A stretch of DNA of 62,026 bases from Thermoguttaceae bacterium (GTDB lineage Bacteria; Planctomycetota; Planctomycetia; Pirellulales; Thermoguttaceae): NCBI GenBank assembly GCA_029975295.1, contig JARKPK010000054.1, positions 1 to 62,026 of the forward strand, written 5' to 3'. Positions 1 to 62,026 of this stretch are shown piece by piece. The position numbers were made by a program, and so were the translations under genes. Every line of letters starts with the position of its first letter. The stretch's first letter is position 1. The notes under the pieces are model-generated. The model had not been told where the DNA came from. It worked only from the letters and a program-made list of their open reading frames with translations, and ran no database searches.

Positions 1-1182
1 GCCGGCGCTGAGGGCGTAGGTGCCGAGCATGATCCGCCGTTTGACTTCCGCGCCGAATCCCTCGGCGCGGCTCTGCCGATACATGCGCACCAGGGCGTTG
101 TCCAGCGCGTCGGCCTCGGCGGCCCGGCCGGCGCGGCGGAGCCCGTCGCGCTGCGCTTCCAACTCGGCGGTCATTCGCTTCACATCGGTCCGATAGCCGT
201 AGTGGCAGCCGTCGTACCGGGCGAGATTGCTCGACGCCTCGCTGGGGGCAATGATGTAGTAGGCGGCCACGGCATAGCGGCTGTGCGGCAGCGAAACCCA
301 GTGAACGCTTGCGCCGAGCGATTCGAAGACGGCGACGGCTCGGCGAACGGCCGCTTCCACCTCCGCGTCGAGCCCGGCGGCAAAATGCTCGCGGACCAGG
401 CCGATGCGCAATCCTTTGATCGGCTCGGCCGTGGATTCCAGGTAGGGCGGCACGCTGCGGGCGGCGCAGGTGGAATCGCGCGGGTCGGGCCCGGCAATCA
501 CTTCGAGCAGCAGGGCGGCGTCTTCGGCCGAGCGGGCCAACGGGCCGAGTTGGTCGAGGCTGCTGGCGAAGGCCACCATGCCGTAGCGGCTGACGCGCCC
601 GTAGCTCGGCTTCAAACCGGTGACGCCGCACAGAGCGGCCGGGCAGCGGATCGATCCGCCCGTGTCGCTGCCGATAGAAAGGGGAACCATCTCGGCGGCC
701 ACGCAGGCGGCCGCTCCGCCGCTGGAACCGCCGGGCACGCGGTCCAAGTCCCACGGGTTGCGTGTCGGGCCGAAGGCCGAGTTCTCGTTTGCCCCGCCCA
801 TGGCGAATTCGTCCATGTTCGTTTTGCCGATCAGCACGGCGTCGGCGCGGCGGAGTTTTTCGACGATCGTGGCGTCGTAGGGCGGGCGAAAATGCTCGAG
901 CATCCGTGAGGCGCAGGTTGTCGGCTCGCCGCGGACGCAAAGCAAGTCTTTCAACGCCACGGGCAAACCGGCCAACGGGCCCAGCGGTTCGCCGGCGCGG
1001 CGGCGGCGGTCGATTTGCTCGGCCTGCTCGCGGGCGGAGTCGGCAAAGACCCGGAGGAAGGCGTGAATCTGCCCGTCGCATTGCGCAATGCGTTGCAGGC
1101 AGGCGTCGGTCAAATCGGCAGCGGTGACTTGGCCGCGCCGCAACGACTCCAACAGTGGCACAGCGCCGGACAAGCTTGGCAC
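1..1182 (-). CDS. gatA: Glu-tRNA(Gln)/Asp-tRNA(Asn) amidotransferase subunit A (GatA), 3' part beyond window
   Basis: Catalytic amidase-signature subunit of the cytoplasmic GatCAB complex, which converts misacylated Glu-tRNA(Gln) or Asp-tRNA(Asn) into Gln-tRNA or Asn-tRNA. The reading frame enters from a GTG start at 1182 and is still open at the left edge, so the last quarter of the protein is missing. Visible landmarks are the catalytic lysine region VALKD (near 975-960), the amidase signature GGSSGGAAA (near 725-700) with the following DTGGSIR loop, and the GatA motif [15 protein letters not shown] at the very edge. gatC lies 69 bp upstream and rpmB upstream of that, all on the same strand, so the three are probably cotranscribed. 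GTG is chosen because it immediately precedes the usual N-terminal helix ([15 protein letters not shown]). The identity is very secure; the exact start is less so. Confidence 0.95.
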
Positions 1183-1251
1183 GGGAGCACTCCCCGACGA
1201 AGAACGATCGAACCGGTACCGACGCCCGCGCGGCGAACGACAAGAGCCGCG

Positions 1252-1545
1252 CTAGGCGTCGCCGAGCACGGCCGGCACCAGATAGCACTGGCCGTCGTGG
1301 GCCGGCGCGTTGGCCATCGCTTGCTCGCAGGGCAGACTATCGCAAGGGCAGTCGTCGCGAAATACGTTTTGCAGTTCCAGCGGATGAGCCAGCGGCGCAA
1401 CGTGCGTTGTGTCGACTTCGCCGAGCAAGGCGATGTACTCGATCACTTCGCCAAGCTGCCGCGCAAGCTGATCGATCTCGGCCTCGGAGAGCGACAGCCG
1501 GGCGAGCAGAGAGACCTTTTCGACCTCGGCGCGCGACAGGCTCAT
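1252..1545 (-). CDS. gatC: Glu-tRNA(Gln)/Asp-tRNA(Asn) amidotransferase subunit C (GatC)
   Basis: Small stabilising subunit of GatCAB, 97 aa, the usual size for the family. It begins MSLSRAEVEKVSLLARLSLS, the canonical GatC N-terminal helix, followed by the conserved stretch around DTTHVAPLAHPLELQNVFRDD in which the loop wraps GatA. Its ATG overlaps the last four bases of rpmB (ATGA arrangement), indicating translational coupling, and gatA follows. The C-terminal HDGQCYLVPAVL is the typical end of planctomycete GatC. Confidence 0.95.
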   Translation of the reverse strand: MSLSRAEVEKVSLLARLSLSEAEIDQLARQLGEVIEYIALLGEVDTTHVAPLAHPLELQNVFRDDCPCDSLPCEQAMANAPAHDGQCYLVPAVLGDA

Positions 1546-1817
1546 TTCTTTTCGGCGCCCTTGGGCAACCGGAACGGGGCTTGGCGGATCTTCTTGGTGA
1601 TTGCCCCGCTGCGGATGCAACGAGTGCAAACCCGCGCGGTGCGCGTGCCGCCGTTGGGCGTCGCCAAATGAACGCGTTGCAGATTCGGGCGAAAGACGCG
1701 GCGGCTGATGCCCGTCACCTTCGTACCAACGCCGCCCAAATACTTGGCCTTGCCGCGGTGGGTCACTTGATTGCCCATGGCCGGCCCCTTGCCGCACACT
1801 TCACATTGCTGCGCCAT
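1542..1817 (-). CDS. rpmB: 50S ribosomal protein L28
   Basis: Large-subunit ribosomal protein L28, 91 aa. It starts MAQQCEVCGKGPAMGNQVTH and continues with the family segment RRVFRPNLQRV. Two CxxC pairs (CEVC near residue 5 and CTRC near residue 64) show it is the zinc-binding (C+) form. The C-terminal tail KIRQAPFRLPKGAEKK is basic. It overlaps gatC by four bases. A good sigma-70-like promoter lies about 50 bp upstream (separate entry). Linkage of rpmB to gatCA is unusual compared with the common rpmB-rpmG pairing. Confidence 0.95.
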   Translation of the reverse strand: MAQQCEVCGKGPAMGNQVTHRGKAKYLGGVGTKVTGISRRVFRPNLQRVHLATPNGGTRTARVCTRCIRSGAITKKIRQAPFRLPKGAEKK

Positions 1818-1874
1818 CGCCGCTCTCCGCTCTATCGGAACTGTCTGAAATCGTTCGACTTGGGGAAAACCTAT

Positions 1875-1902
1875 AGTATATCGCAAACGGGCGCTGCCAC
1901 AA
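1875..1902 (-). promoter_or_regulatory. Candidate sigma-70 promoter of rpmB-gatC-gatA
   Basis: Read on the minus strand: -35 TTGTGG (1902-1897), 16-bp spacer, -10 TATACT (1880-1875). It would start transcription near 1868, about 50 bp before the rpmB ATG. It sits in an AT-rich island within GC-rich sequence. Seen by pattern only. Confidence 0.55.
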
Positions 1903-2090
1903 GGCCGGCCGGGGCCAGTTCGCTCGCGCCGGCCGCCGGCAGGCGTGAACGACTTGCCGCGGTCCATCGTCCTCGGCAAACAGCGCGGTTCCCACAACAT
2001 CTCGGACGATCGAGGGAAGATGCCCGGCCAGCCGGCGGCGCGCCCGAAGCGAATCGTGTCGTTGCAGGGAATATGGGTTCTAAGAGTATG

Positions 2091-3293
2091 TCAGAAAACG
2101 ACATACCGCATTGTGGCGATCACCAGGGCAACGCAAACGCCTGCCGCCGTGGCGGCCCAGGCCAGCGTGTGCGACCTGCCGGCGCCGCAGCGGGCGACGT
2201 CGGAGCGGAGGGCGAGGTAGGCGATGCCCAGCACGCCGAGCAGCCCGGCGAAGACTGTGCCGATGGCGGCAATCCGTTGCCGCCGAACGAGTTCTAATTG
2301 TTGCGCTGCCAGTTGGGCCTTCACCTTGCCGTCGAACGAGAGCAGCAGGTGCAATTGAACCATCGGCCCGAACGAAGCGGGCACGGTTTCCACGTAGCGG
2401 TCGCGGATCAGGTCGGTGCGGATGAACTCCTCGGGCAGGGTCAGCCGGTCTCGCCACTGGGAGCCGAGATAGTTGGCCACGAATTCCGCTACGACCGGTT
2501 GAACGGCTTCGTACACGTGCCGTTCGCACTCGGCCACGTCGACGTGCGGGCCGACCACCACGACCGAACCCGCCGAACCGGACGACGAAAGCCAGTCGGG
2601 CGGCGATGCCGGCGGCGGCAGCGGTCTTTCCGCGATCGGCCGCTGCTCCATCGCGGCCGTCAACGCCGAATCGATGGCCGTCTCGGCCGACGGATTGCCC
2701 TCGGCGGGCATCTCTTCGGCAATGATCTCGCGGAGCGCAACCACCACCCGTTCGAAGATCCGTCGCCGCAATTCGCCCAGCGCCTGCTGGTCCTGGTGGT
2801 CGTCGGTCGATGCCTCGGCCGGCTCGTTTGCCGGCGTACCGCCGACCGGCGGGCTCGCCGCTCCGTTCTTAGGCGGCGCGGCGTTGGCCGGGGCCGTTGC
2901 GCGATGGCCGTTGGAACCGATTCGGGCTTCGGCCGGCGCGCTCGACCCGGTGGGCGAAACGGCCGACGGCGAATCGCTCGACTTCGGGCTCGGCGCAACC
3001 CGAGGTGGATCGACAATGATTTCAGCCGGACGCGACATCCGCGGAGAGGCACTCACCAGCTCGGGGCTTTGCGGCCTTTCCACCACACGAGCGGAGGTGA
3101 TCCAGAAGAACCCGCAAACGGCTAGAAAAAGCAGTGTGCCGACGCCCGCCGCCACGGCCGCCGCAATGCTTCGCGTGCGCCAAGCGACCAGCGCGCCGAC
3201 AACAGCCGCGACTCCAGCGACAAGCAGAAGTGCCAGCGCGATTGCAACGAGTTGAATGGCCACGGTTGCGATCCCGATGAGTGGAAATGCCAC
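2091..3293 (-). CDS. Unknown membrane protein, 400 aa, N- and C-terminal membrane segments
   Basis: Not recognised as a named family. The N-terminus carries two strongly hydrophobic helices (about residues 4-35 and 43-68). A Pro/Ala/Ser-rich low-complexity linker follows (about 75-165). Next comes a charged helical region and a folded part (about 165-330) containing ERHVYEAVQPVVAEFVANYLG. The C-terminus has two further hydrophobic helices (about 345-365 and 378-397) ending MRYVVF. It lies 156 bp downstream of, and on the same strand as, the Ser/Thr kinase, so it may be a cotranscribed partner or substrate. The assigned start is GTG without a clear ribosome binding site; another GTG ten codons in would also work. 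Coding potential is good, function unknown. Confidence 0.75.
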   Translation of the reverse strand: MAFPLIGIATVAIQLVAIALALLLVAGVAAVVGALVAWRTRSIAAAVAAGVGTLLFLAVCGFFWITSARVVERPQSPELVSASPRMSRPAEIIVDPPRVAPSPKSSDSPSAVSPTGSSAPAEARIGSNGHRATAPANAAPPKNGAASPPVGGTPANEPAEASTDDHQDQQALGELRRRIFERVVVALREIIAEEMPAEGNPSAETAIDSALTAAMEQRPIAERPLPPPASPPDWLSSSGSAGSVVVVGPHVDVAECERHVYEAVQPVVAEFVANYLGSQWRDRLTLPEEFIRTDLIRDRYVETVPASFGPMVQLHLLLSFDGKVKAQLAAQQLELVRRQRIAAIGTVFAGLLGVLGIAYLALRSDVARCGAGRSHTLAWAATAAGVCVALVIATMRYVVF

Positions 3294-3449
3294 GGTTTCA
3301 GTGCCCGGTTCGAAGATTCCTCGCGTTGCGGGCGCGCCCGCCGATCAGCCGCCCCCGCTGCCATCGAAAGCGGTTCTTCGCGCTTGGCTCCGCGGCGGCC
3401 GCGACCGCGTGTTGCGCCCGGCCGAAACGAAGATCGAAGCCTTCCAATC

Positions 3450-5558
3450 TTAGTTGTGGGCCAAAGCCTCGCGTGAATGCCAGGGGGCCGAGAGCTGCAC
3501 GGTCACCGAAAGGGCCACGGCGATCATCGGCAGCCACGGCTGGGGGAAGTGCCACAGCGCGGCGGCAACCACAGCCAACGCCCCGCTGACGATCAACGAC
3601 CAAAGGCTCAATCGCGCGGGGCGGAGCGGGTCGGCCTGCCGCCCCCAGCGGATCAGTGCGAAAAGCGTGCCCATCGCGGCCATCATGGCCGGCAGTCGCG
3701 GCGCGCCGTCGGCGGCGTAGAAGGCGTCCGGCAACCGCCAGGGGCCGGCTTCGCCCCAGTGGATGCTGTGCGGCAGGCTGAAGATCAACAGATCGGCCAA
3801 CGTCGAAGCGAACGCGCCGACCAGCAACCCCAGCGCCAACAAGATGAATCGCTGCAGCAGCGGATCGCGCGGAGCGACGGCCCATCCGTGCGAAACAACA
3901 AGCACGCAATACGCGCCGAATAGGCTTACTAAGTAAAGCCAAACGGCCGGCGCTGCCGCCACCGGCGCCCCGTGATACCCTCCGACGAGCACCAGCGCCA
4001 GCGTGGTGACCGCGCAGACCATTGCGGCGACGATCATGCTGCCGAACAATTGCGCCAACCGCGCGGCCGCCGGTTGCGCCGCCCAGCGACGCCGAAGTTC
4101 TTCATCCATCGCCTCCGGATCGTGCGCCTTCGGCCGGCGCGCGGCCGGCGCCGCGCCCGGCAGGGGCAACGTGGCCCGGACGGCCGGGGCGTGAGCGGCG
4201 TTGACCGGCCGGGGCGGGGCATTGCCGGGGCACCCCGATCCGTCGCCGGACGATTGAGCATGGTCGGCGTTCGGTCGCACGAGCAACCAAATCACGTAAT
4301 AACAGCCGTAGCCGGCGCAGAGGACGAACGCCAGCGGCAAAAGCACGGCCGCGCTTTGCAACAGCACGAACACCGCCAAGATCAACAGCACGAGTTTGAC
4401 CGGCGTGCTCAACTGAGTGTGTTGCCAACCGCGGCGAAGGCGGCGCAACGTATCGTACAGCTTTCGCGCGATCGGCTCCTCGGGCGGCGAGGACGACGGG
4501 ACAACCTGGGCCAAGATCGGCCCCGAGGCCGCTTCGGGCGATCGGGCTCGGCCGAGCCGCTCGTGCGGGTCGATGGTCGCCGCCTCTGCGTCGGACGAAG
4601 CATCGCCCGCTGTTCCGGTGCGCGTCGGACGAAGGTCGTCGGCCGAAGGAATGTTCGGACTCGGGCCGGCCGCGGCATCATCGGCCAACCAAACGACCGG
4701 CCCTTGCGGCATCTCGGGCAGGGCGGCGAGCATGTCGTGGACCGAGGCGAACCGGCGCGACGGATCTTTCTCGAGCGCGCGGGCGGCCACCGAACGGAAT
4801 GGTTCGACCAGTCCGGTCAGGTCGGGCGGGTCGGTCAGATGCTTCATCAGCACCTCGCCCACGGTCTCGCCGTCGAAGGGCAAACGTCCGGTCAGCACTT
4901 CGCAGAGGATCACGCCTAGGGCGTAGATGTCGATCTCTTTGCCGTAGCAGCCCTTGGCGATTTCGGGCGCCATGTAATGGACCGTGCCGATGCTTTCGGT
5001 GTGCCCGCTGCGGCGGCTGCACGAGATGTACTTCGACAGCCCGTAGTCGCCCACCTTCACCACGCCTTCGCTGGAGAAGACGTTGCCGGGTTTCAGGTCG
5101 CGATGGACGATGCCGTGGTCGTGCAGGTAGGCCACCGCGGCGGCGATGCCGTGGAACCAGCTCATCGCGGCGGCCGGCGGCAGGCCGGCGGGTTGCGCTC
5201 GGAGCACGTCTTCGAGCGATGGGCCGGAAACGAATTCCATGACCACCCAGGTGTCGCCCCGTCCGTCGCTGCGAATGTCGTACAGATCAAGCAGATGGGG
5301 ATGGCTCAGGTTGAGGCATTGCTGCATGCCGCGGAGTTCGACATCGAGATGCCGGCGGATCAGCTTCAGCGCCACCTGCTTGCCGCCATCGCTCAGCGCG
5401 TAATAGATTTCGCCGAAGCCTCCCTGCCCGACGCCCCGCTTGATGGTGAAGCCGTCGAGCGGGCGGGCGCCGGCCGCATAGACGAACGATCCGCCGGCGG
5501 GAAGCGATTCCGCTTCCGCAACGACCGATCGCTGGGCTTCGTCTGCTTTGGCGTTCAC
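3450..5558 (-). CDS. Membrane serine/threonine protein kinase (Hanks type)
   Basis: Eukaryotic-like Ser/Thr kinase, 702 aa, common in planctomycetes. Kinase domain at about residues 37-285: glycine loop GVGQGGFG (42-49), ATP-binding K65 in VALKLI, catalytic HRDLKPGN (152-159), metal-binding DYG (171-173, tyrosine instead of the usual phenylalanine), and MAPE (196-199). A Ser/Pro-rich linker carrying the name-giving kinase's own possible phosphosites follows (about 290-375). Six or more hydrophobic segments then fill the C-terminus (about 385-430, 505-600, 645-690), so the catalytic domain is cytoplasmic and tethered by a multi-pass C-terminal sensor or anchor. This differs from the single-TM PASTA layout. 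An FHA-like gene lies upstream on the same strand and a membrane protein downstream, plausible signalling partners. All catalytic residues are present. Confidence 0.93.
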   Translation of the reverse strand: MNAKADEAQRSVVAEAESLPAGGSFVYAAGARPLDGFTIKRGVGQGGFGEIYYALSDGGKQVALKLIRRHLDVELRGMQQCLNLSHPHLLDLYDIRSDGRGDTWVVMEFVSGPSLEDVLRAQPAGLPPAAAMSWFHGIAAAVAYLHDHGIVHRDLKPGNVFSSEGVVKVGDYGLSKYISCSRRSGHTESIGTVHYMAPEIAKGCYGKEIDIYALGVILCEVLTGRLPFDGETVGEVLMKHLTDPPDLTGLVEPFRSVAARALEKDPSRRFASVHDMLAALPEMPQGPVVWLADDAAAGPSPNIPSADDLRPTRTGTAGDASSDAEAATIDPHERLGRARSPEAASGPILAQVVPSSSPPEEPIARKLYDTLRRLRRGWQHTQLSTPVKLVLLILAVFVLLQSAAVLLPLAFVLCAGYGCYYVIWLLVRPNADHAQSSGDGSGCPGNAPPRPVNAAHAPAVRATLPLPGAAPAARRPKAHDPEAMDEELRRRWAAQPAAARLAQLFGSMIVAAMVCAVTTLALVLVGGYHGAPVAAAPAVWLYLVSLFGAYCVLVVSHGWAVAPRDPLLQRFILLALGLLVGAFASTLADLLIFSLPHSIHWGEAGPWRLPDAFYAADGAPRLPAMMAAMGTLFALIRWGRQADPLRPARLSLWSLIVSGALAVVAAALWHFPQPWLPMIAVALSVTVQLSAPWHSREALAHN

Positions 5559-5898
5559 GGCGGCACTCCGAACATTCCTGAGACGGCACGCCGGTCGAAC
5601 CGAGGCAATGCGAGAACGGTTCGGTTCTAACCGGCGGCAACGGACAGGCGAAACATCTATTCTATCACGTCGGGTCGCCCATGGGCGGACCGCTTGCGGC
5701 TTTTCGCCGCCTGCATCTCACAACGGTGCGAGACGACACGCGCGCCTTCCCTCGCGTCCGCCGGCCTTACGATTCCATTTCGTGTTGAGCGGCGTTGATC
5801 TTGGGCGATTCGCCGGTTCACCGGCCCGAAGTCTGGTTTGTGTCTTCGCGTTTTCTTGGCGTTTGTTTACGGTTCCCGAAGCGAACCGCTCTTCGCGG
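5559..5898. other. Intergenic region upstream of the kinase gene
   Basis: No gene seen. On the minus strand the sequence TGATAGAATAGA (5667-5656) gives an extended -10-like element about 100 bp before the kinase start. The same 11-mer GATAGAATAGA recurs at 23273-23283 upstream of another gene. The rest is featureless by eye. Confidence 0.4.
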
Positions 5899-6498
5899 CT
5901 ACTCGCGTTCCAGGGCGAAGGAGAATCCCTCGCCTTTGACGCGCGCGTTTTCCGGCAGCGGCGCGGCTGTCGCGGCAAGTCGGCCGTCGATGGTCCACTC
6001 ACCGGGCGCGGAGCAATGCAGGTTGTCTCCGCGGCGGTAGATCAGCACATCGGCGGGCCAGTCGCGGCAGACCACGTGGCAGTGGGCCGAGGGGCCCAGC
6101 AGCAGTTGGTCGGCCATCAACAGGACGGCGTCAACGGCCGGATAGGTTCGCGGCGCCCCGACCCAGTCGAGGCGCGCTGAAAGGCTCAACGGGTTCGGTT
6201 GCGAGAACGTCAGCCGCAGGTTGCTCAGGGTGATCTCGCAGCGCCGCGGCACGGCCGCGCGCGTGGCGACGGTTTGGCCGTCGATGCGCACCGGGCCGAG
6301 GGCTTCGACGACATAACCTTCCGAATCGCGCGACAGCAGGGCGTGTTGCGAGCGGACATCGGCCAGCAGCGGCACGTCGGCCGCCGTCGCCGCGCCTGCC
6401 TGCCCGAGCACGACCGGGTTGCCCGTGCAAACGCGAAAACCGCCCACGGCGTCGATCCACAGCAGCAGCGAGGAGGGCCGCGACCCCTGTGCGAGCAT
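5899..6498 (-). CDS. FHA-like domain protein (199 aa)
   Basis: Probable forkhead-associated-like protein that could bind phosphothreonine. The first half contains an FHA-like strand pattern: PVVLGQAG, then DVPLLADVRSQHALLSRD (the R-S-x-H-A core), then GYVVEALGPVRIDGQTV. A second, weaker copy (about 125-199) has LLLGPSAHCHVVCRD and ends EGFSFALE. It is encoded on the same strand upstream of the membrane Ser/Thr kinase, the usual functional company of FHA domains. The start is uncertain: the ATG at 6498 lacks a clear ribosome binding site. The frame stays open to about 6960, but that extension is Arg/Ala-rich and looks non-coding. Confidence 0.7.
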   Translation of the reverse strand: MLAQGSRPSSLLLWIDAVGGFRVCTGNPVVLGQAGAATAADVPLLADVRSQHALLSRDSEGYVVEALGPVRIDGQTVATRAAVPRRCEITLSNLRLTFSQPNPLSLSARLDWVGAPRTYPAVDAVLLMADQLLLGPSAHCHVVCRDWPADVLIYRRGDNLHCSAPGEWTIDGRLAATAAPLPENARVKGEGFSFALERE

Positions 6499-6997
6499 AG
6501 TGCAGGAACCCGTGTCATGCCGATGACGACCGGCGGCGCCGAACCCGAGCCGGCGGAGAAAGCGAACAAGAAACCAGCCGAGCGAATTCGATCGGCGCGA
6601 TCGGCCGCCGCATCGGCCGAGCCATCGACGACTGCCGGCCGCGGAGCGCATCGCGTCAGCGGCGGCCCGCGCCAATCCGGCGGCGATCCTTCGCGCCGCA
6701 GGCCGCGGCGGCAAGGCAGCCGCAAGCGGGCGGCCGTCGGCTCGCAGCGCGCTCAGTCTTATCCTAACCGCACAAACCATGATCAACCAGTCCCGAAAAA
6801 GCGATGCCAAAGAGGCAATGCGACCGCAAGCGGAGCGAATCGGTTGCATCGGCGGGCCACAGTCGCTTGGTCGGCGATGGATTTCCTGCGGTTCCGTCCT
6901 CTGCCGTTTTACGCCGTTGCGGAAATCGTTCAGGCAGTCCGCGTCGGAGTTCCGACGCAAAGGCGAAGACGGCGCGCCGATTCCGCCGATCGGGCGG
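6499..6997. other. Intergenic, no gene recognised
   Basis: About 500 bp between two minus-strand genes. Open frames here are Arg/Ala/Pro-rich shadows with no recognisable domain, and there is no strong hairpin or promoter. An upstream extension of the FHA-like gene cannot be fully excluded. Confidence 0.4.
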
Positions 6998-7819
6998 CTA
7001 CTCGCTGCGCGGGGCGGGCGAGTGGGTCGCCAGTTGGTTTTCGACCGTCGGATTGCCGCCGTGGAAGTACGCGGTCACTTCATCGACGATCGAGTCGGCC
7101 GATGGTTGTTCCAGCGGAATTTCGCCCTGGACATTCCAGTGGGTTTCCGAGAGCTTCTCGGAAACCTCGACGCGTGTTTTCAGTTGTGCGATCAACTCTT
7201 TGACGCGCCCCAGCCGGCTTTCGTCGAACTGGTACTCGCCGGCGGCGCGGACCGCCTCGGCCATTTGCGAGCGGGCCGAGATGTTCTCGATCTCCACTTC
7301 CAGTTGCCGTTTGGCCGAAAGCATCCCGTCGAGCCGTTGCTGCGCGGCGGCCACCGCCTTGCGCCGGGCTTCGGCGATTTGTTGCAGGCACGCCAGCGAC
7401 TGCTCGTTCGTCTTGTAGCGCTGGAAACGAGCGGCCAGGTCGGCCTTCACCTGTTCGGAGGTGTAGTTGCGCCCGGCGTAGCGGAAGGCCGTCTTCCCGC
7501 CGGCCAAGTCCGTCTTCAGTTGCAGGATCTGGCCCTTCTGCTCGGCCAGTTGCCGCTCGCCTTGCGCGATCTGTTCTTCCAGTCGCCGCAGTTCCACCTC
7601 CTCTTTGGCGATCAGGTGCATGTTCTTGCGGATCTCGGGCGTCAGATCGGCGAGCATGTCGCGGGCGCGATTGATCTGGAAATCCATCGGAACGGATTCC
7701 TGCACGGCATCGTTGACGTAGCCGGCCGAGGTCCGAACGTAGCTGCCCACGCTGGTGCCGAACCAGAGCACCGCGCCGATGCCGACAACGGCGGCGACTA
7801 ATAACAGCTTCTTGAACAT
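6998..7819 (-). CDS. Membrane-anchored coiled-coil protein (273 aa)
   Basis: Unknown conserved-looking planctomycete protein. MFKKLLLVAAVVGIGAVLWFG forms a single N-terminal membrane anchor or uncleaved signal. It is followed by a periplasmic region rich in Lys/Glu/Gln heptads (about 55-230, e.g. EEVELRRLEEQIAQGERQL) predicted to form long coiled coils, and a short C-terminal tail. The start at 7819 is preferred over one 14 codons upstream because GGAAGGAG lies eight bases before it. Its 5' end points away from the cobalamin riboswitch, so it is a divergent neighbour rather than part of that regulon. Confidence 0.85.
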   Translation of the reverse strand: MFKKLLLVAAVVGIGAVLWFGTSVGSYVRTSAGYVNDAVQESVPMDFQINRARDMLADLTPEIRKNMHLIAKEEVELRRLEEQIAQGERQLAEQKGQILQLKTDLAGGKTAFRYAGRNYTSEQVKADLAARFQRYKTNEQSLACLQQIAEARRKAVAAAQQRLDGMLSAKRQLEVEIENISARSQMAEAVRAAGEYQFDESRLGRVKELIAQLKTRVEVSEKLSETHWNVQGEIPLEQPSADSIVDEVTAYFHGGNPTVENQLATHSPAPRSE

Positions 7820-8194
7820 GACTAAGCTCCTTCCACGCGATCCAAGGGAATTGTCGGTCAAGACGATGACTGCCGCTCGCTCTCGCGCAACACGATCGTC
7901 ATGCAGCGCGGGAAGGGATTCGAGCGGCGTCGGTCGTTCAAGAAGGTATTCGTTGTCGGCGCGCGAATCTTGCCGAAAAACCGTCGGACGTTGTGGAGAT
8001 TCGCGCGCCTTGGGCGCCGAGTGCGGCGATCAATCCTGTCGTTGCCGCGCCGCGCGGGCCGGCCCGGCGATGCCGCGCCTCGTGCAGCACGTTTTTTACG
8101 TGTTTGCGAGGAAAGCGTTTACAGCGGCTTCGCCGAACGAATCGCTCCGCGGTCTTTACATCGCCGGGCAGCGGTGCTACACTGCCGTCGTTGT
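7820..8194. other. Divergent intergenic region before the riboswitch
   Basis: Holds the unseen promoters for the minus-strand coiled-coil gene and the plus-strand cobalamin-riboswitch transcript. No gene is seen, and no confident -35/-10 pair was found by eye. Confidence 0.35.
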
Positions 8195-8403
8195 GCGTTG
8201 GTGGTTGGCCAGACGATGCTTTGACTGGCCGACGAACAGGGAACTCCGGTGCAAAACCGGGACGGCCCCGCCGCTGTAACCGAGCCTTAGTGAGGTTGGC
8301 CCAATTCTGCCTAAGACCATTGTCGCCCTCCGGCGTCGCTGCCGTTGCGGACGATGAGAAGGTCGGGCCGGCCGGACTCGGAAGTCAGAAGACCTACCAA
8401 CGC
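8195..8403 (+). promoter_or_regulatory. Cobalamin (AdoCbl, B12) riboswitch
   Basis: Aptamer of the B12 riboswitch. The conserved core is plain: ACAGGGAACTCCGGTGCAAA (about 8236-8255), then ACCGGGACGGCCCCGCCGCTGTAAC (8256-8280; its 3' end is the B12 box). A variable P6-side extension follows, then the 3' core GGAAGTCAGAAGACC (about 8380-8394). The closing P1 helix pairs GCGTTGGTGG (8195-8204) with CTACCAACGC (8394-8403), with one G-U. It is followed by a terminator-like hairpin and by a plus-strand series: DUF1559 gene, DUF4465/PEP-CTERM gene, cobO. Expected effect: expression falls when cobalamin is plentiful. Confidence 0.95.
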
Positions 8404-8498
8404 GGTTCGTGCAGCAGTGCCGCGAGGGACGGCCGCTGCGTGGTTTTCACCTCTAATGGTCGATCTCGGTTGCCGGCTGAGCGCTGAGAATAGGTTCG

Positions 8499-8580
8499 CA
8501 AAAAACGGGGAAGGCGGTCGCCCGCCCGTCGAAGCGGCCGACGGCGTGTTTCGCCCCGCGAGGCAGCTTTCCGTTTTTTG
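8499..8580 (+). terminator. Terminator-like hairpin, probable riboswitch expression platform
   Basis: CAAAAAACGG (8499-8508) pairs with CCGTTTTTTG (8571-8580). The structure is extended inward by GGAA/TTCC pairing and a GC-rich interior, and the 3' arm ends in six T residues. It sits between the cobalamin aptamer and the first gene, where a conditional intrinsic terminator belongs. The long interior makes the fold less certain. Confidence 0.5.
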
Positions 8581-8658
8581 GGTCTGTTCGAGCAATGGCG
8601 CGCCGGTTGCGCTTCGTTCCGGGGCGCTGAGGCACCGTGGGTCGAACGGTCGGTACGC

Positions 8659-9471
8659 ATGCGTCCCAGCCCGTTCGCGCGTTGTCGCGGCTTTACGCTG
8701 GTCGAGCTGCTGGTCGTGATTGCGATCATCGGCCTGCTGACGGCGATCTTGCTGCCGGCTGTGCAGCAGGTGCGCGAGGCCTCGCGTCGGGCCGTGTGCT
8801 TGAACAACCTTCGGCAACTCGCCTTGGCGCTGCACATGCACCACGACGCCCAAGGCGCCTTTCCGCCGGGCGGGATCGAGCCGCGGGTGAACCCCAAGCA
8901 AACCCAACGGCGGCAACTGGCTTGGTCGGTGTTTTTGCTGCCGTACTTGGAGCAAAAGCAACTGTTCGAGCGGATCGACCAGAGCAAACCCTTCGATGCG
9001 GCCGAGAATGCCGCGGCGGCCTCCGAGGTCGTGCCGGTGTACCTTTGCCCGAGCGTGGTCCGAGTGTCGCCGCTGAACGAGGGCCGCGGCGCGTGCGACT
9101 ACGGCGGCCTCTACGGCGAAAGGATCACCTCGCCCAATAATCCGCCCAAGGGGGCGATGTTGTACGATCGGCGGCTTTCCGTGCGGCATATCACCGACGG
9201 CACTTCGACGACGATCTTTCTGGGCGAAGACGGCGGCTGGGTCGATGGCCAGTGGATCAACGCCAAAAACGTGTTCGACCAAGCCTACCCGATCAACTGG
9301 CAGCCTCCGCCCGGACAGATGAAGGAAAACGAAATCCGCAGCACCCACGGCGGTGGGGCCAACGTGGCCTTAGGCGACGGCTCGGCACGATTCCTTTCGG
9401 AAGAAATCGAGTTATCGACGCTGGCGGCGCTTTGCACCCGCGCCGGCGGCGAAAAGGTGGACGAGTTCTGA
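8659..9471 (+). CDS. DUF1559 pseudopilin-like protein of the cobalamin-riboswitch locus
   Basis: 270 aa. The N-terminus [20 protein letters not shown] is a type IV prepilin/pseudopilin signal (cleavage after the Gly before FTLVE), followed by the DUF1559 block AVQQVREASRRAVCLNNLRQL. The C-terminus has the family signature HGGGANVALGDGSARFLS. The ATG at 8659 is chosen because it places the cleavage site after a short basic leader (MRPSPFARCRG). Generic DUF1559 paralogues are abundant in planctomycetes and of unknown function. This one is distinct in being the first gene after the B12 riboswitch, 163 bp before a PEP-CTERM gene. Probably located in the inner membrane and periplasm or at the cell surface. 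A role in cobalamin handling is inferred only from context. Confidence 0.9.
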   Translation: MRPSPFARCRGFTLVELLVVIAIIGLLTAILLPAVQQVREASRRAVCLNNLRQLALALHMHHDAQGAFPPGGIEPRVNPKQTQRRQLAWSVFLLPYLEQKQLFERIDQSKPFDAAENAAAASEVVPVYLCPSVVRVSPLNEGRGACDYGGLYGERITSPNNPPKGAMLYDRRLSVRHITDGTSTTIFLGEDGGWVDGQWINAKNVFDQAYPINWQPPPGQMKENEIRSTHGGGANVALGDGSARFLSEEIELSTLAALCTRAGGEKVDEF

Positions 9472-9634
9472 TCGCCGCGGACATGGTTTGGCGATGGGTT
9501 GTGCAGGTGTCGTCGGAGTGTGCATCGCCTGGTCCGAATCGGGCGCATTTGTCGGCGGTGGAAGGCACAGTTGCTCGGCTTGGGGAACGATTCAGCTTTC
9601 TATCACCCTTTTTTCATCTTTGACGGAGGCAGCG

Positions 9635-10528
9635 ATGACGGTGATGTGTTGGTGGGCTATGCAACGGGCGAATGCTGCGCGCGGGCGCGGCGCCAGGCAA
9701 CGCGATTGGGTAATGGGACTTTGGTGCCGCAGGGCGGCAATGTTGGTGGGGTTGGTTTGGTCGGGCTGTTGTGTGCAGCAAGCCGTCGCGGCCGCGTTCG
9801 ACGACTTGCCGCTCGCCCCGAACTCGTATTGGAACGGCTCCGATATGAGCGGCGGCTTCACTACCGGTGGGGTGTTCTTCCCCAACAGCTATAACCCGTC
9901 GTGGGTGAGTTGGGAGGGCTGGGCGTATTCCAACCAAACCGACAACGTAACACCGGGCTGGGCAAATCAGTACTCGGCGATCACCGGCGGTGGGGTAGGT
10001 GGATCGGCCAATTATGGCGTTGCTTATCTGTCCGATTGGGCAGACGATGCCTTGCGCCGGGTAAGCGTTGGTTTTGCCAACGGTGCGCCCGGCGTGCATG
10101 GCTTCTATGTAACCAATACGACTTATGCGTATTATTCGATGCTCAACGGCGATTCGTTCGCCAAGAAGTTCGGCGGGCCCAGCGGCACGGATCCCGACTA
10201 CTTCCGGTTGGTGATCTCCGGCCTCGACTCGGCCTACAACCCGATTGCCGCGTCGCCGGTAACGTTCTATTTGGCCGATTTCCGCTCGGCCGATCCGGCG
10301 CAAGATTACATCGTCAATGATTGGCGCTTTGTGGACGTCGGCTCGTTGGTGAGCGGGGGAGCGGCCTACCTGTCGTTCAGCCTTGATTCGAGCGACACCA
10401 GCGCGTGGGGGATCAATACGCCCACGTATTTCGCCGTGGACCAGGTGCCCGAGCCTGCCTCGGCCATGTTGCTTTTGGCGGCCGCAGTAGGAGCGTGGTT
10501 TATGGGGCAGCGAAGGCGCTCCGCGTAA
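9635..10528 (+). CDS. DUF4465-type beta-sandwich protein with PEP-CTERM sorting signal
   Basis: 297 aa secreted protein. The ATG at 9635 has GGAGG five bases upstream. A signal peptide follows a basic region (about residues 27-53, ending VQQAVAAA). The mature part matches what I know of DUF4465: FDDLPLAPNSYWNGSD, GGVFFPNSY, YSNQTDNVTPGWANQYSA, YVTNTTYAYYSMLNGD, FAKKFGG, FYLADFRS, DYIVNDWRFVDVGSL and NTPTYFAVD. The C-terminus VPEPASAMLLLAAAVGAWFM plus GQRRRSA (271-297) is a classic PEP-CTERM tripartite signal for exosortase-mediated surface sorting. It lies second after the cobalamin riboswitch and 182 bp before cobO. From memory, DUF4465 proteins of Bacteroidota also occur beside cobamide-transport genes. 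A surface cobamide-binding role is therefore inferred, not shown. Confidence 0.88.
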   Translation: MTVMCWWAMQRANAARGRGARQRDWVMGLWCRRAAMLVGLVWSGCCVQQAVAAAFDDLPLAPNSYWNGSDMSGGFTTGGVFFPNSYNPSWVSWEGWAYSNQTDNVTPGWANQYSAITGGGVGGSANYGVAYLSDWADDALRRVSVGFANGAPGVHGFYVTNTTYAYYSMLNGDSFAKKFGGPSGTDPDYFRLVISGLDSAYNPIAASPVTFYLADFRSADPAQDYIVNDWRFVDVGSLVSGGAAYLSFSLDSSDTSAWGINTPTYFAVDQVPEPASAMLLLAAAVGAWFMGQRRRSA

Positions 10529-10710
10529 ACGGCGACGGCGGACGAGCAACGATTGGCGTTCGCACGGTCGGCGATGTGGCTTTGATGCGATAAGAGACGT
10601 ACTGCTCGGCGTCGGACGAGCATCGGCGCGCCGTATGCCGACAAGTTACGAGAAAAATGCGGCGCGGACGCCGAAAAGGCGCGAAGCTCCGTGGAACCGG
10701 GAGGGCAGGG

Positions 10711-11226
10711 ATGTCGGGCTACGTGCACGTGTACACCGGCGATGGCAAAGGGAAGACGACGGCGGCGTTGGGGCTGGCGCTCCGCGCCGCCGGAGCCGGC
10801 TGGCGGGTGTTTTTCGCGCAGTTCGCCAAGCCGAGCGGCAGCAGCGAATTCGACGCCCTAGGCCGCTTGGCCGACCGAATCACGGTTCGGCAGTTCGGCC
10901 TGCCCGAATGGATTCGCCCTCGGGCGAAATCGGCCGATTGTGAGGCTGCGGCGGCCGGTCTGGCCGAGTGCGCTCGGGCGATTACCTCGCGGCGGTATCG
11001 GCTGGTGGTGCTCGACGAGGCGAACCTCGGGCCGATGTTGGGGCTGTTCTCCGTCGAATCGCTGTTGGAGTTGATTGATTCGCGACCGGACGAAGTGGAG
11101 ATCGTTGTCACCGGCCGCTGGGCCCACCCGCGGGTTCTCGATCGAGCCGATCTGGTCACCGAAATGCGCGAAGTGAAGCACTACTATCAACGCGGAGTGT
11201 CGGCCCGACTGGGCATCGAATGCTGA
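10711..11226 (+). CDS. cobO: Cob(I)alamin adenosyltransferase, CobO/CobA family
   Basis: ATP:cob(I)alamin adenosyltransferase, which makes adenosylcobalamin from cob(I)alamin and ATP in the cytoplasm. 171 aa, slightly short for the family (about 180-200). It starts MSGYVHVYTGDGKGKTTAAL, containing the P-loop GDGKGKTT (10-17) characteristic of CobO. Further family marks are FFAQFAKP, the acidic strand RLVVLDEANLG and VVTGRWAHP, ending with the MREVKHYYQRGVSARLGIEC tail. The ATG at 10711 follows GGGAGGGCAGGG. It shares strand and context with the riboswitch and the DUF4465 gene, giving the locus a concrete B12 link beyond the RNA. Confidence 0.93.
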   Translation: MSGYVHVYTGDGKGKTTAALGLALRAAGAGWRVFFAQFAKPSGSSEFDALGRLADRITVRQFGLPEWIRPRAKSADCEAAAAGLAECARAITSRRYRLVVLDEANLGPMLGLFSVESLLELIDSRPDEVEIVVTGRWAHPRVLDRADLVTEMREVKHYYQRGVSARLGIEC

Positions 11227-11479
11227 AGGATCGGTCCATTCAAAACGCTGGCCCGAACCGCGGCGGCCGAAGGCGGGCCCCCGGCGATTGAACCGCTTTC
11301 CATCGCCGCAGGGTTTTACAGATCGCCGCTCCGCCTCGTAGCAACGTCGCGGTCGCGGTTCGCGCCGGCGATCAACCGGGGCCGGCCGGGGCAAGGCCGT
11401 CTTCGTCGGCGCGCAGTGCCGCTTCAGAATTGCGCGATTCTTCCGAGGCCGACCGGCGTTGTTCCGAAACTGGCCGGCG

Positions 11480-12133
11480 TTACTGGGCGGATTTCCACAG
11501 AACGAAGCCGGCCGGATCGTTCCACTGCCCCAGTTCGGCGCGGAAGGTCCGAGCGAGATCAACTTCCAGTTCGCCCTCCGGAGTCAGCGCGATGGCGCAG
11601 CGTTCGAGGGGGCGCGGGGCGGGCCCTTCAACGTTCACCCCGTCAATTCGGAACCCGCTGCCGTGGCACGGGCACTTGAACATTCGTTCGGTCGGCCGCC
11701 AAGTGGTGATGCAGCCGAGGTGCGTGCATTTGGTGCGCAATGCGGTGAAGCGGCGGCCCGAGCCGACGGCCTCGCATACGATCCACACCCCCAGGGCCGC
11801 GGCGAAGCGGGTATCAACCGAATCGGTGGCGAAGTCGGCGGGGCGACCGATGCGGACGCGACGCTTTTGTGCGGCGGAGGCGGGCGGCACGAAGAAACGG
11901 CCCAACGCGACGGTCCACAGGGCCGCGGTAACGGTCGAGGCGGCCAACCCGACGGCAACCAGCACCGAGGCCGCCCGACGACCGAGGCGACTGCGGCCGT
12001 CGATGCCGTTTTCACCGGGGTTGGTCGGCTGGGGGTCTTCGCTGGGCACGGCGTCTTTCTCTTCGGTGCGGCGTTGCTCAGCCCGAACGGTTCCGGCGGG
12101 CTGCCTGAGAGTCTGCGCGGATGTTTTTGGCAA
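11480..12133 (-). CDS. Rieske [2Fe-2S] protein, membrane-anchored
   Basis: Ubiquinol/menaquinol-oxidising Rieske-type protein, 217 aa as drawn. A basic segment RLGRRAAS precedes a single hydrophobic anchor (about 56-80), as in bc1/b6f Rieske subunits. The cluster motif is complete: CTHLGC (136-141) and CPCHGSGF (154-161), giving ligands C136, H138, C154, H157 and disulfide C141-C156. The C-terminal strand GPAPRPLERCAI is typical. The start is uncertain: 12133 is a TTG without a ribosome binding site, while a GTG at 12049 has a purine-rich GAAGAGAAAG ahead of it and would give 189 aa. No cytochrome b or c1 gene is adjacent, so the partner is encoded elsewhere or the protein serves another oxidoreductase. 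Confidence 0.9.
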   Translation of the reverse strand: MPKTSAQTLRQPAGTVRAEQRRTEEKDAVPSEDPQPTNPGENGIDGRSRLGRRAASVLVAVGLAASTVTAALWTVALGRFFVPPASAAQKRRVRIGRPADFATDSVDTRFAAALGVWIVCEAVGSGRRFTALRTKCTHLGCITTWRPTERMFKCPCHGSGFRIDGVNVEGPAPRPLERCAIALTPEGELEVDLARTFRAELGQWNDPAGFVLWKSAQ

Positions 12134-12353
12134 TGGGGTGTTTTGGGTGGCGGCTCGGCGGGGAGTCGTCGCCGCCGCCGTCGGCGATTCTGGAAGGCGT
12201 CCCCGTTGTTCTGTTGCCTTTTTCGCGGAAATGCGCTAACCTGTCAACCAAGCGCCCTTTTTCGGCGATTGGGCCCGGGGGCTGCTTGCCAAGCGGCGGG
12301 CTCGGCCGAAGCTCGTTGTTATCGGGGGAGGGCAAAGGGCAGGAGGTTGCAGG

Positions 12354-13553
12354 ATGCCGCCGATTCACCAGCAAACGCCGGATGCTCTTGCGGCTGCCGC
12401 GGGCGCTTCGCCGGCTTACGTGCGCGCGGGCCGCGGTTCGGCCGAACAGGTCGATGCGACGGCGCGGGTTCTGCAACACGTGCCTTTGCTGACGCAGTTG
12501 CTCGACGCACTGCCGCAGATGGCGCTGATTGTCAACGATCGAAGGCAGGCCGTGGCCGTCAACCGCGCGTTGCGCGAAGCGGTGGGACGCGATCTGTCAG
12601 GGGTGTTGGGGCTTCGCCCGGGCGAGATTGTCGGCTGCCTGCATTCGGCCGAGGGCGAGGATGGGTGCGGCACGGCGCCGGCCTGCGAACTGTGCGGGGC
12701 GGTCGAAGCGGTCGAGGCCGCCCTGGTCATGCAGCAACCCGCCGTGCGCGAGGCCCGTCTGCGCCGCGCGTTGCCCAGCGGCGACCAATGGCTCGATTTG
12801 CGGGTTTCGGTGCATCCGTTTTCCTGGAATGGGATGTCGTTGGCCTTGGCGGTTCTCGACGACATTAGCCAAGCGAAACGGTTGGAGGTGCTCGGGCGCG
12901 TGTTCTTCCACGACGTGCTGAACACCGTGGGGTGTGTGGCGGGCTATGTCCGTTGCCTCGGCGAATTGCGCGAGGCGGAACGGCTTGCCGCCTTGGCCAC
13001 CCTGGCGCAACTGACCGCCGACCTGACCGAGGAGATCGAGGCCCATCGCGATCTGATTGCCGCGGAGGGCGGCCGACTGACGATTCAGAAGCAACGAGTC
13101 GAGGTGTTGCCGCTGCTGCGAGACCTTCGCGCGCAGTTCGTGCGGCATACGGTGGCTCAGGGGCGCAACATCGCCTTGGACATGCCCGGCTGCGCCGCGC
13201 AAGGCGGCGAATGCTTCGTCGAAACCGATCCGCGGCTGCTCCGCCGCGTTTTGACGAACATGCTCAAGAACGCGTTGGAGGCGGCGCCGCCCGGCGCGAC
13301 GGTAACGGTGCGGTCGCGCTGCCAACCGGAACGCGTCTGCCTGAGCGTGCAAAATCCCGGCGCGATCCCGCTGAAGGTCCGTCAGCAGATTTTCGAGAGG
13401 TCGTTCTCGACGAAGAACGAGCCGGGACGCGGCATCGGCACCTACAGCATGAAGCTGCTGGGCGAGCGCTACCTCGGCGGCAAGGTGTGGTTCGAAAGCC
13501 GCGAGCCGGAAGGCACGGAGTTCTTCCTGGAACTGCCGAAGCACAGCGGTTGA
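12354..13553 (+). CDS. PAS-domain sensor histidine kinase with four-cysteine motif
   Basis: Cytoplasmic histidine kinase, 399 aa, with no membrane segment. A PAS-like domain (about 45-170) contains GCLHSAEGEDGCGTAPACEL then CG: cysteines at about 95, 105, 111 and 114, spaced like a metal or cluster site. The phosphoacceptor helix is the variant FFHDVLNTVGC (H186). The HATPase domain has N-box NMLKNALEAAP, then GRGIGTYSMKLL and a C-terminal GTEFFLELP. AGGAGG precedes the ATG by seven bases. The likely partner is the NtrC-type regulator encoded 1.2 kb downstream beyond rfbB, since this kinase class usually pairs with sigma-54 activators. It would autophosphorylate in response to a soluble, possibly redox, signal. 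Confidence 0.9.
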   Translation: MPPIHQQTPDALAAAAGASPAYVRAGRGSAEQVDATARVLQHVPLLTQLLDALPQMALIVNDRRQAVAVNRALREAVGRDLSGVLGLRPGEIVGCLHSAEGEDGCGTAPACELCGAVEAVEAALVMQQPAVREARLRRALPSGDQWLDLRVSVHPFSWNGMSLALAVLDDISQAKRLEVLGRVFFHDVLNTVGCVAGYVRCLGELREAERLAALATLAQLTADLTEEIEAHRDLIAAEGGRLTIQKQRVEVLPLLRDLRAQFVRHTVAQGRNIALDMPGCAAQGGECFVETDPRLLRRVLTNMLKNALEAAPPGATVTVRSRCQPERVCLSVQNPGAIPLKVRQQIFERSFSTKNEPGRGIGTYSMKLLGERYLGGKVWFESREPEGTEFFLELPKHSG

Positions 13554-13575
13554 ATTCGCAAGGAGCTCTCTGCCG

Positions 13576-14667
13576 ATGGCGTGTGTTTTGGTGACCGGGG
13601 GCGCCGGATTCATCGGCAGTTGCTTCGTGCGCCGGCGGCTCGCGGCGGGCCGGGGGCGCGTGATCAACGTCGATAAGCTCACCTACGCCGGCCATCGCGA
13701 ATCGCTGGCCGAGGCGGCCGAACATCCCGAACATCTGTTCGTTCAGGCCGACATCAACCAGCGCAACGTGATTGACGCGCTGCTCGAAGTTCATCAGCCC
13801 GAGGCGATCGTGCATTTCGCCGCGGAATCGCATGTGGATCGATCGATCGACGGGCCCGAGGCGTTCATCCGCACGAACATTGTGGGCACGTTCGCGCTTT
13901 TGGAGGCCGCTCGCTATTGGTGGCGGCGATTGCCGGCCGAGCGTCGCGGGCGATTTCGCTTTGTGCAGATTTCCACCGACGAGGTTTACGGCTCGCTCGG
14001 CCCGACCGGCCGTTTCCGCGAAGAAACGCCGTTCGATCCCAGTTCGCCCTACTCGGCCTCGAAGGCGGCGGCCGATCACTTGGCCGGCGCTTATGGGCGG
14101 ACCTATGGGCTGCCGGTGATCGTTACGCACTGTTCGAACAACTACGGCCCGTGCCAGTCGCCGGAAAAGCTCATCCCGCTGATGATTCTCAACGCCGTCG
14201 AGGGCAAGCCGCTGCCGATCTACGGCGACGGCCGGCAGGTGCGCGATTGGCTTTATGTGGAAGACCACTGCGAGGCGATCGAAGCGGTTCTCGCCTCGGG
14301 CCGGCCCGGCGAAACATACAACATTGGCGGCGACTGCGAAAAGACGAACCTGGAAGTGGTCGAGGCGGTTTGCGCCGCAGTCGATCGGCTGCGGCCGGAG
14401 TTGCCGCATCGGCCGTGCGCGTCGCTCATTCGATTTGTGGAGGATCGGCCGGGGCACGACCGCCGCTACGCCATCGACAGCTCGAAAATCCGCCGCGAAC
14501 TGGGCTGGCGGCCGCGCCACGGTTTCGCCTCGGGGTTGGAGGCGACGGTGCGCTGGTATTTGGAGCATCCGCAATGGGTCGAGGCCGTCGCCCGTCGGGT
14601 CGAGCGGCGGCGCTGCGGACTGGGCAACTCGGTCGAGTCGCCCGTGTCGGCGGCGCCGCGGGGATGA
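13576..14667 (+). CDS. rfbB: dTDP-glucose 4,6-dehydratase
   Basis: NAD-dependent short-chain (extended SDR) enzyme, 363 aa, converting dTDP-glucose to dTDP-4-keto-6-deoxyglucose for deoxysugar (e.g. rhamnose) synthesis. Landmarks: GGAGFIGS nucleotide loop (8-15), [34 protein letters not shown] with the catalytic T-D-E triad, the YSASKAAAD tyrosine/lysine pair, [14 protein letters not shown], and the [11 protein letters not shown]-terminal signature. AAGGAG lies upstream of the ATG, 22 bp after the kinase gene. rfbA, rfbC and rfbD are not in the window. It separates a sensor kinase from its probable regulator, an unusual placement. Confidence 0.95.
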
Positions 14668-14749
14668 GCGAACCGGCGCTGCCTGCAACGGCTGGCGGGC
14701 TCTGCGTGCGGCCTCTGCGGTGGGGCTATTCGATCGCGGATCGTCGGGG

Positions 14750-14761
14750 TATTATCGACGC
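14750..14761 (+). promoter_or_regulatory. Possible -10 element immediately before the NtrC-type ATG
   Basis: TATTAT at 14750-14755 ends only six bases before the ATG at 14762, and no Shine-Dalgarno sequence is present. If it is a true -10, the message would be leaderless or nearly so. The -35 match (TATTCG, 14727-14732) is poor. Confidence 0.3.
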
Positions 14762-16225
14762 ATGGTCGAAACCGATGCCTCCCCGCCCGCCGCCGACCGC
14801 GCGGACGACGATGCCGCGTTGCGTCCTCCCACCGAAGTGTTGGTGGTGGACAACGACGCCGCGCATGCCGAAACCGTGGCCGAATCGCTGGCCCGCGCCG
14901 AGTTCCGTTGCCGCACGGCCACCTCGGGCCGCGAAGGCGCGCGGCTGATCAACGATCACCTTTTCGATCTGATCATCACCGATCTGGTGATGAACGATGT
15001 GGACGGGCTGGCCCTGCTCCGCTTGGCCAAGAAGGTTCAGCCGGAGACGGAAGTCATTTTGATGACCGGGCACGGCACGGTGGAGATGGCCGTCGAGGCG
15101 ATGCGCGAGGGCGCGTTTCATTTCCTGCTGAAGCCGCTCGATCTGAAGCAGCTTCGGGCGGCCGCCGAGAAGGCGGCCGAGCACTGCCGGCTCCGCCGCG
15201 AGAACGTCGCGCTGCGCCGCCGCCTGGACGAGAAGTTCGGCTTCGAGGGCGTGATCGGCAACAGCGAGGGGATGCGCCGGGTGATCGAACGGCTGAAACT
15301 GATCGCCCCGACCAACGCCAGCGTGCTGATCCAGGGAGAAACGGGCACGGGCAAGGAACTCGTGGCTCAGGCGATCCATCAGAACAGCCCGCGGAAAAAC
15401 AAACCGTTTGTCGCCCTGAATTGCGCGGCGCTGAGCGAGAACATCTTGGAAAGCGAGTTGTTCGGACACGTGCGCGGCGCGTTTACCGACGCGCTGAGCG
15501 ACCGGGTGGGCAAGTTCGAGTACGCCAACGGCGGCACGATGTTCCTGGACGAAGTGGGCGACATGCCCATGCCCACGCAAATTAAGCTTTTGCGGGTGCT
15601 GGAGAACGGCGAAATCACCCGCGTAGGCAGCAACGAGTCGATCAAGGTGAATGTCCGCATCCTCTCGGCGACCAACCGCAATCTGGAAGAGTCGATTCGC
15701 CAGGGGCAGTTCCGCAACGATTTGTACCATCGGCTGAAAGTGGTGACGGTTCGCCTGCCTCCGCTGCGCCAACGCCGCGAAGACATCCCGTCGCTGATCG
15801 AGTATTTCGCCCAGCAGTTCGCCGTTCGCCACGGGAAACGGGTGAAAGGGGTCTCCGCGGCCGCGCGGAAACGGCTGTTCCATTTCGATTGGCCGGGCAA
15901 CGTGCGGCAGTTGCGCAACATGGTCGAAAGCATGGTCGTGGTCGATGTCGATGGAACGTTGGACCTCGACGACCTTCCCGACGAACTGGGCGAGCCGGTC
16001 GCCGAAGCGGCGGCGGCCGAAGCGCCGCTCGCCTCGGCCGCCCTGGCCGATTGGGTCGGCCGACCGCTGGAGGCCTTGGAGCAGGCGTTCGTGGCCGAAA
16101 CGTTGCGGGCCACCGGCGGCAACCGCGAGTTGGCGGCGCGCTACTTGGGGATCGGCGAACGCACGCTTTATCGGAAGATCAAGCAATACGGACTGTCGGG
16201 GGAACAGAAATCGCCGGAAGAGTGA
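14762..16225 (+). CDS. NtrC-family sigma-54-dependent response regulator (variant GAFTDA loop)
   Basis: 487 aa transcription activator. Receiver domain about 24-140: acidic pocket VVDND (28-32), phosphoacceptor D74 (ITDLVM), T102/K124 switch residues (MTGHG, LLKPLD). AAA+ domain about 163-390: Walker A GETGTGKE (192-199), L1 loop GAFTDA (239-244) where GAFTGA is usual, Walker B MFLDEVGD, sensor ATNRNL, arginine-finger region and [10 protein letters not shown]. Fis-type helix-turn-helix at the end: [20 protein letters not shown]. The ATG at 14762 begins [17 protein letters not shown]. Probably phosphorylated by the PAS kinase encoded upstream. The D for G in the sigma-54 contact loop is noteworthy. 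Confidence 0.93.
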
Positions 16226-16372
16226 TCGGGGCGCCCTTGCCCCGGCGGCGAATAATGCGACCGGGCCGTCCGGCCTGGGGCCGCCGCACCGGGATGAACG
16301 GAAGTCTGCCGTCGCTTTTCGCGTGATGGATCATTTGTCTGCGCAGCGGACCAAAGGCTTGTTGTTTCGGCT

Positions 16373-18259
16373 ATGCCCATTCGTCGTTTGTCGCAACTGT
16401 TGATCAACAAAATCGCCGCCGGCGAGGTGATCGAGCGTCCGGCGAGCGTGGTTAAAGAGTTGATGGAGAACAGCGTCGATGCCGGTGCGTCGCGGATCGA
16501 AGTGACCGTGGCGCAGGGCGGGCTCGATCTGATCCGCGTGGCCGACGACGGCGAAGGCATTGCCGCCGACGAACTGCCCCTGGCGCTGGCCAGCCATGCC
16601 ACGAGCAAACTGAGCGAGGCCGACGATCTGTTCCGCGTCAGCACGTTGGGGTTTCGGGGCGAGGCCCTGGCGTCGATCGCCGCGGTCAGCCGCACGGTGC
16701 TGCGCAGCCGCCGCCGCGGCGACACGGCCGGCGCCGAACTGGAGGTCGAGGGCGGCCGATTCGGCGATGTGACGCCGTGCGGTTGTCCGCCGGGCACGCA
16801 GGTGGAAGTGCGGCGGCTGTTCTTCAACACGCCCGTGCGGCGCAAGTTCCTTCGTTCCTCGGCCACCGAGTTCGGCCACGTCAGCGAGGCGTTCACGCGA
16901 ATCGCCCTGGCCCTGCCGCGGCTGCATTGCACTTTGCGCCACAACGACCGCGACGTGTTCGATGTGCCGCCCGACGCCGATTTGCCCGCCCGCGTGGCCG
17001 TTTTTTTCGGCCGCGAACTGGCCGAGCAGTTGATCCCGGTTGAGGGGGAACACGAGGGCGTGCGGATCGCCGGCTACGTGGCCCATCCGTCGCAAAGCCG
17101 CAGCCACAACCGTATGCAGTATTTGTTCCTCAACGGTCGGGCGATTCGGGATCGCGCGCTGCAACACGCCCTCGGCGAGGCCTACCGCGGCCTGTTGATG
17201 ACCGGCCGCTATCCCATCGCCTTCCTTTCGCTGACGATGCCGCCCGAGTTGGTCGATGTCAACGTGCATCCGACGAAGATGGAGGTTCGTTTCCAGGATT
17301 CGAGCCGGTTGTACAGCCAGTTGTTGGGCACGCTCCGCACGCGGTTCCTTTCCTGCGATCTGCGCACCAGCGGCTCGGCCGGAGCGGCGGCCCCCGTGGC
17401 GGCGCAGCCTTCGGCCGGGGCCGACGACGCGCCGCTGCGCGAGCAACTGGCCCAATGGGCCAAAGGCCGTTTGGCCGCTTGGAACGGGCCGCTGCCGGGC
17501 GGGCAATCGGCCGGCGGCTGGGCCGACGCTTCGCCGTCAGCCGGCGCAACGGCCTCGGCGGCGGTCGGAGCGGCGCCGCTTGGGAACTTTCGGCTCGATC
17601 CCTCGCCCGCCCCGCGCAGCCGTTGGGCCGACGACGATCTGCCCGAGCACCCGCTGGGCGCCGAGGCGTTGCCGCGGGGCGGGGCGCGGGGCTCGTCGGC
17701 CCTGCAAGTTCACAATCGCTACTTGGTGGTCGAGTCGAATGAAGGCGTGGCAATCATCGATCAGCATGCCTTGCACGAGCGGATTCTTTACGAGCAACTG
17801 CGGCGACGAATCTCGTCCGGTCCGATCGAAATCCAGCAACTGCTGGTCCCCGAGGCCGTCGACCTTTCGCCTGCCGAGGCCGAGGCCGTGCTCGAACACC
17901 GCGAGGTGCTGGCGCGAATCGGCCTGCGGGTCGAGCCGTTCGGCGGATCGACCGTTTTGGTTACCGGCTTTCCGGCGATGCTGGCCAACTTCCATGCCAA
18001 GGAACTGCTGTGCGATTTGGTGGGGCGGCTGCTCGAAGCCGGTTCTCAACCGCAGCCGCGCGACCTGCTCGACGACCTGCTGCACACGCTGGCGTGCAAA
18101 GCGGCGGTGAAGGCCGGCCAACGGCTTTCGCCCGAGGAAATCGACGAACTGCTGCAACAACGCACGCTGATCGACGACGCGCACCACTGCCCCCACGGCC
18201 GACCCACCGAACTGGTGTTCACCCGCGAAGAACTCGACCGCCAGTTCCGCAGAACATAG
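16373..18259 (+). CDS. mutL: DNA mismatch repair protein MutL, endonuclease type
   Basis: GHKL ATPase that couples MutS mismatch recognition to strand incision, 628 aa. N-terminal motifs: KELMENSVDAGA (catalytic E29, N33), DDGEGI, SHATSK, TLGFRGEAL. The transducer domain ends near residue 330 and is followed by a Pro/Ala-rich linker (about 340-440). The C-terminal dimerisation domain carries a metal-endonuclease motif DQHALHERILYE (about 463-474, fitting DQHA-x2-E-x4-E), ACKAAVKAG (about 574) and CPHGRP (about 606). This MutL is therefore predicted to nick DNA itself, as in bacteria lacking MutH. It stands alone after the NtrC-type gene. Confidence 0.96.
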   Translation: MPIRRLSQLLINKIAAGEVIERPASVVKELMENSVDAGASRIEVTVAQGGLDLIRVADDGEGIAADELPLALASHATSKLSEADDLFRVSTLGFRGEALASIAAVSRTVLRSRRRGDTAGAELEVEGGRFGDVTPCGCPPGTQVEVRRLFFNTPVRRKFLRSSATEFGHVSEAFTRIALALPRLHCTLRHNDRDVFDVPPDADLPARVAVFFGRELAEQLIPVEGEHEGVRIAGYVAHPSQSRSHNRMQYLFLNGRAIRDRALQHALGEAYRGLLMTGRYPIAFLSLTMPPELVDVNVHPTKMEVRFQDSSRLYSQLLGTLRTRFLSCDLRTSGSAGAAAPVAAQPSAGADDAPLREQLAQWAKGRLAAWNGPLPGGQSAGGWADASPSAGATASAAVGAAPLGNFRLDPSPAPRSRWADDDLPEHPLGAEALPRGGARGSSALQVHNRYLVVESNEGVAIIDQHALHERILYEQLRRRISSGPIEIQQLLVPEAVDLSPAEAEAVLEHREVLARIGLRVEPFGGSTVLVTGFPAMLANFHAKELLCDLVGRLLEAGSQPQPRDLLDDLLHTLACKAAVKAGQRLSPEEIDELLQQRTLIDDAHHCPHGRPTELVFTREELDRQFRRT

Positions 18260-18310
18260 CCGATCGCGCTGCTCGCTCGGCCGTCGTGTGGGCCCAATGG
18301 TAGCCCCGGC

Positions 18311-19981
18311 CTATTCCGAAGCGATGATTGCGCACTCGGGCAGGTCGGCGGCAATGCGCCGTACGCCATCGCGCGATAGCCCGGTTTGACGCAGGTTGAG
18401 CGATTTCAGCCCCTTCAGCTCGGCCAACGTTGCCGCGGCCTCGTCGCCGATCTCTTGGTTTTCGGCCAGGCTCAGCGATCTGAGGCTCTTCGCCCGGGCC
18501 AGCGGGGCGATGGCCTCGGCCGTCAGGCGGCAATCGTCCAGCGCGAGGGTGGCTAGCGCGGGCATCTCGGCGGCGGCCCCAATTCCCCGCGCCGAAAGCA
18601 CCGTGTTGCGCACTTCCAGAACAGCAAGCGGCAGGGCCTTCAGCGCAATCAGCGAGTCGTCGTCGGCCATCACGGCATCGAGTTTCAGCGATTCCAGCCG
18701 CGGGCAGCCGGCCAGGTGCTTCAAGCCGTCGGGCCCGATAGGCAGGTCGCGCAGCGAGATGCGCCGCAGCGTGGCGCAGCGTCCGATCACGGCGGCCGCC
18801 TCGTCGTCCAGCGAAAGGCACCGAGCCAGGTTCAATTCAACCAGCGGAAGAGCGGCCAGACGGCGCAATCCGGCAGGGGTGATCGGGGCGTCTTCGATCG
18901 TCAGGCTTTCGAGCTTCTTCAGCCCGACGAGCGCCTCGGCCAGTTGATCGTCGGCCGCCTCGCCCGAGATGCGCAGCGCCCGAAGGTTCGTCAGCCGACC
19001 GGCGAGCTTCAGTCCGTCGCGGGTGATCCGCGGCGAGCGGCGCAGATCGAGCAGCACGAGCTGTGTCAATTGCGCGATCGGTTCCAGGGCGGCGTCGCTC
19101 AGGTCGTTATCGACCAGTTGCAGCCGGATCAAGGCGGGGAACTTGCGAAAGTGCTCGGCGACGCGATCGGTCAGATGTACGGCCCGATCGATGTTCAACG
19201 ACGCCAGCCGGGGCAGTTGGGCCAATTGGGCCGCGCCGTCGTCGTCGATTTGCGTGCTGCGAAGCCACAGTTCTTCGAGCTGGTTGAGGCGGAGGATTTC
19301 GGGCAACGCCGCGTTGGTGATGCCCGCCCCGGCCAGCCGTAAGCGGCGCAGTTGGGGAAAGGCCCGAAGCGTGTCGAGATCGGCGTCGGCGGCCGAGGTG
19401 CGATCGGCCGACAGGTCGATCAGGGCGACTCGGCCTTGCGCGTCGTAGTCGAACACGGCATGCAGCCGCAGCAATCGCAGCACCGCCTGATCCCAGGCCG
19501 ACTGTGCGGCCGCGCCGGCGGCCAACGCGGTGATTCGCTCGCGGTGGTTCGCTGGGCCGAGTTGATCGGCTTCGCCGGCCGAGGTGGTTTGTTGGGCCGA
19601 TACGGTTTTTTGTTCTGCACTGCCGGACAAGCCGGCAGTGGCACCTGATGACTTGTTGATTGCACTGCCCGTCAAATCGGCAGTGGCAACCGAGGCATAG
19701 CCCGCGATGAGCAGCAGCGAGGCGATCGCCGCAAGCAGCACGGCGGCCGTGGGCCGAGATGGGGTTGTGCGGCCGGTTGGTTGCGCGCACTGCCGGACAA
19801 GCCGGCAGTGGCACCCGATGTTTTGCTGATCACACTGCCGGGCAGGCCGGTCGTGCCGCCCAACGCGGCCCTGAGTTCCGCACTGCCGGGCAGGCCAGCA
19901 ATGACAGCCGAGCAGCCCTGGCAACGGACCGCACCCGGCCGAGTTGAAACCGTTTGAGGCGAAGTGATGATGTGAGGTCAT
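18311..19981 (-). CDS. Leucine-rich-repeat protein with membrane anchor; start uncertain
   Basis: A hydrophobic anchor (AAVLLAAIASLLLIAGYASV) precedes about 14 leucine-rich repeats of the cysteine-poor, GALA/RI-like kind, e.g. LRRLRLAGAGITNAALPEIL and LKSLNLRQTGLSRDGVRRI. These form a curved protein-interaction domain on the periplasmic side. Repeats of this type are common in planctomycetes and their ligands are unknown. The start is doubtful. The ATG at 19981 makes an N-terminus composed largely of translated REP-like palindromes, and a GTG at 19741 just before the anchor would avoid most of it. Two palindromes downstream of the anchor are in frame and would encode the peptide LTGSAINKSSGATAGLSGSA. 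Confidence 0.8.
   Translation of the reverse strand: MTSHHHFASNGFNSAGCGPLPGLLGCHCWPARQCGTQGRVGRHDRPARQCDQQNIGCHCRLVRQCAQPTGRTTPSRPTAAVLLAAIASLLLIAGYASVATADLTGSAINKSSGATAGLSGSAEQKTVSAQQTTSAGEADQLGPANHRERITALAAGAAAQSAWDQAVLRLLRLHAVFDYDAQGRVALIDLSADRTSAADADLDTLRAFPQLRRLRLAGAGITNAALPEILRLNQLEELWLRSTQIDDDGAAQLAQLPRLASLNIDRAVHLTDRVAEHFRKFPALIRLQLVDNDLSDAALEPIAQLTQLVLLDLRRSPRITRDGLKLAGRLTNLRALRISGEAADDQLAEALVGLKKLESLTIEDAPITPAGLRRLAALPLVELNLARCLSLDDEAAAVIGRCATLRRISLRDLPIGPDGLKHLAGCPRLESLKLDAVMADDDSLIALKALPLAVLEVRNTVLSARGIGAAAEMPALATLALDDCRLTAEAIAPLARAKSLRSLSLAENQEIGDEAAATLAELKGLKSLNLRQTGLSRDGVRRIAADLPECAIIASE
19618..19903. repeat. Cluster of five REP-like palindromes
   Basis: Unit CACTGCCGG-ACAAG-CCGGCAGTG, perfect at 19618-19640 and 19788-19810. 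Degenerate copies lie at 19663-19685, 19833-19855 and 19881-19903. Copies 1-2 and 3-4 are each exactly 45 bp apart and copies 4-5 are 48 bp apart. The two pairs share the intervening text (GGCACCTGATG/GGCACCCGATG ... GATTG/GATCA), so a 45-bp unit was duplicated. Short palindromes of this kind resemble REP/RAYT-mobilised elements. No RAYT transposase is in the window. Confidence 0.8.
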
Positions 19982-20209
19982 CGGCAGGCTCGGCGCGCTT
20001 GAAAAAAGTTGTTCGGTGAAAGGGTGGATGGACCAACGTGCTGTGGCTCCCCGCTGCGCCCAAGTGGCAGCGATCGAATTGGTCCGCCAAACGGCCGCAG
20101 CATTCCGCCGTACGTCGTGCGTCGGCCTTACGCCGCGCGTCGGCGCTTCGTCGAGCATCGGCCCCACGTCGAGCGAACGCATCTTCCCGGCCGGAACGCG
20201 GAGTTGTCG

Positions 20210-21457
20210 CTACAGCGTCCAGGGGGCGCGCAGGTCGCGGTGCAACATCTTCTTGGCTTCGGCGTCGTCGCCGACGATCGTTTCGGTCTTCGGGTCCCAG
20301 GTGATGGGCCGTTTCAACCGGATGGCGATGTCGCACAGTTGGCTCAAGTTGTCCGAGCGGACGGCATCGACCAGCGTACTGACCGGCTGCTGCCGCGATT
20401 TGACAGCCTGCACGAAGTTCGTCGCATGATGCGGGCTGCGGACGAGGACTTCCTTTTCCAGCTTGGTTTCCAGAAGCGATTTCGGCTCGGCCTCCAATCC
20501 GCCGCGGCGCACCTGCACCCAGCCTTTCTCGCCGATGAAGCGGGTCGAGTCGCCGCCCGGCTTGAAGGTGATTTTCACCTCCGGCGTTTGGATGGTGACG
20601 TCCCAGTTGATCACCGTGTCGTACAGCCCTTTGGTGGGCACTTCGCCGGTGCCGCTGACGGTGATCGGGCCGGAAAGATCGGCGTCGCTGCCCCATACCA
20701 TGATGTCGAGCGGGTGCGCGCCCCAGCCGGCGAGAAACCCGATCGAGTAGTCGTAGATGAAGTACGTGCCCGGCGTAACGCAGCGGCTGGGCGTATAGGG
20801 CTTCATCGGGGCCGGGCCGATCCACATCTCGTAGTCGAGATTGGGCGGCACCGGGGCCGGTTCGGTCGAGCCGCCGGCGCTGCCGTTCGGCGCGGTTACC
20901 TCGATCGTATGCACTTTGCCGATGAGTCCTTGACGCACCAACTCGCAGCCGAAGTGGCAGTGCTTCATGCTCCGCTGCTGCGTGCCGTATTGAAACACCC
21001 GTTGATTCTCTTGAAACACTTTTCGGCAGGCGAGATTCTGCTCGATGGTCAGCCCGAGGGGTTTTTCCACGTAGGCGTCTTTTTTGGCCCGGGCGGCCGC
21101 GTTGGCGATGGGAACATGCCAATGGTCGGGCGTGGCGACGACGACCGCGTCGATCTCCGGCCGAACGAGCAGTTCGCGGAAGTCGGCATAGGCTTGGGCC
21201 TTGAGCATGCCGGCCATCGCCTCGCGGCGGTCGCGATAGGCGTCGGCCACGGCCACGATCTGCGCCTGCGGGCAGCCGCGGAAGTCGTTGACCAGCGCGC
21301 GTCCTCGGCCGCCCACGCCGATAAAGCCGATCAGAACACGCTCGCTAGGGGGCGGTTGCTCCTCGGCGCCCAGCGCCGAGCACGGAACCAGCGCCGGCAC
21401 GGCGACGGCGGCGGCCGATTTCAACACACCGCGGCGGGAAAGGCGATTGCTGGTCAT
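20210..21457 (-). CDS. Tat-exported Gfo/Idh/MocA-family oxidoreductase
   Basis: 415 aa NAD(P)-dependent oxidoreductase of the type abundant in planctomycetes. The N-terminus MTSNRLSRRGVLKSAAAVAV is a twin-arginine signal (SRRGVLK), so the folded enzyme is exported to the periplasm. The Rossmann motif FIGVGGRGR is at about 45-53, the catalytic EKP at 131-133 (AYVEKPLGL), and HWHVP precedes it. The C-terminal domain has GGSTEPAPVPPNLDYEMWIG and YFIYDYSIGFLAGWGAHPLD, typical of the secreted sugar-related subgroup. A weak AAGGA lies upstream. Substrate unknown; sugar or inositol derivatives are likely from the family. Confidence 0.92.
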   Translation of the reverse strand: MTSNRLSRRGVLKSAAAVAVPALVPCSALGAEEQPPPSERVLIGFIGVGGRGRALVNDFRGCPQAQIVAVADAYRDRREAMAGMLKAQAYADFRELLVRPEIDAVVVATPDHWHVPIANAAARAKKDAYVEKPLGLTIEQNLACRKVFQENQRVFQYGTQQRSMKHCHFGCELVRQGLIGKVHTIEVTAPNGSAGGSTEPAPVPPNLDYEMWIGPAPMKPYTPSRCVTPGTYFIYDYSIGFLAGWGAHPLDIMVWGSDADLSGPITVSGTGEVPTKGLYDTVINWDVTIQTPEVKITFKPGGDSTRFIGEKGWVQVRRGGLEAEPKSLLETKLEKEVLVRSPHHATNFVQAVKSRQQPVSTLVDAVRSDNLSQLCDIAIRLKRPITWDPKTETIVGDDAEAKKMLHRDLRAPWTL

Positions 21458-21648
21458 GGCGTTGGTCCTTGGGGGTTCGACGGGAAGGTGGGATCGCAGC
21501 AGGAACGCGCGGTTTCCGATGCTCAGGCGGGCGCACGGGCGGGCCCTGCCGAGTATTCTGCGCCGAGCTGGCTGCGGTTGCAAGCTTCTTTCGCCCTCGG
21601 GGAGCAAGGGGGGCTCGCGGCAAGAACCCGGGGGGTTGCGGCAGCGCC

Positions 21649-22515
21649 TTACGGCGAGTGCCCGAAGCGGTTGCCTAAGCGGACGCGGAACATGCCGGCG
21701 GCCGGCGGATCCGACGGGCCGAGCAGTTGATCGAGCAGGCCCTGGGCGTCGTCGGCCGTCCGCTGCATTCGATGGAACCACAGCGAACGGATCAGCCCGG
21801 TCGAATCGAAGACGTCGGAAGGAAAGCAGGCCACCACCGCCGCGGCGATTCGCGCGTTCAGGTCGGCGTTCGGGCTCGGCGCGGTGGGGGAAGCCCGAAA
21901 TGTTGCCCGCAGCGACGCCAGCCAGAGCTGCCAGGCGGGCCGCAGCCGCAGCGGCGCGGCCGGCGGCGCGAACTCGGCGGCGAAGTCGGCCGCCCGACGG
22001 GGTTCGAACGCCAGGTCGTTCCACTGCGTTTCGTCGCCGAACCCGCCCAGCAGCAGGTCGGTCCAACGTTCGCAGCGGCGGCGGAGTTGGTCGAGCCGCT
22101 CCGTTTCCATCGGATCGAAGAGGCCGCGAAGCAAGAGCGTCAGAACTCGGTTGCGCGCTTCGAGTTGTCCGACGAGCACGCTTCGGGCCAACGGCTCCAC
22201 CTCGCACTGCCCGCGGCGGCGATCGTAGGCGCACATGACGGCGGTCCATACGCGGGCCAACACCTCGCCGGTGAGCACTTCCTCGAACAGGCCGGCCGGT
22301 GGATGGTTCTCGGTAACCGGTTTTGCCGATGAGTTCGCCTTGGGCGATTGTTGCTGCCATGCGGCCAGCGTGCGGGTCCAGCGATCAAGGCGGATCTTTG
22401 CCGTCGTCCAGTATTCTTCGAGCGATTGGGCCGTCAAACGCGCCGGGCCTTCGACCAGCACCGGCCCGTGCGCCGCCGCGATGGCCGCCAGTTCCATTAG
22501 TTCGTTGGCCTGCAT
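21649..22515 (-). CDS. Unknown cytoplasmic protein (288 aa)
   Basis: No recognised domain. It starts MQANELMELAAIAAAHGPVL with GAGG ten bases upstream. The protein is helix-rich and acidic, with no signal peptide or membrane segment. Tryptophan/arginine-rich stretches (SLEEYWTTAKIRLDRWTRTL, RCERWTDLLLGG) and a C-terminal block SLWFHRMQRTADDAQGLLDQ stand out. The sequence has good amino-acid composition for a real gene and looks like a conserved planctomycete protein. It is encoded 191 bp upstream of the Gfo/Idh/MocA gene on the same strand. Function unknown. Confidence 0.8.
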   Translation of the reverse strand: MQANELMELAAIAAAHGPVLVEGPARLTAQSLEEYWTTAKIRLDRWTRTLAAWQQQSPKANSSAKPVTENHPPAGLFEEVLTGEVLARVWTAVMCAYDRRRGQCEVEPLARSVLVGQLEARNRVLTLLLRGLFDPMETERLDQLRRRCERWTDLLLGGFGDETQWNDLAFEPRRAADFAAEFAPPAAPLRLRPAWQLWLASLRATFRASPTAPSPNADLNARIAAAVVACFPSDVFDSTGLIRSLWFHRMQRTADDAQGLLDQLLGPSDPPAAGMFRVRLGNRFGHSP

Positions 22516-23370
22516 GGTCGTCCGCCTCGATTCAGTCGCCTTTGGCCCGACGGGCGGTCGTGTCCGTCGAGCATCGATGGTCGATCACGGCTGAGCGGTC
22601 GTCTTCGAGCTGCGCGTTGTTCGCGCGGCCGCTGCCGGTGTTCACCCCGCACGACCTGCCACCTTCGAGAGCCCGAGGGGACCAGGGCTCTCGAAGGCGG
22701 ATGGGCCGTTTCGGGAGGGATCGTCGGGATGGGAAACAGCAACGTGCAATCGGCATGCCGTTCCGTTGCGGACCGCCGGAGCGGAAAAAATTGACGTTCG
22801 ATTCGCCCGTTTGCACCGAATGGAACGCTTGTTCGTGGCGGCCGAGGGCGTTTTTCGGCCTGTGGAGCCTCGAAGAACGTCGCGGTGGTGGGCAACAAGC
22901 CGATCAAGCATCGTAATGGTGTTGTCGTTGGCCAACATCGATGCCCCGGCACGGTGTTCGGCGGCAACAACGCAACATTCGGTGTTCGCCCTGGGGGATA
23001 GGCGCAGCGGTCGTCGTCCTTCGCCCGGCAGGGCTACGCATCGGTCGGGCCGGCGAGGGCCGAGGCGCACGAAGCGGCAATACGGCTGCAAAAGACCGTG
23101 GCGGCTGCGCGGAGGTGAAAAAATCCGCCCGTTTTCCTCTGCCTCTGTTCGCCGATGGGGGTGGACGGTAGATTAACGTGCGTTCGATCCCATTCGGCAA
23201 GCGCTGGAGAGATGGTGCTGTTGGGCCGGCCGTTGTTGCGGGCCGTCGTTGGCGGCGGGGTGGGACCCCGGGGATAGAATAGAATCGTTTGTTCGTGGCA
23301 GTGCGTCGTTGGTCTGCGCGGCGAGCGTCGTCGCGTAATTCTGATCGGTGTTTCCGAGGAGATGTTGGCC
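22516..23370. other. Long divergent intergenic region with a strong hairpin
   Basis: About 850 bp with no convincing gene. It contains a 13-bp perfect inverted repeat at 22662-22697 (separate entry) and an AT-rich promoter-like island GGGGATAGAATAGA near 23270-23283, about 90 bp before the next gene. The length and structure leave room for a non-coding RNA. Confidence 0.4.
22662..22697. repeat. Perfect 13-bp inverted repeat (hairpin)
   Basis: CCTTCGAGAGCCC (22662-22674) and GGGCTCTCGAAGG (22685-22697) with a 10-nt loop GAGGGGACCA. It is a very stable stem with no T run on either side, so it is not a classic intrinsic terminator. It could be part of a structured RNA or a Rho-independent-like barrier between divergent genes. 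Confidence 0.75.
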
Positions 23371-25071
23371 GTGTTCAAGAGAACCACTGTTTGTTTGGCG
23401 ATGTCTATCGCCCTGATCGGCGCCTGGGGCCTCGCGCAGGCTCAAGAGGCGAAGGTTGTCGTCGCCGTCGGTTTTTCGGGCTACGACGAATTGAAGCGCG
23501 ATATCGGCTTCATCGGGCAACTGGGCGGCAACGCGCAACTGGCCGACGCGCTCGAGGGCATGTTGGCCTTGGTGACCGGCGGGCAAGGGCTCGAAGGGAT
23601 CGACAAGGCGAAGCCGTGGGGGCTGCTGGTGCAGTCGAAGGGCGACGAGTGGCCGATCGTCGGCTTCGTGCCCGTGACCGACGCCAAGAAGGTGATCGGC
23701 CTGCTGAAGAACGCCGGGGTCGAAGTCGAGGAGAAAGGCGCCGATTCCTACGAGATCAGCGGCGGCGGCCCATCGATGCTGGTGAAAGTGAAGCAGGGTT
23801 GGGCCTTCATTGGCCCGGCCGAGCAGGGGCTTTCCGATTTGCCCGACGACCCGTCGGCGCTGGTCGGCGACCTGACCAAGCGGTTCAACGTGGGCGTTCG
23901 GGCGTCGGTGAAGAACGTGCCCGAGCAATACAAGCAGATGTTCCTCAGCCAGATGGAAATGCTCATGCAGATGACCGGGCAGCAGCAGCCCGACGAAACC
24001 GATGAGCAATTCGCCCTGCGGATGAGCATGATGCGGGCGAGCATCAAGCAGTACGCCACGATGGTCAAGGAGTTGGACGAGGCGGTGCTGGGGCTGAATA
24101 TCGACGAAAAGTCGAAGGCGGCGCATCTCGACATGGACGTCACATTCGTCGAGGGCGGCAAGTTCGCCAAACAACTGGCGGCCTGGAAAGAAGGCCCCAC
24201 GAAGTTCGCCGGGTTCGACGTGCCGGGCGCTGCCGTGGTGATGCAGATGAACAGCCCGGGCGGCGACGATGAGGACTTGGAACAGGCCAAGCTTGCCCTG
24301 GAGCAGGCGAAGAAGCAGGCCCATTCCGGCCTGGAAGAGGCGGGGCTGGAAGATGCCGATTTGACCGAGGCGAAGGCGATTGTCGATGACATGTTCGCCG
24401 TGCTCATCAAAACGCTGGAAAGCAAAGAGATGGATGGAGGCGCCGTCCTCCTGGCCGACGGGAAGGCCGTGGCCTTCGCCGCCGGAGGCAAGGTGGTGGG
24501 CGTGGAGAAGTTGGAAAATGCGTTGAAGCGTCTGGTCAAGTTGGTGGGCAAAGAAGAGCCCGAATTGGCACAGATGATCAAGTTCGACGCGGGCACGATC
24601 GGCGGCCTGCGGTTGCATAAGGCGTCGATTCCCGTTCCGGCCGACGATGCCGACGCGGAACTGGTGCTGAAACTGATCGGCAATCCGTTGGAAGTGGTCG
24701 TGGCCGCCGGCAACGACACGCTCTATCTCGCGGCCGGAAAAGACGCGGAAAGCCTGATTAAGCAGATTGCCGAGAAGTCGGGTCAGTATGCCGGCCCGGC
24801 CATTCCGCCCTTCCGCATGAAGATCGCGCTGACCCCGTTGATGAAGTTTGTATCTGCCGTTGCCGAAGACGAACCGCAGGTTCAGCAGATCACGCAGATG
24901 GTGGCGACGATGTTGGAGCAGACGCCCGGCAAAGATCATATTACGATCACCGCCGGCGTCATTCCCCGCGGCGTTCGCTACCGCGTAGAAGTGGAAGAAG
25001 GCATTTTGAAGCTGATCCCGATGGCCGGCGGGGCGGCGATGGGCCAGATGGGCCCGGGCGCCAACTTCTAG
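23371..25071 (+). CDS. Large secreted protein of unknown function (566 aa)
   Basis: Signal peptide VFKRTTVCLAMSIALIGAWG ending AQAQ, then a soluble periplasmic protein rich in Lys/Glu/Met/Gln with alternating beta and helical stretches. Examples are VVVAVGFSGYDELKRDIGFI, an internal FIGPAEQGLSDLP, and QMEMLMQMTGQQQPDETDEQ. The GTG at 23371 is preferred over the ATG at 23362 because GAGGAG abuts that ATG with no spacer but lies nine bases before the GTG. The repeated beta-strand/helix pattern resembles planctomycete secreted proteins I have seen as hypothetical; I cannot name the family. It ends MAGGAAMGQMGPGANF. Lower local GC and high Met content suggest high expression. Confidence 0.85.
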   Translation: MFKRTTVCLAMSIALIGAWGLAQAQEAKVVVAVGFSGYDELKRDIGFIGQLGGNAQLADALEGMLALVTGGQGLEGIDKAKPWGLLVQSKGDEWPIVGFVPVTDAKKVIGLLKNAGVEVEEKGADSYEISGGGPSMLVKVKQGWAFIGPAEQGLSDLPDDPSALVGDLTKRFNVGVRASVKNVPEQYKQMFLSQMEMLMQMTGQQQPDETDEQFALRMSMMRASIKQYATMVKELDEAVLGLNIDEKSKAAHLDMDVTFVEGGKFAKQLAAWKEGPTKFAGFDVPGAAVVMQMNSPGGDDEDLEQAKLALEQAKKQAHSGLEEAGLEDADLTEAKAIVDDMFAVLIKTLESKEMDGGAVLLADGKAVAFAAGGKVVGVEKLENALKRLVKLVGKEEPELAQMIKFDAGTIGGLRLHKASIPVPADDADAELVLKLIGNPLEVVVAAGNDTLYLAAGKDAESLIKQIAEKSGQYAGPAIPPFRMKIALTPLMKFVSAVAEDEPQVQQITQMVATMLEQTPGKDHITITAGVIPRGVRYRVEVEEGILKLIPMAGGAAMGQMGPGANF

Positions 25072-25678
25072 TTCTCAAGGCAACGGTGAAGAACGCAGAC
25101 GGCCCCAATGGGCGGAACACTCCCTTCGGCTGCTTTGCTGCGAGGGCGGCCGCCGGCATGATTGTGCCGGGCCGGTTCGTTCGGGCCGTCGCGGCGATGG
25201 TGTATTGGCCCGTCGCGCGGGCCATCTGATGGGTGTGCGTCATAGCGGCGTCGATTCGGGCGAAACGGCCCGGGCGACGCCGCTTTGCTCGTTCTTGCGG
25301 TTGGCTTGCGCTCGCCGGCATTTGGCTCCGGGGAGCAGCGCCGGTGTGTCGCATGGCCGAGTGCGGAAAGGCCCGGCCCTGTCATTCGCGGCCGCAGTCG
25401 ATTGCCGCACCCGTTCGTTGGTTGCCGCCAATGATGGGGCGAATCGGTTCTGCCGGGGGGCTGACGCTGCCGCCGGCGTTGGTCGGTCGGCGTTCCCGTG
25501 GCCCAGCGGTCTTCGTGAAAAACGCCCAATGGGGTAGCCATATTGGTTTTGTTTTGGTACCGTAATAATTGCGTGCGGGACGGGAAGGCGGCAAGATGGG
25601 CGGGCGGGGAATCAGAGCGCTTGTTCGAGCGCGCGCCTGGCCTATTTCGGGTTCGTTAGCGGAGGGGGAGCTCGAACG
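25072..25678. other. Intergenic region before the DUF1559 tandem array
   Basis: About 600 bp with no supported gene, only Arg/Ala-rich open frames. GGAGGGGGAG at 25661-25670 is the ribosome binding site of the next gene. No clear hairpin was seen. Confidence 0.4.
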
Positions 25679-26626
25679 ATGCGCCGTCGCAACGCCGGTT
25701 TCACATTGGTGGAGTTGCTGGTTGTCATTGCGATCATTGCTATTCTGATCGCGTTGCTTCTGCCGGCGATTCAGAAGGTGCGCGAGGCGGCGCGCCGCAT
25801 GCAATGCAGCAACAACTTGCGGCAGTTGGGCGTGGCTGCCCACAATCATGCCGACGCGCAGAAGTTCTTCCCATCCGGCGGCTGGGGGTATTTGTGGATC
25901 GGCGATCCCGACCGCGGTTTCGGCAAGGCGCAGCCCGGCGGCTGGATCTTCAGCTTGCTCCCGTTCACCGAGAATACGCAGCTATGGAAGATGCAGGCGG
26001 GCCGCACCACCTCGGAGAAGCGGACGATCGGTCAGCGAATGGTCGCCACGCCGATTGGGTTGTTCAACTGCCCTTCGCGGCGCAACGGAGGCCCGTATCC
26101 GTGCGTTAAGAGCAACGATTTCTACAATATCGACAAGCCGCCGAAAATCGCCCGTTCCGACTATGCCGGCAACGGCGGCACGGTGGTGAACGAGGGGGCC
26201 GGCCCGTCGAGCTTTCAGGCGGCCGTCGATTACAAATGGGCCACCGGGCATACGGGCACGGTCTTCGTCCGCAGCGAGATCGCCCCGGGCAAGATTCCCG
26301 ACGGTGATACGAACACCTATCTGTTCGGCGAGCGGTATCTCAATCCGGACAATTACTTCTCGGGCGAAGACCCAGCGGATGATCAAGGAATGTATATCGG
26401 CTACGACCGCGATATCAACCGATTCGCCGCCGAGCAACCGCGTTGCGACACGAAGGGCTACCAGCATTCGTTCATCTGGGGCAGTTGCCACGATCAGGTG
26501 TTCAATATGGTCATGTGCGACGGGTCGGTGCAGAGCATCCCGTTCGAAATCGATTTGCGCGTGCATCAGGCTCTGGCCCAACGAAACGACCGCTACACGG
26601 TCGATTGGGACATGATTTACAAATAG
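25679..26626 (+). CDS. DUF1559 pseudopilin-like protein, tandem copy 1
   Basis: 315 aa. [20 protein letters not shown] is a prepilin-type leader with the cleavage site before FTLVE, followed by [20 protein letters not shown]. The C-terminal signature is [30 protein letters not shown] lies eight bases before the ATG. It shares long near-identical stretches with the next two genes ([60 protein letters not shown]), so the three arose by local duplication. Such proteins are thought to be exported by a type II secretion/type IV pilus-like machinery; their function is unknown. Confidence 0.93.
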
Positions 26627-26901
26627 CGGGCGCAGGGTTCTCTTGTCGCGGGGCGTCTCGGCCTGTCGGCGGCCGACCAAGCAGCGTTCGTCGCCTGGCG
26701 GCCGACGCTCGCAATCGCGCGGGCGAATCGTTGGCGGCGGATGCTGTGGTTGATGCCGGCAAACGCGGCGTAGATCGCGACTGAGCGCGCGCCGATTGGG
26801 GCGATTGTGTTCTTTTCGGGCGGCGCCGGCGATGCGTGGGACCGACGCTCTTCGGCGCTTTTCGGTCGAGCGAAACTGGTTTTGTCAGCGGTGAGGCGGT
26901 G

Positions 26902-27861
26902 ATGACGACGCGGCGGAATCGCGGATTCACATTGGTGGAACTGTTGGTGGTGATTGCGATCATCGCCATCTTGATTGCACTGCTTTTGCCGGCGATTCAG
27001 AAGGTGCGCGAGGCGGCCCGCCGCATGCAGTGCAGCAACAACCTGCGGCAGTTGGGCGTGGCTGCGCACAACCATGCCGACGCGCAGAAGTTCTTGCCTT
27101 CCGGCGGCTGGGGCTATCTGTGGATCGGGGATCCCGACCGCGGTTTCGGCAAGGCGCAGCCCGGCGGCTGGATCTTCAACCTGCTCCCCTTCACCGAGAA
27201 CACGCAGCTTTGGAAGATGATGGCCGGGCGAAGCGACTCCGAGAAGCGAACGATCGCCGAGCAGATGGTCGCCAGGCCGATCGCGTTGTTCAACTGCCCT
27301 TCGCGCCGCAATGGCGGCCCTTATCCGTGCGGTGCGACGTTCCGCAATACGAACAAGCTTTCGGTCATTGCTCGGTCCGACTATGCCGGCAACGGCGGAA
27401 CGGTGGTTGACGATAATAATCCGGGGCCCGCGAACTACCAAGAGGCGGTCAATTTCAGTTGGCCGACCGGGCAGCCGACCGGATACACCGGCGTAATTTT
27501 CCGCCGCAGCGAAATCGCCCCGGGAAAGATTCCCGACGGCGATTCGAACACCTATTTGCTGGGTGAACGCTACCTGAATCCCGACAACTACTATTCGGGC
27601 ACCGACCCGGCCGACGATCAGGGGATGTACATGGGCTACGACCGCGACATCAACCGTTGGGCCACGGAACAGCCTCGCTGCGACACGAAAGGCTACACAA
27701 GTCAGCTCATCTGGGGCAGTTGCCACGATCAGGTGTTCAATATGGTCATGTGCGACGGTTCGGTTCACAACATCCCGTTCGAGATCGATATGACGGTGCA
27801 TCGGGCTCTGGCGCAGCGAAACGATCGCGTGACAGTCGATTGGGATCGAATCTACAAATAG
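26902..27861 (+). CDS. DUF1559 pseudopilin-like protein, tandem copy 2
   Basis: 319 aa. The ATG at 26902 gives the short leader MTTRRNRG before [16 protein letters not shown]. The closest relative in the window is copy 1, which differs mainly in the central loop (here a [20 protein letters not shown] insertion). Conserved C-terminal block: [20 protein letters not shown], ending [12 protein letters not shown]. Separate ribosome binding sites and 275-bp gaps on either side suggest independent or loosely coupled transcription. Confidence 0.92.
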
Positions 27862-28151
27862 TGATTTGGAGCCCGGTGGGATTGGAATCGCGTGCCGGCC
27901 GAAAAAGCGGCGGGCGGCGCTCGGCAAGCGGCGAACAGCCGGGGCGGTGCTTCGGGCGCGGATGGCGGGGCGGCCGCCGACGGGCCGGTCGGGCGAATCG
28001 ACTTGCCCGGCGGCGAGTTGCGGCGGTATTGTTCTGATAGGGCGGCGTTGCCCGTGCGCGGCATCGGTGCGTTTCGGCGCGGCCCGCGCGCGGTTGAGCC
28101 GTTTATAGGGTTCGTTATTGGGCACGGCTGGTCGTGCCGGCATGGGGAGCG

Positions 28152-29102
28152 ATGACGATGAAATCGCGGAATCGGGCGTTTACGTTGGTCGAGTTGCTGG
28201 TGGTGATCGCGATCATCGCCATTTTGATCGCGCTGCTCTTGCCGGCGATTCAGAAGGTGCGCGAAGCCGCCCGCCGCATGCAATGCAGCAACAACCTGCG
28301 GCAGTTGGGCGTGGCTGCGCACAACCATGCCGACGCGCAGAAGTTCTTCCCCTCAGGCGGCTGGGGGCACTTGTGGATCGGGGATCCCGATCGGGGGTTC
28401 GGCAAGGCCCAGCCGGGCGGCTGGATCTATTCGCTGTTGCCGTACACCGAAAACCAGCAGTTGTGGAAGATGATGGCCAACCAGCCCGACGCTCAGAAAC
28501 GCGAGGCCGGCCGGCAGTTGGCCGCTACGCCGCTGGGGTTGTTCAACTGTCCGTCGCGGCGAAGCGGCGGACCCTATCCGTCAACCGTGTCGAACTATCG
28601 CAACATCAATGCGCCGCCGTTGGTGGCACGCAGCGACTATGCGGGCAATGCCGGCAGCAAGTACACCGGCACGCCCGGTCCGACCAGCTATGCTGACGCG
28701 GCCAACTTCAGTTGGTTGACCGGCTTGGATGGAACGATTTTCCAACGCAGCGAGTTGGCCCCCGGCAAGATTCCCGACGGCGACAGCAACACCTACCTGC
28801 TGGGCGAGCGGTATATGAATCCCGACGCGTATTTCTCCGGCACCGATCCGGCCGACGATCAGTGCATGTATATCGGGTGGGATCGCGACATCAACCGCGT
28901 CGGCTCGGAAAAGCCCTATCCCGACACCAAAGGCTTGTCGATGCAATTGTCCTTCGGCAGCTGCCACGATCAGGTCTTTCATGTCGTTATGTGCGATAGT
29001 TCCGTCCACCCCATTTCATTCGATGTGGATCCCCAGATTCATCTGGCGCTGTCGGTGCGGAACGATCGCAAGAATGTCAGCATTGAAGACGCTCGGAATT
29101 GA
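28152..29102 (+). CDS. DUF1559 pseudopilin-like protein, tandem copy 3
   Basis: 316 aa. Start at 28152 (ATGACGATGAAA) behind GGGGAG; leader MTMKSRNRA before FTLVELL. Note Ala rather than Gly before the cleavage site, an uncommon but tolerated prepilin residue. It is more divergent than copies 1 and 2 at the C-terminus, where the signature reads [20 protein letters not shown] (DSS in place of DGS), and it ends in an acidic NVSIEDARN tail. This suggests relaxed or specialised function. Confidence 0.9.
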
Positions 29103-29251
29103 ACACGCCGGGAATTGAAGACCTCGGAAAGAGCGTCTTCGGCTGCTTCCGGCGAGCAGCGTGAACCTCTGCTCCGCGGCGCCCTTGTCCCACAGGAGGA
29201 TTTGCCCGGTCGCCGCGTTCGAACATGCCACAGTTGATAAGAAAGCGGAAT

Positions 29252-30544
29252 ATGGAGTCGTCTGTCCCGGAGTTCCCCTTGGTCCGCGATTCGATCGCGG
29301 GGGTTTCCATTGCCCACTTGGCCCGACAATACGGCACGCCGACGTTCGTGTACGACGCATCGGTGATGCTCAAACGGTTGGCCGATCTGCGTTGCTTCGA
29401 CGTGGTGCGCTACGCGCAGAAGGCCTGCTCGAACTTGGCCGTGGTGGACCTGCTGCGCCGCAACGGCGCGATGGTCGATGCGGTCAGCGCCGGCGAGATT
29501 CGCCGCGCGCTTCGCGCCGGCTATGCCGCCCACGGCGCGCCGCATCCGATCGTCTATACGGCCGACATCTTCGACGCTGAGGCCCTGCAACTGTGTGTGG
29601 AGCAGGGCATCCACGTCAATTGCGGTTCGCCGGAGATGATCGAACAACTCGGAGCGGTTGCGCCGGGACGAGCGATCACGTTGCGAATCAATCCGGGCTT
29701 CGGCCACGGGCACAGCCGCAAAACGAACACCGGCGGCGACCAGTCGAAGCACGGCATTTGGCACGAGCAATTGCCCGAGTGCCTTGCCCGGGCGCGGCGT
29801 TTCGACCTGACCGTCTCGGGCATGCACATGCACATCGGTTCCGGTTCCGATTTCGAACATTTGGCCCAGGTCTGCGGGGCCTTGGAGCAGGCGGCGCTGG
29901 CCGTCGGGCCGACCGTGGACACGGTCAGCGTGGGCGGCGGTTTGCCGGTGCCCTATCGTCCGGACCAAAGCTACGTGGATATCGGCGAGTATTTCCGACT
30001 GTGCGACGCGATGCGCAAGCGGCTGGAAGCGGCGTGGGGGAGGAAAGTGCGGCTGGAGATCGAGCCGGGCAGGTATCTCTCGGCCGAAAGCGGCTATTTG
30101 CTGGCTGAGATTCGGGCCGTCAAACGCCAAGGCGCGAACGTGTTCTATTTGCTCGACGCCGGCTTCAACAACCTGGCCCGTCCGATCCTTTACGGGGCGT
30201 ATCATCCGATGTCGGTGGCGTTTCGCAACGGCGGTGATCCGAAGAAGACCGGGCCGGTGATCGTCGGCGGGCCGTTGTGCGAGTCGGGCGACATCTTCAC
30301 GCAGGAAGAGGGCGGCTACGTCGTCGCCCGCGAGTTGCCCGTGGCGCGGGTCGGCGATTGGCTGGTGATCGAGGTGGCCGGGGCCTACGGGTTCGTGATG
30401 GGCGGCAACTACAACAGCCGCCCGTTGGCCGCGGAGGTGCTCGTGTGCCGGGGGCAGCCGCATTTGGTCCGCCGACGGCAGACGTTCGACGAGATGATCG
30501 CCGGCGAGCGCCTGCTGCCGCCCGAGGCGTCGGCATGCGGATAG
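29252..30544 (+). CDS. lysA: Diaminopimelate decarboxylase
   Basis: PLP enzyme converting meso-diaminopimelate to L-lysine, the last step of lysine synthesis; cytoplasmic, 430 aa. The PLP lysine is K57 in RYAQKACSN, the family's GGG is in VSVGGGLPVPY, and the substrate-binding cysteine is in GPLCESGDIF (about residue 343), followed by GAYGFVMGGNYNSRP. Segments INPGFGHGHSRKTNTGGDQ and SKHGIW are distinctive of the E. coli-type LysA subgroup rather than the Bacillus/Thermotoga type. The ATG at 29252 is preferred over one nine codons upstream on alignment to that subgroup. No other lysine gene is nearby. It lies between DUF1559 genes and a sulfatase. Confidence 0.95.
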   Translation: MESSVPEFPLVRDSIAGVSIAHLARQYGTPTFVYDASVMLKRLADLRCFDVVRYAQKACSNLAVVDLLRRNGAMVDAVSAGEIRRALRAGYAAHGAPHPIVYTADIFDAEALQLCVEQGIHVNCGSPEMIEQLGAVAPGRAITLRINPGFGHGHSRKTNTGGDQSKHGIWHEQLPECLARARRFDLTVSGMHMHIGSGSDFEHLAQVCGALEQAALAVGPTVDTVSVGGGLPVPYRPDQSYVDIGEYFRLCDAMRKRLEAAWGRKVRLEIEPGRYLSAESGYLLAEIRAVKRQGANVFYLLDAGFNNLARPILYGAYHPMSVAFRNGGDPKKTGPVIVGGPLCESGDIFTQEEGGYVVARELPVARVGDWLVIEVAGAYGFVMGGNYNSRPLAAEVLVCRGQPHLVRRRQTFDEMIAGERLLPPEASACG

Positions 30545-30590
30545 GCGGGCCGTAAATCGGCTCGGTGATCGTTGGCTGGGGGACTGAGCG

Positions 30591-32051
30591 ATGACCGTTG
30601 AGCGGGCGTGCACGGCTGCGGCGGTGTTGGTCGCGTTGATCTTGTCGGCCGGCGCGCCCGGCCGGGCCGACCCGCTGCCTGCCGGCGACGGCAACGCATC
30701 GGGCGCAGGAGATCGGGATCCATCGCGGCCCAACATCGTGTTCCTTTTGGCCGACGACCTCGGCTGGGGCGACCTGAGCTGCTACGGCAATCGCCGATTC
30801 CGCACGCCGCATCTCGATCGGCTGGCGGCGCAGGGGGCGATTTTCACTCAATACTATCAGGCCGGTTCGGTCTGTTCGCCCACCCGCGCGTCGTTGCTTA
30901 CCGGGCGTTTTCCCGCGGAACTGCGGATCCACGGCCATTTGGCTGCGCCCGAGCAAAACGCCAAGCGCGATATGCCCAACTATCTCGATCCCGGAGTTCC
31001 GACGCTGCCGCAGTTGTTGGGCAAGGCCGGTTATACAACGATTCATGTGGGCAAGTGGCATCTGGGGCGGCCCGAGAACGGCGGCGACGGGCTGGCGGCG
31101 TACGGCTTCGACTACGCGCGGTGGATCGACTGCCGCGAGGGCGATCGAAATTTGTGGAGCGTTGGCGAGCGGCCAAATGCGACGAAAGAGCTGATCGACT
31201 CGGCCGTCGAGTTGATCAGCCGGCATCGCCAGCGCCCATTCTACTGCCAAGTGTGGCTCCACGATCCCCACGCGCCGCTGGGGCCCAGCGCCGAGCAGAT
31301 GCAGCCGTTCCGTCGCGGCGTTCCGGAGGGGTTCACTTCGCCGGAAATGGTTTACGCCGCCACCGTCGTCGAGATGGATCGTCAGATCGGGCGGTTGATT
31401 CAGGCGCTCGGCGAGATGGGCCTGGAGCGGAACACGCTGGTGATATTCTCGTCGGACAACGGGCCGGAAGACATCGAGATCGGCAACGCCTCGTGGTCGG
31501 CGTTCGGCAGCGCCGGGCCGCTGCGCGGGCGCAAACGCAGCCTGTACGAAGGCGGAATTCGCGTGCCGCTGGTTGTGCGCTGGCCGGGCGTGGTTCCCGC
31601 CGGGCGGGTTGATCGAACAAGCGTCGTCGCCGGCGTCGATTTTCTGCCGACCCTCTGCGCGGCGGCCGGGGCCGAAGTTCCGGCAGCAGTTGCCGAGCAC
31701 GTCCGCGGCGAAGATGTTTCCGCCGCCCTGCGCGGTGCGGCGGACTGGAGCCGGACAACGCCGCTGTACTGGCAGTGGCGATTCCGAGTGTTCAACCACC
31801 CGTGGAATCGCAGCCCGATCTTGGCGGTGCGTGAAGGGCCGTGGAAACTTCTGCTTAATCCCGACCGCTCGCGCGTCGAGCTTTACCACATTCCTGACGA
31901 TCCGGGCGAACAGAACAATCGGGCGGGGCAGCGGCCGGAGGTTGTTGAGAAGCTTGCGGAGAAATCGCTGGCTTGGGAGAAGACGCTGCCGTCGGGGATC
32001 ATTGAACCGGCGGCTGGCCGAAACGATTATCCATGGCCCGCCGGAAAATGA
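30591..32051 (+). CDS. Secreted type I sulfatase (arylsulfatase family)
   Basis: Formylglycine-dependent sulfatase, 486 aa, removing sulfate esters from (poly)saccharides or other substrates. Signal peptide about 1-26. Metal-binding DD at 55-56 (FLLADDLGWGDLSCYGN), maturation motif CSPTR (95-99, giving formylglycine at C95), GKWHLG histidine segment and FSSDNGPED near the second metal site. C-terminal subdomain ends near AWEKTLPSG. GGGGGA precedes the ATG. Planctomycetes carry many such sulfatases for sulfated algal or animal glycans. The substrate is not evident, and the maturase (anSME or FGE) is not in the window. Confidence 0.95.
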   Translation: MTVERACTAAAVLVALILSAGAPGRADPLPAGDGNASGAGDRDPSRPNIVFLLADDLGWGDLSCYGNRRFRTPHLDRLAAQGAIFTQYYQAGSVCSPTRASLLTGRFPAELRIHGHLAAPEQNAKRDMPNYLDPGVPTLPQLLGKAGYTTIHVGKWHLGRPENGGDGLAAYGFDYARWIDCREGDRNLWSVGERPNATKELIDSAVELISRHRQRPFYCQVWLHDPHAPLGPSAEQMQPFRRGVPEGFTSPEMVYAATVVEMDRQIGRLIQALGEMGLERNTLVIFSSDNGPEDIEIGNASWSAFGSAGPLRGRKRSLYEGGIRVPLVVRWPGVVPAGRVDRTSVVAGVDFLPTLCAAAGAEVPAAVAEHVRGEDVSAALRGAADWSRTTPLYWQWRFRVFNHPWNRSPILAVREGPWKLLLNPDRSRVELYHIPDDPGEQNNRAGQRPEVVEKLAEKSLAWEKTLPSGIIEPAAGRNDYPWPAGK

Positions 32052-32534
32052 TCGGGTGGTGGGTTCGATTGGCCTGTAAAAAAGGGGCTGCGATTCTGCC
32101 GATGGCGGCAGGGCCGGGAAGAGGGGCCGCGTGGGGGCGATTTTCGGCCTTTGTGGCCGAAACGAGTGGTGCAATGTCGGCGCTCTGCGGTATGATATAT
32201 TCGGATTCGATGAGCGGTGTTGCGCTTCGGCCGGGGCGTTGCAACGAGGCCGACGGGCGGAAGGCCCGTTTGGGTCGGCAGATTCGGCCCCGCTTCTGCA
32301 ATGCTCGGCTGAGGAACAATCCATCCGGGACGAGAGGCGGCTGGGCTGTTCGGCGCCCGCAAACGGGTGGCTTCGATGCTGCGCCGCAGGCGTGGGGCTG
32401 TAGGCCCCGTGTCGCCAAACTTGGCGCGGGCGAGCCAATCAATGAGCGGCGTTGCCGAATTAAGCTTGAGCGAGGCGAAACGCAGCCGTTGGGCGGCTGC
32501 TTGGGTCGGCTGTTTTCGCGGAGAGGTTGCTGCG
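32052..32534. other. Intergenic region before the fourth DUF1559 gene of the 25-33 kb stretch
   Basis: About 480 bp without a supported gene. An AT-rich island GGTATGATATATTCGG at 32189-32204 contains a good -10-like TATGAT, but the -35 is weak. This would give a long (about 330 nt) leader to the downstream gene. Confidence 0.35.
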
Positions 32535-33494
32535 ATGCAACGAAGAACCGGGTTTACGCTCGTTGAACTGTTGGTGGTGATCGCCATAATCGCCATCCTG
32601 ATCGCTTTGCTGCTGCCGGCCGTGCAACAAGTGCGCGAGGCCGCGCGGCGGTCGAATTGCAACAACAATCTGAAGCAGATCGGCTTGGCGGTGATCAATT
32701 ATTCGGAGTCGCTGCTCTCGTTCCCGCCGGGCAAGGTGGGGTGCGACGGCTGGACCGGCGGACCGTGCGCCGGCAAGCCCAGTCGCGGTCGGCAGGGGAG
32801 CGGCGCGTTTTTGCTGATCCTTCCCTGGATCGAGCAGACGCAGATCTACAAGATGATCGAGCCTTCGTTGCCGAAGGGAGCGGTTTATCCCGGCGATGCC
32901 GAGAACGCATCGCCCGACGGCACGACGAGCGGTTGGAAGACCGAGGCGGTGACGCAAGCGGTGCAGACGCCGATTTCCGTCTATCTCTGCCCCAGCGACC
33001 CGGTGGAGAAACACTTCGTTTCCAGCAGCGGCGACCGTCGGGCAACGTGCAGCTATGCCGTTTGCCAGGGCAGCAACGGCCCCACCTTCGGCATCGACCA
33101 GGTCAAGGTGAAGCACTACAACAACGGCATGTTCCTTTATCTGCAAGGCGTGAAGCCGAAGCAAGTGCTCGACGGACTGAGCAACACGATGATGGCCGGC
33201 GAAACCTACGAGGGCCATCTGCCCGACTCGCAGAACACCTGGTGTGTTGGGATGCGGCACACCCACACGATGCGATCGACCGACAATCCCCTGAACACCC
33301 CGCCCGGCAAAGGCGTGGTGGTCGATCTCTACGGCTATAAAGCCAACGGGGCGTTCGGCAGCAAGCACCCCGGCGGGGCGAACTTCGTCTTCGGCGACGG
33401 CCATTGCGAGTTCATTTCGGAGAACATCAACCTGCCGTTGTATCGGGCGTTGTCGACGCGCGCCGGCCGAGAACGCGTCGAACGCGAGGATTAG
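32535..33494 (+). CDS. DUF1559 pseudopilin-like protein
   Basis: 319 aa. [20 protein letters not shown] prepilin leader, then PAVQQVREAARRSNCNNNLK and, near the C-terminus, SKHPGGANFVFGDGHCEFIS. It is a different subgroup from the three tandem copies, lacking the [16 protein letters not shown] block and having a shorter central region (CDGWTGGPCAGKPSRG). It is followed 169 bp downstream by a small lipoprotein gene, a pairing seen repeatedly in planctomycetes, which hints at a functional couple. Confidence 0.92.
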   Translation: MQRRTGFTLVELLVVIAIIAILIALLLPAVQQVREAARRSNCNNNLKQIGLAVINYSESLLSFPPGKVGCDGWTGGPCAGKPSRGRQGSGAFLLILPWIEQTQIYKMIEPSLPKGAVYPGDAENASPDGTTSGWKTEAVTQAVQTPISVYLCPSDPVEKHFVSSSGDRRATCSYAVCQGSNGPTFGIDQVKVKHYNNGMFLYLQGVKPKQVLDGLSNTMMAGETYEGHLPDSQNTWCVGMRHTHTMRSTDNPLNTPPGKGVVVDLYGYKANGAFGSKHPGGANFVFGDGHCEFISENINLPLYRALSTRAGRERVERED

Positions 33495-33663
33495 CGGGGA
33501 CCGGGGCGCAGCCTCCGATTCGGTCTCGGGATGTTTCCTGCGGAAGCACCGGGAGCGAACTCGAACCGGCCGTCTTCGCCCCCAGGGAGAACCGGGGCGG
33601 TTTCGCCGGACGGTTGGCCCGGCCGTTTCCACGTTCCTTCGTTTCGTCAGCAAGAGGATGATT

Positions 33664-34146
33664 ATGCGAAGCGGTTGGATGCGATTGGGCGTCTCGATGG
33701 TGTTCAGTGCGAGTTTTTGCGCCGTGCTGGTCACGGCCGGCGGCTGCCGCGACGGGCGGCCGACGGTGGTTAAGGTGTCGGGGCGGGTGCTCATCGACGA
33801 CAAGCCGCTGACGACCGGCGTGGTTCGCGTCGTGCCGGCCGACGCCGCCCCGGCCAGCGGCGAGATTCGGCCCGACGGAACGTTCACGCTTTCCACCTTC
33901 CGCCCCGGCGACGGTTGCGTGCCCGGCGAGCATCCAGTGGCCGTGGTGGCGATCAAAACGCTCAGCTCCAGCGCCATCCAGTTTTTCGTTCCCAAGAAGT
34001 ATGTCGATCACGTCACCTCGGGCAAAACCGTGAACATCACCGGCCCGACGAAAGATTTGGAAATCAAACTCTCTTGGGAAGGCGGCGCGCCGTTTATCGA
34101 GCGATCGAACACTTCGGTCGGCGATATCGATCCGGGCAGCCTGTAG
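33664..34146 (+). CDS. Small lipoprotein with carboxypeptidase-regulatory-like (Ig-like) domain
   Basis: 160 aa. Lipoprotein signal MRSGWMRLGVSMVFSASFCA... with lipobox TAGGC (cysteine 28), so probably membrane-anchored after cleavage. The remainder is one beta-sandwich: VVKVSGRVLIDDKPLTTGVV, ASGEIRPDGTFTLSTF, GEHPVAVVAIKT and VNITGPTKDLEIKLSW. The start at 33664 rather than 33658 is chosen because AGAGG would abut the earlier ATG. It is the downstream partner of a DUF1559 gene. Function unknown; possibly a surface-complex component. Confidence 0.88.
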   Translation: MRSGWMRLGVSMVFSASFCAVLVTAGGCRDGRPTVVKVSGRVLIDDKPLTTGVVRVVPADAAPASGEIRPDGTFTLSTFRPGDGCVPGEHPVAVVAIKTLSSSAIQFFVPKKYVDHVTSGKTVNITGPTKDLEIKLSWEGGAPFIERSNTSVGDIDPGSL

Positions 34147-34291
34147 GCCGACGCGGCTGGACGAAGGCGAATGAGACGGCCGCGCTGCGGCTGTCGGTTG
34201 TGGGCGCGGCCCCTTGGATTCCGATTTCGCGCGGGGGCCGATCGTCGTTCATCGCTCAACTGCGACCGTTCTTATTTTGGAGATTGCGCCG

Positions 34292-35557
34292 ATGTTCGCC
34301 CGTCGCTGCTTTTTCGCTTCTGTCGTGGTATCTTTTCTCTTTTCGGCAATTGCGGCAGTGCCGTTTTCGGCGGTGCGCGGCGGCGAGCGAGAAAGGTCGA
34401 TCATGAGTTACGGCGAGGCGAAGGCGTTTGTTGAGCGGCACACGCGTCCGGTCGAACTGGCGCGCGGCGAGGCTCGGGTGCTGGTCGCTCCGGCGTGGCA
34501 GGGGCGGGTGATGACCTCGACCTGCGCCGGCGAGCGCGGCCGCAGCTTCGGGTTCGTCCACCGCGAGTTCATTGCCGAGGGGAAGCCCGATGCGCGGTTC
34601 AACAACTACGGCGGAGAAGAGCGTTTGTGGCTTTCGCCCGAGGGCGGACCGTTCAGCCTGTGGTTCAAGCCCGGGGTGGTTCAAACGCTGGAAAATTGGT
34701 ACACCGCGCCGGCGCTGAATGAGGGCGAATGGAAACTCGCCGCCGAGGCCGAGCCGACCCGTTGCGTCATGCAAACGCGGCTGGAATTGGAGAACACGGC
34801 GGGCACGAAGTTCGCTTTCGACCTAAGCCGTACGGTGCGGCTGCTTACGGCCGACGACGCCCGCCGGCTGTTGGGCCGGCCCGCGGCCGACGTGCTGGGC
34901 CGGCCGGCGGCGCGGTGGGTGGGCTACGAGTCGGAGAATGAACTGACCAATCGCGGCGCGGCCCTCTCGAAGCAGGGCGGTCTGGTTTCCATTTGGATGC
35001 TGGGCATGCTCAACTCGGGGCCGCAGACGGTGGTCGTTGTGCCGTTCCGCGGCGAGGCCCCGGCCGGCGGCTCGGTGGTCAAGTCGGACTATTTCGGCGC
35101 GGTGCCCGCTGATCGACTGAAAACGTTGCCCGGGGCCGTGCTGTTTCGGGCCGACGGTCAGTTTCGTTCCAAAATCGGCATCGGTCCGGCCCATGCGAAG
35201 AACGTGCTCGGGGCGATCGACTTCGAAACCCCTTCGGTGACATTGGTGCATTTCGACCTTCCCGACGACCCGACGCGCTGCGATTATCTGAACAACTCGT
35301 GGGGCCCGCAAGACGATCCCTTCCGCGGCGACGTGGTCAACAGCTACAACGACGGCCCGAACGATTTGGGCCGCCGCCTCGGCGATTTCTACGAGATCGA
35401 GTCGCTTTCGCCGGGCGCGGCCTTGGCCCCCGGCGAGAAGCTGGTTCATCGCCAGCGAACGATCCATGCCACCGGCCCGCGCGAACTGCTCGAAGAGCTG
35501 GTCGAACGAACGCTGGGCGTGTCGTGGTCGGCTGTTGCGAACGAGATGTTCCCGTGA
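34292..35557 (+). CDS. Secreted protein of the DUF6786-like family
   Basis: 421 aa with signal peptide MFARRCFFASVVVSFLFSAI. The mature protein contains long beta-rich segments, including VLVAPAWQGRVMTSTCAGER, NNYGGEERLWLSPEGGPFSL and GWYTAPA-like ENWYTAPALNEGEWKL. Also seen are YLNNSWGPQDDPFRGDVVNS and YEIESLSPGAALAPGE. This resembles the galactose-mutarotase-like or aldose-epimerase fold family annotated as DUF6786 in planctomycetes and Bacteroidota (from memory). GGAG lies about ten bases before the ATG. The next gene's GTG overlaps its stop codon. Confidence 0.8.
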   Translation: MFARRCFFASVVVSFLFSAIAAVPFSAVRGGERERSIMSYGEAKAFVERHTRPVELARGEARVLVAPAWQGRVMTSTCAGERGRSFGFVHREFIAEGKPDARFNNYGGEERLWLSPEGGPFSLWFKPGVVQTLENWYTAPALNEGEWKLAAEAEPTRCVMQTRLELENTAGTKFAFDLSRTVRLLTADDARRLLGRPAADVLGRPAARWVGYESENELTNRGAALSKQGGLVSIWMLGMLNSGPQTVVVVPFRGEAPAGGSVVKSDYFGAVPADRLKTLPGAVLFRADGQFRSKIGIGPAHAKNVLGAIDFETPSVTLVHFDLPDDPTRCDYLNNSWGPQDDPFRGDVVNSYNDGPNDLGRRLGDFYEIESLSPGAALAPGEKLVHRQRTIHATGPRELLEELVERTLGVSWSAVANEMFP

Positions 35558-36870
35558 ATGAGCGGCAACGGATGGCAGGCGCTGATTCGGGGCAGGAAAC
35601 CGGCGGGGCGGTTCATCAGGCATCGACGGCGGGTGCAGCCGACGACCGTTCGCAAACGGTGCTGACGAAAGCTGCCGATGCAGTTGGATCGACAGAAGGC
35701 GCGCCGTTGGGCAAGTCGTCGGTCAGCGCCGAAGAGTTGACTCCGACCGAAACGGCCGAGGCCCGATGGTACCATCGGCGCTCTTTGCAGTTGATGCAGA
35801 TTGATTTCGGGCTGGATCTCGCTTTTTGGGCCGTGTTCGGATTGTGGGTGGTTCGGCCGTTGAACGCAGCGCTGCGCGATCTTGGCGGCCTGTTCGCCAC
35901 CGAAACAGTGCGACTGGTAGTCGTCTTTCTTGCGATGACGGCACTGCACGTGCTGGTCGCGATACCGCTGACCTTCTACCGTGAGTACCTTTTAGAGCAT
36001 CGCGTTGGCCTAAGCACACTCACCCCAACGCGCTGGGCGGGCCGCTATTTGAAACGGCTGATGCTAAGCACTCCGTTGAGCCTAGCGATGATTTTGGGAC
36101 TTTTCTGGCTCTTTTGGCTGTTGGGGTGTTGGTGGTGGCCCGTCGCCGGGGTGGTTTCGTTCTTATTGGGTGCGGCGATGGTCCAGTGGTTTCCGGTGGT
36201 CATTTTACCGTTGTTCTATCCGGTGCGACCGATCGAACGTCCGTCGCTTCGTCCGCGAGCCGAGCGGTTGGCCTCGGCCGCGGGTTTGACCATCGACGGC
36301 ATCTACCGCATCGAACTCAGTACTGAAACAGTGAAAGCCAACGCCATGTTAGCCGGGCTAGGACGTACGCGGCGCGTGCTGCTGGGCGATACGCTGCTCG
36401 ACCAGTTTACGGACGACGAAATCGAAGTGGTGCTTGCCCACGAAGTCGGGCATCATGCGCATCGTCATATCTCGAAAATGCTGGTTGCAGGTTTCGCGAT
36501 GAGTATGGTCGGGTTCTGGTTGACCGACGTGATGATCCGTTCGACCGCCGCACAGCCCGCTTTGTTCCGCTACACCGATCTGGGGCCGACGGCCTTGCCT
36601 TGGCTGATGATGTTCTTCGCCCTTTGGGTATTCGTTTCTGAACCGGCGATGAACCTTGTCAGTCGTTTCTTCGAGCGGCAGGCCGATCGCTACGCGTTGC
36701 GTCATGCGTCGCGCCCGATCGCTTTTTTCAGCGCCTTTCGCAAGCTCGCCCGGTTGAACAAGGAGTATCCCGACCCGGATCGCTGGGAGGTGATTTTGTA
36801 CTATTCGCATCCGCCGATCGCCGAGCGATTGGAGCTGGCGCAGGCGATTGTGGGCAAAGAGGCTGGCTGA
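35554..36870 (+). CDS. M48 family membrane metalloprotease (Ste24/CAAX-protease type)
   Basis: Membrane zinc protease, 438 aa from the GTG at 35554, which overlaps the previous stop (GTGA). An ATG at 35572 is an alternative. A hydrophilic N-tail (about 1-75) is followed by five or six membrane helices. The zinc motif HEVGHH is at about 296-301 (LAHEVGHHAHRHI), with the downstream glutamate ligand in EPAMNLVSRFFERQADRYAL and the C-terminal PDRWEVILYYSHPPIAERLE signature. This long form with integral membrane helices matches Ste24-like CaaX proteases more than the short HtpX. Likely role: quality control or cleavage of membrane proteins. Translational coupling to the secreted upstream protein is notable. 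Confidence 0.92.
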   Translation: MNERQRMAGADSGQETGGAVHQASTAGAADDRSQTVLTKAADAVGSTEGAPLGKSSVSAEELTPTETAEARWYHRRSLQLMQIDFGLDLAFWAVFGLWVVRPLNAALRDLGGLFATETVRLVVVFLAMTALHVLVAIPLTFYREYLLEHRVGLSTLTPTRWAGRYLKRLMLSTPLSLAMILGLFWLFWLLGCWWWPVAGVVSFLLGAAMVQWFPVVILPLFYPVRPIERPSLRPRAERLASAAGLTIDGIYRIELSTETVKANAMLAGLGRTRRVLLGDTLLDQFTDDEIEVVLAHEVGHHAHRHISKMLVAGFAMSMVGFWLTDVMIRSTAAQPALFRYTDLGPTALPWLMMFFALWVFVSEPAMNLVSRFFERQADRYALRHASRPIAFFSAFRKLARLNKEYPDPDRWEVILYYSHPPIAERLELAQAIVGKEAG

Positions 36871-36986
36871 CGGAGGGCCGCTGCGGCCGCGGGGGCGCGT
36901 TGCGGCGCGAGCAACGAATTGGGATTGCGGGCGGGCCTTGCTCGTTTCGTCCGAGGTTCGGCCCGCGTTGTTCGAGGAGAAGATGA

Positions 36987-37760
36987 ATGTCCGCTGATCT
37001 GAGCAGCATGGTGGTGATACCCGCCCGTTTGGCCTCAACGCGTTTGCCGCGAAAGATGCTTTTGGCCGAGACCGGGAAGCCGTTGATCCAACACACGTAC
37101 GAATCAGCAAAGGCCGCTCGGCGGCCGAAGGAAGTGATCGTGGCGACCGATCACGAGGAGATCGCTGCGGCGGTTCGTGCGTTCGGCGGGCGCATCGAGA
37201 TGACCGACCCCGATTTGCCCAGCGGCACCGATCGGGTGGCCGAGGTGGCCCGGCGCCTGCCCGCGGTCGATGTGGTGGTGAACGTGCAGGGCGACGAACC
37301 GGAGGCGGCGGCCGAGGCGATTGATCTGATGATCGAGCTTCTGGCCGCTCGGCCCGAGGCGGTGATGGCCACCGTGGCGGCTCCGTTGCGCCGCCGCGAA
37401 TCGTTGCACGACCCGGCTTGCGTGAAAGTGGTTTGCGACGCCCGAGGCCGGGCCCTCTATTTCAGCCGCAGTCTGATCCCCTTCCCGCGCGAATGGGATG
37501 AACAGCGGCTTTCCGGCGATCCGCCCGTCTTCCTTCAGCACATGGGCCTTTACGCCTATCGCCGCGACTTCCTGCTGCAATTGGCCCAAATGCCGCCTTC
37601 GATGTTGGAGCAAGTCGAGCGGCTCGAACAGTTGCGCGTGTTGGAGGCGGGCTACGCGATTCACGTCGGAATTGTTCATCGCGCGAGCGTGGGAATCGAT
37701 ACGCCCGACGACTACCGCAGCTTCGTCCATCGCTATCAAAGCGGCAAGGCCGGCGGCTGA
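36987..37760 (+). CDS. kdsB: 3-deoxy-manno-octulosonate cytidylyltransferase (CMP-Kdo synthetase)
   Basis: Activates Kdo with CTP for LPS inner-core synthesis; cytoplasmic, 257 aa. N-terminal nucleotide-binding signature VVIPARLASTRLPRKML, then LIQHTY, VIVATDHEEI, SGTDRVAEVARRL, VVNVQGDEP, FSRSLIPFPRE, HMGLYAYRRDFL and the tail EQVERLEQLRVLEAGYAI. GAGGAGAAG precedes the ATG. Its presence indicates a Kdo-containing lipid A core in this planctomycete. kdsA, kdsC and waaA are not in the window. Confidence 0.96.
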   Translation: MSADLSSMVVIPARLASTRLPRKMLLAETGKPLIQHTYESAKAARRPKEVIVATDHEEIAAAVRAFGGRIEMTDPDLPSGTDRVAEVARRLPAVDVVVNVQGDEPEAAAEAIDLMIELLAARPEAVMATVAAPLRRRESLHDPACVKVVCDARGRALYFSRSLIPFPREWDEQRLSGDPPVFLQHMGLYAYRRDFLLQLAQMPPSMLEQVERLEQLRVLEAGYAIHVGIVHRASVGIDTPDDYRSFVHRYQSGKAGG

Positions 37761-37904
37761 GCGCCCGATGATATCGGCTCGAAGAAGCCGGGCGATCGTC
37801 GTTCGCCCGGAATGGCAGGGCGGGCGGCGCAAACGGCTTAGCCGGCCGCGGGTTCGGCTGCACGATGCACGCCCGATGCGCGGCCGCCGCGCGGGCAAGG
37901 GATG

Positions 37905-38825
37905 TCAGCCGTTGCGGCGCTGCCAGTCGATGTTCGACAGCCGCGCCAGCGCCAATTGCAGCGCCTGGGTGCCGTTGCGGGCGCAGCCTTGCGCGGCCGC
38001 TGCCCGATAGAGCTGCTCGGCCAGCGCCAAACCGGGCAGCGCCAACTGCATCCGCCGCGATTCTTCCAGGGCGATGGCTAGGTCTTTCAGGAAGTGTTCG
38101 ATGTAGAACCCCGGGGCGAAATCGCCGGCGAGGATTCTCGGCCCGAGGTTCGACAGCGACCAACTGCCTGCCGCGCCGGCGCCGACCGAAGCCAGCACCT
38201 TCTCCGGATCGAGCCCGGCCCGGTAGGCGTAGAGCAGCGCCTCGCACAGCCCGACCATGTTCGAGGCGATCAGGATTTGATTGACCATCTTGGCATGCTG
38301 GCCCGCGCCCGGCGGTCCGTGATGGACGATCGTTTTGCCGAGCAATTGCCAGCAAGGGGCCAGCGCGTCGAAGGCGGCCCGATCGCCGCCGACCATGATC
38401 GAAAGCCGCGCCTCGCGGGCGCCGATGTCGCCGCCGGAAACCGGGGCGTCCAGCGCCGTCACCCCGCGCTGCGCGGCTGCCGCGGCAATCTCTTGCGCCA
38501 ACGCAGGCCGGCTGGTGGTGAAATCAACGATGATCATTCCCGGGCGGCTCCCCGCCAGCGCGCCGTCGGGCCCGAGGATCACCTGCCGCACGTCGTCGGG
38601 AAAGCCGACCATGGTGAAGACCACATCGGCGACCTCGGCCACCTCGCGCGGCGAGTCGCACCATTGGGCGCCCTGCTCGATGAGCGGCTCGGCCTTGGCC
38701 CGCGTGCGGCTGTAAACGGAAACGGCGAACCCAGCGCGAAGAAGATGCCCGCACATGCTGCGGCCCATCACGCCCAGCCCAATCCAACCCAAACGGCTCA
38801 TTCTGGCAGCGGGAGTCGCGGTCAT
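37905..38825 (-). CDS. NAD(P)-dependent beta-hydroxyacid dehydrogenase (3-hydroxyisobutyrate dehydrogenase family)
   Basis: 306 aa. Rossmann motif GLGVMG (16-21), substrate motif [11 protein letters not shown] (126-136), and catalytic lysine K179 in [11 protein letters not shown]. This fits 3-hydroxyisobutyrate dehydrogenase, tartronate semialdehyde reductase (GarR) and related enzymes. The C-terminal helical domain contains [20 protein letters not shown]. The ATG at 38825 follows GGATAGG; the ATG eight codons downstream has no ribosome binding site. The exact substrate cannot be told apart within this family from sequence alone. Confidence 0.9.
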
Positions 38826-38897
38826 AACCTATCCGATGGAACATCTGCGAAACAGGGAGCGGACGACGAGGAGAAAGCGATCGCCGGAGTCGGGCCG

Positions 38898-39539
38898 CTA
38901 CGACCATCGCTCTTCCGGGCGACGGAGAATCTCGTTTAGGATGATCGCCTCGCGGATGCTCTCCGCATTGGTGAGCAAATGCACCAGCGAGGTGTGGCCC
39001 AGCGCGCCGGGATCGTCGCGGCCTTGGGTTTCTGAAGGGCCGGCGAACGAGGCCTCGGCCGGCTTCAATTCGCCGCTGCGGAGCGAACGCGAGCCGTCGT
39101 CGTCGAAGGCCGAGCTATCCGACACGGCTGTCGGCCGACCGGCGATTTCGGCGCGAACGACCTCGGCCGTCACCGGCGCGCTTCCCGCCGGCGCTCGCTG
39201 CGGTTTGGCCGGTTTGGCGGGTTTCCGGTCGCGTTGGGCCCGCTTTTGGGGCGGACGATCGACCACCACGGCCGGGGCCGGCTGGCCGGCGCGACCGGCC
39301 TCGGCCGGGCGCCGCTGCTGTTGTTGCGCCCGTTGCAGAAACTCTTCGATCTCGCCCGACAAATCGCCTGGGGCTTTGCGCTGCGGCGGCGGTCGCTGGC
39401 GGTCGGGCTGTTTCGGGGCGGGCGGGCGTTTCTCTTGGGCGCGAAACACCTGATTGAGCAGCGAGAGAACGATCACAATCACCGTGATGATCACGGGGAT
39501 CAGTTCGCCAATGCCGCCGAACAACAAAATCGCCGCCAT
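38898..39539 (-). CDS. Membrane-anchored Pro/Gln/Arg-rich protein, FloA partner
   Basis: 213 aa, unknown family. One N-terminal membrane segment (about 4-28, GGIGELIPVIITVIVIVLSL), then a low-complexity charged region (about 35-130; KRPPAPKQPDRQRPPPQRK). A C-terminal conserved-looking helix follows (SLVHLLTNAESIREAIILNE, ending LRRPEERWS). The start codon overlaps the floA stop (TGATG), so translation is coupled to the flotillin. This gene probably encodes a partner or scaffold of FloA membrane assemblies. In Bacillus, floA sits with a different partner (an NfeD-like gene) not seen here. Confidence 0.82.
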   Translation of the reverse strand: MAAILLFGGIGELIPVIITVIVIVLSLLNQVFRAQEKRPPAPKQPDRQRPPPQRKAPGDLSGEIEEFLQRAQQQQRRPAEAGRAGQPAPAVVVDRPPQKRAQRDRKPAKPAKPQRAPAGSAPVTAEVVRAEIAGRPTAVSDSSAFDDDGSRSLRSGELKPAEASFAGPSETQGRDDPGALGHTSLVHLLTNAESIREAIILNEILRRPEERWS

Positions 39540-40597
39540 CAGGCCGAGCTCAACGATTTCATGGGACTGGGAGCGCCCAATCGGGCGATGGCCGCCCGCA
39601 TGTCGGTATCCGCTTGAATGTTACGCAGCTTGTAGTAGTCGGCAATGCCCAATTTGCCTTCGCGGAACGCCTCGGCAATGGCCTTGGGCACGGCCGCCTC
39701 GGCTTCGAGCACCTTCGCCCGATTCTCCTCGATCTTGGCCAGCATCTCTTGCTCGACGGCCACGGCGGCCGCCCGCCGCGTTTCGGCCTTGGCGCGGAAC
39801 ACCCGCATGTCGGCTTCGGCTTGGTCGGCCTGAAGCCGGGCGCCGACGTTCTCGCCCACGTCGATGTCGGCGATGTCGATAGAGACGATCTCGAAGGCCG
39901 TTTGCGCGTCGAGCCGGCGGCCGAGCACCGTCTTCGAGATCTTCGACGGGTTGGCCAGCACGTCGGTGTGTTCGGGCGACGAGCCGATGGCGCTGACGAT
40001 GCCCTCGCCCACGCGCGCGATGATCGTCTCTTCCGTCGCCCCGCCGATCAACTGCCGCAAGTTGGTGCGGACGGTGACGCGGGCCTTCACCTTCAACTGA
40101 ATGCCGTTTTGGGCCACGCCGTCGAGCGTGTCGCGCCCGCTGCGCGGATTGGGGCAGTCGATCACCTTCGGGTTGACGCTGGTTTGCACCGCCTCGAAGA
40201 CGTTGCGCCCGGCCAGGTCGATCGCCGAAGCAAGTTTGAAGTCGAGATCGACGAGCTTTGCTTTGTTCGCCGCGATCAGCGAGCGGATCACCAGCGGCAC
40301 GTTGCCGCGGGCCAGATAATGGGCTTCCAACGCCTTGGTCGTAACTCCGTGTTCGTCGCCGATGCCCGCCTGCACGGCCATGATCTTGCTTTGCACGATC
40401 ACGGCCGGGTTGATCTTTCGGAAGGTCATTCCCAGCAGATCGAGGATGCCGATGCCCGCCCCGGTGGTCTTCGATTGAATCCACCAACGGAAGTAGCTGA
40501 TGAACACAGCAAGGATCATCAGCCCGATGATGAACAGCACGACCAGAACGACGATGCTGATGATCAGCATCGGGTTGGCGTCTTGAGCGAACAACAT
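39539..40597 (-). CDS. floA: Flotillin-like protein FloA
   Basis: Membrane-microdomain scaffold protein, 352 aa. [20 protein letters not shown] begins a single N-terminal membrane hairpin. The family-typical [20 protein letters not shown] and the SPFH-like region (about 60-220) follow, with [20 protein letters not shown] and [20 protein letters not shown]. The C-terminal coiled coil (about 255-330) is Ala/Glu-rich ([20 protein letters not shown]-like). The ATG at 40597 follows GGGAGA. FloA organises lipid-associated complexes and is widely conserved in planctomycetes. The overlapping downstream gene is probably cotranslated. Confidence 0.93.
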
Positions 40598-40953
40598 CGT
40601 TGTCAGTCTCCCGCGCGTTGTGCCACTCTCCACAGAACCGCGCGCAAGTCGGAAGTGAAGATCGAACGTCGGCCTGCGCTTTTCCTCGCCGCCCACAGCC
40701 GCATTTGCAAAAGCGCCGGGCGGTGTTGCCGACGCCTTGCGCCGCGTCGCAACCGTATGCTACGATAGCCGATCGGCGCGAATAAGCAAGACCCGGGCGA
40801 AAACGGCCGCCGTTTTTCGGCGACGGCCGCACCGGCCGTCGGCCGAGACGTGCGGCGGACATGCCGCGGAGAGTTGCGCCGCCGCGCGGGCCGCAAACCA
40901 TGCGACGTGAAGAGATCGATCGTCGGCGGCGGGAGCGAACCGTTGCCGGCGCC
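40598..40953. other. Intergenic, upstream of floA
   Basis: About 355 bp. No gene recognised; short open frames are shadows rich in Arg/Ala. The floA promoter probably lies here, but no consensus pair was confidently seen. Confidence 0.35.
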
Positions 40954-41697
40954 TCACACGACCGCCTTGGCCGTAATCTGTTCGATGATCCAACGATCGA
41001 GATCGGCCAGCATTTGCGGGGTCAGTTCATGACCGCAGGGATACTCGCGCAGCGTGATCGACACGCCGGCGCTGTGCAGCAGCCGCAGATCGCGGCAGAC
41101 GAGGTTCGAGGGATATTCCTCGCTATGCCGCCCGGCGGTGAGGAACACGGGCAATCCGCGAATGCCCTTCCATTGCGCCAGCCCGCCGGTGTTCGACGGG
41201 AACCGTCCGCACAGCGAAAGCACGCCGGCAAAGCGGTAGGGTTGCGAAAAGGCCAAGCGGAAAGCCATGCTTCCGCCGGAATCGAACCCGGCCAAGAACA
41301 CCCGCTGCGGGGCGATGTTGAACCGCCGCATGGCCAAGGCGATGCAGTCGTCCACCCGCGAAGCGGCCGTGTCGAGCCGCTCTTCGATGGGCCGCCAGCC
41401 GCTGCCCGCCCGGTCGGCGTCGCCGGCCGAGGCGCAACCGCCGCGCGGGGCGATGGCCACGTAGTTCCGCAGGCTGATCTGCGGCATGACGCGGAGCAAC
41501 TGCCGTTCGTCGCCGCCCTCGCCGTGAAGCCAAACGATCAGCGGGTAGGCGTAGCCGGGCTCGTAGTGCATGGGCGCGAACACGGCGCACGGGCCGGGGG
41601 CCTCGGCCGTGTGGAACTGGCCCATTTCCAACGCGAGCGTATGTTTTTCGGCAGACGCGGCACGACACGAAGTAACCGAAAGCTCGGTGCGTTGCAT
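40954..41697 (-). CDS. Alpha/beta hydrolase (phospholipase/carboxylesterase-like) lacking the standard nucleophile
   Basis: 247 aa. Folded like the dienelactone hydrolase/carboxylesterase group: YPLIVWLHGEGGDERQL (oxyanion HGEGG), APRGGCAS and the nucleophile elbow LAGFDSGGSMAFRLA. In relatives the elbow is GFSQGG, with the nucleophile Ser third. Here that position is Asp139, with Ser140 shifted by one. The segment that normally supplies the acid reads LTAGRHSEEYPSNL, without a clear Asp. A histidine near 223 (YPCGHELTP) is kept. It is either a changed catalytic arrangement or an inactive homologue. No signal peptide or membrane segment. The start ATG has no strong ribosome binding site. Confidence 0.82.
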   Translation of the reverse strand: MQRTELSVTSCRAASAEKHTLALEMGQFHTAEAPGPCAVFAPMHYEPGYAYPLIVWLHGEGGDERQLLRVMPQISLRNYVAIAPRGGCASAGDADRAGSGWRPIEERLDTAASRVDDCIALAMRRFNIAPQRVFLAGFDSGGSMAFRLAFSQPYRFAGVLSLCGRFPSNTGGLAQWKGIRGLPVFLTAGRHSEEYPSNLVCRDLRLLHSAGVSITLREYPCGHELTPQMLADLDRWIIEQITAKAVV

Positions 41698-41863
41698 GGC
41701 GTCGGCACTCGATTGGTCGATTCGGTGGGGAAGAGAAAATCGATGATGGCCAACTGTAATCTAGCGGGCGGGCGGCTGTCAATGTCGTGTTGTCCCGGTT
41801 CGCGGCGAAATGCTATCACGCACCACCCGGCCAGTTGACACCGGCTCGCCCGCTGCGCAGCAA

Positions 41864-43484
<1,621 letters not shown>

Positions 43485-44903
43485 ATGAAGCGTTCGTTTT
43501 GTTGCGCGGGAATGATTGGGGCGGCGTTGATCGGTGCGGCGATTGCCAGCGGGGTGCGATGGGCCGGCGCGGCTGAAACGAGCGCGGCCGTCGTCAGCGA
43601 AACGCCCGCCCAGCGCGATGCGCGGATGCAATGGTGGCGCGAAGCCCGTTTCGGCATGTTCATCCACTGGGGGTTATATGCGGTGCCGGCCGGCAGTTGG
43701 AACGGCAAGACGCATGGCGAGATCAGCGAATGGCTGATGAACACGGCCAATATTCCGATTGCCGATTACGAGAAGCTGGCCGCGCAGTTCAACCCGGTCA
43801 AATACGATCCGCGGCAGTGGGCGAAGATCGCCAAGCAGGCGGGCATGAAGTACGTCGTCATCACCTCGAAGCACCACGACGGCTTCTGCCTATTCGACAC
43901 CAAAACCACCGACTACGACGTGGTGGACGCCACTCCCTACAAGAAAGACCTGCTCAAGCCGCTGGCCGATGCCTGCCGCGCCGAGGGGCTTCGCTTTTGC
44001 ACCTACTACTCGATCATGGACTGGCATCATCCGTCGCAGTATCGCGCCAACGAACGCCACTACAACCCCACGAAAATCCATCCCGAACGCAAGGCCGAGT
44101 ACGTGGCCTACATGAAACAGCAATTGAAAGAACTGATTGACTCGTGCGACACCGAGGTGCTGTGGTTCGACGGCGAATGGGTCGATTGGTGGACGGAGGA
44201 AGACGGCCGCGATCTCTATGCCTACCTCCGCGGGCTGAAACCCTCGCTAATCATCAACAACCGCGTGGGCAAGGGCCGAAAGGGGATGGAAGGCCTCAAC
44301 AAGGGCGATCAACAATACTCGGGCGACTTCGGCACGCCCGAGCAGCAGATTCCGGCGACGGGCCTGCCGGGGGTCGATTGGGAATCGTGCATGACGATGA
44401 ACAACAGTTGGGGCTACCATGCGGCCGACCAGCACTGGAAATCGTCGGAGACGTTGATTCGCAATTTGATCGACATCGCCAGCAAGGGCGGCAACTACCT
44501 GCTCAACGTGGGCCCGACGGCCGAGGGCGAGATTCCGCCCGCTTCGGTCGAACGGCTGGCCGCCATCGGCCGGTGGATGGAAGTCAACGGCGAATCGATC
44601 TGGGGCACGCACGCCAGCCCGTTCAAAAAGCTGGCTTGGGGCCGAGCGACCGTCAAGCCGAAAGGCGACCGCACGCTACTCTACCTGCACGTGTTCTCGT
44701 GGCCGAGCGACGGCAAACTGAGCGTGCCCGGTTTGAAGAACAAGATTCAGGCCGCGTATCTGCTCGCAGAGAAGGAAAAGCCGCTGACCGCGACCAGCGG
44801 CGAAGAAGGGGCGACGGTTTCGCTGCCGGCCCGCGCGCCCGACGCTGTCGCCACGGTCGTCGTACTCGAGCTGGCCGGCCCGCCGGCGGTCGAAGGGCAA
44901 TAA
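43485..44903 (+). CDS. Secreted alpha-L-fucosidase, GH29
   Basis: Retaining alpha-L-fucosidase hydrolysing terminal L-fucose, 472 aa with a signal peptide (about 1-30). The TIM-barrel starts [20 protein letters not shown], with H130/H131 in [14 protein letters not shown] and [10 protein letters not shown]. The predicted nucleophile D229 lies in [11 protein letters not shown], matching the family. The segment [19 protein letters not shown] closes the barrel, and a small beta domain follows. GGATAGGAGAAG precedes the ATG. Fucose-containing sulfated polysaccharides (fucoidan) would fit a genome with sulfatases, but the substrate is not determined. The neighbour is another secreted carbohydrate-active protein on the opposite strand. 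Confidence 0.95.
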
Positions 44904-45106
44904 CTGCCCGCAGTGAAGGCCGTGCGTCGTTTCGGTTCTGACCCGCGCGCATCCGCAATCGCGCCATCGAGAACCGCTTGCTTCACGCCAAGCCGGTGAG
45001 CAACGCGGGATTCTCCAAGAGGAACGAGTTGTCCGAAGGGATCATCTTCCGACCAATCGCCGCGGAGCGACCGCGATCGCTTGCCGCGCCTGCTGCCTGA
45101 TCGCGT

Positions 45107-46888
45107 TTACGGCCTCGGGAGCGTGGCGCGGTAGTTGAAGCGGTCGTTCGGGGCGGCGTCGCCGCCGAGGGTGAATTGGTCGGGCTTGTCGAGTTCTTTG
45201 ATGCCGTCGGTCCATTTGAACTCGATGGCCCGCGGCGGTTCGCCGGTTGTCCGGCCGCTTGCGCTCGTTCGGATCGCGCTGAGCGGCAGCGACAGTTCCA
45301 GTTCACTGCGGCCGACGCCCAAGGGCACGTCGCCGATCGGTTGCCAGGTTTTGGCCTCGGGCGACCAGCGTTCGACAAGCGCGCGGCCCGGGGCGGGCCG
45401 GCGGCGATTGACGCGCAGGTCGTAGCCCAGCGGCCCGGTGCTCGCGTCGGCGTCGGCGTCGATCGAGAGGATCATCCAATCGTCGCCGGTCGCGTCGGAA
45501 AGCGGCCCGTTGGCGCGCACATAGAAGAACAGGTCTTTTCCGTTCCATGCCGTTTTCGCAGCGACCAGGTCATTTCGGCCCGCCGGCGCGCGATACACGG
45601 TGCGCGGATCGTAGCCGGGATGCTGGCGTTCGATCGTATCGCCGATGGTGTCGCGGAACTCGGGGGCCGCTTGTCGCCAATCGTCGAACCGCCCGTCGAT
45701 CGTCGGCTCGGCGCGAGAGATGGGCGGCAACGAACGCGCGCCTTTGTAGCGGCGGATGGCGGCCGCCATTTGGTAGTAGTAGTTGTCGCCGTGTCCGCCG
45801 CGCATCGGTTCGATGTCGCGGCTGAACTCTTGGTTGTATTGATCGACGAAGAAGGAGTCGCCCTCGTTCGTCGTTGCGCCGAGGAACGGCTGTTTGCCCT
45901 TGCTGATGAACCGTTGGGCGATCCATTCGTTCCAGCCGGTGACGAACACGAGCTGCGGATCGACTTGGATGGCCCGATGCCACTGCTCGGCGAAGCACAA
46001 GCCTTTTTCGGGAGCGACCCGTTCGGGCGGCGGCTGTTTGCCGGAGTGGAAGCTGCGGCCGATGTTCGCCGTCGGGTGCTGCGCCACGCACACCGAGATC
46101 TGCTCGGGTCGATCGGGCGACTCCGACCAGCCGGGCTGCTGCGGGTGATGGTCGATCCACGCCCATTTGTTTCGCCCGTCGCCGAACCATTTCTGGCCCC
46201 GCGTCCAGGCCCAAGATTGGCGCACGGTGAAGAACTGCCGTTGGGCGTCGCTCAGCGCGTCGTCGGGCGCAAGCAGCAGCGGCTTGCCCTTCCAGTGGAA
46301 CCACAGCTCGCGGAACTTGCCGGGCGCGTAGAGGCTGTTGAAGAGTTTGGCGGCGGTTTCCGCCGGGTGCGAATGGACGAGAAAGGCGATTTTCGGGTAG
46401 GCCTGGCCGCTGCGGCGCACCTGGTCGATCACGTCGCACACGACGGAAACCTCGCGCTCGTAGGTGAAGGCGTTGGTCGCGTCGAGGAACCAAACGTCCA
46501 CGCCGGCGTCGCAGAGCATCTGCACATGCTTGCGAACCACGAAGCGGTCGTCGCTGCGGTAGTAGCCCCAGATCGGCTCGCCCCACCAGTGAAACATGCC
46601 CGGCGGTCCGAACGCCGGTTGTGCCGGGTGTTCGCGGAGCAGTTGGGAAATATCGACGATGCGATTGCCGTGCGCGCCGAGCCAGACGAAATAGAAGATG
46701 CCCACGGTGCGGTCGCTGCGGGGCGGCCCAACCTCGTCGGCCGAGGGCAAACGCCGCCCCAGAGCGTCGGTGGCGGCCCAGGTGTCGGGCATAACGTCCC
46801 AGGCGAGCGTCTCGCCGGCTGCAAGCGGCGCGGCTGCGGCAAGAATCGCCACCGGCATCAGAACGGCACCAAGCAGGCAGGCGCGCAT
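45107..46888 (-). CDS. Secreted glycoside-hydrolase-like protein with C-terminal carbohydrate-binding-like domain
   Basis: 593 aa. Signal peptide MRACLLGAVLMPVAILAAAA. The N-terminal two-thirds look like a TIM-barrel glycosidase: GIFYFVWLGAHGNRIVDISQ, FHWWGEPIWGYYRSDD, AGVDVWFLDATNAFTYE, LVHSHPAETAAKLF and QLVFVTGWNEWIAQRF, a pattern resembling the GH99/GH71 and glycosyltransferase-associated WbsX-like group. The C-terminal part (about 405-590) has ISRAEPTIDGRFDDWRQAAP and DLFFYVRANGPLSD, typical of a CBM9-like (DOMON-type) carbohydrate-binding domain. A GAGGAGA ribosome binding site marks the start at 46888. It faces the GH29 gene convergently across about 200 bp. The family assignment is tentative. 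Confidence 0.78.
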   Translation of the reverse strand: MRACLLGAVLMPVAILAAAAPLAAGETLAWDVMPDTWAATDALGRRLPSADEVGPPRSDRTVGIFYFVWLGAHGNRIVDISQLLREHPAQPAFGPPGMFHWWGEPIWGYYRSDDRFVVRKHVQMLCDAGVDVWFLDATNAFTYEREVSVVCDVIDQVRRSGQAYPKIAFLVHSHPAETAAKLFNSLYAPGKFRELWFHWKGKPLLLAPDDALSDAQRQFFTVRQSWAWTRGQKWFGDGRNKWAWIDHHPQQPGWSESPDRPEQISVCVAQHPTANIGRSFHSGKQPPPERVAPEKGLCFAEQWHRAIQVDPQLVFVTGWNEWIAQRFISKGKQPFLGATTNEGDSFFVDQYNQEFSRDIEPMRGGHGDNYYYQMAAAIRRYKGARSLPPISRAEPTIDGRFDDWRQAAPEFRDTIGDTIERQHPGYDPRTVYRAPAGRNDLVAAKTAWNGKDLFFYVRANGPLSDATGDDWMILSIDADADASTGPLGYDLRVNRRRPAPGRALVERWSPEAKTWQPIGDVPLGVGRSELELSLPLSAIRTSASGRTTGEPPRAIEFKWTDGIKELDKPDQFTLGGDAAPNDRFNYRATLPRP

Positions 46889-47149
46889 CGAGATGATCTC
46901 CTCACGTCGTGTTGCCGCGTGGCGGCTTTCTTCGATGCCGGCCGCGCGCAAGGTCGAAAGGGGCGGGCGGATCGCGTGTATTGCGGACGGAAGCGTTCGG
47001 CTGATTCACCGCGGCCGCCGAACGCCCTTGACGAACAAGTGTACCCGCGCGTCGCGTTCGGGGCAAGTGGGCGCGGTTGGTGCGCGCCGCGCACGAATGC
47101 GGCGTTCGGGGCCGCCGTTCGAGGCCGCGGCAGCGCGGCGAGGCAACGG

Positions 47150-48094
47150 CTATTGGGCGCTGAGGCGGCGCCGGCCCAGGCGGTCGGCAAGCCATTGGCG
47201 GGCGATGCGCCAAAGGAAGAGCGGATTGCCCAGCACATAGCGACGGGCTTTGTGCGGCTGTTGCACGAGGATGCCCAGCCATTCGGCGCCGAGGCGTCGG
47301 AGCCAGCGCGGCGCGCGGCGCAGATCGCCGGCCCAGTAGTGGAACAGGCCGCCCACGGCCGCGCAAAGCGGCACGCGCAACCGATCGCGGTGTTCGGCCA
47401 GCCAGCGTTCTTGCCGCGGGTTGCCCATGCCGACCAACAGCAGATGAGGCTGCGCGGCGTTGATGGCGGCCACGGCGTCGAGCGAGCCGGCGGCGTCGAG
47501 GTAGCCGTGATGGCGGCCGACGACGGCCCAGCCCGGAAAGAGTTCGGCGGCGCGGCGCGCGGCCGCGTCGATCAGGGCTTCATCGCCGCCCAACAAGAAC
47601 AGTCGGCCGCCGCGCCCGGCGTTGGCGGCGAGCAATTGCGGAATCAGGTCGGTGCCGCAAAGGTTGTCGCAAACGCGGACGCCTTGAAAGCGGGCGGCCC
47701 AACGCACGCCCGTCCCGTCGCCAAAAACGTAATCGGCCCGATTCAGAACGCGACGGTATTCCGGATCGGCAGCAGCGAGGTTGAGCGTATGGGCGTTGAC
47801 GAAATAAGTCAGCACGGGTCGTGCGCTGCTTCCTTCGAGGGCGGCGGAAAGCAAACGCAGCGCGGCGGCGCGCGAGGTGTCGCAGATGCGCACGCCGAGG
47901 ATCGACAACACCCGTCCGGGCGCCGACGCCGGGGGCGACGAGGGCGGACTGAGGGGCGGCGGCTCGTTGGCCGGCCGCACGCTCGCGGGCGTTGTGGCCG
48001 GCGGAGCGAACGCCTCGTCGGTGGTTGGCCAGAGGGTTGGCGCGGCCGTCGTCGGCAAGGGATAGTCGGAGGTGGGCAGGATGGGTTCGAGCAC
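47150..48094 (-). CDS. WecG/TagA/CpsF family glycosyltransferase (GT26)
   Basis: 314 aa. Transfers an N-acetylmannosaminuronate-like or N-acetylmannosamine-like sugar to an undecaprenyl-linked acceptor for surface polysaccharide. The first 60 residues are a Pro/Ser/Thr-rich tail. The domain begins RVLSILGVRICDT and contains FVNAHTLNLAAADPEYR, GDGTGVRWAARFQG, CGTDLIPQLL, LFLLGGDEAL, LLLVGMGNPRQERWL and VGGLFHYWAGDLRRAP. It starts with GTG (48094). A hydrophobic, basic C-terminus (LGILVQQPHKARRYVLGNPL) suggests membrane association. It is encoded 145 bp downstream of the sugar transferase on the same strand. Confidence 0.93.
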   Translation of the reverse strand: MLEPILPTSDYPLPTTAAPTLWPTTDEAFAPPATTPASVRPANEPPPLSPPSSPPASAPGRVLSILGVRICDTSRAAALRLLSAALEGSSARPVLTYFVNAHTLNLAAADPEYRRVLNRADYVFGDGTGVRWAARFQGVRVCDNLCGTDLIPQLLAANAGRGGRLFLLGGDEALIDAAARRAAELFPGWAVVGRHHGYLDAAGSLDAVAAINAAQPHLLLVGMGNPRQERWLAEHRDRLRVPLCAAVGGLFHYWAGDLRRAPRWLRRLGAEWLGILVQQPHKARRYVLGNPLFLWRIARQWLADRLGRRRLSAQ

Positions 48095-48239
48095 CGATAA
48101 AGCCTATGCTTGGACGAAGGTTGCCGCATCGTTGCCCGTTGCCGAGCGGCCCGAATCGCCGCCGGACCCCAACCGCCGAGGGCGGCCCAAAGGCGAGCTT
48201 TGCACACTTGGCCCGCTATTTTGTTGAGCGAGGTTCCGT

Positions 48240-49061
48240 TTAGTAGGCGCCGCGGCCGCTCAGCACGCTGGCGGGCGTACTCAACAATAGGACAAGATCG
48301 TTCCACAGGCTTTGATTGCGGACGTACCAAATATCCATCCGCATCCAGTCCTCGAAGGCCACGTCGCTTCGGCCGCTGACTTGCCAGAGGCAGGTCAGGC
48401 CGGGGACCACCGCCAGGCGCTCGCGTTGCCAGGGGGCGAACTTGGCCACTTCGCCGGGCACCAGGGGCCGCGGGCCGACCAGCGACATCTGGCCCAGAAG
48501 CACGTTGACCAATTGGGGGGTTTCGTCGAGGCTGGTTTTCCGCAACCATCGGCCCAGAAAAGTGATCCGCGGGTCGCGGCGGTTTTTGAACACCGGGCCG
48601 TCGGCTTGGTTGACCACTGCGTGCTTGATCTGTTCGGCGTCGGGCCGCATCGTGCGGAATTTGAACATCAGAAACGGACGGCCCAAGTAGCCGATCCGGC
48701 GTTGGATGAACAGCGGCCGACCCTTGGTGGTGATGGTCAGCACGATCAGAATCGTCAGCAGAATCGGGCTAAGCAGCACAAGCAGGCCGGCGGCGCCAAC
48801 GAAGTCGAGCGTGCGCTTGGCGGCGCGGTAGATGGGCTGGAGGTTTCCGCCCGGGGCCACCAGGGCCTCGCCGTGGGCGAGACGATGATTGTAGAGCGAA
48901 ACGCGAGCGGCCTTGGGCCGCACCCGACGGCTGGCCGAGCGATCGGCCGGCCTGGGGCAGATCACCGGCAACGCACAGTCGAGCGACTGTTCATTCCAGC
49001 CGAAGCCGCTGGGGGTCGAGTGTTGCGAAACCGGGGCGGCCGTGGCGAAGGCGGTGGTCAT
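48240..49061 (-). CDS. Undecaprenyl-phosphate sugar phosphotransferase (bacterial sugar transferase family)
   Basis: 273 aa monotopic/membrane enzyme initiating polysaccharide assembly by moving a sugar-1-phosphate to undecaprenyl phosphate (WcaJ/PssY type). Motifs: KRTLDFVGAAGLLVLLSPI (membrane helix), GRPLFIQRRIGYLGRPFLMF, KFRTMRPDAEQ, FLGRWLRKTSLDETPQLVNV, GQMSLVGPRPLVPGEV and PGLTCLWQVSGRSD. The ATG at 49061 is chosen; the frame extends 67 codons further but without plausible structure. No NAD-binding CoA_binding_3 domain is present, so it is the short form. Divergent from the O-antigen ligase gene. Confidence 0.94.
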   Translation of the reverse strand: MTTAFATAAPVSQHSTPSGFGWNEQSLDCALPVICPRPADRSASRRVRPKAARVSLYNHRLAHGEALVAPGGNLQPIYRAAKRTLDFVGAAGLLVLLSPILLTILIVLTITTKGRPLFIQRRIGYLGRPFLMFKFRTMRPDAEQIKHAVVNQADGPVFKNRRDPRITFLGRWLRKTSLDETPQLVNVLLGQMSLVGPRPLVPGEVAKFAPWQRERLAVVPGLTCLWQVSGRSDVAFEDWMRMDIWYVRNQSLWNDLVLLLSTPASVLSGRGAY

Positions 49062-49520
49062 GTGTTCTGTCGGTTGGGGTCGGATGTTGTTGTCCGTCGT
49101 TCGTCGTCCGACAGGAAAACGCAAAGGCCGCGCCGAAGCGTGCCGTGATGAGCGACGATTGATCGGCCCGACGCAACATCTTGCCGCGATAATCTTTGCG
49201 GTTGTGGGCGTTCTTGGGCGGTTTGCCGGCCCCGGCCCGCCGGCGTTGACCGAGGACAACACGGCGTTGACTTCTAACGGCGATGTTGCCTAAAGGCAAC
49301 GCGGCCGCGATCCGGCCGCGCCAGGGTGGAGACGACCACCGGCCGATTTCTCGCTTATGTGCGGCCGTCGCGACGCCGCGGCTAAGGTAGGTTTGGAGAG
49401 AATCGAACGGGATGCGTAGGCGCAACCGAACCCATTCCCGGGCCAAGCGTTCGCGCCTGCCGTTTGATCGTGGACGCTCCGGACACGGGCCATCAACGCC
49501 CGTCCGATTGAGGTTGTTCG
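49062..49520. other. Divergent intergenic region within the polysaccharide cluster
   Basis: About 460 bp between the sugar transferase (minus) and O-antigen ligase (plus) genes. No gene recognised. TGAGGTTG before 49521 is the ligase ribosome binding site. Confidence 0.35.
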
Positions 49521-51074
49521 ATGGAACTGATTGTTGTATTGCTGGCTCTGGTCGGGGCCGTTTGGGGCGGTCTGCTCCTTTGGCGCGGCGGGCTGGCGGT
49601 CGGCGTGTTGTTGCTGTTGTTGGCGGGCATTTGCTTTGGGATGCCGATGTCCAAATGGCAACTCGGACCGCTCCCCCTGACGACCGATCGTTTGCTGTTG
49701 CCGCTCGTGGCGGTGCAATACCTGATTTGGCGGCGTTGGGGCTGGACGAATCGAACACCCCCGACGCGCACCGAGTGGCTTGCCGCGGCGCTGGTCGCCG
49801 TGCTGTCGGCGAGCACCTTTTCGGCCGACTGGAGCCGCGAAGGCTATCAGCCGGTCGCTTGGCTGGTTCTCAGCTACCTAATGCCCGCGACGGTCTACTG
49901 GATTGCCCGCGAAACACCGTGGGAAGGTCCGACGCCGAAGCGAGTGCTCGTTTGCGTTTCTGTGTTCAGCGTGTACTTGGCGATCACCACCATTGCCGAG
50001 CAGCGCCAATGGTGGCCGATCGTCTTTCCCCGCTATATCGCCGAAACGGCGCGGGAAAGCGGCGAGTGGATCGGGCGGGGGCGCGGGCCGCTGCTGCATC
50101 CGATCGGCAACGGGCTGCTGTTGAGCATCGGTTTGGCTGCGCTGCTGTGCGCTTGGCCGCATGCCGGACGCGGCGGAAAGGCGGCGGTGGCCGCGGCGTC
50201 GGCGCTGGTGCTGGCGGCCGTTGCGGCCACGCTGACGCGCAGTGTGTGGCTTGGAGCGGCCGGCGGACTGGTGGTTGACGGCGCGCTGGTCGTGCCGCGG
50301 CGGGCAAGGCTGCCGCTGTTGGGCGGCGGCATGCTGGCCGGCGCGCTGGTTCTCGGCGTGTTCTGGGACCAGGTGATGAACTACAAGCGCGAGCGCCACC
50401 TCAGCGCGGCGGCCGCCGCCGAGTCGGCGCAGTTGCGGCCCATCTTGGCGGCGATTGCCTGGGAGATGTTCTGCGACCGTCCGCTGCTGGGATGCGGCTA
50501 CGCTCAATACTCGCGCGAGCACCTTCAGTACACCGCCGATCGCGACGGCGAACTGCCGTTAGAAAAGGGACGCGGCTACGTGGCGCACAACGTCTTTCTG
50601 TCGCTGCTGACGGAGACGGGCCTTGTGGGGCTGGGGCTGTTCACGGCGCTGTTGGCCGGTTGGGCGGTGCAGGCGTGGCGGCTTTGGCATCAAACCACCG
50701 CGCCGCTGGCGGCCAGGCAAATGGGGCTGGTCTTTCTCGCCACGCTGACCGCTTATGTGGTCAACGGACTGTTCCACGACGTGGCCTTGGTGGCGATGGC
50801 CAATCAGAGCCTCTTTGCCGTTGCCGGCGCGATGACTGCCGCGGCCGTTGCCGCCCGAAGCGGCCGAAACGCCTGTGCCCGCGACTCGGCAAAGGCCGAC
50901 GATGGGCAATGCGCCGAACACTCCGACGCCGGTCTGCCGCAGCGTCTGGGCCGAGATCAAGCGGCTGAAGACCGGCCGCCGATCGCCCCGCCGCCGGTTC
51001 AACCGCCCGAGGCGGTGGTCGCCAGCACTTCGTCGTGCAGCGAACCATTCGTGGCCACGCATTGGCCCGAGTAG
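49521..51074 (+). CDS. O-antigen ligase/polymerase family membrane protein
   Basis: 517 aa polytopic membrane protein of the Wzy_C type, involved in polymerising or ligating surface polysaccharide in the periplasm. About 11-12 hydrophobic segments. The characteristic large periplasmic loop has LLHPIGNGLLLSIGLAALLC, LTRSVWLGAAGG, EMFCDRPLLGCGYAQYSREH, KGRGYVAHNVFLSLLTETGL and GLFHDVALVAMANQSLFAV. A Pro/Ser-rich cytoplasmic tail of about 90 residues (RDQAAEDRPPIAPPPV) overlaps the convergent phosphatase gene by 76 bp. The tail's presence and length differ from typical ligases. Confidence 0.9.
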   Translation: MELIVVLLALVGAVWGGLLLWRGGLAVGVLLLLLAGICFGMPMSKWQLGPLPLTTDRLLLPLVAVQYLIWRRWGWTNRTPPTRTEWLAAALVAVLSASTFSADWSREGYQPVAWLVLSYLMPATVYWIARETPWEGPTPKRVLVCVSVFSVYLAITTIAEQRQWWPIVFPRYIAETARESGEWIGRGRGPLLHPIGNGLLLSIGLAALLCAWPHAGRGGKAAVAAASALVLAAVAATLTRSVWLGAAGGLVVDGALVVPRRARLPLLGGGMLAGALVLGVFWDQVMNYKRERHLSAAAAAESAQLRPILAAIAWEMFCDRPLLGCGYAQYSREHLQYTADRDGELPLEKGRGYVAHNVFLSLLTETGLVGLGLFTALLAGWAVQAWRLWHQTTAPLAARQMGLVFLATLTAYVVNGLFHDVALVAMANQSLFAVAGAMTAAAVAARSGRNACARDSAKADDGQCAEHSDAGLPQRLGRDQAAEDRPPIAPPPVQPPEAVVASTSSCSEPFVATHWPE

Positions 51075-51811
51075 ATCGTCGGGCGGCCCTGCCAATCGGT
51101 GAAGCGTCCGCCGGCCTCCTCGATGATCGGTTTCAGGGCGGCCATGTCCCAAACGGCGGCGATGGCGTCGATCATCACTTCGGCGCGCCCGGTGGCGACC
51201 AGCAGATAGCCGAAGCAATCGCCCCAGGTGCGCGTCAGTTTGCAGCAGGCGGCCAGGCGATCGAAGGCGTCGCGCCGCCCGGCGCGATCGAAGTTGGCCA
51301 CGGAACTGGTCAAGAATAGCGATTCGCTCAGTTTCGACACGTTCGACACCCGGGCGGGCCGGGGCGGTCGGTCGCCCAACTGATGCCACGCGCCGCCGCC
51401 GACGGCCGCATAGACCGTTTCGCGCACGGCAGGCACGTGGATGACGCCCAGCGCGCTTTCGCCGTCGAGCTCGACGCCGATCAACGTGCCGAACAGGGGC
51501 ACGCCGTGGATGAACGACTTCGTGCCGTCGATCGGATCGAGAATCCAGCGGAAGCCGCTGTCGCCTTCGCGGGGCGGAAACTCTTCGCCGAGAATTGCGT
51601 CGCCGGGAAAGGCGTCGGCAATCAACTGGCGCAGCAGCTCTTCGGCCGAGCGATCGGCCGCCGTCACCGGCGTCGAGTCGGCTTTGCTTTCCACTTCGAG
51701 ATCGTCGCGCTGATAATGCTCCAGCACCAGGTCGCCGGCGCGGCGGGCCAGGCGAACGGCCTCTTCCAGACGCCGGGCCACGCCCTCGTTGGTTCGCAGT
51801 GAATCATTCAT
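50999..51811 (-). CDS. Inositol-monophosphatase family phosphatase, probable HisN-type histidinol phosphatase
   Basis: Mg2+-dependent, Li+-sensitive-type phosphatase, 270 aa. Motifs: GEEF (75-78, metal ligand E76), WILDPIDGTKSFIHGVP (D92, D95), and WDMAALKPIIEEAGG (D222). This domain covers inositol-1-monophosphatase, CysQ and the HisN histidinol-phosphatase. The RFTDWQGRPTIYSG end and the overall pattern most resemble HisN. The 3' end overlaps the O-antigen ligase gene by 76 bp, convergent. It is followed by the tolC-like gene on the same strand after a gap of 41 bp. Confidence 0.9.
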   Translation of the reverse strand: MNDSLRTNEGVARRLEEAVRLARRAGDLVLEHYQRDDLEVESKADSTPVTAADRSAEELLRQLIADAFPGDAILGEEFPPREGDSGFRWILDPIDGTKSFIHGVPLFGTLIGVELDGESALGVIHVPAVRETVYAAVGGGAWHQLGDRPPRPARVSNVSKLSESLFLTSSVANFDRAGRRDAFDRLAACCKLTRTWGDCFGYLLVATGRAEVMIDAIAAVWDMAALKPIIEEAGGRFTDWQGRPTIYSGQCVATNGSLHDEVLATTASGG

Positions 51812-51851
51812 CGTGCAGCTCCCAGTCGGCCCCCGGACGGCGCGGCGACGG

Positions 51852-54557
51852 TCAGCGGATCGGTTGCGGCCGCGGCGGTATGGCCTCGGGCTGTGGGGCC
51901 GGCGGCGCGATCGGCTGATTCAGTTCGATCGGCTCGGGCGGCGCGATCAACTCGGGGTTGGGTTCGGGTTCGTCGGGTTGCCCGGGCGCCTGCCCATAGC
52001 CGTGTTGGATCGGCCCCGGATCGATCCACATGCCCGACGTATCGAGCCGCATCGTACCCAACTCGAAGTCCAGGTTCAACCGGTTCGCCTCGTACTCCAC
52101 CCAGGCCAAGAGGAAATTGTCTTGGGCGTTGAGCAAACCTTGATAGGCCTGCACCAAGTCGCGGGCCGTGGTGGCGCCGAAGGTGGTGGCCTGCGCCGCC
52201 GCGCCGGGCTTGGGCGGTTGGGTGAGCCGCTCGCGGGTGATGTCGACTTGGCTGACGGCCACCAGCACGCCGGCGCGACGAAGCTCGAAATCGAGTTGCG
52301 CCTGGCGCATCGCCCGCAGCGTGCTCCGCAGGTTTTGCGAGATGCGGTCTTCGTAGGCGTAGTAAGCGCGGCGGGCGCGTTGGTAGCGGATGAGCGCCTC
52401 GCGGTACTGGTTGCGCTCGATCAGGCGGGTGAGCGGGGCGTCGAAGCGGAATCCCACCCGCATCCGGCCGGTGGTGCCTTGAAAACGGAAGGGGTTGTTG
52501 TCGGTGGTGCTCACATCGCCGTCGAGCACGACATCGAGGTTGCTTTTCAGGGCGTTGGCGGTCACTTCGATTTGGCGCCAAACGTCGACCAGCGCGGCCC
52601 GAGCGTTCATCCAGTCGAGCCGTTGCTGCGACGCGGTGATGTAGGCCTCGGCCGGATCAAGGTCGACCGGCGTGAGCGTGACCGTGTCGAGCCGCAGGGC
52701 GGTTTCCAACAAGGTGGCGTTCAACAACAGGTTCGACGTGCGGATCAGCAGAGGCAGCGTCTGTTCGTCGTTGCCGGGCGCTTGGGCGGTTTGTCGCAGT
52801 TCGTCGGCCACTTGCTTGAGCACCGAGGAGATCAGGTCCATGTCTCGGTTCAGGTCGGCCGCCCGGCGTTCGAGCAACTCGACGCTGTAGGCCCGGCTGT
52901 CGGCGTCGCCGCGCAGCACTTCCTCGCGGCGGCTGAGCTCGGCAAGCTGTTTTCGCCGCGAGGGCAACGCGCGGTCGAGCAGTTTGCGGTCGGCCTCGAG
53001 CAGTTTATCCACTTGCAGCAGGCCGTCGGCGAATTGCGGCAACTGTTGGCGCAGATCGATCCCGCGGCGGGCTTCGGGCGGATCGCGCATGCGGTCGATC
53101 AGGTCGGTCACTTGATCGCTGATGGCGATCAGCGACGGATCGACCAGATCGAACGGCTTGAGCAGATCGTCTTCGACCCGAGTTTCGACATCGGGCGGCA
53201 GCCCCAACTGGATTTTGTAGGCGTCGAGGCGGTTGTCGTAGGCCGTTTGCAGCGAAAGGAGCCGGTTCTGCGCGTTGAACAGTGCTTGGCGGGCGACATC
53301 GAGCTGCAAGCGGTCGATCCGCCCGGCGTCGTAGTGCGCTTGAATCTGATCGAGGCTGTCGCGCAAGCCCGACACGTTGACTCGCTGGTTGCGGATGCGG
53401 ATTTGATCGCTCAACAGCGTGTAGATGCCGCCCGACGAGGATGGCGTTGTGGGGGTGAGGGCGTCGATGAGCAGACCGCCGCGGCCGGGTCCGGGGCCGC
53501 TCGCCCGACCGGCGATCACGTTCACATAGAACGCGCGGCGGAACTGCTCCATCTGCCGCACATTGGCCAGCAGGGCCCGTTCCGAATCGGTCAAGTTCTC
53601 CATCACCACGGCGCGGCCCGCTCCGCGGAGCAAGGGTTGCACGAGCGAAAAGTCGATAATCGATCGCGCGGTCCGATCGTCGGGGCCGGCGAACTGCCAG
53701 ACGAGCGAATTGGCGAAGCCGACCACCAGTTCGCTGCCGGCGATGCCCAGCTTGCGCGAGGTCGCCTCGGTGTCGGAACTCAGCCGCCGGCTGGCTCCTC
53801 CGGCCGCCTTGGGACCGTTGTTCTGATAGAACGTTTGATTGGTCAGGAAGAACTGCGCGTCGAACCGGAACCGCTGGAAGGTGACATCCAAGGCGGAGAG
53901 GTAAAGGTCTTCCAATTCCGTTTGGTACTCGCGCGAGTTGACCAGCGCCACCTGCATGGCCAGCCGTCGATCGAGCACCAGCACGCCCTGATCATTGCAG
54001 GGCAGATAGCTCCGCCAATCGGGGTTTTCAACGAACATCGCGTTGCCGTGCCGGTGCCAATGCTTGTAGCCCGGCTTGCAGTCCACCCGATGCATCAATT
54101 GGTGCGAGGCCGGGTCGTCGGGCGGCATGGGCGGGCAGTCGGGCGAGGTCGGATCGTACATCCGCGAAGCGCGGTGCGGCGTGAACCGGTAGTCGTGCAA
54201 CTCCCATCGCGGATCGTTCGACTTCTCGGCCAGCAAGCCCAGCACCTCGGCGTCGGCCTGCCGGCGGTAGTGTTGACGGCTGCACCCGGCCGCGCCCCAA
54301 AGGCACAAGGCGATCAGCACCGCGCAGATGGCCGTTGCCATCGGGTTCGGCTGCACGCAGCGCCGAACCGGCTTCCAATGCGCGCGAAGCGGGAGTTGCT
54401 CGCCCGTTGGGCCATGCGCGGCAAATTGCGAAGCGATGCCGACACGGCGCGACCAAGGGGCAGTTTGGGGCTGTTGGCCCGATCGAATCGCCGCAGCGGC
54501 TCGGCTGCGGACGCCGGCGACAGTTTCACGGGATGCATCGTGTGTGTGAATGGTCAT
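51852..54557 (-). CDS. TolC family outer-membrane efflux protein
   Basis: 901 aa as drawn, larger than typical TolC (about 450-500). A lipoprotein signal MATAICAVLIALCLWGAAGC sits 72 residues in, so either the start is 54341 (829 aa) or there is a long unusual N-tail. GAGGAG before the ATG at 54557, and its TGATG overlap with the MarR gene, favour 54557. The mature part contains long helical coiled coils (QADAEVLGLLAEKSNDPRWE, DSLDQIQAHYDAGRIDRLQL, NRDMDLISSVLKQVADELRQ) in two repeats separated by beta-rich segments, as expected for trimeric channel-tunnels. A Pro-rich tail (APPAPQPEAIPPRPQPIR) closes it. No inner-membrane pump or adaptor gene follows. Confidence 0.88.
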   Translation of the reverse strand: MTIHTHDASRETVAGVRSRAAAAIRSGQQPQTAPWSRRVGIASQFAAHGPTGEQLPLRAHWKPVRRCVQPNPMATAICAVLIALCLWGAAGCSRQHYRRQADAEVLGLLAEKSNDPRWELHDYRFTPHRASRMYDPTSPDCPPMPPDDPASHQLMHRVDCKPGYKHWHRHGNAMFVENPDWRSYLPCNDQGVLVLDRRLAMQVALVNSREYQTELEDLYLSALDVTFQRFRFDAQFFLTNQTFYQNNGPKAAGGASRRLSSDTEATSRKLGIAGSELVVGFANSLVWQFAGPDDRTARSIIDFSLVQPLLRGAGRAVVMENLTDSERALLANVRQMEQFRRAFYVNVIAGRASGPGPGRGGLLIDALTPTTPSSSGGIYTLLSDQIRIRNQRVNVSGLRDSLDQIQAHYDAGRIDRLQLDVARQALFNAQNRLLSLQTAYDNRLDAYKIQLGLPPDVETRVEDDLLKPFDLVDPSLIAISDQVTDLIDRMRDPPEARRGIDLRQQLPQFADGLLQVDKLLEADRKLLDRALPSRRKQLAELSRREEVLRGDADSRAYSVELLERRAADLNRDMDLISSVLKQVADELRQTAQAPGNDEQTLPLLIRTSNLLLNATLLETALRLDTVTLTPVDLDPAEAYITASQQRLDWMNARAALVDVWRQIEVTANALKSNLDVVLDGDVSTTDNNPFRFQGTTGRMRVGFRFDAPLTRLIERNQYREALIRYQRARRAYYAYEDRISQNLRSTLRAMRQAQLDFELRRAGVLVAVSQVDITRERLTQPPKPGAAAQATTFGATTARDLVQAYQGLLNAQDNFLLAWVEYEANRLNLDFELGTMRLDTSGMWIDPGPIQHGYGQAPGQPDEPEPNPELIAPPEPIELNQPIAPPAPQPEAIPPRPQPIR

Positions 54558-55180
54558 CAGGCGGCTCCTCGGCGGATGGCCGCGGGTTCGGCGGCGGGAG
54601 TCCAATGGTCGGCGTTGTGGCGCGAGCCCGAGATCGGCACCGTGGATGCGGCCTCGGTCGTCAGCGGTTCTGCGGCGGTGGCTGCTGCTCGCGGGTCGGG
54701 CAAGTAGTCGGCAGCGGGGAAGGCGGCCAGCAGGCGATCGAGTTCGTCGATCAGCACATCGATTCGGCCGGGCGAGGGCGGCGCATCGGGGGCCGATGCC
54801 CAAAGCTGCTCGGCGCGACGGCAAACTTCGGCCAGGGCGGCAAGGCCCTCGGGTGTGGGCCGCCAACGCTGACGTCGGCGATCGGATTGATCGCGGTCGC
54901 AGATGAGAAGCCCGCGGCGACGCAGCGAGTCGACCACGCCGCTCACTTGGGCGGGCGAAACGCCCAACCGAGCGCAAAGGCGGCTTTGGTCGATGCCCGC
55001 GGCCGCTTCGAAGGAACAGGCCCAAAGGGCTAGCAGTTCCGTTTCGCCCACGCCGGCCGGACGACCGGCTGCGGCCATGCTGCGGCGTATTTGCCGCGCC
55101 AGCGCGATGACTCGCTCGGCCAATGCCAACCAAATGGTGGCGCCACCGGCCGACGATTCCTTAGAACTCCGTAGATTCAT
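54557..55180 (-). CDS. MarR-family transcriptional regulator
   Basis: 207 aa winged-helix repressor. The DNA-binding part shows SFEAAAGIDQSRLCARLGVS with recognition helix PAQVSGVVDSLRRRGLL and wing DRDQSDRRRQRWRPTPEG, the MarR signature D-x-R-S-D-R-R. The C-terminal 85 residues are Pro/Ala-rich and may bind ligand or mediate dimers. The ATG at 55180 follows GGGGGA. It is upstream of, and translationally coupled to, the TolC-like gene, so it most likely controls that exporter in response to a small molecule. Confidence 0.92.
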   Translation of the reverse strand: MNLRSSKESSAGGATIWLALAERVIALARQIRRSMAAAGRPAGVGETELLALWACSFEAAAGIDQSRLCARLGVSPAQVSGVVDSLRRRGLLICDRDQSDRRRQRWRPTPEGLAALAEVCRRAEQLWASAPDAPPSPGRIDVLIDELDRLLAAFPAADYLPDPRAAATAAEPLTTEAASTVPISGSRHNADHWTPAAEPAAIRRGAA

Positions 55181-55591
55181 TCCCCGTCCCCCAAGAGCGG
55201 TTGTGCCCGAAGGGCATCAGCCGCCCCCAACTCTGATCGCCGTAACCAATTGCCGCCGTGGCGGTTGCGGCGCGGCGACGGATCGGTGGTTGAAGACCGA
55301 TGGCCGAACCGTCGGCGCACCCATGCGCGGCCGCGTTCCTCGTCCGTTTCACGTGCTCGGCCGCCGGTTTGCGGCCGAATTTCAGCCGCCGGGCTCTCGG
55401 TTCCATCGCGCCCGTTTTCGGGGCGGTTGCCCGCTGCGGCACGGCCTGACCGACGAACGAAATCGTTCAGTTCTTCAATGATTCGGCCGGTGGAGTGTTC
55501 GGGCTTGAACGATTATGCCGGTGAACGGTTTTGTGCGGCCCGTGCGCGAGGTGCGACTAGGCAAGCCGGGAAGCTGTGGAAAAGTGATTGG

Positions 55592-55620
55592 TTGACACTT
55601 GCGAAAGCCCTTACTATCAT
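55592..55620 (+). promoter_or_regulatory. Strong sigma-70-type promoter
   Basis: -35 TTGACA (55592-55597), exactly 17-bp spacer, -10 TATCAT (55615-55620). It sits in an AT-rich island in GC-rich DNA, 168 bp before the start of the next plus-strand gene. Among the best consensus matches in the window. Confidence 0.75.
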
Positions 55621-55627
55621 GCAATTT

Positions 55628-55647
55628 AAGGTAGCTCTACCTTTTTT
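55628..55647 (+). promoter_or_regulatory. Palindrome overlapping the start site, candidate operator
   Basis: AAGGTAGCTCTACCTT (55628-55643; 6-bp arms AAGGTA/TACCTT around GCTC) followed by TTTT. It lies 8-27 bases after the -10, where a repressor would block initiation. A MarR-type regulator encoded 400 bp away is the natural candidate. As an RNA hairpin with U-tract it could also be an attenuator, but it is too close to the start to be an ordinary terminator. Confidence 0.5.
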
Positions 55648-55787
55648 GCGGGTGACGTGGGCGACGCCGGGCCAGCGGAGGGCCGGGTACCGAGTTGTTG
55701 GGCGCGCCGATTCACGCGAAACCTGCCCGATGTCGGGCAAGTTTCCACGAGCCGAAACGCCGTCTCTTTAAGCGATCTACTTCCGCC

Positions 55788-56927
55788 ATGAGCATTTGGA
55801 ACAAGGTGTTGATCGGACTGATCTGCGTGGCTGCGATCGGATTCTGGTATTTGGCCATGCGGACGCTGAAAACCCACCAGTACTGGCGGGAGCTTGCGCA
55901 GAAGCACGAACGACGGATCGAAGAGGTGAAGGCCGAGAACCAAACGCTGGCCCACGGCGGCGGCCAGGGCGCAGATGCCAAGTTGGGTATCCGCCAGTAC
56001 CGTCAGCTCATTCACCAGCTTGTGGTCGATCGCGGCCGGGTTTGGACCAACTGCGAGCCGCGGGGCTTCAACGCTCAGACCGGGCAGGGCACGATCGTCA
56101 CCGACCAGCCGATTCCCAACGGACTGGCCCCCAAGGCGATCATCCATGTGTTTGAAGAGAAAGAAGCGGCGGCCGCGGGCAACGGCGGGCGCTATTTGGG
56201 TGAGTTCGAGATCGAGGCCGTGGCCGACAACCAGTTGCAGGTTCGGCCCACGTTGAAGCTCGACCCCGCGCGGTTGCAGCGGATCGCTCAAGCGTCGAAA
56301 CCGTGGATTCTGTACGAAAAGATGCCGGCCGACTCGCACACCTTGCTGGCGGGTTTGAGCGAGGAAGAGCTGAAGCAGATGATGCCCGCCGCCAGCGTGC
56401 CCGCCTACATCCACGACGGCCAAGAGGCCACGTGGGACCAGATCGCGCAATGGAACGCCGAGGGCGTTTTGGTCGGCAAGGACGGCAAGCCGTTGGTCGA
56501 TGCCGAAGGCAAGCCGTTGCCCGGCGCACAAGGCACATTTGTGCGCCAGTTGCACGATTACGGGGCGATCTTCCGCCGGCGATTCGCGGAGAAGTCGCTG
56601 TTGGCCGATCGTTTCGAGTGGTATCAGCGCGACATCGCCTACTTGCGGCAGTCGGTGGCCGAGGCGAAGGAGCAGGTCGCCATGCGCGAGCGAGAAGTGC
56701 AGTCGGCCAAAGCCGAGTTGCAGGCGATGACCCGCGAACGCGACGCGGCGCAAGCCCAAGTCGTTGCGCTGCAGAAGCGGGTCGATGCCGTTCAGGGCCT
56801 GCTCAAGCAGTTGTTGGCGGCCAACAAGCAAATTGTCGATCAGATCGCGCAGGTGCAGTTCGACGCGGCGCGGCGGATCGACGCCAAGACGCGGGCCATG
56901 GCGCAAACGCCTGAAGGCGGCGAGTGA
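55788..56927 (+). CDS. Membrane-anchored coiled-coil protein (379 aa)
   Basis: Unknown family. MSIWNKVLIGLICVAAIGFW forms a membrane anchor, then short helices (EKHERRIEEVKAENQTLA-like). A central beta-rich domain follows (about 90-180; GFNAQTGQGTIVTDQPIPNG, IIHVFEEKEAA, FEIEAVADNQLQVRPTLKL). A long C-terminal coiled coil occupies about 265-370 (LRQSVAEAKEQVAMREREVQ, LQAMTRERDAAQAQVVALQK). It ends MAQTPEGGE. Conserved-looking planctomycete type. The start at 55788 gives the shortest basic region before the anchor. Its promoter is probably that at 55592-55620. The rhomboid gene follows 69 bp downstream. Confidence 0.85.
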   Translation: MSIWNKVLIGLICVAAIGFWYLAMRTLKTHQYWRELAQKHERRIEEVKAENQTLAHGGGQGADAKLGIRQYRQLIHQLVVDRGRVWTNCEPRGFNAQTGQGTIVTDQPIPNGLAPKAIIHVFEEKEAAAAGNGGRYLGEFEIEAVADNQLQVRPTLKLDPARLQRIAQASKPWILYEKMPADSHTLLAGLSEEELKQMMPAASVPAYIHDGQEATWDQIAQWNAEGVLVGKDGKPLVDAEGKPLPGAQGTFVRQLHDYGAIFRRRFAEKSLLADRFEWYQRDIAYLRQSVAEAKEQVAMREREVQSAKAELQAMTRERDAAQAQVVALQKRVDAVQGLLKQLLAANKQIVDQIAQVQFDAARRIDAKTRAMAQTPEGGE

Positions 56928-56996
56928 TCGCACCGGCCGTGCCGCGCCGGAGAACGAGTTGACGGAGCAACCGCGGCCCGTTGGGGCCGAGCCGAC

Positions 56997-57914
56997 ATGG
57001 GTATCTACGACCGCCAGTACTACCGCGAGGAACGCAGCGGGATGGGGTTTCGCCCTCCCATGCCGGTTGTGGCTGCGCTGGTCATCGCCAATATCGCCGC
57101 GCTTCTGGCCGACTTTCTGCTCACGCCCGACGTCCGCCCCGGCGGGCGCACGCTGCTGCAACACTACCTGGGGATGACTCCTCAGACGCTCTACCAGCCC
57201 TGGGAGTGGTATCGCTTTCTCACCTACGGATTCGTCCACGATCAGCGCCTGTTCCACCTGATCGGCAACATGCTGATCCTCTACTTCTTCGGCAACGACG
57301 TGGAAGAGCGGCTCGGACGGAACGAGTTCCTGCGGTTCTACGTCCTGTGTCTGTTGGTCGGATCGATTGCGTGGGCGCTGATGGGCGCCGGCGGCGCGAC
57401 GGACAATCCCAACGTGCGGATGTTCGGGGCGTCGGGCGCGGCCGTGGGCGTGCTGGTGCTTTTCGCCCTCTATTATCCGCGGCGCACGGTGTTCGCCTAT
57501 TTCATCATCCCCATGCCCGCTTGGCTGCTGGGGGCGATTATCGTTGGGGCCGATCTGTTCGGCGCGTTGGGCGGCGGCGCTGCGCCGGTGGCGTACAGCG
57601 TCCATTTGGCCGGGGCGGCCACGGCGTTTCTCTATTTCCAGCTTCGATGGAACCTGGGCCGTCCGATCGAATGGATTGCCGAATGGTGGCGCAAACGCGG
57701 CCGGCCGAAGTTGCGCGTCGTTCGCCCGCATCCGCCGGAACACGAGGACGACGATTTGGCGTTGAACGAAGAAGAAGTCGATCGGATCCTGGCTAAGCTT
57801 TCTCACCAGGGCCTCGACGGCCTGACCGCCAGCGAACGTCGCTTTCTGCAGGACGCCAGCCGCCGATATCAGCAGAAGCTGCGCACGGGCCGAAACGCCG
57901 GCGACGAACGCTGA
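56997..57914 (+). CDS. Rhomboid-family intramembrane serine protease
   Basis: 305 aa. Six membrane helices. Catalytic dyad: S146 in FGASGAAVG and H203 in SVHLAGAATA; supporting N91 in HLIGNMLILYFFGND and the W/R-rich loop before it (WEWYRFLTYGFVHDQRLFH). The family glycine motif GASGA is intact, so it should be active. A hydrophilic C-tail of about 75 residues (PPEHEDDDLALNEEEVDRIL) includes the bacterial-rhomboid-type acidic helix. Probable targets are single-span membrane proteins. Downstream is a hairpin. Confidence 0.94.
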   Translation: MGIYDRQYYREERSGMGFRPPMPVVAALVIANIAALLADFLLTPDVRPGGRTLLQHYLGMTPQTLYQPWEWYRFLTYGFVHDQRLFHLIGNMLILYFFGNDVEERLGRNEFLRFYVLCLLVGSIAWALMGAGGATDNPNVRMFGASGAAVGVLVLFALYYPRRTVFAYFIIPMPAWLLGAIIVGADLFGALGGGAAPVAYSVHLAGAATAFLYFQLRWNLGRPIEWIAEWWRKRGRPKLRVVRPHPPEHEDDDLALNEEEVDRILAKLSHQGLDGLTASERRFLQDASRRYQQKLRTGRNAGDER

Positions 57915-58285
57915 CGCGGGCGACCGCCGTGCGTTGCCCGCCGGTTGCCGAAGTCGCCTGAGGCCTCGGGTCCTCGCTCTGTTTTTCCGAGGACCCAGTT
58001 GCCGCGACATGTCCGCCGCGAGGCTCGGCCGACTGGTCGCTACGACCGGCGTGCCTTGCCGTGCGGCAGATGCGTTTCCGGAGATGCGGCCGGAAATTCG
58101 CGCCGCCGAAGAGTCGCAAGTCGACCATTCTGCCGCTGCGCCCCCCACCGGCAGCGATGCCGCTGATCGCGCGCTGCGGGGGCAGTCCGCAGGTCGGCAT
58201 AATGCGAGAGAACGCCCGGGGCAAAGCGGCCGAATCGGAAGACGGAGTCCTGAAGCCGGTCGCCGTTTGTACCGGTTCTATTCCG
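57915..58285. other. Convergent intergenic region with terminator-like hairpin
   Basis: About 370 bp between the rhomboid gene (plus) and a minus-strand gene. It contains the hairpin at 57968-57996 and nothing else recognised. Confidence 0.4.
57968..57996. terminator. Hairpin between convergent genes
   Basis: GGGTCCTCG (57968-57976) pairs with CGAGGACCC (57988-57996) around an 11-nt loop (CTCTGTTTTTC). It is a stable 9-bp GC-rich stem located 54 bp after the rhomboid stop, suitable as a transcription barrier, although no T run follows. Confidence 0.5.
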
Positions 58286-59260
58286 TCAAGGCTGCCCGGC
58301 TTTCAGCCGTTGGATGAAGCTCTCAGTCTGATCGGAGAACTCGGTATCGCTGGGCGGCTGGTAACGCAGCAGCGAGGGATCGATCGGTTGGTCGAAGCGG
58401 ATGTCGTAGAAGTCCACGGCCAAGAGGCATTGGTCGGTTGCGGTTTCTGCGGCGCGCGGCGACTGCCGACGAAACTCGATGCGGCAGGGAAAGAGGTCGG
58501 CTTCGCCAAGGTAGCAGATCACCTTGTCGGGCGCCTGCGGCGGCAGCCGTTTCAGGTCGGCACGTCCTTCGGCGATGGCCGAGGCCTGATCGGGCAACAT
58601 CCGCATCAGCGCCTCGCGCCGCCATCCGCCTTCGATGCGCCATACGATGATCGGCGGATTGTTCCATTTGCCGCGCTGGGCCGGACCGAACTCGAATTGG
58701 CGGTTCAGGCTGTGCAGCAATCGCGGCACGCCGCCTAGCCCGGGAAGGGCCATGGCGTGGTGCGCGGCCAAGGGCTCGCCGTCGCGTTGCAATGCTCGCC
58801 AGGCGCGGACGATATCCACGCGGCTCAGTTCCGACTTGCCACCGGCACTTCGGTATTCCCAGAGGTATCGGCCGTCGCACACGTTGACGAGGCTACTGGG
58901 GCTGTCGCCCAACTGGAATCGGAGTTCGAGCCGGAAGAGATGGTCGCGGCCCGGGCGTTGTTCCACGTAACTGCCCGACCCGAGCAGCCGTTGGCCGAAA
59001 AGCTGGGCCTCGTACCGCATCTTCGCGCTGACCGTTTCGCGCGATTCGATCGCGGCGGTGGCCAAGCTCAGCACGTTTGGGGCAGCCTGCGGGGCGGCGT
59101 TCGATTCGGGCGAGGCCGTTGTGGCACCCGTCGGACCTTGGGACGGCGATTCGGGGCCGGAGGGGATGGCCCAACGGCCGATTCCGCCGGTCAGGGCGGC
59201 GACCGCACCGAAAAAGCCGCAAAAAAGGATTGCTCGGATTCGGCGCATTTTGCCGGTCAT
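58286..59260 (-). CDS. Secreted LolA/LolB-like protein (324 aa)
   Basis: N-terminal signal/anchor ILFCGFFGAVAALTGGIG, then a Ser/Pro-rich linker. A curved beta-sheet domain begins at about residue 62: VSAKMRYEAQLFGQRLLGSG, YVEQRPGRDHLFRLELRFQL, LVNVCDGRYLWEYRS, WRIEGGWRREALMRML and KVICYLGEADLFPCRIEFRR, ending SFIQRLKAG. This strand pattern resembles the LolA/LppX/outer-membrane-lipoprotein-sorting fold seen in planctomycete secreted proteins. The start at 59260 is preferred over the upstream extension, which is Arg-rich and unstructured. The lipid-binding role is inferred from the fold only. Confidence 0.75.
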   Translation of the reverse strand: MTGKMRRIRAILFCGFFGAVAALTGGIGRWAIPSGPESPSQGPTGATTASPESNAAPQAAPNVLSLATAAIESRETVSAKMRYEAQLFGQRLLGSGSYVEQRPGRDHLFRLELRFQLGDSPSSLVNVCDGRYLWEYRSAGGKSELSRVDIVRAWRALQRDGEPLAAHHAMALPGLGGVPRLLHSLNRQFEFGPAQRGKWNNPPIIVWRIEGGWRREALMRMLPDQASAIAEGRADLKRLPPQAPDKVICYLGEADLFPCRIEFRRQSPRAAETATDQCLLAVDFYDIRFDQPIDPSLLRYQPPSDTEFSDQTESFIQRLKAGQP

Positions 59261-59652
59261 GACGGATTTGCCAAAGATTCCCGTTGTAGAGCGCCGACCA
59301 TTGTACTCTGACAGGCCATTTGCGACGCATCGTCGATAGCTTGCGCCGGCGGTCTGGCCCCTGGACGGGCCGGCCGTGGGCGGGAGCGAGGCGACGGGGC
59401 GACATTGTACGTTGGTCTGCCGCGGTGGTCCACGGCAATCTGAACGGGTCGGGCGGGCTTTGCCGCGTTCGACCGTTCGGAGCGGCCCTGGCGGTGCCGC
59501 AGACGCCTTCGGCAGCGCCGAAGTCGGCTTGCAGCAACGACATGCAAGTGCGAAGACCGTGCCGGTCTGTTGATTCAAATTGTGTTGTGCTCGCACCGTC
59601 GTCCGGAAGGTCGTTCCGGATCGATCGGCGGGCTGATCAAGGGGGGAACATC
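59261..59652. other. Divergent intergenic region
   Basis: About 390 bp between the LolA-like (minus) and lipoprotein (plus) genes. No gene is recognised; it should hold both promoters. An A/G-rich AAGGGGGG before 59653 is the next gene's ribosome binding site. Confidence 0.35.
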
Positions 59653-60774
59653 ATGAGGGTTCTTGGAGTCTCTGTGCTGATCGTGGTCGCTGCGTTTGTC
59701 GGATGCAAGCGGCCGTACCACAACAACTTGCCGCCGTCGAACATGCTGGTCGAGCCGGGGCCGGGCGTTGGCGGGCCCGGGCCGGGGGTGATGGTGTACC
59801 AGCCGGCCCCGCCGATGGTCGAAACGGTCTCTCAAGTCGCGTTCATCGGGCCCGAAGGCTCGCAGATGACTTGGGATGTCGGCGGCGTCGGGATGTTCGA
59901 TTCGCAGCCGCTGGTGATGCCCGGCCGGTACAACTTCCCGCAAGGGGCGATCTACCGGTTGAAGCTGACGAACATCCCCGGCCGTCCCGGCGTCGAACTC
60001 TATCCGACGCTGGAAGTCGGCCCGGCCCTGCCGCGAACCGAGGCCTTCCTGGCGCACAATGCCATTCCGGTGCAGTTCACCGAGGAAGACTTGGACCAAG
60101 TGCTTACGGGCAACTTCGTCACCAAGGTGATCTACCTGCCCGATCCCGAGTTCCAGGAACTGGCGTTGGCCGGCGTTGAAACGCTGGTGAGCACCCGTCT
60201 CGATCCGGGCCTCGACCCGATCATCGAAGCCGATCGCCGCGGCACGATCATGGCCGTCATTCGCATCGGCAACAAAGACCTGCAAGTTCCGGGCGACGCC
60301 CCGGTTCAAGAAGGCGAGATCATGCAGACCGGTTACAACCAGCCGGGCGCCCCGTGCCCCTGCGAGAACCGCGCCCCCGCCGGCGCGGCCATGTACGGCG
60401 GCGGCATGTACGGCGGCGCGCCGAACGGTTACATCGCGGGCGTCACGGCGCCGGCCTACGGCATGCCGATGGTCGGAACGCCGATCGGATTGCCCGGCCC
60501 GCCGCACATTCCCTTGGGGGCGCCGGCCGGATTGCAACGCCACACGATTGCCAACCACACCCGCGTGAACGTGCCCCAGCCGACCAAGGCGGTGCGCGTC
60601 GACGTGGCGCAGCGGCCCGGCATCAGCTATCCGCGGCCGGCCAACCACGCGCGGATCGTCGAGCGCAGCCGTCCGGGACTGGGCGTGAACAAGCAGCCGG
60701 GCAGCGATCGTCGCGTGCTCGTCGGCGGCGAGGCGTGCCCGACCGACGGCCAAGCTCCGTGCGAGAACGAGTAG
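59653..60774 (+). CDS. Planctomycete-type lipoprotein (373 aa), paralogue of the next gene
   Basis: Lipoprotein signal with lipobox AFVGC (cysteine 18). A Pro/Gly-rich linker and a folded domain (about 55-215) follow. Its core is IYRLKLTNIPGRPGVELYPT ... PVQFTEEDLDQVLTGNFVTK ... VIYLPDP, shared with the 61114 gene. The tail is Gly/Ala/Pro/Tyr-rich (AMYGGGMYGGAPNGYIAGVT, GMPMVGTPIGLPGPPHIPLG) and basic, ending with three more cysteines (PCPCEN about 235, CPTDGQAPCENE). ATG after GGGGGG. Likely surface- or periplasm-exposed and membrane-anchored; function unknown. Confidence 0.85.
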   Translation: MRVLGVSVLIVVAAFVGCKRPYHNNLPPSNMLVEPGPGVGGPGPGVMVYQPAPPMVETVSQVAFIGPEGSQMTWDVGGVGMFDSQPLVMPGRYNFPQGAIYRLKLTNIPGRPGVELYPTLEVGPALPRTEAFLAHNAIPVQFTEEDLDQVLTGNFVTKVIYLPDPEFQELALAGVETLVSTRLDPGLDPIIEADRRGTIMAVIRIGNKDLQVPGDAPVQEGEIMQTGYNQPGAPCPCENRAPAGAAMYGGGMYGGAPNGYIAGVTAPAYGMPMVGTPIGLPGPPHIPLGAPAGLQRHTIANHTRVNVPQPTKAVRVDVAQRPGISYPRPANHARIVERSRPGLGVNKQPGSDRRVLVGGEACPTDGQAPCENE

Positions 60775-61113
60775 GGGCCTGAACGATTAGCGGCCTCGAC
60801 GGTTGGGTGAGGACGGGAAGCTGTCTTCGCCGGACACAGGGCCGGGGCCGTTGTTGCTCCCGTTTGCTGAAGATTGTCGTTGATTCTCGGAATCGCGATG
60901 CAGAGGCCGGCCAACGATGGGCCGGTCGGCTGCGAACAGAAGGCTGTCTTGCGGCGGCATGGCGTTTCCGGCCCTCAATAGGTTCGCGGAGAAAATCTGG
61001 ATCGGGTTGCTGTGCGGCCGAGGCCTTGTCATTAGGCCGATCGTCCGGCCGCCGTGCGCCGCCGGGCCCCAACGGCCCAGTGCCGCGAGTGTTTGACGCA
61101 GGAGTCGCCGCGC
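60775..61113. other. Intergenic between two paralogous secreted-protein genes
   Basis: About 340 bp; no gene is supported. CAGGAG near 61100-61105 is the ribosome binding site of the following gene. Nothing else recognised. Confidence 0.35.
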
Positions 61114-62022
61114 ATGACCACCGTTGTCCGAGTTGCTTCGCTGCTGTTCGCCGCCGGCGCTTGCTGGGCTTCGGCGGCCCAGGCGCAGGGGCCGGGCGCG
61201 CACCACCTGCATCATGCGCTAATGCCGCCGGGCATGATCGGCCAGGGGCAATTGCATCGGGGCGGGCCGGTGATCGGCTACTTTCAGCCGGTGGAGATAC
61301 GCGGCCCAGCGGGCGTGCTGGTGGCTACGGCTGTCGAGAACAACTTCGGACCGGCGCGAGCCACGCCCTATTGCGCCGGGTTTTTGATCGGCCAAGTCTA
61401 TCGACTGCGAGTGACGAACATTCCCGGCTACGACGGAGCGGAGTTGTTCCCCACGATCGAAGTGATCGATCGTTTATATCCGCCCGCCGGGCAGGAGCGG
61501 CAGTTCCCGATCATCGTCGAGCTGATTCAAGACGACTTGGAACAGGCGCTGAGCGGGAAGTTCGTGACGCGCGTCGTGTATTTGGAAGACCCGCGAAATG
61601 CGTTGCCCGCTCGTTCCGACGGCAAGCCGCAGAGTTGGTTCGACGTGGGAGCGGGAAAAGACCCGCTGCTTACGGCCGACATGCTCGGCCGCCCGGTCGC
61701 CATCATTCGTCTGGGCGCGCGATTGCCCGGCGACGTGGGCCGCGAGGACGATCGATTCTTCTACGGCTGCCCGCCGCTGGTAGAGTATCCGGCCGCCGTG
61801 AAGGTTTTGCCGCGGCCTCCAGTGCGAGCGCCCCAGACGCCCGACGTGCCCGAGCCGGCCGCCGAGCCTTCAACCCGCGCGCGCCCGGCATCGGAGCCGA
61901 CTGCCGAGCTGGGGGCTCGCGTTCCGCGCCGCGCTCCGGCGCCGGCAACGCCCTTGGATGTGCGCGCCGCGCTGCGGGGCGCCGCGGGCAATGCGAACTC
62001 CGCCGCCGCGAAGACACGTTGA
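61114..62022 (+). CDS. Planctomycete-type secreted protein (302 aa), paralogue of the previous gene
   Basis: Signal peptide MTTVVRVASLLFAAGACWAS ending AAQAQ. The shared domain (about 50-200) includes VIGYFQPVEIRGPAGVLVAT, VYRLRVTNIPGYDGAELFPT, FPIIVELIQDDLEQALSGKF, VTRVVYLEDP and ADMLGRPVAIIRLGARLPGD, matching the preceding lipoprotein block for block. The rest is Ala/Pro/Arg-rich low-complexity tail. Unlike its paralogue it has no lipobox and is presumably soluble or differently attached. The CDS runs to 62022, near the window's right edge, and its stop is included. Confidence 0.85.
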   Translation: MTTVVRVASLLFAAGACWASAAQAQGPGAHHLHHALMPPGMIGQGQLHRGGPVIGYFQPVEIRGPAGVLVATAVENNFGPARATPYCAGFLIGQVYRLRVTNIPGYDGAELFPTIEVIDRLYPPAGQERQFPIIVELIQDDLEQALSGKFVTRVVYLEDPRNALPARSDGKPQSWFDVGAGKDPLLTADMLGRPVAIIRLGARLPGDVGREDDRFFYGCPPLVEYPAAVKVLPRPPVRAPQTPDVPEPAAEPSTRARPASEPTAELGARVPRRAPAPATPLDVRAALRGAAGNANSAAAKTR

Positions 62023-62026
62023 GCCG

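Follow-up and report, generated by a model that had tools for sequence, protein, structure and literature searches.

Here, we propose that the DNA analysed holds a B12-scarcity operon for the capture of cobalamin at the cell surface by an exosortase-anchored DUF4465 protein, a reading in which we have high confidence. The window, by which we mean the whole stretch of 62,026 nucleotides, belongs to the draft genome (G000) of a Thermoguttaceae bacterium, which is planctomycete-like, 5.01 Mb long in 190 contigs and 99.99% complete. On its plus strand, a cobalamin riboswitch is followed by a type IV prepilin gene of the DUF1559 family, by the DUF4465 gene with its PEP-CTERM tail, and by cobO/btuR (Table 1). 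An earlier note on this DNA had described a PEP-CTERM protein under B12 control, which is borne out by the domain (PF14717, E 4.6e-52), the tail (TIGR02595, over its cut-off) and an upstream riboswitch (RF00174, 80.1 bits); its reading of the protein as a means of surface-anchored ligand capture is supported by the B12 binding published for eight DUF4465 members, and by a tail and an exosortase that point to the surface. The prepilin as first gene, a BtuH-like partner, a missing TonB receptor and cobO in third place go beyond what that note had seen. The domains, tail, riboswitches, exosortase, gene order and conservation were each established by computation, and B12 capture by an exosortase-sorted protein is, on these sequence grounds, well supported.

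Table 1. Features of the riboswitch locus in the window
Feature	Positions	Strand	Evidence
Cobalamin riboswitch aptamer RF00174	8182-8415	+	Covariance model 80.1 bits, E 3.9e-18; gathering score 31.5
Terminator-like stem, possible expression platform (weak)	8547-8565	+	Lies in the gap between riboswitch and first gene
Type IV prepilin, DUF1559/SBP_bac_10, H-X9-DG C-terminus	8659-9471	+	PF07596 6.1e-47, PF07963 N_methyl 3.1e-8, TIGR04294, TIGR02532
DUF4465 (BtuJ-type) protein with PEP-CTERM tail	9635-10528	+	PF14717, TIGR02595; 297 aa
Putative signal peptide of the DUF4465 protein	9635-9793	+	Read by eye: hydrophobic stretch, AVAA end, then AFDDL
DUF4465 domain, tyrosines in DE loop NTTYAY and HI loop NTPTYF	9899-10447	+	PF14717, alignment to 9hmu/9fct
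PEP-CTERM sorting signal: VPEP, hydrophobic segment, RRR	10442-10516	+	TIGR02595 17.2 bits
cobO/btuR, ATP:corrinoid adenosyltransferase	10711-11226	+	PF02572 1.9e-55; ATG 10711 preceded by GGAGGG

The DUF4465 gene starts at ATG 9635, with GGAGG (9625-9629) five bases 5' of it, and stops at TAA 10526-10528; its frame stays open upstream to TTG 9488 and holds a further in-frame ATG at 9713. The scan found no plus-strand terminator-like site between the prepilin, the DUF4465 gene and cobO (10528-10711 included), and cobO is probably the third gene of the riboswitch unit. The stem at 8547-8565 is by itself no evidence for an expression platform, because the scan gave 8 terminator-like sites in 3.6 kb where shuffled sequence would give 4.9. 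A search of the genome gave one DUF4465 gene, and at least two cobalamin riboswitches, that of the window and another at C77:36946-37155 (150 of 286 first-look candidates scored).

That DUF4465 is a B12-binding domain is already known in print: cobalamin binding has been reported for eight divergent members, one of them from the planctomycete Mucisphaera calidilacus, and the ligand is contacted by an HI-loop tyrosine that 97% of homologues retain (PMC13398666). The window protein scores 177.4 bits against PF14717 (curated cut-off 25), and its closest solved relative, PDB 9hmu, is the D5EK51 protein from Coraliomargarita akajimensis (query residues 48-246 aligned, E 2.9e-33), whose structure holds bound B12, followed by BtuJ1 (9fct, E 5e-15). 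Its HI loop NTPTYF aligns with NTPSYF of 9fct, the NTPAY-type motif with the B12-contact tyrosine being present, and the TPxY tyrosine is kept in 104 of the 105 DUF4465 domains examined, the window protein included. By analogy with these relatives, we infer that the window protein binds B12. With BtuJ1 and BtuJ2 of Bacteroides thetaiotaomicron it shares the family (IPR027828), the HI-loop tyrosine, riboswitch control and export; the two Bacteroides proteins, however, are lipoproteins in loci with BtuB, BtuC and BtuD (PMC13398666), whereas the window protein has a PEP-CTERM tail and is encoded between a prepilin and cobO, in a genome where BtuB was not found. More than 70% of the family are lipoproteins and the remainder periplasmic (PMC13398666); inspection by eye flagged no lipobox in the window protein, which has the PEP-CTERM tail instead. 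The words PEP-CTERM and exosortase are absent from the main text of PMC13398666.

Control by B12 extends to the relatives. Of 392 planctomycete genomes, 13 encode DUF4465, in 14 loci altogether, and at all 14 a cobalamin riboswitch (39.9 to 102.7 bits) lies upstream on the same strand. A further 80 loci (the named loci) are the best 80 of at least 557 confirmed candidates from several phyla, ranked by planctomycete likeness and not a random sample; they were scanned with a riboswitch model built from 11 of the planctomycete-set riboswitches. An upstream same-strand riboswitch was found in 71 of these best 80, at 66 of the 71 no more than 1.2 kb from the open frame and at L082, L049, L065, L109 and L069 farther off, at 2.0 to 5.8 kb. 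Upstream sequence is short, 1 to 711 bp, in seven of the nine loci without one, and among the named loci with enough upstream sequence the count is 71 of 73. Thus, DUF4465 homologues do not lie consistently away from cobamide control, which the earlier note had named as the finding that would count against it. Cyanobacterial L037 and L072 gave no cobalamin riboswitch with either the RNA model or Rfam and are true negatives, and a riboswitch at every DUF4465 locus is rejected on their account; both encode PEP-type DUF4465 proteins with no recognisable cobalamin riboswitch or TonB receptor nearby. At L020, two cobalamin riboswitches stand back to back and diverge, 8896-9021 (-) and 9226-9430 (+), one facing the DUF4465 gene and the other a DUF1559 prepilin.

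The window tail scores 17.2 bits against TIGR02595 (cut-off 16) and 19.7 bits against PF07589, slightly below the cut-off of 20.7, and it is positive by our own tail rule (a P-x-P-like motif, a hydrophobic stretch and a basic tail), which 55 of 2533 shuffled ORFs pass. The earlier note held that the exosortase is absent from the window and must act in trans, and so it is: the sole match in the genome lies on contig C77 (C77:117883-118587; 133.9 bits, above cut-off; PF09721 170.5 bits), where it adjoins DUF3485 and Polysacc_synt_2 genes. The earlier note's other refuting outcome, a genome with no exosortase, is thus not what we see. All 13 planctomycetes with DUF4465 carry an exosortase; the background frequency is 171 of 392 in the whole set and 134 of 253 in genomes of good quality (hypergeometric p 1.9e-4 over the 253, relatedness ignored). 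The tail rule is passed by 12 of the 14 planctomycete-set proteins, the failures being L021, without a tail, and L022, which has VPEP without a basic tail; among the best 80 of at least 557, 44 proteins pass and 36 do not. Exosortase and TonB plug were searched in 49 genomes of these named loci, in which a DUF4465-ORF tail and an exosortase occur together in 26, the tail only in 2, the exosortase only in 4 and neither in 17 (Fisher p 1.2e-7). The two with a tail only (L033, L083) are records of 1.6 and 1.4 Mb, small enough to be perhaps incomplete; the four with an exosortase only are L052, L104, L106 and L112, of which L052 has VPEP and a hydrophobic end and fails the basic-tail rule. Tail and exosortase together place the window protein, by prediction, at the cell surface. 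It resembles other substrates of the PEP-CTERM/exosortase system (EpsH, TIGR02602) in its PEP motif, hydrophobic segment, basic tail and exosortase in trans, and differs from the usual case as a cofactor binder behind a B12 riboswitch, encoded outside the polysaccharide locus of the exosortase.

Other lineages end their DUF4465 proteins differently. A YPNP-type T9SS end is present in 9 of the 10 Bacteroidota proteins at the named loci (best 80 of at least 557), and the T9SS model TIGR04183 matched both proteins tested (L051, L101); a CFI-like box ends five proteobacterial or deltaproteobacterial proteins, one of which (L098) scores above the NCBIfam cut-off. Since the anchors differ by lineage, the B12 binder seems, as far as these termini tell, to be mounted on whichever anchor a lineage has. 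The five proteobacteria with the CFI-like box (L049, L065, L089, L098 and L109) are exosortase-negative, and the box is another putative sorting motif.

The second riboswitch of the window's own genome (minus strand) precedes a second PEP-CTERM protein, L031:8751-9758 (-). The family to which it belongs has no Pfam match except for a C-terminal dockerin or PEP-CTERM, and its members adjoin or fuse with DUF4465 at 9 of the 14 planctomycete-set loci and at 59 of the 80 named loci, sharing one ORF with it at 18 of the 80 (best 80 of at least 557). A model of one member (L070:10907-11539; 40-sequence alignment, pLDDT 95.7, pTM 0.92) gave a single Foldseek match below 1e-3 in the PDB, chain B of 8blw, a BtuB1-BtuG1 complex. 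VIA-align ranked 7biz first (Z 12.8, 160 residues, rmsd 3.1, 16% identity) and 8blw_B second (Z 11.6), with unrelated rows starting at 9.6; judging by title and residue range, we take 7biz to be BtuH2. Lower ranks hold discoidin/CBM32-like and SUN-domain chains (Z 8-9.6), which are taken as sharing a common arrangement. In addition, a sequence profile of the family matches the same region of 8blw_B at E 1.7e-4. BT_1490 and BtuH2 share a C-terminal region, which in BtuH2 binds B12 through Tyr510, Trp577, Trp511, His476, Asn399 and Gln333 (PMC8941943). Fold and weak profile match thus predict a BtuH-like family, nearest to Bacteroides BtuH (BtuH2; the C-terminal domain of BT_1490/BtuG1), from which it differs in its 16-18% identity and in having PEP-CTERM or dockerin tails and no lipid anchor.

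How might B12 reach the cell? A search for the single marker CbiC found no match in the 99.99% complete genome, so that corrin ring synthesis by this organism is not to be expected. A FecCD permease is encoded at C102:17487-18359 (273 bits), on a contig without a riboswitch match; it would pass B12, and it could serve iron. Neither the TonB plug (PF07715) nor the barrel (PF00593) has a match in this genome, again at 99.99% completeness. Of the 392 planctomycetes, 282 show a plug match, as do 9 of the 13 DUF4465 genomes, the exceptions among these 13 being G000, G097, G127 and G389. Six named planctomycetes with the module are also plug-less, the complete chromosome CP036526 (L104) among them, and in nine of these ten plug-less module genomes the barrel is likewise absent, G430 having one. 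From six DUF4465 genomes, 15 TonB receptor genes in 14 loci were collected (the receptors of G117, G212 and G348 were left out), and one of the 15 lies directly behind a cobalamin riboswitch (G291; L149:6218-6393 (-), 68.6 bits). The same planctomycete, G291, carries a DUF4465-prepilin locus, and since it has both, the receptor and prepilin routes can coexist; this receptor led us to reject the idea that BtuB has been replaced completely in every relative.

The window prepilin, read from ATG 8659, has a 10-residue leader ahead of G-FTLVEL, and in its structural model (mean pLDDT 64) only the N-terminal helix 4-55 is firm. Receptors and prepilins were counted at 59 loci of Planctomycetota/Verrucomicrobiota, 32 of other lineages and 2 labelled 'uncultured', the window locus being counted apart. 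A TonB receptor ORF is present at 21 of the 32 loci outside Planctomycetota/Verrucomicrobiota, at none of the 59 inside and at neither 'uncultured' locus; a prepilin is present at 1 of 32 outside (L088, a short match), 49 of 59 inside and both 'uncultured' loci, as well as at the window locus. Where both flanks exceed 3.5 kb, receptors stand at 13 of 16 loci outside versus 0 of 34 inside, and prepilins at 1 of 16 versus 30 of 34, the full-flank inside loci with neither being L039, L046, L061 and L110. Four of the 32 other loci, in which the Pfam plug and barrel were confirmed, served to train the receptor profile; L101 has a sub-threshold Pfam plug, and the remaining 16 of the 21 receptor calls rest on our own profile. 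Because the 14 planctomycete loci served to train the prepilin and partner profiles, only the named loci test these independently; there the prepilin is found at 36 of the 46 Planctomycetota/Verrucomicrobiota loci without a role in the profile (best 80 of at least 557). By motif only, 41 of the 59 loci are positive, and such ORFs number 42 in the 477 kb lying no more than 4 kb from DUF4465 and 1 in the 421 kb farther away. On our reading, the only other recurrent families at PVC loci were general neighbours and shadow frames.

The window prepilin has the leader, N-terminal helix and H-X9-DG end of planctomycete DUF1559/H-X9-DG prepilins, of which the genome holds 32 DUF1559 stretches in its 5.01 Mb. 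In a tree of 51 rows (whose 'other' row PAR_L123 duplicates the window prepilin), it falls in a B12-linked clade (98/96) of 12 B12-linked members plus the window copy, to which a further B12-linked clade of four is related; seven B12-linked prepilins of Phycisphaerae and Verrucomicrobiota form another clade (99/98) with a GWFxPxDNSxFDLK-like end. Exceptions are L028, which belongs to neither B12 clade, and a protein from the window's own genome, PAR_L128, which joins the base of one. Unlike other DUF1559 prepilins, the window subgroup is bound to B12 riboswitch loci and carries QWIN..N.FDQA, a motif of the window prepilin and 11 of its kind that is found in 0 of 25 other DUF1559 proteins from the same genome. 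The density control and the tree both speak against the prepilin being a chance neighbour from a large family, and we set that explanation aside.

In light of this, what might the operon do? At low B12, the riboswitch would let the transcript run through the prepilin, DUF4465 and cobO genes; we infer both this transcription as an operon and the hand-over of B12 that follows. The DUF4465 protein would be exported, its tail processed by the exosortase encoded in the polysaccharide locus elsewhere, and the protein would stay on the outer face of the cell and bind cobalamin with its jelly-roll loops; the BtuH-like PEP-CTERM protein behind the second riboswitch is a putative partner that would likewise be fixed there by the exosortase. 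For the crossing of the outer membrane, where no TonB receptor was found, the co-regulated prepilin is the candidate; captured B12 would then pass through the FecCD-type ABC permease to adenosylation by CobO. Extended to the Planctomycetota and Verrucomicrobiota, the idea is that a dedicated prepilin has replaced BtuB, and that a B12-specific pseudopilus or fibre, made only in scarcity, imports cobalamin together with exosortase-anchored BtuJ-like and BtuH-like proteins and without TonB. This extension is tentative, and we think it distinctly less probable than not. In planctomycetes, dextran has been reported to attach to pili-like fibres at crateriform structures and to reach the periplasm by an uncharacterised route (PMC5394234). 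By analogy, this uptake would fit a pilin route; PMC5394234 mentions neither DUF1559 nor TonB, and the link to B12 is our own proposal.

The main competitor concerns the prepilin. DUF4465 may capture B12 at the surface while the prepilin next to it has a structural role, for example as a matrix or fibre subunit that carries the binders, and B12 comes in by an outer-membrane channel that has escaped recognition; we give this an even chance. Such prepilins are numerous in the genome (the 32 DUF1559 stretches), the C-terminal domain of the window prepilin is weakly modelled (pLDDT 64), pore formation is not normal for prepilins, and G291, with a riboswitch-linked TonB receptor as well as the prepilin, indicates that the prepilin need not replace a receptor. 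Against this, prepilin-motif ORFs are dense only near DUF4465 (the 42 in 477 kb versus 1 in 421 kb), and most B12-linked prepilins group in two clades, separate from the bulk of the genome's other DUF1559 proteins.

Two further explanations touch the DUF4465 protein itself. Its tail may be vestigial and the protein periplasmic or released as a B12 carrier, as might be suggested by the tail-less members in exosortase genomes (L021 in G340, L104, L106, L112) and by the reported enrichment of B. thetaiotaomicron BtuJ on vesicles (PMC12751083); we consider this improbable, because tail and exosortase co-occur across phyla (Fisher p 1.2e-7) and 12 of the 14 planctomycete members keep the tail. Very improbable, in our judgement, is that the protein is an ordinary exopolysaccharide-associated PEP-CTERM protein and that B12 regulates the matrix. 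The position of the sole exosortase next to DUF3485 and Polysacc_synt_2 genes would suit it, but eight divergent members are reported to bind B12 (PMC13398666), and differently tailed homologues in Bacteroidota and others are riboswitch-linked too, many of them beside TonB receptors. Surface capture by an exosortase-anchored B12 binder thus stays our preferred reading.

In the openly licensed literature, we found neither exosortase anchoring of a B12-binding domain, nor the riboswitch-prepilin neighbourhood of DUF4465, nor a swap between receptor and prepilin from one group of phyla to another. Our analysis links the exosortase system, known chiefly from polysaccharide-rich matrices, with the acquisition of a scarce cofactor. 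It also suggests that a single B12-capture domain has been placed on each lineage's available surface anchor. Cobalamin has a mass of about 1,355 Da. A sharp question follows, as this exceeds the porin limit of about 600 Da (PMC5394234), yet nine module genomes have neither a TonB plug nor a barrel match. If a pilin does stand in the place of the receptor, the import of large molecules across the planctomycete outer membrane becomes testable with a small, traceable ligand.

The association of DUF4465 with the BtuH-like domain takes further forms. Giant ORFs of Planctomycetota, 1525 to 2027 aa long (L060:8000-12577, L086:6581-12013, L104:6563-12646 and L106:1366-7431), hold one BtuH-like and two or three DUF4465 domains per chain and lie beside a prepilin. 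The Pfam dockerin model matched only separate partner proteins, at L021 and L025. In Phycisphaerae (L035, L043, L045, L047, L048, L050, L056, L059, L105 and similar), DUF4465 is fused to the BtuH-like domain, and a dockerin-like tail replaces PEP-CTERM.
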